Assembly (NCBI GenBank): GCA_029263015.1
Contig: JAJCYI010000046.1
Coordinates: 1 to 55,216, forward strand
Length of the DNA stretch: 55,216 nt
Reading direction: 5' to 3'
DNA from: Saprospiraceae bacterium
GTDB lineage: Bacteria > Bacteroidota > Bacteroidia > Chitinophagales > Saprospiraceae
Below, piece after piece: positions 1 through 55,216 of the stretch. The notes below the pieces were generated by a model. That model was given only the letters and a program-made list of their open reading frames with translations. It was not told where the DNA came from and made no database searches. Position numbers and translations under genes: made by a program. Each line of letters starts with the position of its first letter. Within the stretch, counting starts at the first letter, position 1.

Positions 1-90
1 TCTCAACCGAATCCCTGATGGGGGCTACGACCAAACAATTAATTTCAATGAAATATAAACTTTATTTTTCTAAGCAATGCCCTATTGAGA

Positions 91-128
91 CTTAGTACGA
101 CTTAATGGGCCTTGCTTAGTACGACTTA
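91..128. repeat. 14-bp direct repeat
   Basis: The 14-mer CTTAGTACGACTTA occurs at 91-104 and again at 115-128, 24 bp apart. It lies in the gene-free first 279 bases of the window, downstream of the minus-strand gene that ends at 280. I cannot assign a function; it may be the edge of a repeat that continues outside the window. Confidence 0.6.
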
Positions 129-158
129 GTGAGCTTCGTCAATTTTCAATTCTCCATT

Positions 159-194
159 AAAAAAAAGCCCCTCTCTAGCGAACCAGAGAGGAGG
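159..194 (-). terminator. Rho-independent terminator of the HYR/T9SS gene
   Basis: Read on the minus strand, a 7-bp stem (CCTCTCT pairing with AGAGAGG) and its loop are followed by a run of eight T residues. It lies about 85 bp past the stop codon of the minus-strand gene ending at 280, in the right orientation to end that transcript. Confidence 0.7.
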
Positions 195-279
195 CCAATC
201 CCAAAAACCGAGTTACTAATTCTTGATGGTTGAACTGAGGTTTGACAGTAAAGTCAACAACCATTTAACCATCAAACCA

Positions 280-3200
280 TTATAGTAATGTCATTTTTTT
301 CGTTGCAGTATGTGTTGGCGTTTCCAAGCGATAATAGAAAATCCCTTTGCTTGGCAATACACCGTTATCCAACTTGATTTCGTGGTAACCTATTGAGTAG
401 AGGCCACTCACCTTTTTCACTACTTTTCCTGAAACATCGTAAACCGTGAGCGAGGCATTTGCCGCTTCCGGCAAATGGAACCCGATCATGGTGGTATTAC
501 TGAATGGGTTAGGCACGTTTTGGTACAGTTCAAAAGTTTCGGCCATTGCCGTCGAACCATCTAACTGGCTGAAAACAAGCACGATAGGGTGCGTAGCGCC
601 ATCCGCCTCATAACTTTCTGCTTTGGTAAAATGGGAACCTATCGACAACATGTCACTCAACATACCTTCTTTTTTGGCTTTGAAATCAATGCTGAACAGT
701 GGTTCGTCCACATCATTTTTTGTCTCAATCAAGCGGAACCAACTTCCTGTTATGAACCCTTCTTCCAGATTTGTAAGGCCAAAATTTGCTTCGTTCATGC
801 CTTTGCCCGGAATGACGTTTTCCACAGCAAGTTTCCCTTGATCGAAACCAAAAGTGAATTGATAGCCTAAAATTTTAGCAAGATCGGCAGTAATATTTAC
901 CGTGAAACCTTCACCAGATTTCACCAAACGGTCTTGCGCAACAAAAACCAATTCTTCACCAATCGTCCTGTCTTCCGAACCGCTGTTTACATTCACGATA
1001 GCAGTATGGTTCAGGTCGCCAATTTTTACCGCAACAAAATTGGGTGATTGACTACCTCCCGTGAGATTGTTGACATTATAGACTTCTGGAAAAGGCTCTG
1101 CAAATGGATTTGTGGGTTCAGGAAAGCTGTAATTGCCATCCACAAAACGCCATGAGGTATTATTATTGAAATTCGGCTCCACATGCAAAATAACCTTTCT
1201 GATCGCAACGACATCACTCACGGTGATCGAGCCACTATTGTTGGCATCGGCAGCTATGAGCTTGTACGGTGAATCAAGCGCTTCGATGTTAAGGATATGA
1301 CGCTGAAGCAAGTACAAATCAAAAGTAGTCACACCATTGAGCGGATTTTCGTCCAATTGCGGCGTCACCGTATAATCATGTCCCAACGGCACATTATCGA
1401 AATTGAAAACTCCTTGCCCATCGGTATCGGACATACCGTTCATGTTGCCGTTCAATTCGACTGATACATCCTGCACACCCTGGCTATCTTCGTCGGCAAT
1501 TGCACCTGTCATCGCTATCAGTGGGCTGCCACAAGCGTTCATATTATCTTGTATGACTACCATCGTCTCACAAAAATCCTGATTGCCTGATTCATCAGTC
1601 ACCCAGACTTGTACAACATTCTGACCTACGTCATCACAATCAAAAATTCTATCTGTATCAAAGACATCAGCAGAAAAGGAGAAGAACAAATTGGCCCTTG
1701 CCGTACAGTTGTCGTTTGATGAACCTTCCTCCAGTTGCAGCACATTTACAGGCACCATACCTGTTTGCATCAATTCAACTATGATTCCAGCATTACAGAA
1801 AGGAGTTGGTGATTTGCAATCAACATTTGTGAAAAGAAAATTACAGAATCCGGTATTCCCACAGCCATCAAATGCAGTATAGCTAATGCTGTGCGTACCT
1901 ATTGGATAATCGTTGGTCGTATTTTGTCCCGTTCCAGCAACCACGTATATAGCTGGGTCTGGTTGACCATCGTTGAACAGGTCAACAGTCCAGGAATAAA
2001 CAATCAAGTTATCATCCGTACATACATCGGTAGCCGATACAGAGAGGTCGGGTGCTTGGTCGGAGCAGTCGTCCTTAAAGTTGCAAAAAGTCAAATTGTC
2101 GCAGACCGTAAAAGTTGGCCCTTCCAGATCCATAACAGAAATCGTTTGGGTCTGAGTCCAAATACCAGGACTGTTTGGGTCATTTGGATTGAATTGGCAC
2201 CAATCAATCACATACCAGGTTCGGAGGACTTTCCGACAAGCATCATTCGAGGTCAATTCAATATCAGGTTCTTGCCCTGATACCAATGAAAAACAACCAT
2301 CTGGTTGTGGGTGCGTTGGCAAGCCTGTCTGATCAGGGTCAGTCACTGCATCGCATGAAAACACAGTGATGTCTGCTGGAAAAGTGATATTGCCGCCTGT
2401 AAACGGATTGTTGTTTTCAACCGTAATCGTTTGGACACAGAAGGTGGACAAACCAGCAGGATCTGTCACGGAATAAGTCCTTTGAATGACGCCAGACCCA
2501 CAGGTTACTTGTCCCTCATCTGAACTGATGACGGTGATAGCCGCTCCGCAATTGTCGCTGGCCAAGCCATCGTTTCCACCTTGCGTGGCAGGATCGGTTA
2601 CTACTTCTCCAACCAAATTCGGATCGTCATAATTAGCACCGCAAAGAAGGGTAACATTAGGTGGACAAGTAATACTTGGCCCACTGATGTCCTGTACTTC
2701 GACTTCCACGGTACAAGTATTTGAGTTGCCGTTGCAATCCCAAACGCGAAGGATCACTGGTACTATTTCCCCAACATCGGCACAACAGAATTCTATATAT
2801 TCCCTGAAAAGAAGGTTGTCAGGATTGTTGCAATTATCTGTGAGGCGAGCCACTTCAAAGTCGTCGAGGCAACAGTTGTCCGTACTACCATCATCAAAAG
2901 TGGCAGCATAGGTAAAACCATATCCTGAATTGTCCAAAGCAACCACTGTATGCGCATCGCAAACAGGGGTTGGCTGCGTCAAATCTTCTACTGTAATGGT
3001 AAATTCTATGTTGGTAGCATTTCCACAGTCATCAGTCACTTTCACGCCAATCGTATGAGTGCCAAGAGGCAGGCCCGGTGCAGGCACTTGCCCACCATTT
3101 CCAGAAATGGGGCCGACCGGGGTTGAGATGAACACGCTGTATTCAGAGCAATCCGTTACAACAACCTCAGGGATTACTGGTCTCGCCCGACAACTTGGCA

Positions 3201-4410
3201 AATTTGCATTAACGGTCATATCGGCAAGAGAATCCACCGATGGAGGTGTGGTATCAACATACTCGACGAGTTGGGTGCATGACCATGGATTGTCAATAAA
3301 ATCAATTGGCAAGCACCAATCCATAATCGTCCAAGTCCTGATGACTTTATAAGTCACACCACAACCATTGATGGCCATATCGCTATAAGAAGCGGTGATG
3401 TTACAAATGGAATTTTCGCCATCCGTTATGTCATAGGTGACACTATCGATCACAACAGTAGGGTAACCTGTAATTTCAGGACTGAAATCAGGATCAACAC
3501 CGTCCATGCATTCAATTGCAGTATCCTGCGGGCAAATCGGTGCAAGGTCAGTCAGCAAAATCCTGTCAACCGTAATTATTTGGTTGCAGGAACTTACATT
3601 CCCCAATTCATCTGAGGCAGTCCAGATACGCATGACGATGGAGGTGAAAGTATCCTGACAGGTACCATGTGTTTCCATGTCCACATAATTGAAGGTAAAA
3701 TCATTGCAATCTGAAAAAGTAGGATCCTGTATTTCACCTCCTTCCGAAACTGGCCTGACATCGGCAAGACAATTTACTGTAACCGAATCGCAGCCCTGGA
3801 TAAACGGTCCGCTTTTATCTTCGATCAGTGCATTGCCCCATCCGATCATGCCAGTTTCTGTATTTGTAATAGTGTATTGAATTGTTTCGCCCACATAGAA
3901 AGGTCCAATATAGTTGCTGCCAGTGTTCTCGACATCAACTACAAAATCGTCATAGCAGCCATAATTGCCTTCCAAGACCATTGCTGGCAAAAGGAACATT
4001 TCACAAGTAGCTGGAATGGAGATATTCAAATCGTCGTCCGTGACAATAGCTGGTGTTGATGGCACATATTCATTTACGATTATTGCAAATGAACAGGTGT
4101 CAGCAGGATAGGGAAATATCGACCCCGTATCTATTGCTATAAATTGCAGCACCGTCATCCCTATCGGGAAAACACTGCCCGAAGTATAGCCGGTACCATC
4201 ACTTTGGAAAATGAGTGGAATGGTAGGATTGCCGTTTGCACTGGCAAAAACATTAAAGTTTACTTCTGTTTCACACTCGCCGGGATCAAGGTTTTCGACA
4301 ATGTTCCCAGGACAGAAAAGAATTGGTGTGTTTTGAGAAAGGAGGCAGTCAGTAATGAAAAATAACCATACTACCGCCGCAATAGGTAGAACTCGTTGCA
4401 TGGGACTCAA
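280..4410 (-). CDS. Secreted HYR-repeat protein with dockerin-like and cohesin-like modules, T9SS type A tail
   Basis: This 1376-residue protein is predicted to be exported and then moved across the outer membrane by the type IX system. A hydrophobic signal segment covers about residues 5-25. Residues 30-960 are a chain of cysteine-containing HYR/Ig-like modules with recurring phrases such as 'CPPNVTLLC' and 'DNCG', as in Bacteroidota adhesins. A carboxypeptidase-like regulatory domain follows (about 966-1015). Next comes a dockerin-like calcium loop with Asp/Asn spacing (ADANNSGSITVSD, near 1057) and a second partial one (KIGDLNHTA). A cohesin-like beta domain covers about 1150-1280, and the T9SS type A tail (YQNVPNPFSNT, ending KKMTLL) about 1288-1376. 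It appears to be a single-gene unit with its own terminator. The ligand cannot be told from sequence; an adhesive or matrix role is inference. Confidence 0.85.
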   Translation of the reverse strand: MSPMQRVLPIAAVVWLFFITDCLLSQNTPILFCPGNIVENLDPGECETEVNFNVFASANGNPTIPLIFQSDGTGYTSGSVFPIGMTVLQFIAIDTGSIFPYPADTCSFAIIVNEYVPSTPAIVTDDDLNISIPATCEMFLLPAMVLEGNYGCYDDFVVDVENTGSNYIGPFYVGETIQYTITNTETGMIGWGNALIEDKSGPFIQGCDSVTVNCLADVRPVSEGGEIQDPTFSDCNDFTFNYVDMETHGTCQDTFTSIVMRIWTASDELGNVSSCNQIITVDRILLTDLAPICPQDTAIECMDGVDPDFSPEITGYPTVVIDSVTYDITDGENSICNITASYSDMAINGCGVTYKVIRTWTIMDWCLPIDFIDNPWSCTQLVEYVDTTPPSVDSLADMTVNANLPSCRARPVIPEVVVTDCSEYSVFISTPVGPISGNGGQVPAPGLPLGTHTIGVKVTDDCGNATNIEFTITVEDLTQPTPVCDAHTVVALDNSGYGFTYAATFDDGSTDNCCLDDFEVARLTDNCNNPDNLLFREYIEFCCADVGEIVPVILRVWDCNGNSNTCTVEVEVQDISGPSITCPPNVTLLCGANYDDPNLVGEVVTDPATQGGNDGLASDNCGAAITVISSDEGQVTCGSGVIQRTYSVTDPAGLSTFCVQTITVENNNPFTGGNITFPADITVFSCDAVTDPDQTGLPTHPQPDGCFSLVSGQEPDIELTSNDACRKVLRTWYVIDWCQFNPNDPNSPGIWTQTQTISVMDLEGPTFTVCDNLTFCNFKDDCSDQAPDLSVSATDVCTDDNLIVYSWTVDLFNDGQPDPAIYVVAGTGQNTTNDYPIGTHSISYTAFDGCGNTGFCNFLFTNVDCKSPTPFCNAGIIVELMQTGMVPVNVLQLEEGSSNDNCTARANLFFSFSADVFDTDRIFDCDDVGQNVVQVWVTDESGNQDFCETMVVIQDNMNACGSPLIAMTGAIADEDSQGVQDVSVELNGNMNGMSDTDGQGVFNFDNVPLGHDYTVTPQLDENPLNGVTTFDLYLLQRHILNIEALDSPYKLIAADANNSGSITVSDVVAIRKVILHVEPNFNNNTSWRFVDGNYSFPEPTNPFAEPFPEVYNVNNLTGGSQSPNFVAVKIGDLNHTAIVNVNSGSEDRTIGEELVFVAQDRLVKSGEGFTVNITADLAKILGYQFTFGFDQGKLAVENVIPGKGMNEANFGLTNLEEGFITGSWFRLIETKNDVDEPLFSIDFKAKKEGMLSDMLSIGSHFTKAESYEADGATHPIVLVFSQLDGSTAMAETFELYQNVPNPFSNTTMIGFHLPEAANASLTVYDVSGKVVKKVSGLYSIGYHEIKLDNGVLPSKGIFYYRLETPTHTATKKMTLL

Positions 4411-4821
4411 GCTTTTGGTTAAAGAATAAAATCTGTATTAACAAACGTCAGTTGGCAAGGTGAAGAAAGCCCCAATTGGACAAACATCAGCACTGCCCGC
4501 TGGTCAGCTGTTGTGTATAGTTTCGGAAAATGGTGTTGATGGAAATTTGGCTTTAGACCGATCCATCAAAAAGTGCGGCTAATTATTTTATGGTTGGAAA
4601 GACTATCTCAGTTGTTGTGTCCAAGTTTGGAGAAAGTAACTTTAGGTGAGAATTCTTATTAAAATAAAAACATATAAACTTTATGGTGCAAAGGTATGTC
4701 GGCCATTGCTTTTATCTTTACCCAGCTTGAGGTATTTTTTTAATTTATAATTATTCATATTCGTAAAATGGGCGAGAAGCGACGCTTTTCAAAAAAGCGT
4801 CGCTTCTGTGCGCACCTGACT
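4411..4821. other. Gene-free interval between two minus-strand secreted-protein genes
   Basis: No credible coding region is seen in these 411 bases. The interval holds the leader of the HYR gene on the low-coordinate side and a strong hairpin at 4775-4807 on the high side. A single TAnnTTTG-like box for the minus strand (TACCTTTG, plus-strand positions 4689-4696) is present, but I find no matching -33 TTTG at normal spacing, so this promoter is only a weak suggestion. Confidence 0.5.
4775..4807 (-). terminator. Hairpin downstream of the SprB-repeat gene
   Basis: A perfect 15-bp stem (arms 4775-4789 and 4793-4807) closes a 3-base loop. It starts 14 bp past the end of the minus-strand gene at 4822. 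The T tract is interrupted, so it may act as a terminator or as an RNA-stabilising hairpin. Confidence 0.6.
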
Positions 4822-7743
4822 TCAATGCTGCACCACCACCCTTTCCACAATCCTCCATCCATCCGTTGTGACCGAAAGCAGAAACACCCCATCTGGCAGT
4901 TCGGTCATATCAATGGAAGCAGGCATCCCGTGCATTTTCTCCCTCCGCAAAACCCTCCCAGTTGGATCGTGGATTTCCACGACGCCATCTCCATTATTAG
5001 GATTATCCATTTCAATAAAAACCAAACCAGAAGTAGGGTTTGGATAAATTTTGAATTCCAATTGCTCTATTTCACCAGTAGCAATGAGCAGCTCCACCGT
5101 GACCGTTGCCTGTAAAGTGCAGCCATTCACATCGGTTACCGTTACCGTGTAATCGCCTTCTTGCAGCTCCGTGGCAGTTTGTGTCGTCTGCACGGGCAGC
5201 GTATTCCAACTATATGAGTAGGGAGGTGAGCCGCCATCAGGCGTGACGGTTGCCGTTCCGATGGAAATATTGGGGCCACTGGGCGTTGAAGTCGTATTTG
5301 CAACGAGTGAATCCGGTGCTTCCAGCGATTCAGTGGCTGTAGTTGTGCAACCGTTTTCGTCTGTCACTGTTACAGCATAATTTCCTTCCGGCAAATCAAC
5401 AGGATTATCGCCAGATAGTGTTGTGGGATCCCAGCTGTAACTGAACATGCCAGTGCCCCCAGAGGGAATCACCAGGATGGAACCATTCGAGCCACCTGCA
5501 CAAGCAGGGTTTTCAGCATCAATAGTGGTGCTGATCGGAGCAGGCTCTACAAGAGTAGCCTGAGCCGTCACTACCTGCCCTTGCTCATCAGTCACCGTCA
5601 CGGCGTAGTCTCCAGCTGGCAGATTTGTTGGGTTATTTCCATTGAGATTAGAAGGAATCCATTCATAAGTATATGGAGGAATCCCCCCGATTGGCGTTGC
5701 CAAGATTGAGCCACTGGAACCACCAAAACACAATGGCGTGACAGGCTCTAAATTTACCGAAGTGAATGTAGGTGAAAAGGACACCAGATTAGAAAGGGCA
5801 GCGCAATCGGGCGTCACCATTGCCACGACATAGCTTCCACCAACGATTGGTGCAAGCGTATCTGAGGTAGCGCCGGGGATGGGCTGTCCATTCAAATACC
5901 ATTGCCAAGTATAAAATGGAGGAGCAGGGTTGCCAGGGTTTGCCGATAAAATATCACCCGCAAGTAGGCTGGCGGTCGGTTCATAGACCAAAATCATTTG
6001 ACTAAAAACCTGCGTTTCGATAGTCGGGGTTGTGGTAAATGAAATCGTCAGCGGCGTATCTGGGTCATCGGGATTGGTCAAGCTGAACGTACCCGCTGTC
6101 GTGCTGCCAGAAATAGTGAACACACCAAAAAAGTCATCAGCGCCGATGGCGTCGTGGTCCCAAACTTCAATTTCATAGGATTCGATTGTTGACATGCTGA
6201 ACGATACCGGCAAATCTACCGGAGGAAATTCCTCCACCCATCCTGATGTGTAAAGCACCGTACCGGCTTGGTTTTTAACGACCACATACGGGTCAGGTTT
6301 ATTATCACAAAATAGACATTCATTCCAGATTTCAGGTAAGCTCTCCACGGTAAAATTGTCAATTGTATTCAGACTGCTGGCCACGACTTCCAGCTTTATT
6401 TCATGGAATCCTGCTCCAGTCACCTGTACTGGAGAGGGGGTTTGTTCGACAGAGAAAGCTGTCCCGTCCAATTCCCATTGATAACTTAATGCATTGTCAA
6501 AGTTGTTGGTCAGCATAATAGTTGCTGGGGCACAGGCAGTATCAGGCGTAACATCGAAAGGCATTACAGGAGGTTGAGAACCTTCACTGTTTTTTGAATA
6601 AAAAAATGTGCGCTTATAGAAGCCCCGTTCACCACAGACAGCCATTTCGGCACCATCGTCGGTTAGCGGTACTACCGCCGCTGCCGCGATGCCAGTCAGC
6701 ACATCAGGGTTAGGTATTTCCGTAAAATCAATAACCTGGAAGTTGGCCACATTCACCCTGTAAATCCTCGACACCTGATAGGTGCCAAAAACGTTTGGCT
6801 GTGCCCGGCGATGGATGGCGAGCAAAGTGCCATCGTTGGTAAACTGGAGATTGGTAATTTCATCGCTCACCCCCGCAATATCAATATGCATACTACCGAA
6901 TATCGCCCCGTTATTTTCGAATAACCGACGAATAAACCCACCAGAATTGCCTCCTGTCAGTTCAGAGCCACATGCGTAAATAATGCCTGTTTTATAGGCC
7001 AATTTGGAATAAGTGGTTCCAGCATCGACCGGGTGGCGCTTCTTCCAAATCAATTCACCGTCATTTTCAACATGGTAAAGTGTTAGCGAGTCGGTAAATG
7101 CATTGAGTACCATCACGGCATATCCAGTGCCCGTGGGCACTATGTCAGCCACCTCGTCGAAACCACAATTGCTGCAACTATTGTAAGTTTTGCGCCACAA
7201 TACATTCAGATTGGCCGTGATTGACAACAATGCCATGTCTTGGAAATTAAGCCCAGTACCACCCTCTGTCGCAGCAATGAAAAGTTGATTCCCTTGTCTG
7301 ACTATGGTAGGCGAAAACAGCTGATTGTTGGAAGGAATACTCCCCTCGTAGATAGCACTGTTTATCAGCAAAAGGGAAGGCTCTGTTGCGACGGCAAATA
7401 CCTTCTTTAATGTATCACCAGGCATACAATGGTCACACTCTCCAACCACAATGATGTTGCCAGCAGGATCGAAAGTCATACCCTCCACAGAAGAATTACC
7501 GGGGATAACATTGTCGAGGAAAAAATAATCAATTAGGTCGCCTTTAAAGTTGACTTTCGCCATGAACCCAACACCATTCCATTCTCCACCGAGAATAAAA
7601 GTGGAAGCATCCAGTTGCAGGATGGCGTTGCTACGGTTGATGTCAGTCTGCTCTTGTCCGTAAACTTCGAGGTAGGTTTGCTGGGCATTAAGGCTTGATA
7701 GGATACCCCCCAGCAGGGCAAGGATGAGTACTTGTCGTTTCAT
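4822..7743 (-). CDS. Secreted SprB-repeat protein with C2-like domain, T9SS type A tail
   Basis: This 973-residue protein has a signal peptide (MKRQVLILALLGGILSSLNAQ). Residues about 25-390 look like a beta-propeller of repeated 'I.R...LFIAATEGG'-type strands. A PKD-like module follows (about 394-456), then a C2-like segment (about 480-545) containing DPYVVV and WDHDAIGADDFFG, which resembles the calcium-loop Asp pattern of C2 domains. Three SprB repeats cover about 660-880 (each with GG.PPY.Y.W and G.Y.VTVTD.NGC), and a T9SS type A tail starts near 894 (FKIYPNPTSG). SprB repeats are known from the mobile gliding adhesin of Flavobacterium and relatives. A surface-exposed, calcium-stabilised adhesin role is inferred. 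The C2 call is by pattern only. Confidence 0.83.
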   Translation of the reverse strand: MKRQVLILALLGGILSSLNAQQTYLEVYGQEQTDINRSNAILQLDASTFILGGEWNGVGFMAKVNFKGDLIDYFFLDNVIPGNSSVEGMTFDPAGNIIVVGECDHCMPGDTLKKVFAVATEPSLLLINSAIYEGSIPSNNQLFSPTIVRQGNQLFIAATEGGTGLNFQDMALLSITANLNVLWRKTYNSCSNCGFDEVADIVPTGTGYAVMVLNAFTDSLTLYHVENDGELIWKKRHPVDAGTTYSKLAYKTGIIYACGSELTGGNSGGFIRRLFENNGAIFGSMHIDIAGVSDEITNLQFTNDGTLLAIHRRAQPNVFGTYQVSRIYRVNVANFQVIDFTEIPNPDVLTGIAAAAVVPLTDDGAEMAVCGERGFYKRTFFYSKNSEGSQPPVMPFDVTPDTACAPATIMLTNNFDNALSYQWELDGTAFSVEQTPSPVQVTGAGFHEIKLEVVASSLNTIDNFTVESLPEIWNECLFCDNKPDPYVVVKNQAGTVLYTSGWVEEFPPVDLPVSFSMSTIESYEIEVWDHDAIGADDFFGVFTISGSTTAGTFSLTNPDDPDTPLTISFTTTPTIETQVFSQMILVYEPTASLLAGDILSANPGNPAPPFYTWQWYLNGQPIPGATSDTLAPIVGGSYVVAMVTPDCAALSNLVSFSPTFTSVNLEPVTPLCFGGSSGSILATPIGGIPPYTYEWIPSNLNGNNPTNLPAGDYAVTVTDEQGQVVTAQATLVEPAPISTTIDAENPACAGGSNGSILVIPSGGTGMFSYSWDPTTLSGDNPVDLPEGNYAVTVTDENGCTTTATESLEAPDSLVANTTSTPSGPNISIGTATVTPDGGSPPYSYSWNTLPVQTTQTATELQEGDYTVTVTDVNGCTLQATVTVELLIATGEIEQLEFKIYPNPTSGLVFIEMDNPNNGDGVVEIHDPTGRVLRREKMHGMPASIDMTELPDGVFLLSVTTDGWRIVERVVVQH

Positions 7744-7832
7744 AAATACAATTTCTAAAAATTAATGAAAGGAAAATATTGCTATCGGGTGTGGCTCGGT
7801 GTGAAGTGGCGGTAAATATAGGGAAAAAATTT

Positions 7833-7937
7833 GGTTTCATGGTTTCATGGGGGTGCATTGATTCATGGCTCCATGAAGTGATTCGATTGCAATAGAGACA
7901 CTTTTCAGCGCAGGCGAAACAATGAAACCATGAAACC
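7833..7937. repeat. Inverted repeat between divergent genes
   Basis: A 16-bp sequence (GGTTTCATGGTTTCAT, 7833-7848) recurs as its exact reverse complement at 7922-7937, with about 73 bp between. It sits between the divergent SprB-repeat gene and the TonB-dependent receptor gene. It could be a small mobile element or a regulatory structure; no direct-repeat footprint was seen. Confidence 0.6.
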
Positions 7938-8043
7938 CTTCCTACCATTTTAAAGGTATTTCATCGAAAAAAATCAACAACCGCGAACTACTTCCGGATT
8001 TTTGTGTCTTTGTCAAGAAATTAAGAATCACCAACCGTTTATT

Positions 8044-10479
8044 ATGAAGATTTTCAACACCTTTTCACTGCTATTTGCATGTCTATTTGTTCAAGCACAA
8101 TCCGCCAGCATTCAGGGGCAACTCAATGATGAAGCCGGAGAAGCAGTCCTCTTTGCCAATGTGGCATTGTACAATATGGCTGACAGCAGCCTACTAGTAA
8201 AAGTTGAAACCAGCGACGAGGCTGGTTCTTTCAAACTCAATGGACTTGCTGCCGGTAATTATTTCTTGTTGGCAAGTTATGTGGGCATGCCAGACTTCAA
8301 ACAGTCAGGCATCGAGCTACAAAATGACCAACAACTAAACCTCGGCACCCTATCCTTCTCCCCTGCCGCCGTGCAACTCACGGGAGCTACCGTGACTGCT
8401 CGACGTGCCATGGTGGAAATCAAACCCGACCGAACCGTTTTCAACGTACAAGGCACCATTAACAGCACCGGTGCAGATGCAATAGCCTTGCTGCGCAAAG
8501 CACCTGGCGTTACGGTTGACAATAATGACAACATCAATGTACTGGGACGCGCTGGCGTACTTTTGTATGTGGATGGAAAACGGCTGCCGCTCACCGGAGA
8601 AGATTTGACCAACTACCTGCAAAACCTATCCGCTGATCAGATTGACCGCTTTGAAATCATCACCAACCCTGGAGCCCGGTACGAAGCTGAGGGCAATGCT
8701 GGCATCATCGACATCCGTTTGAAAAAAGACAAAAACCTGGGAGCAAATGGCTCTGTCAATGGAACCTACAGCAAAGGTCGCCATGCCCGTTCTAATATTG
8801 GTGGAAGCGGCAATTTCCGCAATAAAAAACTGAATACTTTTGGAACATTTGGCGTTGGTGATGGGGCCGGATACATGGACATGGTCTTTCTCAGCTTTCA
8901 AAATGGCCTTATCCTGGACGAAATTAACAACCGCCAGAACGAATTCCAGAATTACAACTACCGCCTTGGAACAGATTTTTTCTTGTCTGAAAAACATACG
9001 CTCGGCTTCTTGGTGTCAAGCGGCCAGTCGGATCGTACAAACAATCCTTTTAACCGCATTGCCATATCCCAAGAAAGTTCTCCAGAATTAATAGACAGTA
9101 TTTTAGTGGCCAACACCATTGCCGAAGTTGACAGGAGACAAAACACTTTCAACCTCAACTATCGTTTCGACAATTCAAAAGGCCGCAGTTTGAACCTTGA
9201 CTTGGATTACGGTAGGTATGAAACCGAAAATAAACGTTTCCTGCCCAACCAGTATTTCGACGCCAATGAAGACATCCTGCTTTCTGAAGTCATCAATCGA
9301 TTTGATACGCCTACCGATATTGACATTTACACGTTTAAAGTTGATTTTGAAGAAAAATTATGGGGAGGCAACCTAAGTGTGGGTTCGAAACTGAGCCGTG
9401 TTGTTTCCGACAATACCTTTTTGGTTTATGATGTGGAAGACGGAGTATCCGTCCGCGACGACTACTCTTCCAACCAATTTGATTATGATGAAAATGTTTA
9501 TGCAGGTTACATCAACTACGCCCGGAAATTAGCCGAAAAATGGAATTTTTCCGCCGGCCTACGTGCCGAACAGACCGATGCCACAGGCGATCTGCAAGCA
9601 TTTATTCCGGAGCTACAAGAACCTCCAGTAGAATTAAACTACCTCAGTTGGTTTCCCAGTGCCGGGCTGACCTTTCAAGTAGCCCCACAACACAACCTAG
9701 CACTGAATTACGGCCGCCGCATCAACCGACCAGACTATAATGTACTGAACCCTTTCAACAATCAAATCAGCGAGCTTTCTTTTCAAAAAGGCAACCCGTC
9801 CCTGCGTCCTGAGATCGTCAACAATCTGGAACTGGGTTATACCATGAAATACCGTTACAATTTCAAATTGGCCTACAGCCGCACTACCGACCAGATTACC
9901 CGCCTGATAGCCCCCGACGACGATGATCCCCGTGCAGGCTTCATCACTTGGGCCAACTTGGCAGAGCAGACCATCTGGAGCTTCAACGCGAGCATACCAG
10001 TAGATGTGACCGAAGGCTGGAGTACTTTCTTTAACCTCAGCGGATCCCATATTGACAACCAAGCCGATTACGGTGACGGTGCCACGGTTGATGTACAAGC
10101 TTATACTTACAATATTTTTATGCAGAATACCATTGACTTGCCTGCTGGCATTAAAGGGGAAATCTCTGGGTGGTTCTCTGGCCCTGGCATCTGGGGCGGC
10201 GTGTTTTTATATGATACCAGTTGGAGCCTTGACCTCGGTTTACAGCGTAAATTCCTGAATGACCGACTGAATGCCCGCTTCAGCGTCAGCGATGTTTTCA
10301 ATCAAACTGGTTGGAGTGGCTTTTCCGTTTTCGATGGTCTTCGTTCTGTTGGCAACGGTAGCTGGGATAGCCGCCGTGCAAGCTTCAGTTTAAGCTATAA
10401 TTTTGGAAATAAAAATGTGAAATCGAGAAAACGGACAACGGGTCTTGAGGATGAAGCAGGGAGAGTTGGAAAGGATTGA
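8044..10479 (+). CDS. TonB-dependent receptor (outer-membrane beta-barrel family)
   Basis: This outer-membrane receptor is expected to import a ligand with energy from TonB/ExbBD. The start at 8044 gives a clean signal peptide (MKIFNTFSLLFACLFVQAQ) and 811 residues; an upstream in-frame ATG at 8002 would add 14 poorly fitting residues. A carboxypeptidase-regulatory-like domain covers about residues 20-105, followed by a plug domain (TRAMVEIKPDRTVF-like region; NVLGRAGVLLYVDGKRLP; YEAEGNAGIIDIRLKK). The rest is a long barrel of alternating aromatic strands ending in FSLSYNFGNK, typical of the OMP_b-brl_3 group. No SusD partner or enzyme is adjacent, so the substrate is unknown. A strong hairpin follows the gene. 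Confidence 0.88.
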   Translation: MKIFNTFSLLFACLFVQAQSASIQGQLNDEAGEAVLFANVALYNMADSSLLVKVETSDEAGSFKLNGLAAGNYFLLASYVGMPDFKQSGIELQNDQQLNLGTLSFSPAAVQLTGATVTARRAMVEIKPDRTVFNVQGTINSTGADAIALLRKAPGVTVDNNDNINVLGRAGVLLYVDGKRLPLTGEDLTNYLQNLSADQIDRFEIITNPGARYEAEGNAGIIDIRLKKDKNLGANGSVNGTYSKGRHARSNIGGSGNFRNKKLNTFGTFGVGDGAGYMDMVFLSFQNGLILDEINNRQNEFQNYNYRLGTDFFLSEKHTLGFLVSSGQSDRTNNPFNRIAISQESSPELIDSILVANTIAEVDRRQNTFNLNYRFDNSKGRSLNLDLDYGRYETENKRFLPNQYFDANEDILLSEVINRFDTPTDIDIYTFKVDFEEKLWGGNLSVGSKLSRVVSDNTFLVYDVEDGVSVRDDYSSNQFDYDENVYAGYINYARKLAEKWNFSAGLRAEQTDATGDLQAFIPELQEPPVELNYLSWFPSAGLTFQVAPQHNLALNYGRRINRPDYNVLNPFNNQISELSFQKGNPSLRPEIVNNLELGYTMKYRYNFKLAYSRTTDQITRLIAPDDDDPRAGFITWANLAEQTIWSFNASIPVDVTEGWSTFFNLSGSHIDNQADYGDGATVDVQAYTYNIFMQNTIDLPAGIKGEISGWFSGPGIWGGVFLYDTSWSLDLGLQRKFLNDRLNARFSVSDVFNQTGWSGFSVFDGLRSVGNGSWDSRRASFSLSYNFGNKNVKSRKRTTGLEDEAGRVGKD

Positions 10480-10550
10480 TTGAGAATTATTCAGATTGCG
10501 TTTAGTTCTAAGCAACTGGTTTTAAGCTATTTATACTTCTAACGTTGCCC

Positions 10551-10583
10551 AAAGGTGACACCTTTCGAAAAGGTGTCACCTTT
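10551..10583 (+). terminator. Hairpin terminator after the TonB-dependent receptor
   Basis: A perfect 15-bp stem (10551-10565 with 10569-10583, AAAGGTGACACCTTT and its complement) has a 3-base loop and is followed by a short T/A-rich stretch. It lies about 70 bp past the receptor's stop codon. Confidence 0.65.
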
Positions 10584-10635
10584 ATTAATTTAGACAAATG
10601 CCCACAGGTTTCCAGCATTTGACGAGGATATGATC

Positions 10636-10699
10636 TGTGCAAATTCAAAATATATGTTGTGTAATTTCAAAATATATGTTGTGCAAATTCAAAATAAAA
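10636..10699. repeat. 22-bp tandem repeat, nearly three units, ahead of the DUF4143 ATPase
   Basis: Units at 10636-10657 and 10658-10679 differ at only two positions, and a partial third unit covers 10680-10699. Each begins TGTG, followed by AAATTC or AATTTC and an AAAATA core. The spacing is two helical turns, as in iterons or operator arrays. The array ends 25 bp before the ATPase start, so it may control that gene. Confidence 0.75.
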
Positions 10700-10724
10700 G
10701 CTATTTTGGCATAAAATATTTGCC

Positions 10725-11879
10725 ATGTCAATAGTCAAACGCCAGATTGAAAAGCCCATCCGGGCGCTCTTACCAAAGTACCCTATATTAGCGCTTACTG
10801 GACCAAGGCAGTCAGGAAAAACAACATTACTAAAGAACATTTTGCCAGATTACCGCTACGTTTCACTGGAAGATACCGACGAACGAAGCTTTGCCACAGA
10901 TGATCCTGCTGGGTTTTTGAGAAAATACAATTCCAAAGTTATTTTTGATGAGGTGCAGCGGACACCCAACTTGTTCTCCTACCTCCAAACCATAGCTGAC
11001 CAAAGTGGCCAGATGGGACAATTTGTCCTTTCAGGTTCACAGAATTTCCATCTAATGGATCGAATAACGCAAAGTCTCGCAGGACGGGTCGCTATTTTTA
11101 AATTATTGCCATTTGATTCTCTCGAACTAAAAAAGGAAAGTTTATTGCCCCCCGATTGGAAATCGATAATATTCAAAGGCTTTTACCCAGCCATATATGA
11201 CCGAGATCTCGACCCTTCTATTTTTCACACCAACTATCTTCAAACTTATATTGAGCGGGATGTGACTGATTTAACGAACATTCACGACCTGCGGCGCTTT
11301 CGCAATTTCATGGGCTTGTGTGCTGGGAGAACTGGGCAATTGCTTAACCTGAGCAACCTTGCCAATGAATGCAGCATTTCGCAACCTACGGCAAAATCGT
11401 GGTTGTCGGTATTGGAGAGCAGCTATATCATATTCCTGCTATCACCGTATTACGAAAACTTCAGCAAGCGACTCATAAAAACACCCAAGCTCTATTTTTA
11501 CGATGTCGGTTTAGCGGCTTTTCTCCTCGGCCTCCGACAACCAGAAGACCTCGACGACCAAGCACTCCTAGGTAGCCTGTTCAAGAATCTTGTCATTGCA
11601 GATATTTTGAAAAAAAACCTTCATCAGTACCAACTCCGGGACTACTGGTTTTGGAGGGACTCTCATGGCCACGAAGTTGATCTGCTGACCAAAAGAGGCA
11701 GCGGCTTTGATATTCTTGAAATCAAATCCACCCAGACCATCCTACCAAAAATGTTCAAAGGAATGGATTATTTTTCCGGCATCACAAAAGGAAGGGTAAA
11801 AAACAAAACGTTGATCTATGGAGGAGATGATAGTCATGATCGAACGGAATATATGGTAAGGAGTTGGAATGGGAATTGA
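10725..11879 (+). CDS. AAA ATPase with C-terminal DUF4143 and nuclease-like domain
   Basis: A 384-residue protein of the abundant bacterial/archaeal 'ATPase + DUF4143' family, whose cellular role is unsettled. The Walker A motif is GPRQSGKTT (residues 26-34), Walker B is KVIFDEVQR (D75, E76), and a sensor-like VLSGSQNF follows. The winged-helix-like middle contains SQPTAKSWL. The C-terminus shows a PD-(D/E)xK-like arrangement: D319 in HEVDLL, then E332 and K334 in ILEIKST. A decayed paralogue lies about 13 kb away (25100-25565). The gene has a tandem-repeat leader and converges with the ORF6N gene, with only 4 bp between the stops. Families like this often move between strains; whether this one belongs to a mobile unit is not visible. 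Confidence 0.88.
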   Translation: MSIVKRQIEKPIRALLPKYPILALTGPRQSGKTTLLKNILPDYRYVSLEDTDERSFATDDPAGFLRKYNSKVIFDEVQRTPNLFSYLQTIADQSGQMGQFVLSGSQNFHLMDRITQSLAGRVAIFKLLPFDSLELKKESLLPPDWKSIIFKGFYPAIYDRDLDPSIFHTNYLQTYIERDVTDLTNIHDLRRFRNFMGLCAGRTGQLLNLSNLANECSISQPTAKSWLSVLESSYIIFLLSPYYENFSKRLIKTPKLYFYDVGLAAFLLGLRQPEDLDDQALLGSLFKNLVIADILKKNLHQYQLRDYWFWRDSHGHEVDLLTKRGSGFDILEIKSTQTILPKMFKGMDYFSGITKGRVKNKTLIYGGDDSHDRTEYMVRSWNGN

Positions 11880-11883
11880 GTCA

Positions 11884-12405
11884 TCACCCCCCCTCCTTGC
11901 TTTTAAACCCTATCTGCTTCCGCTCCTCCCCGCCTGATTTCACGAAGCGCCGAAGGACTTTCAGAATGCCGTCAATTTTTCCACCTTGTTCCTCGAATTG
12001 CCCTTCCAATTCTGTCAGGCGGTGTTCCAATTCCTTGTACAAACCGACCACATTACGCATTTGCACAAATGCTTTGACGACGAAGATACTGGCCTGCACG
12101 GCAGCGTCGGTATTGAGTACGCTGGCGGCCATGACGGCGCCGTGTTCAGTGAAAGCGTAAGGCGGGTAACGGCGACCACCCCAACTTGAGGTTGCAAATT
12201 GCAACCTCAAGTTTTCAAACTCTTCTTCCGTAAGTTGAAACATAAATGCAGAGGGGAATCGTTGAATATTCCGTTTTACTTGTTGGTTTAGACGTTTTGT
12301 CGTTACGCCATATACTTCAGCCAGATCAGCGTCCAACATGACCCGCTGGCCTCGGATGAGATAAATCTGGGAGATAAAATTTTCAGAATTGGCGAGTTCT
12401 TCCAT
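11884..12405 (-). CDS. ORF6N-domain protein
   Basis: The N-terminal domain (from about residue 8: IYLIRGQRVMLDADLAEVYGV, then LNQQVKRNIQRFP and FMFQLTEEEF) is the ORF6N domain known from phage antirepressor-like and Bacteroidota DNA-binding proteins. A GGRRYPPYAFTEHG segment follows, and the C-terminus is a coiled-coil-like region with a basic tail. The start at 12405 (MEELANSENF) is preferred over an in-frame ATG at 12450 because homology begins there; this gives 173 residues. DNA binding is inferred from the domain. It is a lone gene convergent with the DUF4143 ATPase, with no phage structural genes nearby. Confidence 0.85.
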   Translation of the reverse strand: MEELANSENFISQIYLIRGQRVMLDADLAEVYGVTTKRLNQQVKRNIQRFPSAFMFQLTEEEFENLRLQFATSSWGGRRYPPYAFTEHGAVMAASVLNTDAAVQASIFVVKAFVQMRNVVGLYKELEHRLTELEGQFEEQGGKIDGILKVLRRFVKSGGEERKQIGFKSKEGG

Positions 12406-12667
12406 GTTTGGTTTTTTGATGGTGGTGCAAGGTAAGAATGTCTTCGTCAAAATGAAAATGAAAAATTAACTCTTTGCCACAAGGTTCCTGTCCTATATCT
12501 TTTCAATTCGACTACCCTCAAGCCCTGCCAAACTTGCTGTTCCATTTTGCAATTCTCACAAAAAAGGTGACAAAAGTCACCCCGTTTTTGGTCAAAAATC
12601 ATCAATCTCCGCTTCCAATCTGACGACGTTTACATTCCTTTTTCACCAAAATAAAAAAACGGAATCT

Positions 12668-13837
12668 ATGGCGTTTTATCAACGGGCAGGGGCCATTCCC
12701 CGCAAAAGACATGTACAGTACAAAAATGAAAACGGCGGCTTGTTTTCAGAAGAACTTGTAGGTACAGAAGGATTTGCTGGCGTCTCTTCATTGGTCTATC
12801 ACCGTTACCCACCTACCCTTGTAAAAGAAACTGAAGAGCCATATTCAGTGGAACCAGAAATCGCAATCACAAAAAATTTAAAGAACCTGAGTTTCAAAGG
12901 GTTCAACATCAGCCCCGCCGATGATTACCTGGAAAGTAGGAAGGTGCTCTTTGTGAACAACGACCTTCACATTGGGCTGGCAGCTCCCCGCCAAAGTATG
13001 GAGGATTGGTTTTTTAAAAATGCAGATGCTGACGAGATGATTTTTGTCCATGCAGGCTCCGGCCAGTTAAAAACCATATTTGGTACAATTGATTTTGAAT
13101 ATGGTGATTACCTCGTCATTCCAAGGGGCACGATCTATCAAATGGTATTTGATTCGGCAGATAACCGCCTGCTGATCGTCGAATCCTTTAGCCCAGTCGA
13201 AACACCCAAAAGATACCGCAACCAATACGGTCAGTTAATGGAGCACTCCCCGTTTTGCGAAAGGGATTTCAAACTCCCCTCAAACCTAGAAACCTACGAT
13301 GAAAAAGGGGATTTTAAAGTCAAGATAAAAAAACAAGGACTGATCTATCCATACATTTATGGAACACACCCGTTTGATGCGGTTGGCTGGGATGGCTGCT
13401 TTTATCCTTATGCCATTTCCATTTTTGATTTTGAACCCCTCACCGGGCGCATCCACATGCCACCCCCAATCCACCAGCAGTTTGAGGGAAATAATTTTGT
13501 TATCTGCTCATTCGTGCCACGCCTGTACGACTACCATCCTGACGCTATCCCTGCACCCTACCATCACAGCAATATTGATTCCGACGAACTCCTCTATTAC
13601 GTAGATGGTGATTTTATGAGCCGCAACAACATCCAAAAAGGACAGATAACACTCCATCCCGGCGGCATCCCACATGGGCCTCACCCCGGCGCGATAGAAC
13701 GGAGTATTGGGCAAGCTGGAACGGAAGAACTGGCCGTAATGATTGATCCCTTTAATCCTGTTATGATAACCAAAGAGGCCATGAAAATTGAAGTCCCAGA
13801 ATATTATAAAGCTTGGATTGAAGAACCTGTTTTTTAA
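12668..13837 (+). CDS. hmgA: Homogentisate 1,2-dioxygenase
   Basis: It opens the aromatic ring of homogentisate to maleylacetoacetate in tyrosine/phenylalanine degradation, using non-heme iron. The 389-residue protein has the cupin core and the C-terminal metal site PYHHSNIDSDE (H300 and E307 are the likely ligands) with the third ligand H336 in PHGPHPG. This matches the His-Glu-His arrangement of the family with a one-residue insertion between the first two ligands, and the protein is shorter than the roughly 430-residue proteobacterial and animal enzymes. It is the first gene of a plus-strand run; the hppD gene that makes its substrate starts 33 bp downstream. Fumarylacetoacetase and maleylacetoacetate isomerase are not in the window. 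Confidence 0.88.
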   Translation: MAFYQRAGAIPRKRHVQYKNENGGLFSEELVGTEGFAGVSSLVYHRYPPTLVKETEEPYSVEPEIAITKNLKNLSFKGFNISPADDYLESRKVLFVNNDLHIGLAAPRQSMEDWFFKNADADEMIFVHAGSGQLKTIFGTIDFEYGDYLVIPRGTIYQMVFDSADNRLLIVESFSPVETPKRYRNQYGQLMEHSPFCERDFKLPSNLETYDEKGDFKVKIKKQGLIYPYIYGTHPFDAVGWDGCFYPYAISIFDFEPLTGRIHMPPPIHQQFEGNNFVICSFVPRLYDYHPDAIPAPYHHSNIDSDELLYYVDGDFMSRNNIQKGQITLHPGGIPHGPHPGAIERSIGQAGTEELAVMIDPFNPVMITKEAMKIEVPEYYKAWIEEPVF

Positions 13838-13870
13838 AATTGAGAAATTAGAAATTAGAAAGCTAAAAAA

Positions 13871-15019
13871 ATGGAATTAACAGGAATTAAGAATTATGAT
13901 TATTCGCTGGAAAAAATATTTCCCGATGCGAAAGATTTCCTACCTCTATTGGGGACCGATTATGTTGAATTATATGTGGGTAATGCAAAACAGTCTGCAC
14001 ATTTTTATAAAACAGCATTTGGATTTCAATCGCTCGCATATGCTGGTTTGGAAACAGGAGTGACTGACCGGACTTCTTATGTGTTGCAACAAGATAAAAT
14101 CCGCCTTGTGCTGACCACGCCCCTCCATTCAGATTCTGCAATAGCTGAACATATAAAAAAACATGGCGACGGCGTAAAAGTAATTGCCCTGTGGGTAGAA
14201 GATGCAAGCAAAGCTTTTGAGGAAACGGTAAAAAGGGGCGCCCGTCCATATTTTGAACCAATGGTGGAAAAAGACAAATATGGCGAAGTGGTGCGCTCAG
14301 GAATACACACTTACGGCGACACGGTTCACATTTTTGTAGAACGAAAAAATTACAATGGCATATTTCTGCCCGGATATAAAAAATGGGAATCAGCGTATAA
14401 CCCAACCCCGATAGGATTAAAATATATTGACCACATGGTAGGAAATGTAGGTTGGGGTGAAATGAACAAATGGGCAGCGTTTTACGCAGAAGTTATGGGT
14501 TTTGCCAACCTGATCACTTTCGATGACAAAGATATTTCCACGCAATATACGGCCCTGATGAGTAAGGTAATGACCAATGGAAACGGCAGAATAAAATTCC
14601 CCATAAATGAACCTGCTAAAGGAAAGAAAAAATCACAGATCGAAGAATACATTGACTTTTATGGAGGTGCAGGTTGCCAGCATATTGCAGTAGCTACCAA
14701 TAATATTATTCATACAGTCAGTGAAATGCGGAAACGTGGTGTTGAATTTCTTTTTGTGCCTGGTTCCTATTATGACACCGTTTTAGATAGAGTAGGAAAT
14801 ATCGAGGAAGAATTAAAAATTTTAAAAGAATTAGGCATCATGGTTGACCGCGACGACGAAGGTTATTTGTTGCAAATATTTACTAAACCAGTGGAAGACC
14901 GGCCAACCATGTTTTTTGAAATCATACAACGAAAAGGTGCTCAATCTTTTGGAAAAGGAAATTTCAAAGCATTGTTCGAATCCATCGAAGCCGAGCAGGC
15001 CAGAAGGGGTACTTTGTGA
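13871..15019 (+). CDS. hppD: 4-hydroxyphenylpyruvate dioxygenase
   Basis: It converts 4-hydroxyphenylpyruvate and oxygen to homogentisate, the substrate of the upstream hmgA product. The 382-residue protein has two vicinal-oxygen-chelate domains. The facial triad is visible as H188 (YIDHMVGNV), H271 (CQHIAVATN) and E350 (FFEIIQRKG). The C-terminal helix that gates the active site (GKGNFKALFESIE) is present. The gene sits between hmgA and haaO with short gaps, which supports one transcript. A four-copy 7-bp tandem repeat starts on its stop codon. Confidence 0.95.
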   Translation: MELTGIKNYDYSLEKIFPDAKDFLPLLGTDYVELYVGNAKQSAHFYKTAFGFQSLAYAGLETGVTDRTSYVLQQDKIRLVLTTPLHSDSAIAEHIKKHGDGVKVIALWVEDASKAFEETVKRGARPYFEPMVEKDKYGEVVRSGIHTYGDTVHIFVERKNYNGIFLPGYKKWESAYNPTPIGLKYIDHMVGNVGWGEMNKWAAFYAEVMGFANLITFDDKDISTQYTALMSKVMTNGNGRIKFPINEPAKGKKKSQIEEYIDFYGGAGCQHIAVATNNIIHTVSEMRKRGVEFLFVPGSYYDTVLDRVGNIEEELKILKELGIMVDRDDEGYLLQIFTKPVEDRPTMFFEIIQRKGAQSFGKGNFKALFESIEAEQARRGTL

Positions 15020-15046
15020 ATTATCAATTATCAATTATCAATTATC
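15019..15046. repeat. 7-bp tandem repeat (AATTATC x4) between hppD and haaO
   Basis: Four exact copies of AATTATC run from 15019 to 15046, from the hppD stop to 12 bp before the haaO ATG. Such tracts change length by slippage, so the spacer, and possibly haaO translation, could vary between strains. Confidence 0.8.
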
Positions 15047-15058
15047 AATTAAATAAAA

Positions 15059-15586
15059 ATGCTGCCTCCTATTAATTTTAAAAAATGGATTGACGAAAAC
15101 CGGCATTTATTAAAACCACCGGTCGGAAACCAGGTCATTTACAAAGACACAGAATTTATCGTAATGGTCGTTGGTGGACCAAACGCCCGCAAGGATTTTC
15201 ACTATAATGAGGGGGAGGAATTTTTCTATCAAGTAGAAGGGGACATGACACTTCCCATTATCGAAAATGGGAAAGTCAGGAATGTAGAAATAAAAGAAGG
15301 CGAAATATTTTTGCTTCCCCCACGTGTGCCTCACTCCCCGCAAAGAGGCCCTGATACAATTGGCCTGGTAATAGAAAGACAGCGAAAAGACGATGAATTA
15401 GATGCCTGTATATGGTATTGTGAAAAATGCAATACTGAATTACACAGAGCTGAATTTCATTTAGGCGACATTGTAACCCAGTTGTCCAAATTGCTGGAAG
15501 AATTTTATTCCGATGAATCAATGAGAACTTGCACTAATTGCGGTTCAATCATGGAAGTCCCTCAACTGAAAACGGCAACAATTTAA
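15059..15586 (+). CDS. haaO: 3-hydroxyanthranilate 3,4-dioxygenase
   Basis: It cleaves 3-hydroxyanthranilate to the semialdehyde that cyclises to quinolinate, linking tryptophan breakdown to NAD synthesis. The 175-residue cupin has iron ligands H48 and E54 in HYNEGEEFFY and H92 in PPRVPHSPQ, spaced as in characterised enzymes. The bacterial-type C-terminal rubredoxin-like site is present: C121/C124 (CEKC) and C158/C161 (CTNC). The next gene, kmo, begins one base after the stop, so the two are probably co-translated. Confidence 0.95.
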   Translation: MLPPINFKKWIDENRHLLKPPVGNQVIYKDTEFIVMVVGGPNARKDFHYNEGEEFFYQVEGDMTLPIIENGKVRNVEIKEGEIFLLPPRVPHSPQRGPDTIGLVIERQRKDDELDACIWYCEKCNTELHRAEFHLGDIVTQLSKLLEEFYSDESMRTCTNCGSIMEVPQLKTATI

Positions 15587-15587
15587 A

Positions 15588-16943
15588 ATGAAAACCGCAA
15601 CAATCATCGGTGCCGGCCTGGTCGGTTCTTTATGGGCAGTATATCTCTCCAATGCAGGGTATAAAGTAACTGTTTTTGAAAGAAAATCGGATATAAGAAA
15701 AGCAGAAATAAAAGCTGGGAAATCAATCAACCTTGCACTGTCGAACCGCGGGTGGAAAGCACTCGATGAAGTAGGCGTAGGAGATGAAATAAGGGAAATT
15801 GCTATTCCCATGTACGGGAGAATCATACATGATCCGTTGGGAAACCTAAATTACCAGCCATATGGACAGGAAGGCCAAGCTATATATTCTGTTTCGAGAG
15901 GCGGCATCAATGCCAAGATGATGACCATCGCCGAAGAAGCTGGTGACACGGTAATAAAGTACAATGAAAAATGCTATGATGTTGACCTGGAAAATGGAAT
16001 TGTTTATTTGGAAAATAGTCTAACAGGAAAAAAAACAACGACTCAATCCGATGTTGTTTTTGGTACGGATGGTGCTTTTTCTGCGGTGCGGTATAATGCG
16101 ATGCAAAAACGTGACCGCTTTGATTACAGCCAGCAATATATTGAGGATGGATACCGTGAAATACTATTGCCCGCCAATTCTGATGGTTCTTATAAGCTGA
16201 AAAAAAATGTACTACATATATGGGCGAGAGAAAGATTTATGCTAATTGCACTTCCCAATGAGGGTGGATCATTCACCTGTACTTTATTTATGCCTTTTAA
16301 AGGGGAGGAAAATTCTTTTGAAAATTTAACAAGCAAAAAACAGGTCGATCATTTTTTCAAGAATACTTTCCCGGATTTTTATGAATTAATGCCTAATATA
16401 GCAGATGCTTGGGAAGACCATCCATTGTCTTCACTGGCACTCATCAGGTGCTTCCCGTGGACATATGGCAAAGTAGCGCTGATGGGTGATGCCGCCCATG
16501 CAACCGTTCCATTTTACGGGCAAGGCATGAATTGTGGTTTTGAAGATTGTTCCGCCTTATGGAATTTAATGAAGGAACATGGTTCGGACTGGAAAACAAT
16601 TTTTCCAATATATCAATCCATCCGTAAACCCAACGGCGATGCTATGCAGGATTTGTCCCTTCATAATTATTTAGTAATGAGGGACTATGTTACGGATCCG
16701 AGTTTTTTATTGCAGAAAAAACTGGAAAGAAGAATCCAGCAATTATATCCAGACAAATACATGCCGCTTTATTCCATGGTAACATTTAGTCAACTTCCAT
16801 ACGCCGAGGCGTTTAAGAAGGGCGAAGAACAAAATAAAAAATTAAAAAACATCATGTTGCGCCATGATGTCGTAAAATTATTTGAAAACGAAAAAATAGA
16901 CGACTTGATTCATCAGATTTTTGGATCTGAAGTTCATGCATAA
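15588..16943 (+). CDS. kmo: Kynurenine 3-monooxygenase
   Basis: This FAD-dependent hydroxylase turns L-kynurenine into 3-hydroxykynurenine. The N-terminal dinucleotide fold is clear (IIGAGLVGSLWAVYL followed by VTVFERK). The second flavin motif is GDAAHATVPFYGQGMN (D301), and the NCGFEDC stretch of KMO follows. Length (451 residues) is normal. The C-terminal region has little hydrophobic anchoring, unlike the mitochondrial enzymes. It lies one base after haaO and 87 bp before kynA. Kynureninase, which should act between KMO and HaaO, is absent from the window. Confidence 0.93.
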   Translation: MKTATIIGAGLVGSLWAVYLSNAGYKVTVFERKSDIRKAEIKAGKSINLALSNRGWKALDEVGVGDEIREIAIPMYGRIIHDPLGNLNYQPYGQEGQAIYSVSRGGINAKMMTIAEEAGDTVIKYNEKCYDVDLENGIVYLENSLTGKKTTTQSDVVFGTDGAFSAVRYNAMQKRDRFDYSQQYIEDGYREILLPANSDGSYKLKKNVLHIWARERFMLIALPNEGGSFTCTLFMPFKGEENSFENLTSKKQVDHFFKNTFPDFYELMPNIADAWEDHPLSSLALIRCFPWTYGKVALMGDAAHATVPFYGQGMNCGFEDCSALWNLMKEHGSDWKTIFPIYQSIRKPNGDAMQDLSLHNYLVMRDYVTDPSFLLQKKLERRIQQLYPDKYMPLYSMVTFSQLPYAEAFKKGEEQNKKLKNIMLRHDVVKLFENEKIDDLIHQIFGSEVHA

Positions 16944-16979
16944 CACTTTATTCAGGAGGTAATTTCAAGTTACTTCAAT

Positions 16980-17008
16980 TTAGGAGGTAACTTGAAGTTA
17001 CCTCCTAA
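16980..17008. promoter_or_regulatory. Strong hairpin in the kmo-kynA spacer
   Basis: A perfect 13-bp stem (TTAGGAGGTAACT paired with its complement, 16980-16992 with 16996-17008) has a 3-base loop. A decayed copy of the same AGGAGGTAA...TTACTTC arrangement lies just before it at 16953-16976. No T tract follows, so an mRNA processing or attenuation role is as likely as termination. The AGGAGGT in the stem resembles a Shine-Dalgarno core but lies about 45 bp from the kynA start. Confidence 0.6.
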
Positions 17009-17030
17009 ATTATCTACTTAAAACAAGATC

Positions 17031-17981
17031 ATGGTTTTAACAGAAAATACCGTACTCGACAGAATAAAAGAAAAATATGAAGCCATTGGGCAAGATCCTG
17101 ACACTCATTTGGAAGGTCTCGTCTGGAGCAAGCCCATGAATTATTGGGATTACATTCACACGGACGCATTGCTGAGCCTGCAAATACAGCGCACTACCCT
17201 ACCCGATGAAATGGTATTTATCATGTACCATCAAATAAACGAGCTTATTTTTAAAATGATATTATGGGAAATTGAGCAGGTCTCAGTAAATGAACATTTA
17301 TCTGCTGCCTTTTTCTCTTCCCGGCTCATGCGCATCAGCCGATATTTCGACATGCTCTCGGAGTCATTTAACATCATGGGAGATGGCATGGAAGTCTCGC
17401 AATACATGAAATTCAGGAACACCCTGACCCCCGCAAGTGGATTTCAAAGCGCACAATATAGGGTGATTGAATTCTGCTCAACAGAATTGATAAACCTTAT
17501 AGATTACCGCTTCCGTGCGACCATCGATCAGGATACACCTTATGAACATGCTTTCGAACATTTATACTGGCAGGCAGCAGGTAAGGATCATGCAACCGGA
17601 GAAAAAAACACGTTGATGAAATTATTTGAAGAAAGATACAAAGGCGAGTTTTTACAAAAAATGAAAGAATACAATGTTATAAACCTTTGGACAAAATTTA
17701 AAGATTTGCCTGATAGTGATAAGCAAAACATAGAATTATTAAACGCCATGCGGCATTACGACCATACAGTAAATGTGTCGTGGGTGATGGCGCATTATTG
17801 GGCCGCAGAAAAATATTTGGAAAGTGGTGAAGAAACAGCAGAGGCAACTGGTGGCTCAGATTGGAAAAAATATATGCACCCACGTTACCAGCGACGAATT
17901 TTCTTCCCTGATCTGTGGTCAAAAGAAGAACTCGACAATTGGGGCATCTCTAATTTGGATGGCTATAAGGTGCTATCATAA
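17031..17981 (+). CDS. kynA: Tryptophan 2,3-dioxygenase
   Basis: This heme enzyme performs the first step of the kynurenine pathway, tryptophan to N-formylkynurenine. The 316-residue protein carries the family motif MYHQINELIFKM with the substrate-site His (H67), the FRNTLTPASGFQS segment, and a candidate proximal heme His, H255, in MAHYWAAEKYL. ATGGSDWKKYM matches the conserved Gly/Thr-rich loop. It completes a run of five ring-cleaving or hydroxylating enzymes on the plus strand. The desaturase gene starts 103 bp downstream. Confidence 0.93.
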   Translation: MVLTENTVLDRIKEKYEAIGQDPDTHLEGLVWSKPMNYWDYIHTDALLSLQIQRTTLPDEMVFIMYHQINELIFKMILWEIEQVSVNEHLSAAFFSSRLMRISRYFDMLSESFNIMGDGMEVSQYMKFRNTLTPASGFQSAQYRVIEFCSTELINLIDYRFRATIDQDTPYEHAFEHLYWQAAGKDHATGEKNTLMKLFEERYKGEFLQKMKEYNVINLWTKFKDLPDSDKQNIELLNAMRHYDHTVNVSWVMAHYWAAEKYLESGEETAEATGGSDWKKYMHPRYQRRIFFPDLWSKEELDNWGISNLDGYKVLS

Positions 17982-18084
17982 TTATTGATCCTCATTAACT
18001 TTATACAATTAGGGTTAATCGTATGGCAGAAGTAGTTGAGAAAGAATATATCTCCACCGCTTCAACCATCTCAACTTAAACACT

Positions 18085-19257
18085 ATGTTTGGTTCAACAA
18101 CAGGTAGCCAGGTAATAAAATTTAAAGGGAATAAAGAAAAGAATGATTTCGCCAAGGTATTGGTGAAAAAATTCCAACAATATTTTAAAGAAAACAACCT
18201 TACACCATATGCAACACCTGCAATGTGGTTAAAAGCGTTTACCGCCTTGTCATCCTGGATATTGGTATATAGTTTCGTCATGTCCGATGTCTTGAGTAAT
18301 TTACCAACTGGCTGGTATTACTTTTCGTTGATTGCTGCTTTTACACTATTGGGGTTTACCAATATTTTTATTGCTTTCGCCATTTCCCACGACGCAGCTC
18401 ATGGGGCTTTTTCCAAAAAGAAGTGGATCAATAAAATAATGGGACTTACTTTTAATTTTACAGGTGGGAATATTTATTTATTGACAAAAATACATGGCAC
18501 CCACCATTTGTTTGCCAATATACATGGTATCGATCCACAAATGGAGAGCCACGGTCTGTTGCGAAACACACCGTATGAAAAATACCTGCAAAAACACAAG
18601 TATCAACATCTCTATGTTGTGCTGATTTATGCTTTGGCATATCTACATTGGGTGGTGATCAAAGATTTTAAATGGATGTTTTTTGAAAAACACATTGGAA
18701 ATGAAAAAGACATCAAACACCCTCTAAGTGAATATTTCATCCTGGTGTTTTTTAAAATATTGTACTTCACTTTAAATCTGGCATTACCGCTTATTTTTCT
18801 GGCTGCACCGACATGGGTCATTATCACAGGGTTTGTCATGATCCATGTTTTTCCAGGGATGGCATTTGCGCTTATTTTCCAAGCCAATCATGTATTTGAA
18901 GGTACGAATTATCCAGTCCCAAATAATGAGGGGCAAATAGCAAACAATTATGCAATCCACACTTTGGAGACAACTTTGGATTTTGCCAGAAAAAACAAAT
19001 TGGCAACATTCCTTATGGGCGGCATAAATGTCCATGCAGTTCACCATATGTTTCCACAGTATTGCCATATACACAATAATGCATTAACCGAAATCTTAAT
19101 TGAGACCTGTGGAGAATATGGATTGAAATACAACGAAGTGCCGACTTTTTCCAAAGCTGTCCGAATCCACTTTTCCATGCTAAAACGATTGAGTAAACCT
19201 GACGCCAATGTCACGGCCTACGATCAAAGGCATGCAAATATTTTCCAAATTCAATGA
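18085..19257 (+). CDS. Membrane fatty-acid (acyl lipid/CoA) desaturase
   Basis: An integral-membrane di-iron enzyme predicted to insert a double bond in an acyl chain. All three histidine boxes are intact: H102-x3-H106 (HDAAH), H137-x2-HH141 (HGTHH) and H317-x2-HH321 (HAVHH). Four or so hydrophobic segments lie between them (around 50-70, 85-105, 165-185, 225-265). The spacing fits the FADS/linoleoyl-CoA-desaturase-like group, but the third box begins with H rather than the Q of front-end desaturases, so regiospecificity is open. Its TGA stop overlaps the ATG of the next gene (ATGA), which implies translational coupling with that unknown protein. Confidence 0.88.
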   Translation: MFGSTTGSQVIKFKGNKEKNDFAKVLVKKFQQYFKENNLTPYATPAMWLKAFTALSSWILVYSFVMSDVLSNLPTGWYYFSLIAAFTLLGFTNIFIAFAISHDAAHGAFSKKKWINKIMGLTFNFTGGNIYLLTKIHGTHHLFANIHGIDPQMESHGLLRNTPYEKYLQKHKYQHLYVVLIYALAYLHWVVIKDFKWMFFEKHIGNEKDIKHPLSEYFILVFFKILYFTLNLALPLIFLAAPTWVIITGFVMIHVFPGMAFALIFQANHVFEGTNYPVPNNEGQIANNYAIHTLETTLDFARKNKLATFLMGGINVHAVHHMFPQYCHIHNNALTEILIETCGEYGLKYNEVPTFSKAVRIHFSMLKRLSKPDANVTAYDQRHANIFQIQ

Positions 19258-21062
19258 CCAACAATACTTCAACAGTTATGAATTTATCAAAAGCACATAC
19301 TTTCCATATCCCTGTGATGGGAATAGGTTACACGATCGACACTCCTGTAAAAGTGGCACCATATGGAATATCATCGGTCATATCATTGGTAGATGATATT
19401 CTCATTGAAAAAATGAGAAAATTATATTGTGGGAAATTAAATATCGATTTCAAACCAATTACAGATAAAACAGAGGATTTTAGGGCAAAGAGAATTACTT
19501 CGTACCTAAACCTGATCGACAAAATAGTAAAAGAAAAATTTAATGAACTCAAAAATTCATTTTTGGAGAAAAGCAGCGACATCCAGAAATACTTTGACAT
19601 GTTGCCGGACATCTCTCAATTAAAACAAGAATTCAAGCAATTGGCCAGTGATAATAACATAAAAAAAATAACAGACTGGATAAACAAAAACGAATTAATA
19701 GGAAGCATTGACGTAAACATAATGACCAAGCTCGACAGGCCCAATTACAAGGCCAAAGAGAAACTTCCTATTGAATACAATGATGCGCATGCGGCCCTTC
19801 GTGGGTATGCCATGAGCGACTTGCACTCCTCCATTGTCCTTTCTGCGGGAATGAACCCGAGGCTATACGCCTATCTCGAAAAATTCGATGACTTTTTTCC
19901 AGATATACACGGGCAATTAAAAAAGAAGATCATATTAAAAGTAAGTGATTACAGATCTGCTTTGATCCAGGGAAAATTTCTTGCAAAAAAAGGACTATGG
20001 GTTTCAGAATTTAGAATTGAGTCAGGATTAAATTGCGGAGGTCATGCTTTTGCAACAGAAGGTCTTCTTTTAGGGCCGGTGTTGGAAGAGTTTAAAAATA
20101 ATAGAGAAGATTTAATCGACGCTATACACACAATATACACAGAGGCTCTCCAAGCCAAAAAACGACCCTTCCCTGAAAAATCCCTCGCAATAAAGATATC
20201 GGCCCAAGGTGGGGTTGGCACTGTCGAAGAACATGATTTTTTGTTGGATTACTACCAACTCGATTCCGTTGGCTGGGGTTCACCGTTTCTGCTTGTCCCC
20301 GAAGTTACCAACGTCGATGATAGAACCATAAATCAATTGAGTGATGCAAAAGAAGAGGACCTATATTTAAGCGACATATCTCCGCTTGGCGTACCTTTTA
20401 ATAATTTGAGGGGAAACACAAAAGATATAGAAAAACAAAACAATATTGACAAAGGTCGTCCGGGCAGTTCCTGTCCCAAAAAATATTGTTCTTTAAATTC
20501 AGAGGTTACCGAAAAAGAAGTTTGTGTTTCATCAAGACAATATCAACATTTAAAGCTTAAAGAACTTGATGGGAAAGGATTAAACTATGAAGAATATAAA
20601 ACAGAATATGAAAAGGTTTTAGTTAAATCTTGCATTTGTGTCGGGCTTGGAACTTCTGCCCTCATTGTCAACAAGTTGGACACAAAAACAGAGGGAGAGG
20701 GTGTGTCAATTTGCCCTGGCCCCAACATGGCATATTTTTCTGAAATCGTGCCATTGAAAAACATGGTTGATCATATTTACGGAAAAACCAACATCATAAA
20801 AAGAAAAGACCGACCAGATTTGTTTTCCAAAGAACTTTCGATATACATTGATTATTTTAAGAAAAAAATATCGGACATCACCAAGCCTATCACTAACCGG
20901 CAGGCGAAAAAATTACTTACTTTTCAGAACAACCTAAATGAAGGAATAGAGTATTATAAAAACGTATTTTTAAACATGAATTGGGGAACTACTGGCAAGA
21001 CAAGTGATTTCTTAAAACATCTTGAAACTCTTAAAAAAGAACTTAATATTATAAAACTATAA
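19254..21062 (+). CDS. Conserved cysteine-rich protein of unknown function, coupled to the desaturase
   Basis: I do not recognise this 602-residue protein with confidence. It has no signal peptide or membrane segment. The N-terminus (FHIPVMGIGYTIDTPVKVAP) and the later IKISAQGGVGTVEEHDFLL followed by VGWGSPFLLVPE resemble the pattern of TIM-barrel flavoproteins of the nitronate monooxygenase/glutamate synthase type, where GGIGT and VGTRF loops hold the FMN phosphate; this is inference only. Cysteines are placed like cluster or redox sites: C261 (NCGGHAF), C407 and C412 (CPKKYC), C424, C460 and C462 (CIC), C487 (ICPGPN). The middle is Lys-rich and helical. It overlaps the desaturase by 4 bp and is followed 47 bp later by the di-iron protein RIC, so an electron-transfer or iron-linked role is conceivable. 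A second ATG lies at 19278. Confidence 0.85.
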   Translation: MTNNTSTVMNLSKAHTFHIPVMGIGYTIDTPVKVAPYGISSVISLVDDILIEKMRKLYCGKLNIDFKPITDKTEDFRAKRITSYLNLIDKIVKEKFNELKNSFLEKSSDIQKYFDMLPDISQLKQEFKQLASDNNIKKITDWINKNELIGSIDVNIMTKLDRPNYKAKEKLPIEYNDAHAALRGYAMSDLHSSIVLSAGMNPRLYAYLEKFDDFFPDIHGQLKKKIILKVSDYRSALIQGKFLAKKGLWVSEFRIESGLNCGGHAFATEGLLLGPVLEEFKNNREDLIDAIHTIYTEALQAKKRPFPEKSLAIKISAQGGVGTVEEHDFLLDYYQLDSVGWGSPFLLVPEVTNVDDRTINQLSDAKEEDLYLSDISPLGVPFNNLRGNTKDIEKQNNIDKGRPGSSCPKKYCSLNSEVTEKEVCVSSRQYQHLKLKELDGKGLNYEEYKTEYEKVLVKSCICVGLGTSALIVNKLDTKTEGEGVSICPGPNMAYFSEIVPLKNMVDHIYGKTNIIKRKDRPDLFSKELSIYIDYFKKKISDITKPITNRQAKKLLTFQNNLNEGIEYYKNVFLNMNWGTTGKTSDFLKHLETLKKELNIIKL

Positions 21063-21109
21063 TTCAGGAAGGTAGGGAATAATATTTTCCTGAAATAAAT
21101 TAAACTATC

Positions 21110-21826
21110 ATGGAAACCATTAGTGAAAAAACAGTAGCAGAAGTCGTATCTGACAATTATAAATCTGCCGACGTATTTAAAAAATATGGAATAGATTTTT
21201 GTTGTGGCGGAGGCGTAAGCGTTGCCGAAATATGCAAAAGGAAAAACCTCGATTATTCAGAAGTTAAAAACGAATTATTGGCAATTGATTCACAAATTCC
21301 GATGTCGCATGATTTCAATAATTGGGAATTGGATTTCCTAATTGATTACATAACCAATACGCACCATAAATATGTCTCAGGGAACATTCCATTAATTGTT
21401 CAATATTCTGACAAAGTCGCCAGGGTGCATGGCCAAAACCATCCAGAGAATATTGAAATCAATACGTTGTTTCACGAAGCAGCCAATGAGTTAATTGCGC
21501 ACATGCAAAAAGAAGAACAGGTTTTGTTTCCTTATATAAAGTCAATTGTAAAAGCAAAAAGCGAGCATACTGAAATCACAAGCCCGCCATTTGGCACCGT
21601 GCAGAATCCAATCAGGATGATGGAACACGAACATGAAACAGTTGGCGACATCTTCAAAAAGATCGCTGAACTCAGTCATAATTTCACGCCCCCAGATGGA
21701 GCATGTAATACATACAGAGTTCTTTATGCAAAACTAAAGGAATTTGAAACGGACCTGCACCAGCATATTCATTTGGAAAACAATATTTTGTTTCCTAAGG
21801 CAATAAAAATGGAGTCCGGGGAATAG
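21110..21826 (+). CDS. ric: Iron-sulfur cluster repair di-iron protein (RIC/ScdA/YtfE)
   Basis: Hemerythrin-like di-iron protein that helps restore Fe-S clusters after nitric oxide or oxidative damage. The 238-residue protein has the N-terminal ScdA_N (DUF542) segment with the hallmark YGIDFCCGGG (C31, C32), then a four-helix domain with the metal-binding His/Glu: THHKYV, HMQKEEQVLFPYI, MEHEHETVG and HQHIHLENNILFP. Length and order match the family. It stands at the end of a block of iron-dependent oxygenases, which may reflect shared oxygen-related physiology (inference). A palindromic hairpin follows the gene. Confidence 0.93.
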   Translation: METISEKTVAEVVSDNYKSADVFKKYGIDFCCGGGVSVAEICKRKNLDYSEVKNELLAIDSQIPMSHDFNNWELDFLIDYITNTHHKYVSGNIPLIVQYSDKVARVHGQNHPENIEINTLFHEAANELIAHMQKEEQVLFPYIKSIVKAKSEHTEITSPPFGTVQNPIRMMEHEHETVGDIFKKIAELSHNFTPPDGACNTYRVLYAKLKEFETDLHQHIHLENNILFPKAIKMESGE

Positions 21827-21951
21827 GAAAAAGCATTGCTTTTGGGGGATTGGAAATTGAAAATAAGAAATTAGGGGTGTTAAGAATAATTTTAGTGATA
21901 GTACTTTTCGGTAATGGGAACTAATTTGTTGTAAATGTATGCCGGAAATAA

Positions 21952-21984
21952 AGACCTGACAGGTTTTGAAAACCTGTCAGGTCT
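21952..21984 (+). terminator. Palindromic hairpin after ric, dispersed repeat type
   Basis: Near-perfect palindrome with 14-16 bp arms (AGACCTGACAGGTTTT and its complement). A degenerate copy lies at 47335-47367. Repeated use of the same palindrome suggests a dispersed repeat family serving as intergenic hairpins; here it is about 125 bp past the ric stop codon. Confidence 0.6.
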
Positions 21985-22044
21985 GGCCGATAAGTCACCG
22001 GATAAAAAAGGCTGCTGCCGAAATCTTAAAGGCCGATATTTCTC

Positions 22045-22210
22045 TTAAGTAACAAAGCCTAATTATTCGGGTATTTTGAGAATATCTTTTTCCGCTATTT
22101 TTCTCGAAAAAATAAGTCCGTAACTTGGCTATGCACTGATTTTTTCAAAAAAACTATCGAAAAAATCTTACCCTCAAAATTTACCCAAATAATTAACCTT
22201 TGTTACTTAA
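22045..22210. repeat. Long imperfect inverted repeat, 166 bp, ric-queD spacer
   Basis: The left arm (22045-22080) begins TTAAGTAACAAAG and ends TTTTGAG; the right arm (22173-22210) is its reverse complement with only a few mismatches and a two-base indel. The interior is AT-rich. The spacer 21827-22300 has no gene. No target duplication is evident, so it may be an old MITE-like element or a large regulatory stem. Confidence 0.65.
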
Positions 22211-22300
22211 CACCTCTAATTGAAAAAAAGAAATTGAAAAAAAACTGATTTTCATACCTCTTCCATTTTCCAAATTCCCCAGAAGCCACGTCACAGCGAA

Positions 22301-22747
22301 ATGAACAACACGATCCGGCTTTGCAAAATATTCAATTTTGAAATGGCACATGCCCTTTTGGGTTACCATGGCTCTTGCCGAAATATTCATGGGCATTCAT
22401 ACACCTTATTTGTAACGATTATTGGTAAACCATTGCAAGAAGAAAACCACCCCAACGATGGAATGGTCATGGATTTTAAAATACTGAAAAAAATCGTCAA
22501 GGAAAAAATAATTAATCCACTCGACCATGCGCTGGTATTAAATAAGAGAACACCAAACGATGTCATTTCTTCCCTGCAAAAAATGTATGATAAAGTGATA
22601 ATTAAACCTTATCAGCCTACCTGCGAAAATTTGTTATTGGAAATGTCGATTATCCTATCTCCACTGCTCCCAACCGGAGTTAAATTACACCACCTTAAAT
22701 TGCACGAGACTGCTACCTCTTATGCGGAGTGGTATAATGAAGAGTAA
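22301..22747 (+). CDS. queD: 6-pyruvoyl-tetrahydropterin synthase / 6-carboxytetrahydropterin synthase family
   Basis: A 148-residue zinc enzyme acting on dihydroneopterin triphosphate. Zinc ligands H17 (FEMAHAL), H30 and H32 (IHGHSY) are in place, with the CxxxHxH catalytic cysteine C26 typical of QueD, the DHALVLNK motif, and the C-terminal LHETATSYAEW with Glu136. QueD feeds queuosine synthesis, whereas PTPS feeds tetrahydropterin cofactor. The CxxxH spacing favours QueD, but no other que or pterin gene is near. An in-frame continuation upstream of ATG 22301 is not supported. Confidence 0.88.
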   Translation: MNNTIRLCKIFNFEMAHALLGYHGSCRNIHGHSYTLFVTIIGKPLQEENHPNDGMVMDFKILKKIVKEKIINPLDHALVLNKRTPNDVISSLQKMYDKVIIKPYQPTCENLLLEMSIILSPLLPTGVKLHHLKLHETATSYAEWYNEE

Positions 22748-22796
22748 ATTAAAATAGAAATGAAAATGGAAATTTTAAAAGCCACGGGGCTGTTTT

Positions 22797-23036
22797 AATT
22801 TTGAATATCTCTACCGTACACTTTTTTAACCGACCCCAGAGGGGTCAAATGTAGGTAGGAAGGTAAATATTAAAAATGTATGGATTTCGTGCCGTCAGGT
22901 ACGCAACGTTGCGTACCTGACGGCACGACCAACTACTTGTTCCATTTTTTTCTACCCACCTGACTGCCGTCAGGCAAGTTATTAGACCTCTAACGAGGTC
23001 AGAATAAAAAGTGTATGGTTGAGAATTTTGAATATC
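22797..23036. mobile_element. MITE-like element copy 1 with flanking direct repeats
   Basis: The element spans 22809-23023. Terminal inverted repeats are CTCTACCGTACAC (22809-22821) and GTGTATGGTTGAG (23011-23023), 11 of 13 matching. A 13-bp direct repeat, AATTTTGAATATC, borders it at 22797-22809 and 23024-23036 and looks like a target-site duplication. A second copy with the same ends lies at 30610-30817. The centre holds a 38-bp perfect palindrome. There is no coding region, so mobilisation would need a transposase elsewhere. This element fills most of the queD-subtilase gap. Confidence 0.75.
22889..22926. repeat. 38-bp perfect palindrome inside MITE copy 1
   Basis: Both strands read the same over 38 bases: 19-bp arms starting GTGCCGTCAGGTACG meet at AACGTT with no loop. 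As DNA it could form a cruciform; as RNA it is a hairpin. A related short palindrome (CTGACTGCCGTCAGG) follows at 22964-22978. Confidence 0.85.
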
Positions 23037-23051
23037 AAAACACCTACCTAT

Positions 23052-25049
23052 TCAGAATTTAATAAACCTATTTTGAAATAAAACGCTGTTCCCGGTACTC
23101 GCCAACACTTTTATAAAATAGGCTCCCGATGGCAAGTCTGCCACATCAATGGACAGGGTTTCCTGATCGATACCAAACACTTCCAATTGCTGCATGAGCT
23201 TTCCACTTACATTGAAAACAAGTACTGTCATATCGCGGGATTCCCAATCAGCAAAAAGAGAAAGTGCTCCACCGGCCGGATTGGGAGAAACCGACAGATC
23301 GCCGTTGCCTGCCATTCGGACAGAAACAACTTTGGAATACTCAAAACTACCGTCAATGTCCACCATATTCAAGCGGTAATAATTGACACCCGTCCCAGGG
23401 TTTTTATCCAAAAAACTATAACCTGGTGAGGAAGGGGAAAATGGCACTTTGCCAGGGCTTTTCCATTCTGTCCCGTTAACCGAATGTTCTATTTCAAAAT
23501 GGTTGAGGCTTCCTGGCAGGGCCACTGCCCAATCCAGTAGGACACCTTCGCTAGCCAATATGCCGGTAAATTTGACCAGTTCCACAGGTAGCAGGACCAA
23601 TGCCGAATTGACCGCTGCCTCTACATCAATGATGCCGTGACCAAAAACATTATTGGGTACAGAAGTAGGAGTGTCGTTGCCACACCCCTGGCTTGTCGTC
23701 TGCCCTCCCGCTGTGGTTTCAAGCAGGTCTTCAATTTGTGCAACTTGCCCAGCCAAAGAAGGGTCGGCGGAAATCAGCAGTGCCACTGCACCAGCCACAT
23801 GCGGCCCCGCCATGCTAGTGCCGTTCCAGGTGGCATATGCCCCATTCCGGATGCAAGAACGAACACTGACGCCCGGTGCAGCGACATCGGGTTTCATGCG
23901 GTCACTGCCGTCCACCGTTACAGGGCCTCTGCTGCTAAAACTACCAATACCGTTGCTCGAATTTGACGCCCCAACAGAAAAACTTCCGTCGAAAATGGCC
24001 GGCGGGGCATTGACTGTTTCGCAATTACTGCCTGAATTCCCTGCGGAAGCCACCACCACGACGCCTGCCCCCAAGAGGTTGTTGATAGCTGCTTCCATAT
24101 CACTCCAGTTGCCACTGTTACAACCTTCCGATGTTGGGCAGGCCCAAGAATTATTGATAACATGGGGCGCTTTTGAGGGATCAGCATTTTGATCGTTCAA
24201 GTCAGTCGGAGCGAGCAGCCACTCAAAGCATTCGATATAGGTAGTTGGTGTTCCGTTTCCGTTGTCCATGTTTCGGCAGCCGATCCATTTGGCGTCAGGG
24301 GCTACCCCGATTTCGTTGGCCCCATCGAGGCCTACCATCGTTCCCATGGTGTGGGTGCCGTGGTTGTGATCGTCACAAGGTTCAGTTGAATTGACCCCAC
24401 AATCGTTGGACCCTGAGTTGGAATGGATGGCGTCGTGCCAGTTATAGTTGTGGTCAGAAGATTGATTGCTCTCGTCCCATCCACGATATTTCAATTTGAG
24501 AGCTGCTACGTCCCAGTCGTAGCCAGTGTCCTGCCCAGCTACCACCACATCCTCGCCTTTGTAGCCCATTGCCCAGACGTCATCGGCATTGATGTTGGTG
24601 ATGCCCCATTCGAGGGTTCGGAGTCCAGTTTCATCGCGGACAGGTTCTTCTAAGCGAACAACTGGATTTGAATGGATTTCGGCCACTTCCGGCAACTGTG
24701 CCACTGCTTTGAGCAATGCAGGACCACCCTCTGCCCACACCGCATTGATGATCCAGAAAGATCGGTGTTGTACCTGGAATTCTTCAATGGTTTTCAATAC
24801 ATTGAGCTGCGACCGCTCTGCGGTTTCCGAAAGTTTTTGGAAAACATATGCCCCTTTTTCTTCTTTTTTGGTCAGAAATTGTGCTTCGGTGATATTGGCC
24901 TGTTCAGTGAGCACAATGAGGAAATCAACTTCCTGCCCGGCTGAGGCAGTTTGCCAAACGAAAGGGTCTATTTTGGAAAACCAATCCTGGCCTGTGGCGA
25001 AAAGGAAAAAGAACAGGAAGATGAAAGTACATTGTGCCTCAGTCCTCAT
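23052..25049 (-). CDS. Secreted subtilisin-family (S8) serine protease, T9SS type A tail
   Basis: A 665-residue exported protease. A signal peptide lies at about residues 6-20 (FTFIFLFFFLFATG-like core). An I9-like propeptide region (about 40-135) precedes the catalytic domain. The triad is Asp174 (GQDTGYDWD), His230 (NHGTHTMGT) and Ser412 (NGTSMAGPHVAG), with oxyanion Asn338 (ASAGNSG). A fibronectin-like region links to the T9SS type A tail (LSVSPNPAGG..., ending FQNRFIKF). The catalytic domain resembles bacillopeptidase F-like subtilases. The gene stands alone on the minus strand; its start abuts the decayed ATPase fragment, so its promoter may lie within that fragment. Confidence 0.93.
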   Translation of the reverse strand: MRTEAQCTFIFLFFFLFATGQDWFSKIDPFVWQTASAGQEVDFLIVLTEQANITEAQFLTKKEEKGAYVFQKLSETAERSQLNVLKTIEEFQVQHRSFWIINAVWAEGGPALLKAVAQLPEVAEIHSNPVVRLEEPVRDETGLRTLEWGITNINADDVWAMGYKGEDVVVAGQDTGYDWDVAALKLKYRGWDESNQSSDHNYNWHDAIHSNSGSNDCGVNSTEPCDDHNHGTHTMGTMVGLDGANEIGVAPDAKWIGCRNMDNGNGTPTTYIECFEWLLAPTDLNDQNADPSKAPHVINNSWACPTSEGCNSGNWSDMEAAINNLLGAGVVVVASAGNSGSNCETVNAPPAIFDGSFSVGASNSSNGIGSFSSRGPVTVDGSDRMKPDVAAPGVSVRSCIRNGAYATWNGTSMAGPHVAGAVALLISADPSLAGQVAQIEDLLETTAGGQTTSQGCGNDTPTSVPNNVFGHGIIDVEAAVNSALVLLPVELVKFTGILASEGVLLDWAVALPGSLNHFEIEHSVNGTEWKSPGKVPFSPSSPGYSFLDKNPGTGVNYYRLNMVDIDGSFEYSKVVSVRMAGNGDLSVSPNPAGGALSLFADWESRDMTVLVFNVSGKLMQQLEVFGIDQETLSIDVADLPSGAYFIKVLASTGNSVLFQNRFIKF

Positions 25050-25099
25050 ATGATTAAATTTAGTGAATTATTTCTCAATCGATTATGGGGCAGAGGGGA

Positions 25100-25565
25100 A
25101 TGCTACAAAGTTATTATTCTTTTTTTGGAAAAACACCAGCAGGCAAAGTTTCAAAAAGGGTTTTCCTATAAAAATCAAAATTACCTGATATGGATCATTT
25201 TTCTGATCGGACTGCGGCAATACGAGCGCCTTAATGATTCATCGCTCATAGGTAACCTTTTTGAAAACCTCACCATTGCAGAAATTTTGAAAAGAAACCA
25301 CCACCAATACCAGCTCCATGATTATTGGTTTTGGCGGGATTCCAATGCACGTGAAATTGACTTATTGACAAAGAGGGCTGGTGGTTTTGATATAATTGAA
25401 ATAAAGTCAACCCAGACTGTTTTGCCAAAACAATTTAAACAACTGGATTATTTTACAGAAATATCAAAAGGGAAGGTGAAAAGTTAAACATTGATTTATG
25501 GCGGGGAAGATGGCCATGATAGGACAGAGTATATAGTAGACTTGTTTCACTATGCAAATCAATGA
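25100..25565 (+). pseudogene. Decayed DUF4143 ATPase (C-terminal fragment with nonsense codon)
   Basis: From about 25195 the reading matches the C-terminal third of the ATPase at 10725-11879 closely (LIGLRQYERL, NHHQYQLHDYWFWRD, EIDLLTKRAGGFDIIEIKST). The ATP-binding half is missing and the stretch before 25195 is scrambled. The frame then hits TAA at 25485-25487, where the intact paralogue has Lys in GRVKNKTLIYGG; reading on gives TLIYGGEDGHDRTEY, so this is a nonsense mutation. The final residues differ because an inverted-repeat element begins at 25537. No function is expected. Confidence 0.85.
25106..25113 (-). promoter_or_regulatory. Possible promoter -7 box of the subtilase gene
   Basis: On the minus strand the sequence is TAACTTTG, matching the Bacteroidota -7 consensus TAnnTTTG, about 57 bp upstream of the protease ATG. 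No TTTG box was found at the usual 17-23 bp spacing, so support is partial. Confidence 0.35.
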
Positions 25566-25763
25566 ATTACGAATAAAATATTTTAATAAATTGAATTTTA
25601 TATTTTCGTAAAATATAAATAATTATTCGTTAAAAATTGATTATCAATCAATTACAAAACTGAATTTAAATTTATTGAATAGTAGAGTTTTTGCGTCAGT
25701 TTTTAGATTAAATTAAAAACAAATAAATTCTGATAATCAATTAGTTATGACAGAACAAGTCTA
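25537..25763. mobile_element. AT-rich inverted-repeat element at the end of the ATPase pseudogene
   Basis: The ends are TAGACTTGTTT (25537-25547) and GAACAAGTCTA (25753-25763), inverted copies with one mismatch in 11. The 227-bp interior is very AT-rich, has no gene, and contains a 10-bp hairpin (25597-25606 with 25610-25619). The left end begins inside the pseudogene, just where its similarity to the intact paralogue stops, as expected for an insertion. No clear target duplication was seen. It fills the space before the Toprim-like gene. Confidence 0.6.
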
Positions 25764-25789
25764 GTAAAACGATGGGATGATGTGTGAAA

Positions 25790-26440
25790 TTACACTTCAC
25801 TATCCTTATCAATTTCCATAATCCGTTCACAGAATACTTTCAGGCTTGGGTTTAAATGATAGATCTGACGAATTTTCTTTTTAAAATGTATTGACATCTT
25901 CGAATAATATTTCAAATCTTTAGCATCAATATAAAATCCCTCTTTTTGTTTCAATATTCGGTTGAGTGCATCTTTGCAACCGGTGATTTTAGAGGCTGTT
26001 GTTTTTCTGTTACTGAAATAGATGGGAAGCAACCAGCATTCCAATTGATGAACAGAAACTCCAAAAATAATACGTTCTTTAAATTCTTCGAAAAAGCCAT
26101 CTTCGCCATCAATCAACGAAATCAAAAAATCAATTACTTTTTCTATTATCTCTTCTACAGATAAATTCGATGACAATTCGACCTTGTATTTTTCTGGCAA
26201 TTGTTCACTAATCAAAACATCCGTATCCACCTGAACAATTAAATAGTCGTTAAAACCTATAGCAGCTCGGAATTCATCAGAACAACAATAATCAAATACT
26301 TTTACCCAATTTCCAGGTTTATCCGGTGCTGGCTGCAATCGGGTGATAGGTAGGTCAGGGTTTTTAAAAATACCATATAATATATTTTCGATGACGACTT
26401 GGTCGGTCGGCCCTTCAGTGACAAGCCCAAATGAATGCAT
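25790..26440 (-). CDS. Toprim-like protein, partner of the adjacent ATPase
   Basis: A 216-residue protein with a Toprim-type signature: E9 in LVTEGPTD near the N-terminus, then D72 and D74 in IVQVDTDVL, which together form the usual Mg-binding Glu plus DxD set. A later HQLECWLLPIYF resembles the 'E-x-W-L-L' helix of DUF4276-type Toprim proteins. The C-terminus is basic and helical. The start codon lies 3 bp after the stop of the ATPase gene, so the two form one operon. ATPase plus Toprim pairs occur in overcoming-lysogenization-defect (OLD)-like and PARIS antiphage systems; nuclease activity here is inference. Confidence 0.8.
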   Translation of the reverse strand: MHSFGLVTEGPTDQVVIENILYGIFKNPDLPITRLQPAPDKPGNWVKVFDYCCSDEFRAAIGFNDYLIVQVDTDVLISEQLPEKYKVELSSNLSVEEIIEKVIDFLISLIDGEDGFFEEFKERIIFGVSVHQLECWLLPIYFSNRKTTASKITGCKDALNRILKQKEGFYIDAKDLKYYSKMSIHFKKKIRQIYHLNPSLKVFCERIMEIDKDSEV

Positions 26441-26443
26441 GTT

Positions 26444-27724
26444 TTAAAAGTTTTTTGGTAGCCCTCCAATATAGCCTCTGATGAACGCTTCTGATAAACG
26501 CACTGGTTTCGTACCATTGGGGGATTTCTGCGGCATGATGCGACGTACTTTGGTGTGCCCATCTGCATTTCGATAAACGACGAAAAGACGCTGGTCATCA
26601 TCGGTCAAATCAAGGCCGTCCAATATAACTGGATTATGAGTAGTAAGGAGTGCCTGTTTATCATGGTCTTTTGCAAGTTGCGCCAATATTTTGATTAATT
26701 CGCTTCCCAGTTTTGGATTGAGTGCATTGTCGATATTATCAATGGAAAAGAAGTGTGGCGTTTCGTCGCTGATAAAAAGAGTTAAATAAAACAATAGATA
26801 TAAGAAGCCTTCATTAGCGCTACGCTGGTCAAAATACTGGAGGTCTTCGTCAAGGTAGGAATCTTTAATATTTATCCTTCTTTCAGTAAATTTTAAATCA
26901 TTGGGAATTTCAAAATCATCGAACCAGTCTATTAATTTTAAATGGTTTTTTATTTCTTTGAATTGATTGGATTTTTCCTCGGCGATAATGGAAACTAATT
27001 TAAATAATCCTTCGCCTCTTATGCCAAGAGGTTTTATTGCAGCTTCCTCCTCGAAGCGACGAAGAAAATGATTTTCAGGTGCATATATAAGAAATTTTGA
27101 GTAACTAATTAATTCCTTTATTTTTGATTGTTGTTTTTCGTATGATGTTTCCTCCTCGAATGCTATGCTTTTTAGATTTGCTAATTTTTTATGCTGAGAA
27201 GTTAATTGAGTTGAAAGGCTGACATATTTTTTTACTATTTCCTGAGTTAACGTCTCACCACTTTTTATTTTTAAGTCTAATTTTGCCATATCACTTGAAA
27301 ATTCATCATTTTGTTCCAATAATTGATTTAAATCTTCATCTGCCTTTTTTATTTTTTCAGCAATGTCTTCAAGCAATTTTTTAATACTGTGCTTGACATC
27401 CCAATCATTATAATGTCCATTTTTAGATGAAATTTCAACAGTCCAACTTGAGGATTTACTTGAAAACCCTAAAGTGATTGGACTGTTGAAATCTTCTTCA
27501 TTAAATCCAGACTTCATTAACTGTGGTGCGGTAACTCGTACACCTCGATTTGCTAAAAATTCATCACTCAATTTATCTTCAACCTCAGCACTCCCCATTG
27601 CAATCGCTTCCAAAATATTCGACTTCCCACTTCCATTTGCACCTATGAAGATATTCAACCGCCCCAAGTCTAAGTCAAGCGATTGGACTGATTTAAAATT
27701 TTCTATTTTGATTGATTTTATCAT
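26444..27724 (-). CDS. AAA/ABC-type ATPase with coiled-coil insert, first gene of a two-gene module
   Basis: This 426-residue SMC/RecF-like ATPase begins MIKSIKIENFKSV, has Walker A GANGSGKSN (K34), a charged coiled-coil insert (about 110-210), a signature-like RSANEGF (301-307), and an H-loop TTHNP (H363). The Walker B strand reads HFFSIDNIDNALNP: the Asp (D329) is kept but the usual catalytic Glu is Asn (N330). It resembles the AAA_21/AAA_15 ATPases of RloA, OLD and PARIS AriA, which sense or load an effector. The Toprim-like effector candidate follows directly. The DNA is more AT-rich than the clpB gene next to it, which hints at acquisition. Confidence 0.85.
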   Translation of the reverse strand: MIKSIKIENFKSVQSLDLDLGRLNIFIGANGSGKSNILEAIAMGSAEVEDKLSDEFLANRGVRVTAPQLMKSGFNEEDFNSPITLGFSSKSSSWTVEISSKNGHYNDWDVKHSIKKLLEDIAEKIKKADEDLNQLLEQNDEFSSDMAKLDLKIKSGETLTQEIVKKYVSLSTQLTSQHKKLANLKSIAFEEETSYEKQQSKIKELISYSKFLIYAPENHFLRRFEEEAAIKPLGIRGEGLFKLVSIIAEEKSNQFKEIKNHLKLIDWFDDFEIPNDLKFTERRINIKDSYLDEDLQYFDQRSANEGFLYLLFYLTLFISDETPHFFSIDNIDNALNPKLGSELIKILAQLAKDHDKQALLTTHNPVILDGLDLTDDDQRLFVVYRNADGHTKVRRIMPQKSPNGTKPVRLSEAFIRGYIGGLPKNF

Positions 27725-27756
27725 TTGTAATTTTATGATCTGTTGAAATTACATAA

Positions 27757-27764
27757 CAAAGTTA
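27757..27764 (-). promoter_or_regulatory. Candidate -7 promoter box of the ATPase/Toprim operon
   Basis: The minus strand reads TAACTTTG, a full match to TAnnTTTG, about 33 bp upstream of the ATPase start. A TTTG at -33 was not found at normal spacing. The position is consistent with a short leader and a promoter separate from clpB. Confidence 0.45.
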
Positions 27765-27867
27765 ACAATATCCATCTTCATATTGTCATGTTAAGCAATT
27801 AGAAAAAACGGCCAAGCAGTCAACACCACCCAGCCGTTCAAATCATATCTATGAGAAAAGCTAATTC

Positions 27868-30501
27868 TTATCCACTCACAACCGCCGCCTCCCCTTTTGG
27901 CGCACGGAAAACCACTTTTCCGTCAAACACATCCAACATATAGCGTCCGCCCGTCAACACTTTGTTTAATAACATTTGCCTTGACAGTTCATTCAGCACT
28001 TTTTTCTGGATCACCCGCTTCACTGGCCTGGCACCAAATTCAGGATTGAAACCCTCGTCGGTGATGTACTCGGCAAATTGCGGCGTGAAAGTCAGATCGA
28101 TGTCCTGTGCTTTCACCAGTTCTACTACTTGCTCCAATTGCAGGTCAACGATGGCCCGGATGTCTTTGGCAGACAGCGGTTGGAACATGATTACCTCATC
28201 AATCCGGTTGAGGAACTCAGGCCGCATTGATTTTTTCAGCAAGTCGAACAACTGCGTCTTGGTATTTTCAATCACCTCTTCCCGGTTGTTACTATCTATC
28301 CGTTCAAAATTCTCACGGATCAAATGACTGCCAAGGTTGGAGGTCATGATGACGATGGTGTTTTTGAAATTCGCCACCCTGCCTTTGTTATCGGTCAGTC
28401 GGCCATCTTCCAGCACTTGCAGGAGGATGTTAAATACGTCAGGGTGCGCCTTTTCTATTTCATCCAACAGGACAACAGAATAAGGCTTTCGGCGCACAGC
28501 TTCCGTCAGCTGGCCGCCCTCATCGTAACCCACATAACCAGGAGGCGCTCCAACCAAACGGCTCACGCTGTGGCGCTCCTGATACTCGCTCATATCAATT
28601 CGGGTCATCAGGTTTTCATCATTAAACAAATACTCGGCGAGGGCTTTGGCCAGCTCCGTTTTGCCGACCCCAGTCGTGCCAAGGAAGAGGAACGAACCAA
28701 TGGGACGCTTGTCGCTTCCCAGCCCAGTGCGGCTCCGGCGTATGGCATCGGAAACGGCCTCCACCGCTTCGTCCTGGCCCACGACCCGTTTGTGCAGTTC
28801 TTCTTCGAGCAGGAGCAGTTTGTCCCGCTCGCTCTGCAACATCCGGGTGACAGGAACACCGGTCCATCGGGCAACAATTTCTGCGATGTCCTCGGCATCC
28901 ACTTCTTCTTTTACGAGGAGTTTGCCGCCCTCTTGCATTTCTTTTAGTTTTTCATTGAAATGAGCAAGTCGTTTTTCCACTTCTGGGATGCGACCATAAC
29001 GGATTTCGGCCACTTCGCTAAAATTTCCTTCCCGCTCCATGCGGCTGGCTTCGAGTTTCAATTGCTCGATCTCCTCTTTTGCCTGCTGTATGCCGTTCAC
29101 TACTTGCCGCTCACCTTCCCATTTAGCTTTTAGGGCATTCCGGCGCTCCTCGTGGTTGGCGAGGTCTTCATTTATTTTTTTGATTTTGGCTTTGTCATTT
29201 TCCCTTTTCATAGCCTCCCGCTCAATCTCCAACTGGCGGATTTTACGTTCCACCTCATCAAGTTCTTCCGGCATCGAATTCATTTCCAGCCGCAATTTTG
29301 CCGCAGCCTCGTCAATCAGGTCAATGGCCTTGTCCGGCAATTGACGCTCAGTGATATAACGACTGGAAAGTTGTACTGCCGATATGATCGCTTCGTCCTT
29401 TATATTGATCTTATGGTGCGTCTCGTACCGCTCTTTCAACCCCCGCAAAATGGAGATGGCATCCTCCTCGTTCGGTTCATCTACGAGCACGGTTTGGAAA
29501 CGCCGTTCAAGGGCTTTGTCACTTTCAAAATACTTTTGGTATTCGCTCAAAGTGGTAGCCCCGATGGCACGGAGTTCGCCGCGAGCAAGGGCTGGTTTGA
29601 GGATGTTGGCAGCGTCCATTGCCCCTTGTGATTTGCCCGCACCAACGAGGGTGTGTATTTCATCAATAAAAAGAAAAATCCGGCCCTCGGATCCCCCTAC
29701 TTCTTTCATCACAGACTTGAGGCGCTCCTCGAATTCACCCTGGTACTTCGCCCCAGCGATCAGGGCACCCATGTCCAGGGCATATATTTCTTTGTCCCGC
29801 AGGTCTTCCGGCACGTCTTCATTGACGATGCGGTGAGCAAGGCCCTCAGCAATGGCTGTTTTACCTACGCCCGGTTCACCAATCAAAATAGGATTGTTCT
29901 TTGTCCGGCGGGCAAGGATGTGCAGCAAGCGACGTATTTCTTCGTCTCGTCCAATCACAGGATCAAGTTTGCCGTTGCGGGCACGTTCGTTGAGGTTGAC
30001 AGCGTATTTTGACAATGCATTATAGCTTTCTTCGGCACTCGCAGTGGTCACTTTACTGCCTTTGCGCAGGTCGTTGATTGCAGCCTTTAATTCTTTTTCA
30101 GAAATGCCGCTGTCCTTTAGCATCTGGGAAACATTGCTCTTGGTAGTGAGCAGGCCAAGCAACAGGTGTTCCAGCGAGACATACTCATCACCGAACGTTT
30201 TAAGGTACGTGTTCGCCTTTTGGATAACGCTGTTTGTTTCCCGAGAAATGTACTGCCCGCTGTTGTCCCCACCGCCACTGACCTTTGGGTAACTGCCCAC
30301 TACGCTGTCGGCGGCTCTTTTCAGTACGTCATAATTTACCCCGAGTTTTTTGATGACAAACGGCGTCACGCTCTCGTCCACTTCCATAATGGCCTTGAGC
30401 AGGTGGCCGGGTTCTATTTGTTGGTTGCCATGTTCCATAGCGAGCTGCTGTGCCCGTTGGATGGCTTCCTGCGATTTGATGGTTAGGTTTTTTAAGTTCA
30501 T
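27868..30501 (-). CDS. clpB: ATP-dependent disaggregase ClpB
   Basis: A hexameric chaperone that, with DnaK/DnaJ/GrpE, pulls proteins out of aggregates. The 877-residue protein has the Clp N-domain (about 1-145), the first AAA domain with [13 protein letters not shown] and [12 protein letters not shown], the long coiled-coil middle domain (about 410-530, Glu/Lys/Arg-rich), and the second AAA domain with [13 protein letters not shown] and LLDEIEKAH, plus the C-terminal D2 small domain. No ClpP-binding loop was noticed, in line with ClpB. A single-gene unit; a CIRCE- or sigma-32-type site was not recognised upstream. Confidence 0.97.
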
Positions 30502-30598
30502 TGCTTTATTTATTTAAAAATGGAGAATTGAAAATGGAGAATTTGCCCGTTCAATAGACTTGTTCCTTATTTGCGAACAAGCCTAATAAATCCATTTT

Positions 30599-30828
30599 AT
30601 ACTATTTTTCTCTACCGTACACTTTTTTAAATTTATCGAATGTTTCCGATCGGACCGCCGCCAAGGCGATCCGATCGACCCTTGGAGGGAAAAATGGTGC
30701 ATCTGATCTATATTGTTCGGTCGGATCGGCTAAGCGCCGGTCCGATCGAGTAATGCCAACCTATTTGTCTCCATTGAAACAGAAGAAATTGACTAACTTA
30801 AAAAGTGTACGGTAGAGAATACTATTTT
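30599..30828. mobile_element. MITE-like element copy 2 with flanking direct repeats
   Basis: The element spans 30610-30817. Its ends, CTCTACCGTACAC (30610-30622) and GTGTACGGTAGAG (30805-30817), are perfect inverted repeats and the match continues inward through T/A runs. A 10-bp direct repeat, ATACTATTTT, flanks it at 30599-30608 and 30819-30828. Copy 1 at 22809-23023 shares the ends and the CCAAC...TTGT...TCCATT stretch near 30755, but the palindromic centre differs. Here the centre has two GC-rich hairpins (30647-30677 and 30717-30749). No open reading frame is present. Confidence 0.75.
30647..30749. repeat. Twin-hairpin cassette in MITE copy 2
   Basis: Hairpin one (30647-30677) pairs CGATCGGACCGCC with GGCGATCCGATCG with one mismatch that becomes a G-U pair in minus-strand RNA. 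Hairpin two (30717-30749) is similar and roughly mirrors the first. The cassette recurs in reverse orientation at 48764-48889, including the CGAATGTT border and a shared CTTGGAG...AAAAATGG spacer. Confidence 0.75.
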
Positions 30829-31127
30829 AAAAACGGTTGACGGAACTTGGAGTTCAAGGTATGTGCCATGACTTTTATTAGGAAATGTTGACGGGGATGG
30901 TGATTTTTAACATGACATTTTGGCGCAAATTATTACAAATATAACGACATGATGTCAGGTTACGCATTTTGTTAAGACTACCCGCGTCACAATAGCATTC
31001 ATTTGGGTGAAAGTAATTTGACATGTTGGCCAAGGCAACACTTCCGAAAATTATTGTCAGTTTGTTATGGTTGGAGCATAAGGATTCTTAACCTTTTCAA
31101 CAAGCCTTATGAAGCATATTTGGAACG

Positions 31128-31946
31128 TCACTTGAAATGTTTCAGCATAATAACTTCCCTCTTGGTCAAGTGCCTGAAATGTCCACGGCCAATATCTTTT
31201 TTGGTTAAACCGGCATAGTAAGTCCGGTCGAGTTTTACCACTTCATAGCCGAGGTTTTCGAAAATACGGCGCACAATTCGGTTGCGCCCAATGTGGATTT
31301 CAACACCAATTTCCTTGCGTTTTCCATCCACATAACCTACGCTATCGACCTGCACCAAGCCATCTTCTAGCTTAAGGCCATCACGGATTTTTTCAAGATG
31401 CTTGGAAGTCAGGTTTTTATCCAAATTCACCTGATAAAATTTAGTGACTTTATAACTGGGGTGGGATAATTTTTTGGCTAGGTCGCCATCATTGGTGAGA
31501 ACAAGCAAACCCGTCGTCATTCGGTCAAGTCTCCCAACTGGAAAAATGCGTTCTTTAATATCCTTTCCAACAATATCCAAGACCGTTTTTCGGCCTTTTT
31601 CATCATTGGAAGTTGTAATGATGTTTTTGGGTTTGTTCAGCAGGATATAGACTTTCTTTTGTTCCAAATGCACGGGCTTGCCCTGAAAGGTGATTTTATC
31701 ACCTGATTGTACTGGATAACCTGGGTTTAATTCCACTTTCCCGTTAACCGCAACATCCCCCTTTTTAACAAACTCCGCAGCCTGCCGCCGAGCACAAATG
31801 CCGCAATGTGCAATGTATTTGTTCAACCGCATCGGGCCATCAGGATCGGAAGGCGATCGCGCAGACTTTTCCTCTTGGTTACGGCGTACCTTTTCAGCCC
31901 GGTCTCCAAACGATGACTTCGTAAATTTTGGTGATTGTTTTTTCAT
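31128..31946 (-). CDS. Ribosomal large-subunit pseudouridine synthase, RluB/RsuA family
   Basis: It isomerises a specific uridine in rRNA. The 272-residue protein starts with a basic, low-complexity extension (1-38), then an S4 RNA-binding domain (MRLNKYIAHCGICARRQA, 39-85), then the RsuA-type catalytic domain with GRLDRMTTGLLVL and catalytic D141, followed by KKLSHPSYKVTKFY and the GRNRIVRRIFE motif. An N-terminal Lys/Arg/Ser-rich tail is common in Bacteroidota homologues. RluB is the best guess; RluF or RluE cannot be ruled out. Confidence 0.9.
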   Translation of the reverse strand: MKKQSPKFTKSSFGDRAEKVRRNQEEKSARSPSDPDGPMRLNKYIAHCGICARRQAAEFVKKGDVAVNGKVELNPGYPVQSGDKITFQGKPVHLEQKKVYILLNKPKNIITTSNDEKGRKTVLDIVGKDIKERIFPVGRLDRMTTGLLVLTNDGDLAKKLSHPSYKVTKFYQVNLDKNLTSKHLEKIRDGLKLEDGLVQVDSVGYVDGKRKEIGVEIHIGRNRIVRRIFENLGYEVVKLDRTYYAGLTKKDIGRGHFRHLTKREVIMLKHFK

Positions 31947-31973
31947 AAAAAAATCCTTTCAGGTTGGTGGAGG

Positions 31974-32071
31974 GTTTGAGTTTCTGAGAGTTTGTGAATT
32001 TGAGTTTCTGAAGCAGGGTAGAAACTCAAAAACTTAGAAACTCAGGAACTCAAACTCTCAGAAACTCAAAC
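31974..32071. repeat. Perfect 21-bp inverted repeat after dapD
   Basis: The 21-mer at 31974-31994 (GTTTGAGTTTCTGAGAG...) is exactly inverted at 32051-32071, with further nested GAGTTTCTGA/AGAAACTCA pairs inside. It lies between the dapD 3' end and the start of the pseudouridine synthase gene, and may act as a large terminator-like stem for dapD. A similar but weaker array lies on the other side of dapD. Confidence 0.75.
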
Positions 32072-32082
32072 TCTCCATTCCC

Positions 32083-32901
32083 TCACACCGCTACACCATA
32101 CTCGCGAAGCGCTTCATTCAACGACACTTTCTTGTCGGTCGATTCGCTCCGCTTGCCAATAATAAGTGCACAAGCCACTTGGTATTCCCCTGCTGGAAAT
32201 TTTTTTGGGTAAGTTCCAGGGATGACAACAGATCGGGCAGGGACGCGCCCTTTGTGAATAACAGGCTCCGAACTGCTTACATCTATAATATGGGTGGATT
32301 TCGTGAGCACGACATTAGCGCCAAGCACCGCTTCTTTTTCAATCCGGACACCTTCTACTACGATAGATCGGGAACCAATGAAACAATTATCTTCTATAAT
32401 AGTCGGGGCCGCCTGTGGTGGCTCCAATACACCACCAATCCCAACGCCTCCGCTCAAATGTACATTCCTTCCAATCTGAGCACACGAGCCAACCGTGGCC
32501 CATGTATCCACCATGCTCCCGCTACCGACCCAAGCACCTATGTTCACATAGCTTGGCATCAGAATGACACCACGTTCGAGGTAAGAACCATAGCGTGCTA
32601 TCGCATGAGGCACAACCCTTACCCCTCGAATGGCAAAGTTTTTCTTCAAAGGAATTTTATCATGAAATTCAAAAGGAGGGACCTCAATGGTTTCCATTTT
32701 CTGAATTGGAAAATAAAGGATGACAGCTTTTTTTACCCAATCATTAACTTGCCAAGTACCATCATCAGTTGGCTCTGCAACTCTTAATTCGCCAACATCT
32801 AACATGGCCACAACCTGATTGACTGCCTCTTGAGTTTGTTTTTGCTGAAGCATGGAACGATCTTCCCATGCCTGGTCAATAATTTGTTCGAGTGTTTGCA
32901 T
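32083..32901 (-). CDS. dapD: 2,3,4,5-tetrahydropyridine-2,6-dicarboxylate N-succinyltransferase
   Basis: It succinylates tetrahydrodipicolinate in the succinylase branch of meso-diaminopimelate/lysine synthesis. The 272-residue protein has the helical N-domain followed by a left-handed beta-helix of hexapeptide repeats (VNIGAWVGSGSMVDTWATVGSCAQIG, in part, then IEDNCFIGSRSIVVEG) and the C-terminal IPGTYPKKFPAGEYQVACALIIGKR (in part), as in DapD. dapB of the same pathway lies about 10 kb away (42457). It is flanked by intergenic arrays of GAGTTTTTGA-like repeats. Confidence 0.95.
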   Translation of the reverse strand: MQTLEQIIDQAWEDRSMLQQKQTQEAVNQVVAMLDVGELRVAEPTDDGTWQVNDWVKKAVILYFPIQKMETIEVPPFEFHDKIPLKKNFAIRGVRVVPHAIARYGSYLERGVILMPSYVNIGAWVGSGSMVDTWATVGSCAQIGRNVHLSGGVGIGGVLEPPQAAPTIIEDNCFIGSRSIVVEGVRIEKEAVLGANVVLTKSTHIIDVSSSEPVIHKGRVPARSVVIPGTYPKKFPAGEYQVACALIIGKRSESTDKKVSLNEALREYGVAV

Positions 32902-32902
32902 T

Positions 32903-33035
32903 AGTTTGAGTTTCGGAGTTTTTGAGTTTTTGAGTTTTTGAGGGTATGGAAGGGTTGGATAAAAATGGCAGAAAGTTAAATTCTTGGAGGACTCAAGATC
33001 TCAAGGACTCAAATCCTTAGAAACTCAGAAACTCA
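32903..33035. repeat. GAGTTT/AAACTC repeat array between dapD and the SPOR gene
   Basis: At the left, three TTTTTGAG units follow one another (about 32910-32942); at the right, several ACTCAGAAACTCA-like units (about 33000-33035) run in the opposite sense. Together they can fold back imperfectly. The array is of the same family as that at 31974-32071. Confidence 0.6.
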
Positions 33036-33036
33036 A

Positions 33037-33438
33037 TTACCTGAGAAGCTCCTCTGGCCTTATTTCATTATCTTGGACAGGATAAGCACTTGGGTAATCT
33101 TGTTTTAGAATATACAAAGTTCGCAAGGCATCCCTTTTTGTAGCGAAAGCACCTGCCCTTATTTTATAATAGGGTTTGGAATGCAACCAATCGGCAGGAA
33201 TACTCGGATAGAGGTTTTCGAATTTACGGAGTGCGGATTCCATTCGTTGACGATCGTTGGTGGCCAATATTTGAATGCGCCAACCTTTTATCTTTGTCTG
33301 CGATTTGTTTTGGTTAACAAATTTATCCATCAATTGAGCAATCTTTGGCTCAACCGATTCGGTCACTTCCTGTGCTTGAATTGAATAAAGGGAGGCAAAT
33401 CCAAATAGGATGAAAGCAGAAAGAATAAATTTTTTCAT
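33037..33438 (-). CDS. Small exported SPOR-domain protein
   Basis: A 133-residue protein with a signal peptide (MKKFILSAFILFGFASLYSIQAQ) and a SPOR-like fold at about residues 54-125 (GWRIQILATNDRQRME, then KPYYKIRAGAFATKRDAL). SPOR domains bind denuded glycan strands of peptidoglycan at division sites. It sits between dapD (135 bp away) and the deoC homologue (33 bp away), all on the minus strand. Its exact role is unknown; periplasmic peptidoglycan binding is inferred. Confidence 0.85.
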   Translation of the reverse strand: MKKFILSAFILFGFASLYSIQAQEVTESVEPKIAQLMDKFVNQNKSQTKIKGWRIQILATNDRQRMESALRKFENLYPSIPADWLHSKPYYKIRAGAFATKRDALRTLYILKQDYPSAYPVQDNEIRPEELLR

Positions 33439-33470
33439 GGCAGAATATTAACTGGACTTTTTGCATTGGG

Positions 33471-34118
33471 TCAACCAGCAATTATTTGAATGCTGGCTGA
33501 ACAGCCCAACCGATCGGCACCGGCCTGTATCAGCATTTCAGCAAACTGCTTGTCTTGGATGCCGCCCAATGCTTTTATTTTCATCTTTGCAGGAAGGTTT
33601 TTCCGGAGAAGGGAAACCACCTCAACAGATGCACCCTGACCTTCAATACCAGTTGAAGTATTAACAAAATCAACACCAACTGAAGCACAAATTTCAGCTA
33701 TTTTCAACAATTCTTCATTTGTGAGCAAGCCTGCTCCTATAATCGTTTTGATGATTTTACCCCTCATGTGGCAGGCAGTGGTCAAGGATTCCATTTCGTT
33801 TTTCACATAGTTCCAATTACCATTTTTAACTGCACAAAGGTTGACCACCACGTCCAGCTCGTCCACCTCTTCATCAACGGCTCTTTTTATTTCTTCTACT
33901 TTGGCTGCAGTAGTAGCATATCCGCTTGGATAACCAATCACGGTGGCCACTTTAACTGTGCTGTCCTGTAAAAGGCTTTTGGCATTTTTTACATAATACG
34001 GGGGCAGGCAAACAGCAGCAAAATTGTGTTCAATGGCCTCTCGACAAGTTTTTTCCACGTCTGAAAATGTACAAGTTGGCTTTAACAGGGTATGGTCTAT
34101 CAGGTGGGCTAAATCCAT
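33471..34118 (-). CDS. deoC: DeoC/LacD-type aldolase; deoxyribose-phosphate aldolase homologue lacking the Schiff-base lysine
   Basis: DeoC reversibly splits 2-deoxyribose 5-phosphate into glyceraldehyde 3-phosphate and acetaldehyde. This 215-residue homologue (start at 34118, MDLAHLIDHTLLKP; an upstream ATG at 34166 adds 16 unlikely residues) keeps the fold, the Asp of DELDVVVNL (D89) and the second Lys of KIKALGG (K182, the counterpart of E. coli K201). At the position of the E. coli Schiff-base K167 (DFIKTSTGK), however, it reads DFVNTSTGI: Asn153, codon AAT at 33660-33662. Classical aldolase chemistry may therefore be lost or altered. Confidence 0.82.
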   Translation of the reverse strand: MDLAHLIDHTLLKPTCTFSDVEKTCREAIEHNFAAVCLPPYYVKNAKSLLQDSTVKVATVIGYPSGYATTAAKVEEIKRAVDEEVDELDVVVNLCAVKNGNWNYVKNEMESLTTACHMRGKIIKTIIGAGLLTNEELLKIAEICASVGVDFVNTSTGIEGQGASVEVVSLLRKNLPAKMKIKALGGIQDKQFAEMLIQAGADRLGCSASIQIIAG

Positions 34119-34166
34119 ATTTTTTTTGGGAATCAGGTGTCTTTTTTGGCATTTCATCCAACACAA

Positions 34167-34645
34167 TAGTCGTACAAGATGCTGTTAAAAAGCTGTTTTA
34201 AGAATTCAAGGACATCTGACCCCGAATACTTTAGGCGGCAATTTACATCAAAAAATATCTAATAATCTACCCAAAGGGCAAAGCCTTTAGTTTTTTTCAA
34301 CAAAAAAAATACATGCAAAGAAGTTACCAAATGACAAGTTCAATAAATTCCGAAAGGGTAACTTATTCATTTTCACTAATTTAATAGAAGAAAGAAATGA
34401 AATGCTGAATCATCCATTTACTGCCAAAATTCACTTAGTCCTCGATCTCCACAAAATGAAAAAACTTATCAACAAGGCGGTGTTCCATGCCTGCACATTT
34501 TGCCGATTATTTCATGTAGTTTTGTATCAAATTGAAAGTTCCCTGATGACAGGTGTAGGATGTAGTGCGAATTTCCAGATTCGCACCAAACCTTTCTTAA
34601 GAGCGAATCTGGAGATTCGCACTACAATTATCAAAAACACAACCA
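34167..34645. other. Gene-free interval between deoC and dnaB
   Basis: No convincing gene is seen in the 479 bases between the divergent deoC and dnaB genes. An open frame at 34402-34653 has no recognisable product and ends inside dnaB. A long inverted repeat (34561-34626) closes the interval. A TAGTTTTG box at 34517-34524 matches the -7 consensus for dnaB, but a TTTG lies only 14 bp upstream of it, too close for a normal -33 box. Confidence 0.5.
34561..34626. repeat. 24-bp inverted repeat just upstream of dnaB
   Basis: The arm 34561-34584 (TGTAGTGCGAATTTCCAG...) matches the reverse complement of 34603-34626 at 23 of 24 positions. The repeat ends 19 bp before the dnaB ATG, so the transcript leader should fold into a long stem that might limit or protect it. 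The motif GTGCGAAT...ATTCGCAC looks like a dispersed intergenic palindrome. Confidence 0.7.
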
Positions 34646-36175
34646 ATGGCTGAACAGGACGGCGCAAAGAAAATCAAAGACATCAAATCCAGCCTGCGCA
34701 AACGTGATGGCGAACTATCAGACTACGTCTTTGGAAAAGTACAGCCGCAAGCTGTTGATTTAGAGGCCGCTGTACTCGGTGCCCTCATGCTCGACAAAGA
34801 TGCCTTGCCCATTGTATTGGACATTCTCCGTCCAGAAAGTTTTTACACCGATGCCCATCAACTGACTTACCGTGCCATTTTACGATTATTTGAAAAATCC
34901 CACCCCGTTGACCTTTTGACCGTCACCGAAGAGCTGAAAAAATCAGGGGACATTGATGCTGTGGGCGGCGCATATTACTTAGTGGAACTTACTGGGCGGG
35001 TTGGATCTAGTGCAAACATTGAATTCCACGCAAGGATCGTAACGCAAAAACACATCCAACGGGAACTGATTAAAGTTTCTACCCAAATAATCAGGGATGC
35101 CTACGAAGACACGACCGATGTTTTCACCTTGCTCGACGAAGCGGAACAGGGGCTTTTTGCTGTGACTCAAAACAACCTCAGCCGCCAGTATGAAAGTATG
35201 GGCGAATTGGCCAGTAAGACCCTCAAGATATTGGAAGCGCTGAAAGACAAAAAAGATGGTTTGACTGGGGTGCCGACAGGATTTGCCGATCTTGACCGCC
35301 TTACTTCGGGGTTCCAATCCTCCGATCTGATTATTCTGGCAGCTAGGCCGGGGATGGGTAAAACGAGTTTTGTGCTTTCGCTTGCGCGCAACGCCGCTAT
35401 GGATTTCAACAAAGGCGTTGCTGTTTTTTCTTTGGAAATGGCCAGCACCCAATTGGTGCAGCGACTTATTTCATTGGAAGCCGAAATCTCCGGCTCAAAG
35501 TTGCGTTCTGGCAAATTGGAAGAATATGAATGGCAACAACTCCACACCACCATCGAAAAGATGAGTGAAATGCCTATTTATATTGACGATACACCAGGGA
35601 TCAATATTTTTGAACTACGTGCCAAGTGCCGCCGCCTAAAAATGCAGCACGACATCCAAATGGTCATCATTGATTACCTGCAATTGATGAGTGGCACCAG
35701 CGGAAATAAAAATACCAACCGTGAACAGGAGATCAGCCAGATTTCCCGTGCGCTGAAAGGACTGGCAAAAGAATTGAAAGTCCCTGTAATTGCACTTTCA
35801 CAGTTGAGCCGGGCAGTAGAGGTGCGGGGTGGAGCGAAACGGCCACAGTTATCTGATTTGAGGGAATCCGGTGCAATTGAACAGGATGCAGATATTGTCT
35901 CCTTTATTTACCGCCCTGAATATTATCAAATCATGGAAGATGAAAGCGGCCAGTCACTTAAAGGCATTGCCGAAATCATTATTGCCAAACACAGAAACGG
36001 GGCGTTGGAAACAATCAAACTAAGGTTCACCGACCAGTTTGCCAAATTCACTGACCTGGGCGATCCCAATTTTGAGGCCTTCCCGTCTTCCGATCCGTTC
36101 GCTGCGCCTTTTGAGCCAGCTAGTGTAATCACCAGGCCATCAAAGATGAATGACGACGAGGATATTCCATTTTGA
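34646..36175 (+). CDS. dnaB: Replicative DNA helicase DnaB
   Basis: The hexameric fork helicase. The 509-residue protein has the DnaB N-terminal domain (about 30-135, starting VDLEAAVLGALMLD) and a RecA-like C-domain with Walker A ARPGMGKTS (233-241), the MVIIDYLQLMSG Walker B segment, and the QLSRAVEVR and DIVSFIYRPEYY motifs. An acidic C-terminal tail (SKMNDDEDIPF) resembles the tip peptides that bind single-strand-binding or other replisome partners. No intein is present. Confidence 0.97.
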   Translation: MAEQDGAKKIKDIKSSLRKRDGELSDYVFGKVQPQAVDLEAAVLGALMLDKDALPIVLDILRPESFYTDAHQLTYRAILRLFEKSHPVDLLTVTEELKKSGDIDAVGGAYYLVELTGRVGSSANIEFHARIVTQKHIQRELIKVSTQIIRDAYEDTTDVFTLLDEAEQGLFAVTQNNLSRQYESMGELASKTLKILEALKDKKDGLTGVPTGFADLDRLTSGFQSSDLIILAARPGMGKTSFVLSLARNAAMDFNKGVAVFSLEMASTQLVQRLISLEAEISGSKLRSGKLEEYEWQQLHTTIEKMSEMPIYIDDTPGINIFELRAKCRRLKMQHDIQMVIIDYLQLMSGTSGNKNTNREQEISQISRALKGLAKELKVPVIALSQLSRAVEVRGGAKRPQLSDLRESGAIEQDADIVSFIYRPEYYQIMEDESGQSLKGIAEIIIAKHRNGALETIKLRFTDQFAKFTDLGDPNFEAFPSSDPFAAPFEPASVITRPSKMNDDEDIPF

Positions 36176-36195
36176 GTTGTTGAGTTGTTGAGTTT
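36169..36195. repeat. Short GTTGTTGAG tandem repeat after dnaB
   Basis: About three copies of a 9-bp TTGAGTTGT unit overlap and follow the dnaB stop codon. It is simple-sequence DNA of the same GAGTT flavour as the arrays around dapD. Confidence 0.6.
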
Positions 36196-36359
36196 TCAAG
36201 TAGGGACCTTCGTGGAATTTTACTAATTCTACAACCAGTTTGATTTGTTGGCAAGAAAAATGACCTTTGTGGCTTTATAATTTGAATTTTTACCCGGCGA
36301 CAATTTTTTCTCAACCATGAAACACCAGCCGGAATAGGATTTGACCAAACATAATAATT

Positions 36360-37667
36360 TTGAGTTTTGACGATTTTGATTTTGACCCACAGGTTTTAGA
36401 CGGGCTAGATGCAATGGGCTTCAAGACCCCTACACCAGTCCAAGAGCAAGCCATTCCAGACATTTTGAAGGGCAAAGACATCTTGGCCTGCGCCCAAACC
36501 GGCACTGGCAAAACAGCTGCTTTCCTCCTTCCCATTATCAATAGGATAATCGTTGAGCCAATTGACGGAATAGATACCATCATTTTGGAACCGACACGCG
36601 AACTGGCAGTCCAAGTTGACCAACAATTGGAGGGATTCTCCTATTTTACCCCTGTAAGTTCCATTGCTATATATGGAGGCAGGGACGGTCATTCTATGGA
36701 AATAGAAATGCGCGCTTTGAAAAAAGGTGCTGACGTGATTGTTGCTACACCGGGGCGGTTTCTGGCCCATTTGCAATTGGGGTATGTAAAATTGGACAGC
36801 CTCCGCCACTTGGTGCTCGACGAGGCAGACCGAATGTTGGACATGGGTTTTATTGTGGATATTATGACCATTATCAACAAACTGCCCATCAAGCGCCAAA
36901 ATCTCCTTTTTTCAGCAACTATGCCTCGTGAAATCAGGGCGTTTTCAAAAAGCATATTAAAGGACCCCACCGAAATAAGCATCGCCATTTCAAAACCTGC
37001 CGAGGGTATTTTACAGGGTGTTTACATGGTTCGGGATTCTGAAAAAAACAGGTTGATCGAGCATGTTTTAAGTGGTCAAAAAAACAAAGCACAGCGGGTA
37101 TTGATCTTTGCAGGGACAAAACGAGCCGTGAAAGACCTGACATCCCACCTCCGAAACAAAGGTTTCAACGCTTCTGCTATCAGTTCCGACCTCGACCAAA
37201 AAGAACGGGAAGAAACACTATTCAAATTTAAGGGCAAATCCGTCCCGATCCTCGTTGCTACAGATGTGCTTTCCAGGGGCATCGATATAAAAGGTATAGA
37301 AGTAGTCATCAACTTCGATGTGCCGAACGACCCGGAAGATTATGTTCACCGCATTGGGCGCACAGCCAGGGCAGACGAAACGGGTGTAGCTCTCACTTTA
37401 GTCAGTAGGGACGGCCTCAGAAAATTCTCCCGCATTGAACAATTGATGGAAATGAAGGTGAGAAGATTGCCACTGCCGGAGGGCTTTGGGTCAATCTCGG
37501 ATAGCTCCGGAGACAGAAGACAATCGAGCGGCAGAGGACCTGGGGGCAGGGGAAGATCAAATCGTTGGCAAGGCGATAATAGAGGGGGAAGAAACAGGCA
37601 AGGAGGGAACAGAAATGCCAATCGAAGCCAATCAAGAGGTCCAAGAAAATCACCTCCAAAAGGATAA
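36360..37667 (+). CDS. DEAD-box RNA helicase (RhlE-like)
   Basis: An ATP-dependent RNA remodelling enzyme of 435 residues. It has a Q motif (GFKTPTPVQEQAIP), motif I AQTGTGKT (45-52), motif II DEAD, motif III SAT, and the C-terminal HRIGRTARAD. A tail of about 50 residues is rich in Gly/Arg/Asn (GRGPGGRGRSNRWQG and similar) and should add RNA binding, as in cold-adaptive helicases. The reading frame begins with TTG at 36360, giving MSFDDFDFDP, which matches the usual 'SF.DL.L' opening; no ATG fits near it. The exact name cannot be fixed from sequence alone. Confidence 0.92.
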   Translation: MSFDDFDFDPQVLDGLDAMGFKTPTPVQEQAIPDILKGKDILACAQTGTGKTAAFLLPIINRIIVEPIDGIDTIILEPTRELAVQVDQQLEGFSYFTPVSSIAIYGGRDGHSMEIEMRALKKGADVIVATPGRFLAHLQLGYVKLDSLRHLVLDEADRMLDMGFIVDIMTIINKLPIKRQNLLFSATMPREIRAFSKSILKDPTEISIAISKPAEGILQGVYMVRDSEKNRLIEHVLSGQKNKAQRVLIFAGTKRAVKDLTSHLRNKGFNASAISSDLDQKEREETLFKFKGKSVPILVATDVLSRGIDIKGIEVVINFDVPNDPEDYVHRIGRTARADETGVALTLVSRDGLRKFSRIEQLMEMKVRRLPLPEGFGSISDSSGDRRQSSGRGPGGRGRSNRWQGDNRGGRNRQGGNRNANRSQSRGPRKSPPKG

Positions 37668-37682
37668 CAATAGACTTGTTGT

Positions 37683-38732
37683 TTACTTGAAACTCCAGTC
37701 GTATTTATCGAGGTTCAAGAGGCTCAATTTCAGTAATTCAACACTACCATTGATATCTTCTTTATTCGCCATTTCAATAACCGAATGGATATGACGGGTG
37801 GGAATGGAAATGGCTCCGGCAATCGAACCATGTTTGCCATAGCGCTGAATGCCCATCGTGTCCGTACCACCTCCCGTCAGTATCTCAGCTTGCCATTTTA
37901 TATTGTTTTTATTTGCCAGTTCCTTTAAATAGTTCACCATGCGGTAATCACTGATGACAGTACTATCCATGATTTTGATCGCTGTTCCTTTACCAAGTTG
38001 AGTAACCATTTCATGCGGTAGAGCACCTGGCACATCAAATGCGATGGTCGTATCGAGTGCAATGCCAAAATCAGGGTCAATCTGATGAGCCGCAGATATC
38101 GCTCCCCTCAAGCCGACCTCCTCCTGCACAGTGAACACGCCATAGATGTCATATGGTACTTCCTGCTCTTTCATTGCCCTCAACACTTCAATAAGAATAA
38201 AAACTGAAATCCGGTTATCAATGCTCTTGCTATTAATACAATCACCCATTTCAATCAATTCTCTTTCACGAGTGATCGGGTCACCAATAGAAATCCATTT
38301 TTCGACCTCCTCTTTTTTCATGCCCAGATCCACAAAATAGTCTTGTATCAATGGCGGTTTATTGCGTTCATCAGGTTTCATGATATGGACAGGCTTAGAA
38401 CCCATCACACCTATTAAATCTTTTTTACCATGCACTAAAACACGCTGGGCAGTCAAGGTTTTGGGATCAAACCCACCAAGCGTATGGATTCGGAGATATC
38501 CATCGTCGTCGATATGGGTGACGATGAAACTGATCTCGTCCAGATGAGCCGCCACCATTACTTTCTTGTCGGTTTTGCCTTTTTTAACAGCAATGACATT
38601 GCCCATATTGTCCACCTTAATTTCATCAACCAACGGACCAACTTCTTTTAGGACAAATTCTCGAATGGGTTGCTCAAAACCTGGAGCTCCAGAAAGTTTG
38701 CAGATTTTTTTGAGCAGAGGTATGTTGATCAT
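37683..38732 (-). CDS. M42-family aminopeptidase / cellulase-M-type metallopeptidase
   Basis: A cytoplasmic dinuclear metallo-aminopeptidase of 349 residues that trims short peptides. Metal ligands are visible in AAHLDEISF (His and Asp), DNRIS, QEEVGLRG (catalytic Glu pair), ALDTTIA and RHIHSVIE near the C-terminus. The tetrahedral-complex PA-like insert domain is implied by length. It is convergent with the helicase gene, with about 15 bp between stops and no obvious terminator between. Confidence 0.92.
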   Translation of the reverse strand: MINIPLLKKICKLSGAPGFEQPIREFVLKEVGPLVDEIKVDNMGNVIAVKKGKTDKKVMVAAHLDEISFIVTHIDDDGYLRIHTLGGFDPKTLTAQRVLVHGKKDLIGVMGSKPVHIMKPDERNKPPLIQDYFVDLGMKKEEVEKWISIGDPITRERELIEMGDCINSKSIDNRISVFILIEVLRAMKEQEVPYDIYGVFTVQEEVGLRGAISAAHQIDPDFGIALDTTIAFDVPGALPHEMVTQLGKGTAIKIMDSTVISDYRMVNYLKELANKNNIKWQAEILTGGGTDTMGIQRYGKHGSIAGAISIPTRHIHSVIEMANKEDINGSVELLKLSLLNLDKYDWSFK

Positions 38733-38992
38733 CTTCAGAAGTATATTTTATCGTATTGGTATTTAGGAAAAAGGCGAAGTTACTCCTTGTCTATATTTAA
38801 CACGTAGAAGTTGGATGATTTTGTGACTTTTGCGAATCATCCACACAGAGGATTGTCTCTTGGTTCTTGGTAAAATGCCAGAACAAATCTAATCTGTACG
38901 GAATGACTTTTATATATGATTGCCGAATGGAAAGCTTAGAATTGATAAAAGTATAATTCTCATTTCTCAATTTGGTGAAGCCACAGGTTTAT

Positions 38993-40477
38993 ATGTCTTT
39001 ATTAAAAAAACTAGCTGGGGAAACAGCCATCTATGGCCTGAGCAGTATTGTTGGCAGGTTGTTGAACTACTTGCTTGTACCTCTTTATACCCGCTTGTTC
39101 CTGGAAGGAGAATACGGGATCGTGACACAGCTCTATGCCTGGGTAGGTTTTTTGATGGTTATTTTCATTTACCGAATGGACACTGCTTTTTTCCGTTTTG
39201 GTACATCGGCAGAGGAAAAGGAGCAAATCTTTTCAACTAGCTTTTGGTCGGTAGCAACATCGGCACTTGGGTTTTCCCTCCTTTTGATATTTTTTTCAAA
39301 TGACATAGCCCAATGGTTTTCATTTGCCCCAGGCCAATCTATTTATATTGTTTTCTTCGGAGTGGTTCTCGCATTTGACACCCTCGCTGAAATACCCCTG
39401 GCAAAACTACGCTTGGAAAACCGCCCCAAAAGGTTTGCGGCTATCAGGCTGGCAGGTATTGGGCTGAACCTTGGATTGAACCTTTTTTTCCTAGTGCTCT
39501 GTCCGTGGTTGTTGAAAAACGGAATTGCAACTCATTTAATAAATTCCATCTACGACCCAACGTTTGGTATTGGCTACATCTTCCTAATAAATTTGTTGGC
39601 AAGTACACTGGTATTACTCCTTCTTACGCCGGAAATCCTTACCGTAAAATGGACATTCAGCACCCAACTTTGGAAAAACATGTTCATTTATGCGGCCCCT
39701 CTTATCTTGGCCAGCCTAGCTGGTATCGTCAACGAAATGCTTGACCGCGAGCTACTTATCCGCCTCCTTCCTTTTGATATCGAAACCAACAGGGGAGAAC
39801 AGGGGATTTACTCTGCATGTTACAAATTGGCCATGATGATGAGCTTGTTCACCCAGGCATTCAGATATGCTGCCGAGCCTTTCTTTTTTGCAAACGCTAA
39901 ACATAAGGACGCAAAAGTTCTTTATGCTGATGTGACGAAGTATTTCACCATAGCAGGAGCGTTGGCGTTTTTGGTCATTGTCTTTTATCTTGATATCCTT
40001 AAATATTTTATCGGTGAAAACTATTGGGGAGGGCTTGTGGTCGTACCGATCCTCCTAATGGCAAATTTATTCCTTGGCCTTTATTATAATGTCTCCATTT
40101 GGTACAAACTCACTGACCAGACCATGAAAGGAGGCTGGATTGCGCTTGGCGGTGCTGGCATTACCATTGTGTTGAATATTTGGTGGATTCCAATTTTTGG
40201 CTTTATCGGATCGGCCTGGGCCACTTTGATTTGCTATTTTTCAATGACCGTTGCTTGCTGGATTTGGGGACAGAAATATTTTCCTGTAAATTATGACTTA
40301 AAACGAATCGTATTTTACATTATGTTTCCATTGTCCTTGTTTTTGTTAAGTTTGTTATCTGAAAATTATTTAACCTCAAATCAGTTCTTTGTTTACATAA
40401 TCAATACTATTCTCATCTTATCATTTCTTTTCATAACTTGGCAACTTGAAAGAAAATTTTTGCTTAAAGCACCTTGA
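38993..40477 (+). CDS. Polysaccharide flippase (Wzx/MATE-like)
   Basis: A multi-pass membrane protein of 494 residues with 12-14 predicted hydrophobic helices, from LAGETAIYGLSSIVG at the N-terminus to ILILSFLFITWQL at the end. The start and helix pattern fit the oligosaccharide-flippase superfamily that moves lipid-linked sugars to the outer leaflet. The ATG at 38993 (MSLLKKLAGE) is favoured over 38972 because the family begins there. No glycosyltransferases are nearby, so the substrate is not known. Confidence 0.88.
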   Translation: MSLLKKLAGETAIYGLSSIVGRLLNYLLVPLYTRLFLEGEYGIVTQLYAWVGFLMVIFIYRMDTAFFRFGTSAEEKEQIFSTSFWSVATSALGFSLLLIFFSNDIAQWFSFAPGQSIYIVFFGVVLAFDTLAEIPLAKLRLENRPKRFAAIRLAGIGLNLGLNLFFLVLCPWLLKNGIATHLINSIYDPTFGIGYIFLINLLASTLVLLLLTPEILTVKWTFSTQLWKNMFIYAAPLILASLAGIVNEMLDRELLIRLLPFDIETNRGEQGIYSACYKLAMMMSLFTQAFRYAAEPFFFANAKHKDAKVLYADVTKYFTIAGALAFLVIVFYLDILKYFIGENYWGGLVVVPILLMANLFLGLYYNVSIWYKLTDQTMKGGWIALGGAGITIVLNIWWIPIFGFIGSAWATLICYFSMTVACWIWGQKYFPVNYDLKRIVFYIMFPLSLFLLSLLSENYLTSNQFFVYIINTILILSFLFITWQLERKFLLKAP

Positions 40478-40599
40478 TCCTACCTTACTGCCTCTTTTTT
40501 GAACATTCACACACCACTATGTTTATTGTCAATTATTTAGACTTGAAATAAAAATTGCATCTGATTGGCTAAAAACCAGTGCTGTTCAAGCTTTTTTAC

Positions 40600-40607
40600 T
40601 AATTTTG
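40600..40607 (+). promoter_or_regulatory. Possible -7 promoter box of the OmpA/TSP3 gene
   Basis: TAATTTTG matches TAnnTTTG and lies about 120 bp before the gene in an otherwise gene-free 250-bp interval. A TTG at 40565-40567 is too far away to serve as a standard -33 box, so the call is weak. Confidence 0.3.
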
Positions 40608-40728
40608 TGACATTTTGAACACATGCCCATCGGCCTTGTAATCCCTTTTCATAATGAATTAAATTCACAAGCATTCAAGTGTAATCTGATTATTTAAACC
40701 GATTATTATTTGTCTTAAAACAACTAAA

Positions 40729-42384
40729 ATGAAAAATCTCAAACTAATCCTTTTCGCATTATTACTCCCAATGTTTGCCTTTTCTCAGGATGAAGAGGCT
40801 ACAGAAAAAACGAAAGCATCCAGCGGTGAATGGTCAGCAGGCCTATTTGTAGGTTATTCCAATTATCTTGGCGAACTGGTAGATCCTACATTTACTTTTG
40901 ATGAGTCAAATGCCGCGTTTGGTATTTTTATAAAAAACCAAATATCCCATCGTTTTGGTTTGAAAGCCAATTTGTATTATGGAACATTAAGCGGAGACGA
41001 TGCAAATTATGACCGCAACGCGAATAGAGGTGCTTCTTTTGAATCTTCTGTTGTAGAAATAGCGGTAAGAGGAGAATTTGATTTCCGAAAAAAGGAAAAC
41101 TATGACTATCAAGAAGGTGATACTGAATTTTCCCAATCAGGATCCTACAAAAAGAAAGTAATTCCATTCATTTTCATTGGTGCGGGTGCTTCATTTACAG
41201 ACCCAGATGTTACTTTTGAAAGCTCAAACCCACCAGTGCCAGAAGATTTTTCAAATGCACATTTAGCAATTCCCTTAGGAGTTGGATTAAGGGTTGATCT
41301 TAGCCGCAAATTGTATCTTGGTTTAGAATGGGGCCAGAGGATAACATTTACAGATTTTCTTGACGGAATCTCTAATAAAGAAGGAGACGATAATAATGAT
41401 ATTTACGCCATGGGAGGCCTCACCTTCGGCATGCGCTTCGTTGATAAAGATTCTGACAATGATGGTGTTGCCGATGACCAGGACAAATGCCCTACCTTAC
41501 CAGGCCTGACAGCCTTGGGCGGTTGTCCGGATAGCGATGGTGATGGCTTGGCCGATAGGGACGATAACTGCCCCAACGAAGCTGGCGACGTAAGCCACAA
41601 TGGCTGCCCAGATAGCGATGGCGATGGCATTGGCGATCATATTGATGACTGTCCAGATACTGCTGGTCTTCGAAGGTTTTCTGGTTGCCCAGATACTGAC
41701 AATGACGGTATCGTTGACAAAGAGGATAGCTGTCCAACAACTCCGGGTATCCCTGCTATGAATGGCTGCCCAGACTCTGATAGGGATGGAATTACAGATG
41801 ACAAAGACTTGTGTCCACAAACGCCAGGTACTGCCGAGCACAACGGCTGCCCAGATTCAGATGATGACGGCATAGCTGACAATGAAGACAATTGTCCAAA
41901 TACACCAGGTTCAAGAAGGTTTAACGGGTGTCCTGATACAGATAATGATGGCATTGCAGATAATGAAGATAAATGCCCTACTCTTGCTGGCCCATCTGGA
42001 AACAACGGTTGTCCTGAAATATTGGCCGAGGACAAAGCTGTCCTTGATCTGGCCATGCAAAACGTGAGTTTTGAAACGGGTAGTGCCAGATTGCTCTCTT
42101 CTTCCCGAGGCATTCTCAACCAAATTGCCGAAATCGTTACAAGGTATCCTGGATACATTCTTTACATAGACGGTTATACTGACAACGTCGGTAATGATTT
42201 TGCCAACCAGCAGCTTTCAGTACAGCGCACTAATTCCTGCGCAGACTATCTTGAAAGCAGAGGCGCTGACAGGTCAGTAATGGTAACCAATGGACATGGG
42301 GAAAGCGATCCTATTGCAGATAATACTTCTGCTTCTGGCAGAAGGACTAACAGAAGGGTAACTTTCAGGTTGGAATCTCAATAG
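40729..42384 (+). CDS. OmpA-family outer-membrane protein with seven TSP3 repeats
   Basis: A 551-residue envelope protein. A signal peptide (MKNLKLILFALLLPMFAFSQ) is followed by an outer-membrane beta-barrel-like domain (about 30-238), then seven exact-length 27-residue thrombospondin type-3 repeats (residues 241-429; DSDGDGxxDxxDxCP pattern), each with calcium-binding Asp rows and paired cysteines, and an OmpA C-terminal peptidoglycan-binding domain (about 440-551; ILYIDGYTDNVGN and NQQLSVQRTNSC). It should tie the outer membrane to the wall with a calcium-stiffened stalk. A bidirectional terminator follows. Confidence 0.93.
   Translation: MKNLKLILFALLLPMFAFSQDEEATEKTKASSGEWSAGLFVGYSNYLGELVDPTFTFDESNAAFGIFIKNQISHRFGLKANLYYGTLSGDDANYDRNANRGASFESSVVEIAVRGEFDFRKKENYDYQEGDTEFSQSGSYKKKVIPFIFIGAGASFTDPDVTFESSNPPVPEDFSNAHLAIPLGVGLRVDLSRKLYLGLEWGQRITFTDFLDGISNKEGDDNNDIYAMGGLTFGMRFVDKDSDNDGVADDQDKCPTLPGLTALGGCPDSDGDGLADRDDNCPNEAGDVSHNGCPDSDGDGIGDHIDDCPDTAGLRRFSGCPDTDNDGIVDKEDSCPTTPGIPAMNGCPDSDRDGITDDKDLCPQTPGTAEHNGCPDSDDDGIADNEDNCPNTPGSRRFNGCPDTDNDGIADNEDKCPTLAGPSGNNGCPEILAEDKAVLDLAMQNVSFETGSARLLSSSRGILNQIAEIVTRYPGYILYIDGYTDNVGNDFANQQLSVQRTNSCADYLESRGADRSVMVTNGHGESDPIADNTSASGRRTNRRVTFRLESQ
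41449..42015. repeat. Seven 81-bp coding tandem repeats (TSP3)
   Basis: The DNA coding for the TSP3 stalk is seven in-frame units of exactly 81 bp with conserved GATAGCGATGGCGATGGCAT-like cores. Equal length and similarity favour recombination that would add or remove units. Confidence 0.85.
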
Positions 42385-42399
42385 TGGATTCTTAAAGAT

Positions 42400-42443
42400 A
42401 CAAGAAAGCCCCTCAGAACAGTAGTTCTGAGGGGCTTTCTTGT
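42400..42443. terminator. Bidirectional terminator, OmpA gene and dapB
   Basis: A perfect 20-bp stem (42400-42419 with 42424-42443, ACAAGAAAGCCCCTCAGAAC and complement) with a 4-base AGTA loop lies between the convergent genes. The ends are A/T-rich on both strands, consistent with use in both directions. Confidence 0.85.
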
Positions 42444-42456
42444 ATATGGTATCGCC

Positions 42457-43197
42457 TCAAAAACCAAGCATATCTTTCATTTCAAAGACTCCCTCTTTGT
42501 CAATAATCCACATTGCAGCAGTCAAAGCCCCTGCCGCAAACCCTTCCCTTGAGTATGCCACATGACTGATTTCGATGGCATCTATCTCGGATTCCCATTT
42601 TACAGAATGAGAACCTGGCACAGGATCAATTCGATTAGAGACAATTCCTATCGCTTCTTTTGGAAAGGATTCAGTTCCTACACCCTCTTTTTTTAAAACA
42701 CCTGACCACCTTGATTTCCTATCTAGGTTTTCCAAAATTCCCTCTGCCAAAGTGATGGCTGTACCACTGGGATAATCCAGTTTTTGGGTATGGTGGGTTT
42801 CCTCTATGCTCACTTCATATTGTAAATGCGTAGCCATCATGGAGGATAGGTGTCTGTTCATAGCAAAAAAGATGTTGACCCCAACACTAAAATTTGATGA
42901 ATAAAAAAAAGTTCCATTTTCAGCCTTGCAAATGGATTTTGCCTCGTCCAATTTTTCCAGCCAAGCTGTTGTACCACTCACAATTGGAACACCCGACTTC
43001 AGGGTAAAAGCAATATTGTGAAAAGCTGTCTCAGGCCGACTGAATTCAATAGCGACATCCGCTTTTATCAAATTCTCCTTTGTCAGTTCATGTTGATTGG
43101 AATTAGAAATTTTCAAAACCACTTCATGTCCTTTTTGAATAGCTAACCTTTCAATGGTTTTGCCCATTTTACCATATCCCAAAATTGCGATTTTCAT
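42457..43197 (-). CDS. dapB: 4-hydroxy-tetrahydrodipicolinate reductase
   Basis: It reduces the product of DapA in lysine/diaminopimelate synthesis. The 246-residue protein has the N-terminal nucleotide fold ILGYGKMGKTIERL, the strand DVAIEFSRPETA, the catalytic region SSNFSVGVNIFF, and the DapB loop EETHHTQKLDYPSGTA with the catalytic His pair and Lys. The C-terminal half shows SHVAYSREGFAAGALTAAMWI. It is slightly shorter than the 260-270 residue proteobacterial form. It starts 313 bp from the divergent DUF192 gene. Confidence 0.95.
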   Translation of the reverse strand: MKIAILGYGKMGKTIERLAIQKGHEVVLKISNSNQHELTKENLIKADVAIEFSRPETAFHNIAFTLKSGVPIVSGTTAWLEKLDEAKSICKAENGTFFYSSNFSVGVNIFFAMNRHLSSMMATHLQYEVSIEETHHTQKLDYPSGTAITLAEGILENLDRKSRWSGVLKKEGVGTESFPKEAIGIVSNRIDPVPGSHSVKWESEIDAIEISHVAYSREGFAAGALTAAMWIIDKEGVFEMKDMLGF

Positions 43198-43510
43198 AAT
43201 TCCTGAATTAATATTGATACCTTTTGTGACCCACCAAACCTTCCAGCGTCAACAGAAAGATTTTTGTTGTTTACAAGCCACAACAATGGCTTTGAAGTCG
43301 CCCCTCTGTCCAGAGGGGCGCTTCTATTTAGCATGCAAATTTGCACTTTTCCAGTTAGAGTATGATAAAGGGGTAACATTACTTCCGTCCGATCATACAG
43401 CATACCATCATAATTTTTCAATCCTTCGTCGAGAAGTCGTTTTACTCTTTCCCAATTTTTCGACATTTGCGCCGTTACTAAACCTATTTACCAAAATTAC
43501 CTTTATCCAA
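43198..43510. other. Interval between divergent dapB and the DUF192 gene
   Basis: No gene is called in these 313 bases. The plus-strand open frame runs in from 43154, but its upstream part has no recognisable sequence and overlaps dapB, so I place the next gene's start at 43511. A short GC-rich hairpin lies at 43299-43320 (CGCCCCTCTG and complement, 10-bp stem). Confidence 0.55.
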
Positions 43511-44119
43511 ATGGCTAAATCATCCCATAAGAATAGCTCGACCAGCAATCAAAAAAAGAAACGGAAAAGCACAAAAAAGAACTACCGTCAAACCATTATC
43601 ACTGTACTGATGGCATTGGCATTGATAGCATTTGTACTCCCTGACCTATTACCTCTGTTCACAGGTGGCTCAGGTACCCGGACTACCTCAACCAATTCCA
43701 ATTCCAACTCAAATTCTGCTGATATGGCTGAACCAACATTTACCAAAGAAGGTGAACTTTCGCTGATTAGCAGTGAAACAGGAGAAACCATCAAACGCCT
43801 TGATATTGAAAAAGCTGATAATGATATGGAACGCAATTTCGGGATGATGTTCCGCAAATCCATGCCCGACACTCAAGGGATGCTGTTCCTTTTCGACAAA
43901 GCAAAACAGCAGTCATTTTGGATGAAAAATACCTTGATCCCCCTCGATATTCTTTTTATTGACGAAAACAGGAAAATCAATACTATTCATGCAAACGCCA
44001 CCCCTTTAAGCCTGCAATCCCTGCCATCAAATGGCGATGCCAAATATGTTTTGGAAGTGCGGGGAGGTTTTTGTCAACAATATGAAGTGAACATCGGGGA
44101 CATGATCGAATGGCAATGA
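43511..44119 (+). CDS. DUF192-domain protein with N-terminal membrane anchor
   Basis: A 202-residue protein. Residues 1-34 are very basic and low-complexity (SSTSNQKKKRKSTKK), followed by one membrane helix (about 38-60, IITVLMALALIAFVLPDLL) and then a Ser/Thr/Asn-rich linker. The DUF192 fold covers about 90-202 (ERNFGMMFRKSMPDTQGMLFLF, in part; WMKNTLIPLDILFID; VLEVRGGFCQQYEV). DUF192 proteins are common in aquatic bacteria, but their function is not established. A likely terminator follows at 44160-44182. Confidence 0.85.
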   Translation: MAKSSHKNSSTSNQKKKRKSTKKNYRQTIITVLMALALIAFVLPDLLPLFTGGSGTRTTSTNSNSNSNSADMAEPTFTKEGELSLISSETGETIKRLDIEKADNDMERNFGMMFRKSMPDTQGMLFLFDKAKQQSFWMKNTLIPLDILFIDENRKINTIHANATPLSLQSLPSNGDAKYVLEVRGGFCQQYEVNIGDMIEWQ

Positions 44120-44159
44120 AATATTGCAAAAAAGATAGCAGCCTTAATTCGAGAAAAAA

Positions 44160-44182
44160 CCCACTGGGCAATGCCAAGTGGG
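44160..44182. terminator. Terminator between DUF192 and ferredoxin genes
   Basis: An 11-bp stem with one mismatch (CCCACTGGGCA with TGCCAAGTGGG) lies between A-rich and AATAAAAAAT tracts. The neighbouring genes converge, so it can serve both. Confidence 0.7.
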
Positions 44183-44257
44183 CAATAAAAAATCTAAAGC
44201 TATGAAAACTAAAACCTTTTGCGTTCGGGAAGAGAAAACACTGAATGAATGAATTTC

Positions 44258-44605
44258 TCACAAATGCAACCGCTCCTTTCTCGCCAGCAGTACTTCCTCT
44301 GATTCCTCTCTATCAGGATCCTGCACACAACAATCCACCGGACAAACAGCAGCACATTGTGGTTCATCGTGAAACCCTTTGCACTCCGTGCATTTATCGG
44401 GCACAATAAAGTAAAAATCATCTGAAACTGGCTCGATCCTATCATCTGCATCAACCACTTTTTGATCTTCCAGGGTGTAATTTCCTGTTACAGTATTCCC
44501 ATCAGAGATAGCCCATTCGATTCCCCCTTCGTAAATGGCATTGTTTGGGCACTCAGGCTCGCAGGCCCCACAATTGATACATTCATCCGTAATAATAATA
44601 GCCAT
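44258..44605 (-). CDS. 2[4Fe-4S] ferredoxin (YfhL/Alvin type)
   Basis: A 115-residue electron carrier. The first cluster motif is C-x2-C-x2-C-x3-C ([12 protein letters not shown], residues about 10-21); the second is [13 protein letters not shown] followed by CPVDCC with the longer spacing typical of the Chromatium-type ferredoxins. The central insert ([20 protein letters not shown] region) is longer than in clostridial forms. No partner is adjacent. Confidence 0.93.
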
Positions 44606-44865
44606 AAGTAGTTCATTTTTTATCCTGCAAAATCATGTTGAAACAACACAACCACAAGTACTGTTCTTAAAGTGGCAAAAATACCAGCACTGGCATTAAT
44701 TTCAAACCCAACAAGGTAAAAAGCTTAAATGTCTAAGGTATAACAGTTGAGTTGAATTAAAAAAATTTCCTTTGCTTTGCCTGTTAGTTTTTCATACACC
44801 GGATTTTCAGGCCTTAGAATTTAGCCCACCTAACTTCTATCGTCTAAGAATGAGATCAATAAAAA

Positions 44866-45210
44866 ATGTCAAAAGACAAAGAATACTATTTCAACAAAAA
44901 TGACCTGAAGCAATTTGGCAACATCACCGAGTTTCAGGAACAGATGGGCAAAGATTATTTTAAATGGTATGGCAATGTAATGGCTGAAGGCGCCCTCACC
45001 AAACGTGAAAAAGCACTCATCGCCTTAGCTGTCGCCCATGCCATCCAGTGTCCGTATTGCATCGACGCTTATTCAAGTGATTGCCTCAGTCAAGGTTCTG
45101 ACGAAGAACAAATGATGGAAGCGGTACACGTTGCAGCTGCTATCAAAGCCGGCACCACGCTGGTTTATGGTGTGCAGATGATGAACCACGTAAAAGAGAA
45201 ATCAATGTAA
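44866..45210 (+). CDS. Arsenosugar-biosynthesis-associated peroxidase-like protein (AhpD/CMD fold)
   Basis: A 114-residue carboxymuconolactone-decarboxylase/AhpD-like protein with the redox pair CPYC (C62, C65), a following C73, and an upstream R-E-K helix (TKREKALIALAVAHAI). Proteins of exactly this size are found beside arsS in many genomes and are named for that linkage; thiol-peroxidase-type activity is inferred from the fold. The arsS gene begins 88 bp downstream on the same strand, across a strong hairpin. The true reaction in arsenosugar synthesis is not known. Confidence 0.85.
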   Translation: MSKDKEYYFNKNDLKQFGNITEFQEQMGKDYFKWYGNVMAEGALTKREKALIALAVAHAIQCPYCIDAYSSDCLSQGSDEEQMMEAVHVAAAIKAGTTLVYGVQMMNHVKEKSM

Positions 45211-45221
45211 ATCGAACGAGA

Positions 45222-45282
45222 GGCGGCGGGCGGTTGACGGCAGACGGGAATTAACCGCCCGCCGTCAACCGCCTGCCGTCTA
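45222..45282. repeat. Large GC-rich hairpin between the peroxidase-like gene and arsS
   Basis: A GC-rich arm (GGCGGGCGGTTGACGGC...) pairs with its near complement (about 20 of 23 positions) and is itself made of related GGCGGTTGACGG blocks. It occupies almost the whole spacer of a likely two-gene operon, so it could stabilise or partly terminate the transcript. Confidence 0.65.
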
Positions 45283-45298
45283 TCGTCAACCATAAAAA

Positions 45299-46372
45299 AT
45301 GGCAATCCACCAAAAAAGTAAATCCCTGACTTCGAGGGGCAATGAACTTTCGAGCACCTTTTATCAACTGGAAGTGCTGAACGGACACGAGGCCATCGAA
45401 GCCAAGTTTCCGAGATTTGATGAGAAGGTTGGCAACCTTGGCTTTAAGCCTTTGATCGCCTCTGGCATTGAGATTTTCCAAATCAACATTGGCAAACTTT
45501 GCAATCAAACTTGTTCCCACTGCCATGTGGACGCAGGCCCCGACCGCAAAGAGGAGCAAATGAGCCGAACGGATTTAGAAAAATGCTTGGCAATTATAGC
45601 TGCTACTCCGACTATAAATACCGTTGACATAACTGGCGGTGCGCCGGAGATGAACGCCAACTTCCGTTGGTTTGTGGAGGAGGTGAGCAAAATGGGAAAG
45701 AAAGTCATCAACCGTTGCAACCTGACCATTATTGTAGCTAACCACAAATACCTCGACTTACCGGAATTCTTCGCAAAACACAATGTAAATGTGGTGTCTT
45801 CCCTGCCCTATTACAGCAAAAACCGAACGGACGCCCAGCGTGGCGATGGCGTTTTTGAGGACAGCATAAAAGCCCTGCAAATGCTGAATGCCGTGGGCTA
45901 TGGAAAAGAAGGCACAGGCTTGGAACTCGACCTTGTTTATAACCCAACCGGTGCATTCCTGCCGGGTAGCCAAGTGTCGTTGGAGGGCCAGTTCAAATCG
46001 CAACTAAAACGCCGCTATGATGTGGAATTCAATAATCTTTTCTGCATCACCAACCTACCCATCAGCCGCTTTCTCGAATATCTGCTGGAATCAAACAATT
46101 ACGAAGAATACATGCAGCAATTGGTGGATGCCTTCAACCCCACCACCGTCAATGGGCTGATGTGTCGCAACACCATTTCTGTAAGCTGGGATGGCTATCT
46201 GTACGATTGTGATTTCAACCAAATGCTTGACCTTAAAGTCGATGCTGAAAATAGTCGGCATCTTGATGATTTTGATTTGGAATCGCTCAACAACCGGACT
46301 ATTATTTTGAATCAACACTGTTATGGGTGTACGGCAGGTGCAGGATCGAGCTGTGGTGGCTCGATTGAATAA
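45299..46372 (+). CDS. arsS: Arsenosugar biosynthesis radical SAM protein ArsS
   Basis: A 357-residue radical-SAM enzyme proposed to transfer the adenosyl group of SAM to dimethylarsenite on the path to oxo-arsenosugars. The cluster motif C-x3-C-x2-C is clear: C68, C72, C75 in CNQTCSHCHVDAGP. VDITGGAPEMN, NRCNLTI and the C-terminal HCYGCTAGAGSSCGG match ArsS; the tail position that is selenocysteine in some relatives is Cys here. The methyltransferase ArsM, usually nearby, is not in the window. Confidence 0.93.
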   Translation: MAIHQKSKSLTSRGNELSSTFYQLEVLNGHEAIEAKFPRFDEKVGNLGFKPLIASGIEIFQINIGKLCNQTCSHCHVDAGPDRKEEQMSRTDLEKCLAIIAATPTINTVDITGGAPEMNANFRWFVEEVSKMGKKVINRCNLTIIVANHKYLDLPEFFAKHNVNVVSSLPYYSKNRTDAQRGDGVFEDSIKALQMLNAVGYGKEGTGLELDLVYNPTGAFLPGSQVSLEGQFKSQLKRRYDVEFNNLFCITNLPISRFLEYLLESNNYEEYMQQLVDAFNPTTVNGLMCRNTISVSWDGYLYDCDFNQMLDLKVDAENSRHLDDFDLESLNNRTIILNQHCYGCTAGAGSSCGGSIE

Positions 46373-46431
46373 GTAGCAAAGCGGAAAATATCAATGAGAT
46401 GGTGCCTGGGGTGAAATTATGAAGTTGTTAT

Positions 46432-47214
46432 TTAAATCATCCTAATCTCCACCATTTCAAATACCAGCCGTTGGCCAACGTAGTTGGTGTAGTCCATTTT
46501 TACAAAACCAAAATCTTCACTAAAATGGAAAGTTGCTTTAGACTCCCCCAGTTCAAAAGTCGAGGTGGCTTCAATTACCCAACATTCGACCGCACCAATG
46601 GGCAGTTGGATCGTCTTTTTTTCTTTTACAGTATAATTTGAACGAATGGTCGTGTCGTCCCAATCACCCCAACCACCGAGGCCGCCAATGCCGCCTTCCC
46701 AGGTTTTGCCAACTTCCAACGGCAGCTTGACTTCTGGAAATGGAGCCACTTCCGTGAAAATATATTGGTTGTGACGGATGGGGTGCATCCAGATTTCCCG
46801 CTCATTCTCAATGACCCCCTCCATCGTTTCATCTGTCCACCGGCCAGCTAGGTCGTAAGTTTTATTGACCGGGTTGGCGAGCACAGTTGCCTTTTCTTCT
46901 TCGGTGTATCCAAATTTCAAATTTACCACATCCTGAAGTTCCGGCTGCATGCTCCAACGTTCACCGCTTGGCTGGATTTCTACAAAATTATCGGAGATTG
47001 TATTCCCTTGTGTATCAATGTATTGGGCGCTGTACCGATAAGAGATCCCCTTCCGGAAAATCTTTCGCACCTTTAGCACCCGTGTGCCATTGTAGTCGTC
47101 ATAGAGGGTGTCAAAGGAAGTTGGAATTGACGAAGTATTTTTAGGATGATCTGGATTTGAGCAATTTAATTGGAGAAGAAAGGACATTGGAAGCAGGTAG
47201 AGCATTTTAACCAT
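46432..47214 (-). CDS. Putative lipoprotein of unknown function
   Basis: A 260-residue protein with a short hydrophobic start (MLYLLPMSFLLQLNC) ending in a possible but atypical lipobox (LQLNC, Cys18). The rest is beta-rich, with YDYNGTRVLKVRK, a WEGGIGGLGGWGDWDDT glycine/tryptophan patch and IQLPIGAVECWVIEATS, a phrase seen in outer-membrane or periplasmic proteins related to lipoprotein carriers. I cannot name it further. It is a single-gene unit on the minus strand. Confidence 0.75.
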   Translation of the reverse strand: MVKMLYLLPMSFLLQLNCSNPDHPKNTSSIPTSFDTLYDDYNGTRVLKVRKIFRKGISYRYSAQYIDTQGNTISDNFVEIQPSGERWSMQPELQDVVNLKFGYTEEEKATVLANPVNKTYDLAGRWTDETMEGVIENEREIWMHPIRHNQYIFTEVAPFPEVKLPLEVGKTWEGGIGGLGGWGDWDDTTIRSNYTVKEKKTIQLPIGAVECWVIEATSTFELGESKATFHFSEDFGFVKMDYTNYVGQRLVFEMVEIRMI

Positions 47215-47334
47215 GATGATGTATTTTTAGTGTGCCCAAAAATAATTGTCAGGTTAGCCTCCGAAGCATGCAAAGTAGTTTTTAACTTAAGTTTTGCTTT
47301 GTACTGTTGGAGAAGTTAATTCCTCCTTAAGACC

Positions 47335-47367
47335 AGACCTAACAGGTTTTGGAAACCTGCCAAGTCT
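47335..47367. repeat. Degenerate copy of the ACCTGACAGGT palindrome
   Basis: An imperfect palindrome (AGACCTAACAGGTTTTGG...) is closely related to the hairpin after ric at 21952-21984. It lies in the leader of the Uma2-type gene and overlaps the first codons of the longer possible reading frame, which argues for the later start at 47466. Confidence 0.65.
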
Positions 47368-47465
47368 CCTATGCGAAATATCTGCAAGCGGAAAAAGAGG
47401 CCAATCAGGAAACCCACTTTGAGCAAGCGCGCTTTTTTCATAAATTTGTCAGAAATAAGATACAT

Positions 47466-48089
47466 ATGTTCGATTCAAGTTCCCAACCATCCAATCCGTT
47501 ATCGGTCATAAAGCCAGCGAGGAAACCCCGTATTTACACACTGGGGGAATACCTCCGAAAGGAGGAACGGTCACAAGAAAAACATCAATATTTTAACGGA
47601 AAAATTGAAAAAATGCCAGGCGCCAGAGGACCCCACAACATCATCTCTTCTAATTTGATAGGCCGATTAATCATTGCCTTTGAAGAAATTGAGACCAAAT
47701 TTATTGTTTTCAGTTCTGACCAGAAAATATACCTCCCTAAACTCAATCATGGACTGTATGCCGATGCGCTGGCTGTCTGTGAAAAACCTGAATATTGGGA
47801 AGATAATGACCAATTGTTGATAAACCCCATCCTCATCATCGAAGTGCTTTCCAAAAGCACCCAGAAATATGATCGCACCAGTAAATTTGATGGATATAAA
47901 ACCCTGCATTCATTTATGGAATATGTGTTGGTGAGGCAAGACAGCTACAGCGTCGAAACCCGCTTCCGAGAAGAACCTAACCTCTGGCGGGAAAATTTGG
48001 AGACTGTACTTGATGGTGAAGTCTTTCTGCGTTCATTGAGTTGCAGCATTTCCATGAAAAACATTTATAAAAATGTCGAACTTTCATAA
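47466..48089 (+). CDS. Uma2-family (DUF820) restriction-endonuclease-fold protein
   Basis: A 207-residue protein of the Uma2/DUF820 group, which has the PD-(D/E)xK nuclease fold and is greatly expanded in cyanobacteria and some Bacteroidota. Visible motifs are YFNGKIEKMPGARGPHNII, then DALAVCEKPEYW and NPILIIEVLSKSTQKYDR, with the acidic/EVLS core residues placed as in the family. The start at 47466 (MFDSSSQPSN) is preferred because the longer frame upstream crosses a palindromic repeat. Its stop overlaps the convergent methyltransferase gene by 6 bp. Biological role is not established. Confidence 0.85.
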   Translation: MFDSSSQPSNPLSVIKPARKPRIYTLGEYLRKEERSQEKHQYFNGKIEKMPGARGPHNIISSNLIGRLIIAFEEIETKFIVFSSDQKIYLPKLNHGLYADALAVCEKPEYWEDNDQLLINPILIIEVLSKSTQKYDRTSKFDGYKTLHSFMEYVLVRQDSYSVETRFREEPNLWRENLETVLDGEVFLRSLSCSISMKNIYKNVELS

Positions 48090-48728
48090 TTTTTTTTCAA
48101 AAACCGAAATCCGCCACTCCCTCTCAAGTATCACTTCCTTTTCATGAAACCCTGCTGAAGCAATTAGTTGGTTTATCCCCTCCACAGAATGATAATAAAC
48201 AGCGAGGCGCTTGCCCCAGATCCGATCGATCAAGTCATCAAACCAAAACCTGACGCGTACCCACCATAAATCCCTTGGGATGCTGTAAACATACCATTGC
48301 CTCGCCTTGCCGACCGAGGCTCCAACCAGTTCCTCATAATCATTGTAACAACAAATGACTTTATCAAGCGTCACCAAATCTGCCTCTGCAATTCGTGATT
48401 CCAATTCGGGAAAATTACCGTGATGGCTTTTCACCTTATCCATTAATGAACGGCGTTCAGCCTCTGCCTGGAAAACATCTACATAAGCTTTTGAAATATC
48501 AACATGGGTGACCTCACTGATGCCTTTGCCAAACAACTCAAATGTAACAGCTCCGATTCCTCCACCAATATCGAGCAAAGATTTTCCATCCAACGGCAAA
48601 GAATTTATGGCTTCCAAAAACGGACGGGAAGATTTTTTAAGGCCTGATCTCAAGTAATCTTCCAACTCAGTTTGGGCAAGCTTGGCATCAAAGGTCGTAT
48701 CGTATAGTTGTTGGTTGCAGCAGGACAT
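48084..48728 (-). CDS. Class I SAM-dependent methyltransferase
   Basis: A 214-residue enzyme with the SAM-binding motif LLDIGGGIGAVTFEL (about residues 50-64), acidic THVDISKAYV, and LVTLDKVICCYND near motif IV. An MSCCNQ N-terminus and a basic aromatic region (YSIPRDLWWVRVRFWFDDLI, in part) follow. The overall look recalls the magnesium-protoporphyrin/ubiquinone methyltransferase-like group, but the substrate is unknown. It ends 6 bp inside the convergent Uma2 gene. A twin-hairpin repeat lies upstream. Confidence 0.85.
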   Translation of the reverse strand: MSCCNQQLYDTTFDAKLAQTELEDYLRSGLKKSSRPFLEAINSLPLDGKSLLDIGGGIGAVTFELFGKGISEVTHVDISKAYVDVFQAEAERRSLMDKVKSHHGNFPELESRIAEADLVTLDKVICCYNDYEELVGASVGKARQWYVYSIPRDLWWVRVRFWFDDLIDRIWGKRLAVYYHSVEGINQLIASAGFHEKEVILEREWRISVFEKKL

Positions 48729-48763
48729 TGGGTTTGGTGGTTTTTGAATCTGGGCATTAAGAT

Positions 48764-48889
48764 CCCCGATCGGACCGGCGCTTAGCTGATCCGATCGACC
48801 AATTTAAAACGAGCACCCCATTTTTCTTGCAACCATCTGCTCCAAGAGTCGGTCGGATCGTCTAAGCAGCGGTCCGATCGGAACATTCG
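48764..48889. repeat. Second copy of the twin-hairpin cassette, no MITE ends
   Basis: Two GC-rich hairpins (48767-48797 and 48850-48881) built on CGATCGGACC...GGTCCGATCG are separated by about 50 bp. In reverse complement the whole block aligns with 30640-30749, including CGAATGTT at the edge and CTTGGAG in the spacer, but the CTCTACCGTACAC ends are missing. It lies upstream of the methyltransferase gene and downstream of the big T9SS gene. Confidence 0.75.
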
Positions 48890-48905
48890 GTACAATTCAA
48901 AATGG

Positions 48906-48928
48906 CATTGGTAAAAATAATTGATTAT
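48906..48928. terminator. Small AT-rich palindrome after the 1958-residue gene
   Basis: AAATAATTGA and its reverse complement TCAATTATTT flank a TTA loop within this stretch, about 55 bp past the end of the minus-strand gene. It could be a weak terminator hairpin. Confidence 0.4.
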
Positions 48929-48980
48929 CAATTATTTACGTAATTTATTTTACATTAAATGTCTAACATCTACAGCCCAG

Positions 48981-51900
48981 TTATTTCACCAAATTCACCC
49001 CTCCTTCCAACAAGCGTTTGCTTCCATCTATCAACTCAACCTCTGCAAACCAGATAAACACCGCAGGGTCTAAAATCTCATTCCTGAATTTACCGTCCCA
49101 ACCAAACTGGGGATCGTTTGGAGAAAAATTATAATATTCAAAAACAGATTCTCCCCATCGGGAGAATATCAGGAACGAGTTGATTTCAGCAATGGCGTTC
49201 CCTCCAGCATAAATCAGGAAAACATCATTGATACCATCTCCATTTGGGGAGAATGCATTGGGCACATAGATGTCCACATTCTTACTGACAATGATGGAAA
49301 TCGGTGCTGATGCCGTGCAGCCTTCATTGCTGGTCACGATGACTTCGTAGGTTGTTTGCTGAATCGGGGTAGCGATTGGATTTAGGCAATCATCACAACT
49401 TAATGTTTCGGAAGGAGTCCATTCTACTGATGCAATTTCACTTGCTGGAAGGGTAGTCAGCGTATTGATTTGATAACTCTCCCCAAGTTCGATCAGTACT
49501 TGTGTTTCCAATGAAACAAGGAATTCTGGCGGTTCTGACAAATAAGCAACATCTGACAGTTTGCAATCATTGGCATCCTGCACCACGATGTCATAAACTC
49601 CTGGAGAAAGGTTTGTATAAATGGTTTCACTTGAAAAACCCTGTCCATTTATCGAATAGGAAAAAGGTGCAGTTCCACCCTGTATATCTGTGAATTGCAA
49701 AACCCCAGAAGGGTTCAGGCAAGTTGGGTCGGTAGTTTCAAAATCAAACGTCTGCAAAACATTTTCCGTCACTAAAACATTATCGGTTTCTGTGCAGCCA
49801 GTCACGGTATTGGTTATGACCAACTCATAAACCCCAGGAGCATCGACGATCGGGGTCAAAGATTGGGCACCGGACAAGATGCTGCCATTGGCAGTTGACC
49901 AAGAAAAAGTGAACGTTCCGTTGTTCAAATCTGTACTTCCCTGTAAACTGGCTTCTGGTAAATTGCAATGCAGTTCGATGCCGTTTCCAGCATCCACCTG
50001 TGGCAGTACTACATCCTCATCCACATTTACAGAAGCTGTTGTTTCACAACCATTTTCATTGTTCAAAATGGTCAAGACATACAAGCCGGGCGCATCGACA
50101 GTGAGCAGTAATGTGTTTTGACCGTTTACCACGTTCCCATTTTGGGTTGTCCATTCGTACCCAAAAGCACTGCCGATACTGGAGTTCGTCGCATCAATGG
50201 TGGTTTCTTCTTCTTTGCAAGTGAGCATTTCGGGTATTAAAATTTCAATTACTGGAAAGTTGTCATCCAAAGTTATTACCACCTCGGAAGTTGAGGTACA
50301 ACCGTTAATATTATTGCTTACAGTGAGAAGATATTCACCTGGTTCATTTACCGAAGGTGTCAAAGTTGTTCCTCCTGAAATAATGTTCCCGTTGCTAGTT
50401 GTCCACTGATAAAAAAAATCATTTCCTGTGCTGCTGCCTGTCCCATCCAAAGCAAGGTTGGTAATGTTACAATTCAATTCAGCTGATAACCCTGCGCTGG
50501 CGGTTGGTTGTTCGACATCTTCTAAAACTTCGATAGATGAAAATTCAGAACAACCCGTTAAATCATTGGTAATCAGTAAACCATAAGTGCCTGGCTCATT
50601 GATAATAGGAGTGCTTGAGTCTTCACCAGAAAGAATATTGCCATTGGAAGTGGTCCACAAATAGTTGAATTCACTCCCAGTGCTGCTACTCGTGGCATCG
50701 AGTGTCAGGATTAAAATATCACAGGTCAATTCTGCTGGAAAATCAATTAGCACATCTGGCGGGTCTGTGTTTTCTAGCACATCCACATTTGCGGTATTGG
50801 TGCAGCCCGTGGTCAAGTTAGTGACCAATAACTGATAGGTGCCGGGCGCATCAACGACTGGCATCACGGTATTTTCACCTGAAACCAAATTGCCGTTTTG
50901 CGTGCTCCATGCAAAAGAAAATCCTGCCCCGTTGTCAGAAGCAGTTGCATCCAACATTAATTGCGTGTTTGCGCAAGTCAACAATCCTTCAGGCCCAGCG
51001 TCAGCTGTGGGCGGCAGGACATTTTCGTCAATAGTGATAGAAGAAAATGCCTGGCAATTATTCAGCACGTCGGTTACGGTCAACAGGTAGGATCCCGGTG
51101 CATCAATTTCAGGATTCAGGCTATTTTCTCCAGTGAGAATGTTGCCGTCCGTGCTCGTCCATTCATAATTGATTCCAGCACCAGTACTGCTTCCGGCACC
51201 ATTGAGTAGGATGGTTGTAATGTCACAGGTCAACATGGGTGCAGTGCCCGATTCTGCTATCGGCACATTCGCATCTTGGGTGATGAGAACAGATGAAGAA
51301 TCGGCGCAGCCATTTTCATTGTCAATGATTGTCAGCACATAAATTCCAGCTTCATTGATGATCGGATTGAGGGAAGTTTCACCAGAAAGGATATTGCCAT
51401 CTTGAGTTGTCCAAAGGAAATCAAGGTTGTTGCCGGGGGCACTGCCGTTGCCATTGAGCATAAGTTGGGTCAAGGTGCAGGAGAGTTCGTTTGTTGGTCC
51501 GGCGTCCACATTTGGCAGCGTGGTGTTTTCAGTAATCACGACCTCATCCTGCGAGGTACAACCGTTGTTTTGGTTGGTGATGACAAGGGTATAAGTCCCA
51601 GTAGCAGAAACAACTGGTGCCAAAGTCGTGTCCCCCAAAATAATATTACCGTCAAATGTTGTCCACAAATAATCAAATTGTGATCCCGAATCACCAGTCC
51701 CGATTAAGGCCGTTTCTGTTATTTCACAAGTCAATTCTGCCGTTGGGCCTGCCTCAGCATTTGGCAAAACAGTATTCAAACCAATCGTTACCTCACTAGT
51801 GCTTTCGCAACCATTATCATCATTAACAACAGTCAATAAATAAGTGCCATCCAGATCAATGGTAGGCGTCAGCCCATTTTCACCGTTTGCAATATTGCCG

Positions 51901-54857
51901 TTTTGGGTACTCCACAGATAGGTAAAATTACCATTCTGGCTGCTTCCCGATCCATCCAGTGAAAGCGAAGTGATCGCACACGTCAATTCAGATGGAGGTC
52001 CAGCATCGGCAGTAGGGGGTACCATATTTTCTTCTACTTCAATAGAATCAGCATCCATGCACCCAGATTCCAAATTCGTAATAGTCAACATATAAGTCCC
52101 TGGTTCACTGACAGTTGGCGTCAACGTGGTTTCGCCATCTTCGATATTGCCATCGTTAGTTGTCCACAGAATGTCAACGTTATTTCCGAAAACAGAACCA
52201 GATCCATCCAATTGCAAAGTAGGGTCAGCGCAGGTAAGTGTCACCGGCTGGCCAGGCACAGCTTGAGGCGCAGCGAAGTTCTGGTTGACAAATACGCTAT
52301 CCGTCAAGGTACAATTGGAGGATAAATTCGTGACCGATAAAATGTAAATCCCAGATTGGTCAACTTCGGGTTCCAATGTGTTTTCGCCGCTGACGATGTT
52401 GCCGTTTTGGGTGGTCCAGTTAAATGTGAATCCTGCGCCTGACGAAGAATTGGTGGCATTAATAATTACCGTTGCGTTAAAACAGTTCAACGTGTCCCCA
52501 GCGATTACGTCAGCGATGGGCAGGTCGTTGTTTTGAGGAATCGTAACCGAATCAGAACTGGAACATCCCGTTGCCGAATTGGTCACCAATAAAGTATAAG
52601 TCCCGCCCGAATTGATTGTTGGGAAAAGCCCTGTTTCACCATTCAAAAGATTGCCATCGGAAGTTGTCCAGAGGTACGTAATGTCAGTCCCAGTGGCTGA
52701 ACCAGTCCCGTCCAAATTTCCCGAAGTTGTATTACAATCAAGTGGTATGGTTTGTCCTGCTTCCGCAACAGGCACTCCCTGATCTCCTAAAACAGCGACC
52801 GAATCAATGGAAGTACAACCGTTCAAGGTGTCCGTGATGATGAGTTGATACATTCCAGTTTCGTCCACAACAGGTAGCGGTCCATTTTCACCAGAAACAA
52901 TATTTCCATCCTGGGTGGTCCAATTGAAATTAACGCCAGGACTGGAACTACTTGCATCCAGCGTTATTTCCAAAATCGAACAAGTAAGTTGGGAAGGAGG
53001 GTCAATTTCAATGTTTGGTGGGTCGGTATTCCCCAATACTTCGACACTATCCATTGCCGTGCAGCCATTTTCTTCATTCGTTAAAATAAGAAAATATACT
53101 CCTGGCAGATCTATTTCTGGTGTTGCGGTAGAATCCCCCGAAACAATATTCCCATTGGTCGTTGTCCATTCAAAGGAAAGGCTGTCGCTGCCAGAGGATT
53201 CACTTGCATCGAGAGAAAAATTTTCGATGATGCAATCAATGGTATCAGGTTCAAGAATAGAAATGATCGGATTGGCAAAATCCGCATCAATGACCACCAA
53301 AGTATCGTGGGTACAGCCATTGTCATCGTTGGTCACCGTCAATTCATAATTGCCAGCGGAATCAACTTCAATATTTGAAGTATTGGTGGCGGAAATAATA
53401 TGGCCGTTTATTGTTGTCCATTCAAATGATAAATTAGAGCCGCCTGTAGAACCCGAACCATCAATGTTCACAATGGAAGTATTGCAATCCAAATTCGCGG
53501 TCGAATCTACAATAGCCGTTGGGAAGACAAGATTAGAGATAACTTCAGTTGAAGCTTCAGCCGTACAGCCAGTCAATATATCTGTCACGAGGAGCGTATA
53601 GGTGCCTGCTTGCCCAACACTGGCAATAATTTCATCAGCACCAGAAACAATTGCCCCATCATTGGTCGTCCAGGAATAAGTAACAGGCCCAACAGTAGAT
53701 CCAACTCCCGAAACAGTTCCAAGGGGCGAGATGCAGTCAATATTATTAGAAGTTGTGGCGACAGCCTCGGGCGGAATATCATTCAACACTTCCACAAAAG
53801 CACTTGATTCACATGGGCCGAATGAAGTTGGGATCGAAACGGTCAACTCATAAAAACCAGGTGCATCGACCACTGGCTCAAGGGTATTTTCTCCAGAAAC
53901 AATATTTCCGTCAGCAGTTGTCCATAAATAAGTAACATCAGGGCCAGTCGTTGACCCCATTCCATTCAGGGTAACCGTTGCATTGGGAGAGGTACAGGGA
54001 ATGAGGGCAAATGGATCAACGATTGCCAAAGCATCTACCACGGTAACAGTCACTTGATCTTCTCCAGTACAGACTGGACCGAAAGTGATGTCATCCAATG
54101 CGAAGTCGTTGCCACCTAAGGTTGTGTTTTGATTGACAATACAGATTTCGGCAGTGGGATTGCCTCCAGAATCCCAAGTTTCGAAAAATTGATCCCAAGA
54201 ACAAGTATTAGTGGTAAGGGTAAAGGAGTTTCCCAGTAATATTCCATTAATCGAAAATTGTAGGATAGCAGGACTTCCAGGATTCACAGATGTTGCCCAA
54301 GCACTGAACTCATAAATGGTATTTGGCGAAACGGCAACGATCTGGCACCAAACATTCGTACCTGGCGTTCCCGACCCATTTACCACCATCATATTGCCTC
54401 CTCCAGTGTGATCTGAACAAGGATCAAACCCTGAATGGACGGCAGATGCATCATTGGTAATAGCATAAAAACCCTCATCTAAAATGTTCGTGGGACTGGC
54501 ATTGGGGTCATAAATATAATCGCTGATAAACCCACTGTTGCCCGCTTCAAAATCCCCATTCACAATAAGGTTCGTTGTCGCTCCAAAGCCGAATGCGGTA
54601 AGAGTGAAAGTCGTCGTACTCGAAACATATACCTCTGGATTCAGTGAATTAGGATCGGACATGCCAGTCGAAGGCTCCCAACTCACGCCACTAATTGGCT
54701 CAAGGACAGAGCCGTCCAAGGTAACTGTTTGGCCTGGAGCACAAATGATGAGGTCGTCCCCTGCATCAACCGTTAAAGGATTAAAAGGCGGCTCTGACGC
54801 AAAGAGGGAAGAAGAAACGGAGAGAATCAATATCAAATTCCGTAAACAGTTCTTCAT
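48981..54857 (-). CDS. Giant secreted protein with 17 tandem PKD-like modules, T9SS type B (gliding-motility C-terminal) tail
   Basis: A 1958-residue exported protein. A signal peptide covers about 1-20 (MKNCLRNLILILSVSSSLFA). An Ig/PKD-like module follows (about 30-95), then a lectin- or carbohydrate-binding-like domain (about 97-266, NLIVNGDFEAGN to NDFALDDITF). Residues about 275-1700 hold 17 modules of about 84 residues, each with a Cys-containing start (LTCxI..L.LDGSGS), a WTTxNGNIxSGE core and a YxLxVTNxxNGC end. A SprB-like repeat (about 1701-1775) and the type B tail (YVPNAFSPNGDGINDVF, about 1861-1958) complete it. Type B cargo is exported by PorSS/T9SS and may stay on the cell surface. 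An adhesin or matrix role is inferred. Confidence 0.88.
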   Translation of the reverse strand: MKNCLRNLILILSVSSSLFASEPPFNPLTVDAGDDLIICAPGQTVTLDGSVLEPISGVSWEPSTGMSDPNSLNPEVYVSSTTTFTLTAFGFGATTNLIVNGDFEAGNSGFISDYIYDPNASPTNILDEGFYAITNDASAVHSGFDPCSDHTGGGNMMVVNGSGTPGTNVWCQIVAVSPNTIYEFSAWATSVNPGSPAILQFSINGILLGNSFTLTTNTCSWDQFFETWDSGGNPTAEICIVNQNTTLGGNDFALDDITFGPVCTGEDQVTVTVVDALAIVDPFALIPCTSPNATVTLNGMGSTTGPDVTYLWTTADGNIVSGENTLEPVVDAPGFYELTVSIPTSFGPCESSAFVEVLNDIPPEAVATTSNNIDCISPLGTVSGVGSTVGPVTYSWTTNDGAIVSGADEIIASVGQAGTYTLLVTDILTGCTAEASTEVISNLVFPTAIVDSTANLDCNTSIVNIDGSGSTGGSNLSFEWTTINGHIISATNTSNIEVDSAGNYELTVTNDDNGCTHDTLVVIDADFANPIISILEPDTIDCIIENFSLDASESSGSDSLSFEWTTTNGNIVSGDSTATPEIDLPGVYFLILTNEENGCTAMDSVEVLGNTDPPNIEIDPPSQLTCSILEITLDASSSSPGVNFNWTTQDGNIVSGENGPLPVVDETGMYQLIITDTLNGCTSIDSVAVLGDQGVPVAEAGQTIPLDCNTTSGNLDGTGSATGTDITYLWTTSDGNLLNGETGLFPTINSGGTYTLLVTNSATGCSSSDSVTIPQNNDLPIADVIAGDTLNCFNATVIINATNSSSGAGFTFNWTTQNGNIVSGENTLEPEVDQSGIYILSVTNLSSNCTLTDSVFVNQNFAAPQAVPGQPVTLTCADPTLQLDGSGSVFGNNVDILWTTNDGNIEDGETTLTPTVSEPGTYMLTITNLESGCMDADSIEVEENMVPPTADAGPPSELTCAITSLSLDGSGSSQNGNFTYLWSTQNGNIANGENGLTPTIDLDGTYLLTVVNDDNGCESTSEVTIGLNTVLPNAEAGPTAELTCEITETALIGTGDSGSQFDYLWTTFDGNIILGDTTLAPVVSATGTYTLVITNQNNGCTSQDEVVITENTTLPNVDAGPTNELSCTLTQLMLNGNGSAPGNNLDFLWTTQDGNILSGETSLNPIINEAGIYVLTIIDNENGCADSSSVLITQDANVPIAESGTAPMLTCDITTILLNGAGSSTGAGINYEWTSTDGNILTGENSLNPEIDAPGSYLLTVTDVLNNCQAFSSITIDENVLPPTADAGPEGLLTCANTQLMLDATASDNGAGFSFAWSTQNGNLVSGENTVMPVVDAPGTYQLLVTNLTTGCTNTANVDVLENTDPPDVLIDFPAELTCDILILTLDATSSSTGSEFNYLWTTSNGNILSGEDSSTPIINEPGTYGLLITNDLTGCSEFSSIEVLEDVEQPTASAGLSAELNCNITNLALDGTGSSTGNDFFYQWTTSNGNIISGGTTLTPSVNEPGEYLLTVSNNINGCTSTSEVVITLDDNFPVIEILIPEMLTCKEEETTIDATNSSIGSAFGYEWTTQNGNVVNGQNTLLLTVDAPGLYVLTILNNENGCETTASVNVDEDVVLPQVDAGNGIELHCNLPEASLQGSTDLNNGTFTFSWSTANGSILSGAQSLTPIVDAPGVYELVITNTVTGCTETDNVLVTENVLQTFDFETTDPTCLNPSGVLQFTDIQGGTAPFSYSINGQGFSSETIYTNLSPGVYDIVVQDANDCKLSDVAYLSEPPEFLVSLETQVLIELGESYQINTLTTLPASEIASVEWTPSETLSCDDCLNPIATPIQQTTYEVIVTSNEGCTASAPISIIVSKNVDIYVPNAFSPNGDGINDVFLIYAGGNAIAEINSFLIFSRWGESVFEYYNFSPNDPQFGWDGKFRNEILDPAVFIWFAEVELIDGSKRLLEGGVNLVK
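49755..54030. repeat. Coding tandem repeat array (17 units of about 250 bp)
   Basis: The DNA encoding the PKD-like modules is a long array of related but not identical units, each marked by a run such as TTGGTGGTCCA (minus-strand Trp-Thr-Thr). Units are diverged, so recent expansion is not evident except where two neighbours look alike; assembly here should be checked with long reads. Confidence 0.8.
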
Positions 54858-55216
54858 AATTCAATCATCTTTTCAAGTTAGTGTTTGCATTTAAACCTAA
54901 AGGGGGCATACAAAAGTAAGGCAAATCTACGGTGACCAAAGAATTAGAACGGAGTTATGATTACTAGTAGCTGATTTCAAACAACCCATTACTTTTGCCA
55001 AGGGATTTGGAAATTGATAAGGTGAGCATGGTGACGTAGTAATTTTTTCTATTGAGGAATTTTAAAAAATTAAGCATAAGTAGGTGAACTCAAATAATCG
55101 ACACTTTTGGCGGCCTCTTTTTCCGCCATACTTTGTTAAAAAAAAATGACCGTAGCTATGGCTATGCTAATTTTTTTTGCCTTGTCTGACGAAAAAACCT
55201 GCCTGCCGGTAGGCAG
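54858..55216. other. Gene-free right end of the window
   Basis: No gene is seen in these 359 bases. They include the promoter of the giant protein gene, an AT-rich stretch, and at the very end a CTGCCTGCCGGTAGGCAG palindrome (55199-55216) cut by the window edge, probably part of a further intergenic repeat. Confidence 0.5.
54911..54940 (-). promoter_or_regulatory. Bacteroidota-type promoter of the giant T9SS gene
   Basis: On the minus strand a TTTG (plus positions 54937-54940) is followed by an 18-bp spacer and TACTTTTG (54911-54918), matching the TTTG / TAnnTTTG promoter consensus. Transcription would start near 54905, leaving a leader of about 45-50 bases before the ATG at 54857. It is the best promoter match I found in the window. 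Confidence 0.6.

Follow-up and report, generated by a model that had tools for sequence, protein, structure and literature searches.

Unrelated hairpin interiors under common ends in probable IS4-type MITEs of Saprospiraceae

Two miniature elements in the window

The window, a stretch of 55,216 nt from a Saprospiraceae bacterium (contig JAJCYI010000046.1; genome G000 below), carries two short elements, one between convergent genes (element 1) and the other upstream of clpB, 107 bp from its start codon (element 2; Table 1). At up to three mismatches, the window contains four copies of the 19-nt end TCTCTACCGTACACTTTTT, and 100 shuffles contain none. The original prediction placed the elements at 22809-23023 and 30610-30817; both are present, with best boundaries TCTCTACC...GGTAGAGA that set them at 217 and 210 bp, too short for a transposase. 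It also described their ends as identical, and the ends are indeed shared, although the number of mismatches is 0 and 2 in element 1 (the 2 at the right end) and 0 and 0 in element 2. The direct repeats bordering the two elements differ in sequence, as had been claimed, but not in length: instead of 13 and 10 bp, we found exactly 10 bp at both sites, the 13-bp repeat at element 1 being the ATTTTGAATA 10-mer extended by matching bases within the element. Because the duplication is about 10 bp in both elements and IS4-family elements produce duplications of about this size (PMC2266710), its length is neither variable nor, as first thought, unlike that of common IS families.

Folded as single-stranded DNA, the elements reach z-scores of -11.65 (element 1) and -9.50 (element 2), and none of 200 shuffles was as good in either case. 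The palindrome in element 1, first given as 38 bp, has 21-nt arms without a spacer and measures 42 bp. The hairpin-GGTAG unit of this element is the sole one in the window, against a mean of 0.1 in 20 shuffles.

Table 1 Features of the two elements and related sequences in the window
Feature	Position	Strand	Remarks
Element 1, type A MITE	22808..23024	.	217 bp
Target duplication of element 1, left copy	22798..22807	.	ATTTTGAATA
Target duplication of element 1, right copy	23025..23034	.	10 bp, exact
Left terminal inverted repeat of element 1	22808..22826	+	exact
Hairpin GACCCC-AGA-GGGGTC + 7 nt + GGTAG of element 1	22832..22858	+	
Central perfect palindrome of element 1	22887..22928	.	21-nt arms; homologous to the MITE-2 centre (see text)
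Second hairpin of element 1	22985..23000	.	GACCTCTAACGAGGTC
Right terminal inverted repeat of element 1	23006..23024	-	2 mismatches
clpB	27868..30501	-	TIGR03346 above cut-off
Element 2, type B MITE	30609..30818	.	210 bp
Target duplication of element 2, left copy	30599..30608	.	ATACTATTTT
Target duplication of element 2, right copy	30819..30828	.	10 bp, exact
Left terminal inverted repeat of element 2	30609..30627	+	exact
Type B hairpin 1 in element 2	30647..30677	.	
Type B hairpin 2 in element 2	30718..30748	.	roughly inverted copy of hairpin 1
Right terminal inverted repeat of element 2	30800..30818	-	exact
Decayed type B interior without terminal repeats	48767..48902	-	76% over query 17-140

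In the 10 clpB loci of relatives that were matched by the element 2 region, the 19-nt end (up to three mismatches) is absent. A conserved GTGCCATG box, whose spacing was scored in four of six aligned relatives, lies upstream of clpB at a distance from the start codon of 102, 107, 107 and 108 nt in those four. The corresponding distance in the window is about 361 nt, or about 141 nt once element 2 and one repeat are removed. We therefore read the clpB loci of the congeners as element-free, a claim limited to the absence of the element and the spacing of the box because the bases to the left of the insertion cannot be aligned between species and the exact junction cannot be read. Elsewhere in the window, an AT-rich non-coding repeat at 25537-25769 has 11 further copies in the genome among the matches listed (84-95% identity) and one in the congener G010 (81%).

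Copies, target duplications and a longer element

The original prediction had further proposed searching the genome and its relatives with the ends, aligning the copies with their flanks and looking for a transposase gene bordered by the same ends. At up to one mismatch, the genome of the window holds 53 ends (22 forward, 31 reverse) and none of a reversed control pattern. Among 60 genomes, its own included, three carry the end, namely its own, G001 (15 ends) and G010 (3 ends), all of one genus; an order-wide draw of 396 genomes, again with its own and partly overlapping with the 60, added G384 (24 ends), from another genus of the same family, as the sole other carrier. Viral contigs gave three exact 17-nt matches: each of the three loci shows a single end with one or two mismatches and no pair, so we treat the matches as chance.

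From the loci fetched in these four genomes we obtained 29 distinct paired elements (ends with up to four mismatches, 20-330 bp apart), a set that is not a full census. The flanks agree at no fewer than 8 of 10 bases in 18 of these elements and at no fewer than 7 in 24, leaving five below 7; when flanks of different elements were paired as a control, the corresponding counts were 5 and 23 of 812 pairings. Since mismatches often fall at an edge of the 10-mer, a target duplication of 9-10 bp is probable. According to a crude frame caller, 23 of the 29 elements lie outside frames of at least 80 codons and six inside, and their orientation relative to genes is mixed. The MITE-like nature that had been proposed is thus supported by the many copies, by target duplications in most of them, by the element-free clpB loci and by a longer element with the same ends.

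This longer element is seen at contig ends. Contigs break inside repeats longer than the read overlap, and in G000 and G001 several have their first or last base 113-140 bases into an element with the 19-nt end. Such contig-end halves are of two kinds, one with a transposase C-terminus and the other without. Halves that came from opposite ends of a single IS would be expected to have flanks that pair by duplication, and such pairing was found. In G000, three halves pair with three (10, 8 and 8 of 10 bases; 26/30), and in G001 all four five-prime halves pair with four of the five three-prime halves (10, 9, 9 and 8 of 10; 36/40), one half being left single; none of 20,000 shuffles reached either result. 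Across these seven IS sites, 8-10 of 10 bases of the duplication match.

The open C-terminus at the three-prime IS end in G000 matches positions 255-320 of NF033591 (E 4.9e-4). A Pfam search with the 62-aa transposase C-terminus gave no family, and a search among solved structures gave no match. At a G001 locus (L072/L101, Saprospiraceae MAG contig JAIPBL010000123.1), a broken transposase lies beside an exact end; a 157-aa piece of it matches NF033591 (IS4 family, 1.6e-11, below the whole-protein cut-off) and Pfam DDE_Tnp_1 (0.001, below cut-off), and the C-terminal piece extends the NF033591 match. YxxR in the first piece and ExxxxxxK in the second, in two neighbouring frames of this copy, can be read as two parts of the IS4 YREK signature. 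Upstream lies another transposase-like frame, presumably ISAzo13-like. In none of the four genomes searched does an NF033591 score reach the whole-protein cut-off.

DNA, protein and family searches in G000 found no intact transposase between these ends, and protein searches of 60 relatives and a genome collection for an intact master IS returned only C-terminal or broken pieces beside the ends; the transposase gene looked for was, in this sense, found in part. Neither assembly (G000 or G001) contains the central part of the IS. An intact IS4-type gene of 392 aa at L184 was rejected as the master IS, its ends differing by eye, and plasmid matches were limited to distant IS4 transposases (35.3%, annotated as IS4 family). 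Judged from the sequence, the ends are common to the MITEs and to a longer element with a transposase C-terminus, which is known in pieces. In its duplications of about 10 bp this putative parent IS resembles the IS4 family, for which YREK and such duplications are described, and its parts of the YREK signature and its sub-cut-off similarity to NF033591 may point to the same family. Its ends start with TCTC and those listed for the IS4 subgroups with CA or CT; the word MITE is absent from the paper on this family (PMC2266710).

Four interiors, one of them also under other ends

The prediction of unrelated centres under fixed ends held and extends to four interiors: A and B in the genome of the window, D in G384 and E in G010. 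Representatives of the four are mutually unrelated, 124 to 471 of 500 shuffles reaching each observed score. When L071 (G010) is typed E by reading, against a script label of B, type B makes up 11 of the 29 paired elements. Every interior follows the same plan of end, hairpin, centre, hairpin and end, to which some type A copies add an extra hairpin, on both arms in L049 and L018 and on one in element 1. The type B hairpin also occurs alone: the 19-nt end was absent from all nine loci chosen for carrying this hairpin, which came from a copy search that scored 40 of 88 candidates (40 of 105 in its companion search), and a decayed pair of these hairpins stands in the window at 48767-48902.

A second family, MITE-2, has ends AACGTGAGTTCTGGATA... 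and was examined in three complete copies; its loci (L164-L167, L178 and L181-L183) are often at contig ends. Its duplication, AGAAT, is exact in L181 and matches at four of five bases in L167, and the third copy ends at a contig border. By eye only, the MITE-2 end (AACGTGAGTTCTGGATAA) resembles that of MITE239 of P. gingivalis (PMC4596501). The MITE-2 interior reads hairpin-AACATGGGTAG, 24-25 nt, CGTGCCGTAGGTACG...CGTACCTACGGCACG, CTACCCATGTT-hairpin, and that of type A reads hairpin-TAA(C/T)ATGGGTAG, 23-24 nt, CGTGCCGTCAGGTACG...CGTACCTGACGGCACG, ...CTACCTACATTT-hairpin, or in brief hairpin-GGTAG, central palindrome and CTACC-hairpin. Interior A and MITE-2 align with a score of 50, the best of 1,000 shuffles scoring 28, and the similarity of MITE-2 to D is borderline (2 of 500 shuffles reach the score). 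Only the plan and the centre are common to A and MITE-2, their hairpins being different in sequence. Given this homology under unrelated ends, we take one interior, A, to lie under two unrelated pairs of ends. Beside or inside the other elements at L120 and L178 there is a further repeat, which is bounded by CATCTTGTAACCC and contains the hairpins CGCCATTTTAATGGCG and CCTCGTTGAAACGAGG.

Units of a hairpin, 6-7 nt and GGTAG also occur near Y1 transposase genes. Eight of them form an array around one IS200-type transposase gene in G001 (L193, contig C14, about 855-1950), and one, CCGTCCCATTAGGGACGGAACATTGGTAG, nearly equal to the MITE-2 unit, lies at L191 in G000; at L205 a different hairpin fits the unit plan, and 16 of 19 Y1 loci have no hairpin-GGTAG unit. 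The strict unit is present in five of eight type A copies and none of three MITE-2 copies, and is absent from types B, D and E, of which one copy each was scanned. As in REP and REPIN sequences, there is an inverted pair of hairpins with a short GTAG-containing tag, and units stand beside Y1 genes (PMC3116915, PMC3733652, PMC6006769); Y1 genes of Bacteroidetes that are flanked by atypical structures with genomic copies have been noted (PMC6006769). Unlike the classical tag (GTAG/GTGG, 0-2 nt 5′ of the hairpin; PMC6006769), however, GGTAG lies on the other, 3′ side, 6-7 nt from the stem, and unlike in REP/RAYT systems the cassette sits inside DDE-transposon ends and the Y1 proteins, of which those at L191 and L193 were scored, fit the IS200 model (74.7 and 74.4; cut-off 55), their RAYT scores being 23.6 and 22.8 (cut-off 80). 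Because these proteins fit IS200/IS605 and not the RAYT cut-offs, and because the tag position is non-classical, we call the units REP-like only.

Origin of the interiors

DDE MITEs and REP-like hairpins are normally treated apart. Here we consider it likely that the two elements are MITEs, that an IS4-family transposase moves them in trans and that their interiors are independent REP-like hairpin cassettes. The transposase of an IS4-family IS with the same 19-nt ends would mobilise the MITEs in trans and make the 9-10-bp target duplications; if it requires the ends alone, the sequence between them would be free to change. As far as the IS ends can be read, the interiors would not be shrunken IS pieces, and the cassettes would have an existence of their own, in solitary hairpins (type B), next to Y1 genes of IS200 type and, for the type A module, in MITE-2. 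Interiors could be exchanged by nested insertion, by recombination or by template switching between hairpins. Nesting followed by recombination would be the simplest route for cassettes into shells, because L045 and L053 each have a MITE-2 end within IS4-type ends, and at L047 about 15 bp separate an IS4-type end from a complete MITE-2; the two nested insertions suggest a possible path of interior swapping. With four unrelated interiors under one pair of ends in two genera, and one interior under two unrelated pairs of ends, the history of the ends appears to be separate from that of the interiors.

The nested and adjacent cases would also be expected from simple nesting, in which one of the two, MITE-2 or an IS4-type shell, inserted into the other and one pair of ends was later lost by decay, with no need for an exchange process. 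We find this somewhat doubtful, since it does not sit well with hairpins that differ between A and MITE-2, and since contig ends truncate the two nested cases, leaving the other end of the shell out of view.

Bacterial MITEs are usually described as IS deletion remnants, and in such a classical birth each interior would be what internal deletion left, several related IS with the same ends having given rise to A, B, D and E. MITECca01 of Cardinium, likewise a Bacteroidota MITE, whose active parental IS is of IS982, keeps parental sequence within its ends (PMC9769881), and in this differs from our elements. Between about 120 bp of each G000 IS end and A, B or D, by contrast, similarity does not exceed chance (196 to 483 of 500 shuffles reach the score), and with E it is borderline at one end (66 and 20 of 500, the 20 being for the five-prime end). 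Interior A is, moreover, common to a MITE with other ends, and the type B hairpin occurs alone. A deletion origin therefore seems unlikely to us; an interior may still derive from deeper IS sequence, because about 120 bp of each IS end was available.

That the elements are static regulatory or terminator hairpins, such as attenuators or mRNA stabilisers, kept by selection and with incidental or ancient mobility, is distinctly unlikely. Strong folding and the position of element 1 between convergent genes favour it, as does the 20-bp central stem of type D, five pairs of which show changes on both sides across five copies in an alignment that included L154, whose right end was too poor for the paired-element set. 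Type A, however, has one such pair (33 of 500 shuffles reach this) and type B none, an Rfam scan of the window gave no match and orientation to genes is mixed. Covariation, which fits type D, type A weakly and type B not at all, was thus rejected as proof of a selected RNA structure, because self-correction of the palindrome would account for both-side changes without selection.

A Y1 (IS200/RAYT-type) transposase is highly improbable as the enzyme that moves the elements, which would then be REPINs whose terminal repeats only form part of a palindrome: type A does have inverted hairpin-GGTAG units like those beside Y1 genes, but the types without the unit, the IS4-type gene bounded by the same ends and the target duplications in 18 of 29 elements, which Y1 transposition is not known to produce, all speak against it.

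Beyond the preferred reading of trans-mobilised MITEs with independent cassettes, we can imagine, with little confidence, a two-layer modular system, in which DDE shells, with several unrelated kinds of end, would repeatedly acquire and swap palindromic cassettes, themselves capable of moving or multiplying by a single-strand Y1 route; two enzymes could then spread each cassette, the cargo being kept for its own spread or for steadying neighbouring RNA.

The original prediction regarded exchangeable cargo in fixed ends as unusual. The variable centre under fixed ends is real but has a precedent in P. gingivalis, in which BrickBuilt/MITEPgRS and MITE239/MITE700 have near-identical ends and unrelated interiors within pairs (PMC4596501). 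Those MITEs are also of Bacteroidota, intergenic and with ends that match IS ends, in 10-20 copies; they differ in their IS5-type ends, in short or irregular duplications and in interiors of tandem repeats instead of inverted hairpin cassettes, and the accessible part of that paper describes no interior common to different ends (PMC4596501). An interior common to unrelated ends, or REP-like cassettes in IS4-type MITEs, was not found in the literature searched, subscription papers being mostly outside its scope. Different interiors under the same ends are thus already known, and the interior shared between unrelated ends is the apparently new part. The finding connects DDE MITEs with REP-like hairpins, and the question of where MITE interiors originate becomes testable with long reads.

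Among the loci with ends there are also very short shells that retain both, at L002 (1498-1561, 64 bp; flanks 9/10), L008 (1498-1560, 63 bp; 8/10) and L096 (1501-1547, 47 bp; 4/10). At L012 (G000 C85, 11149-11545), a type A element is followed about 18 bp on by a type B end that is cut by the contig end.
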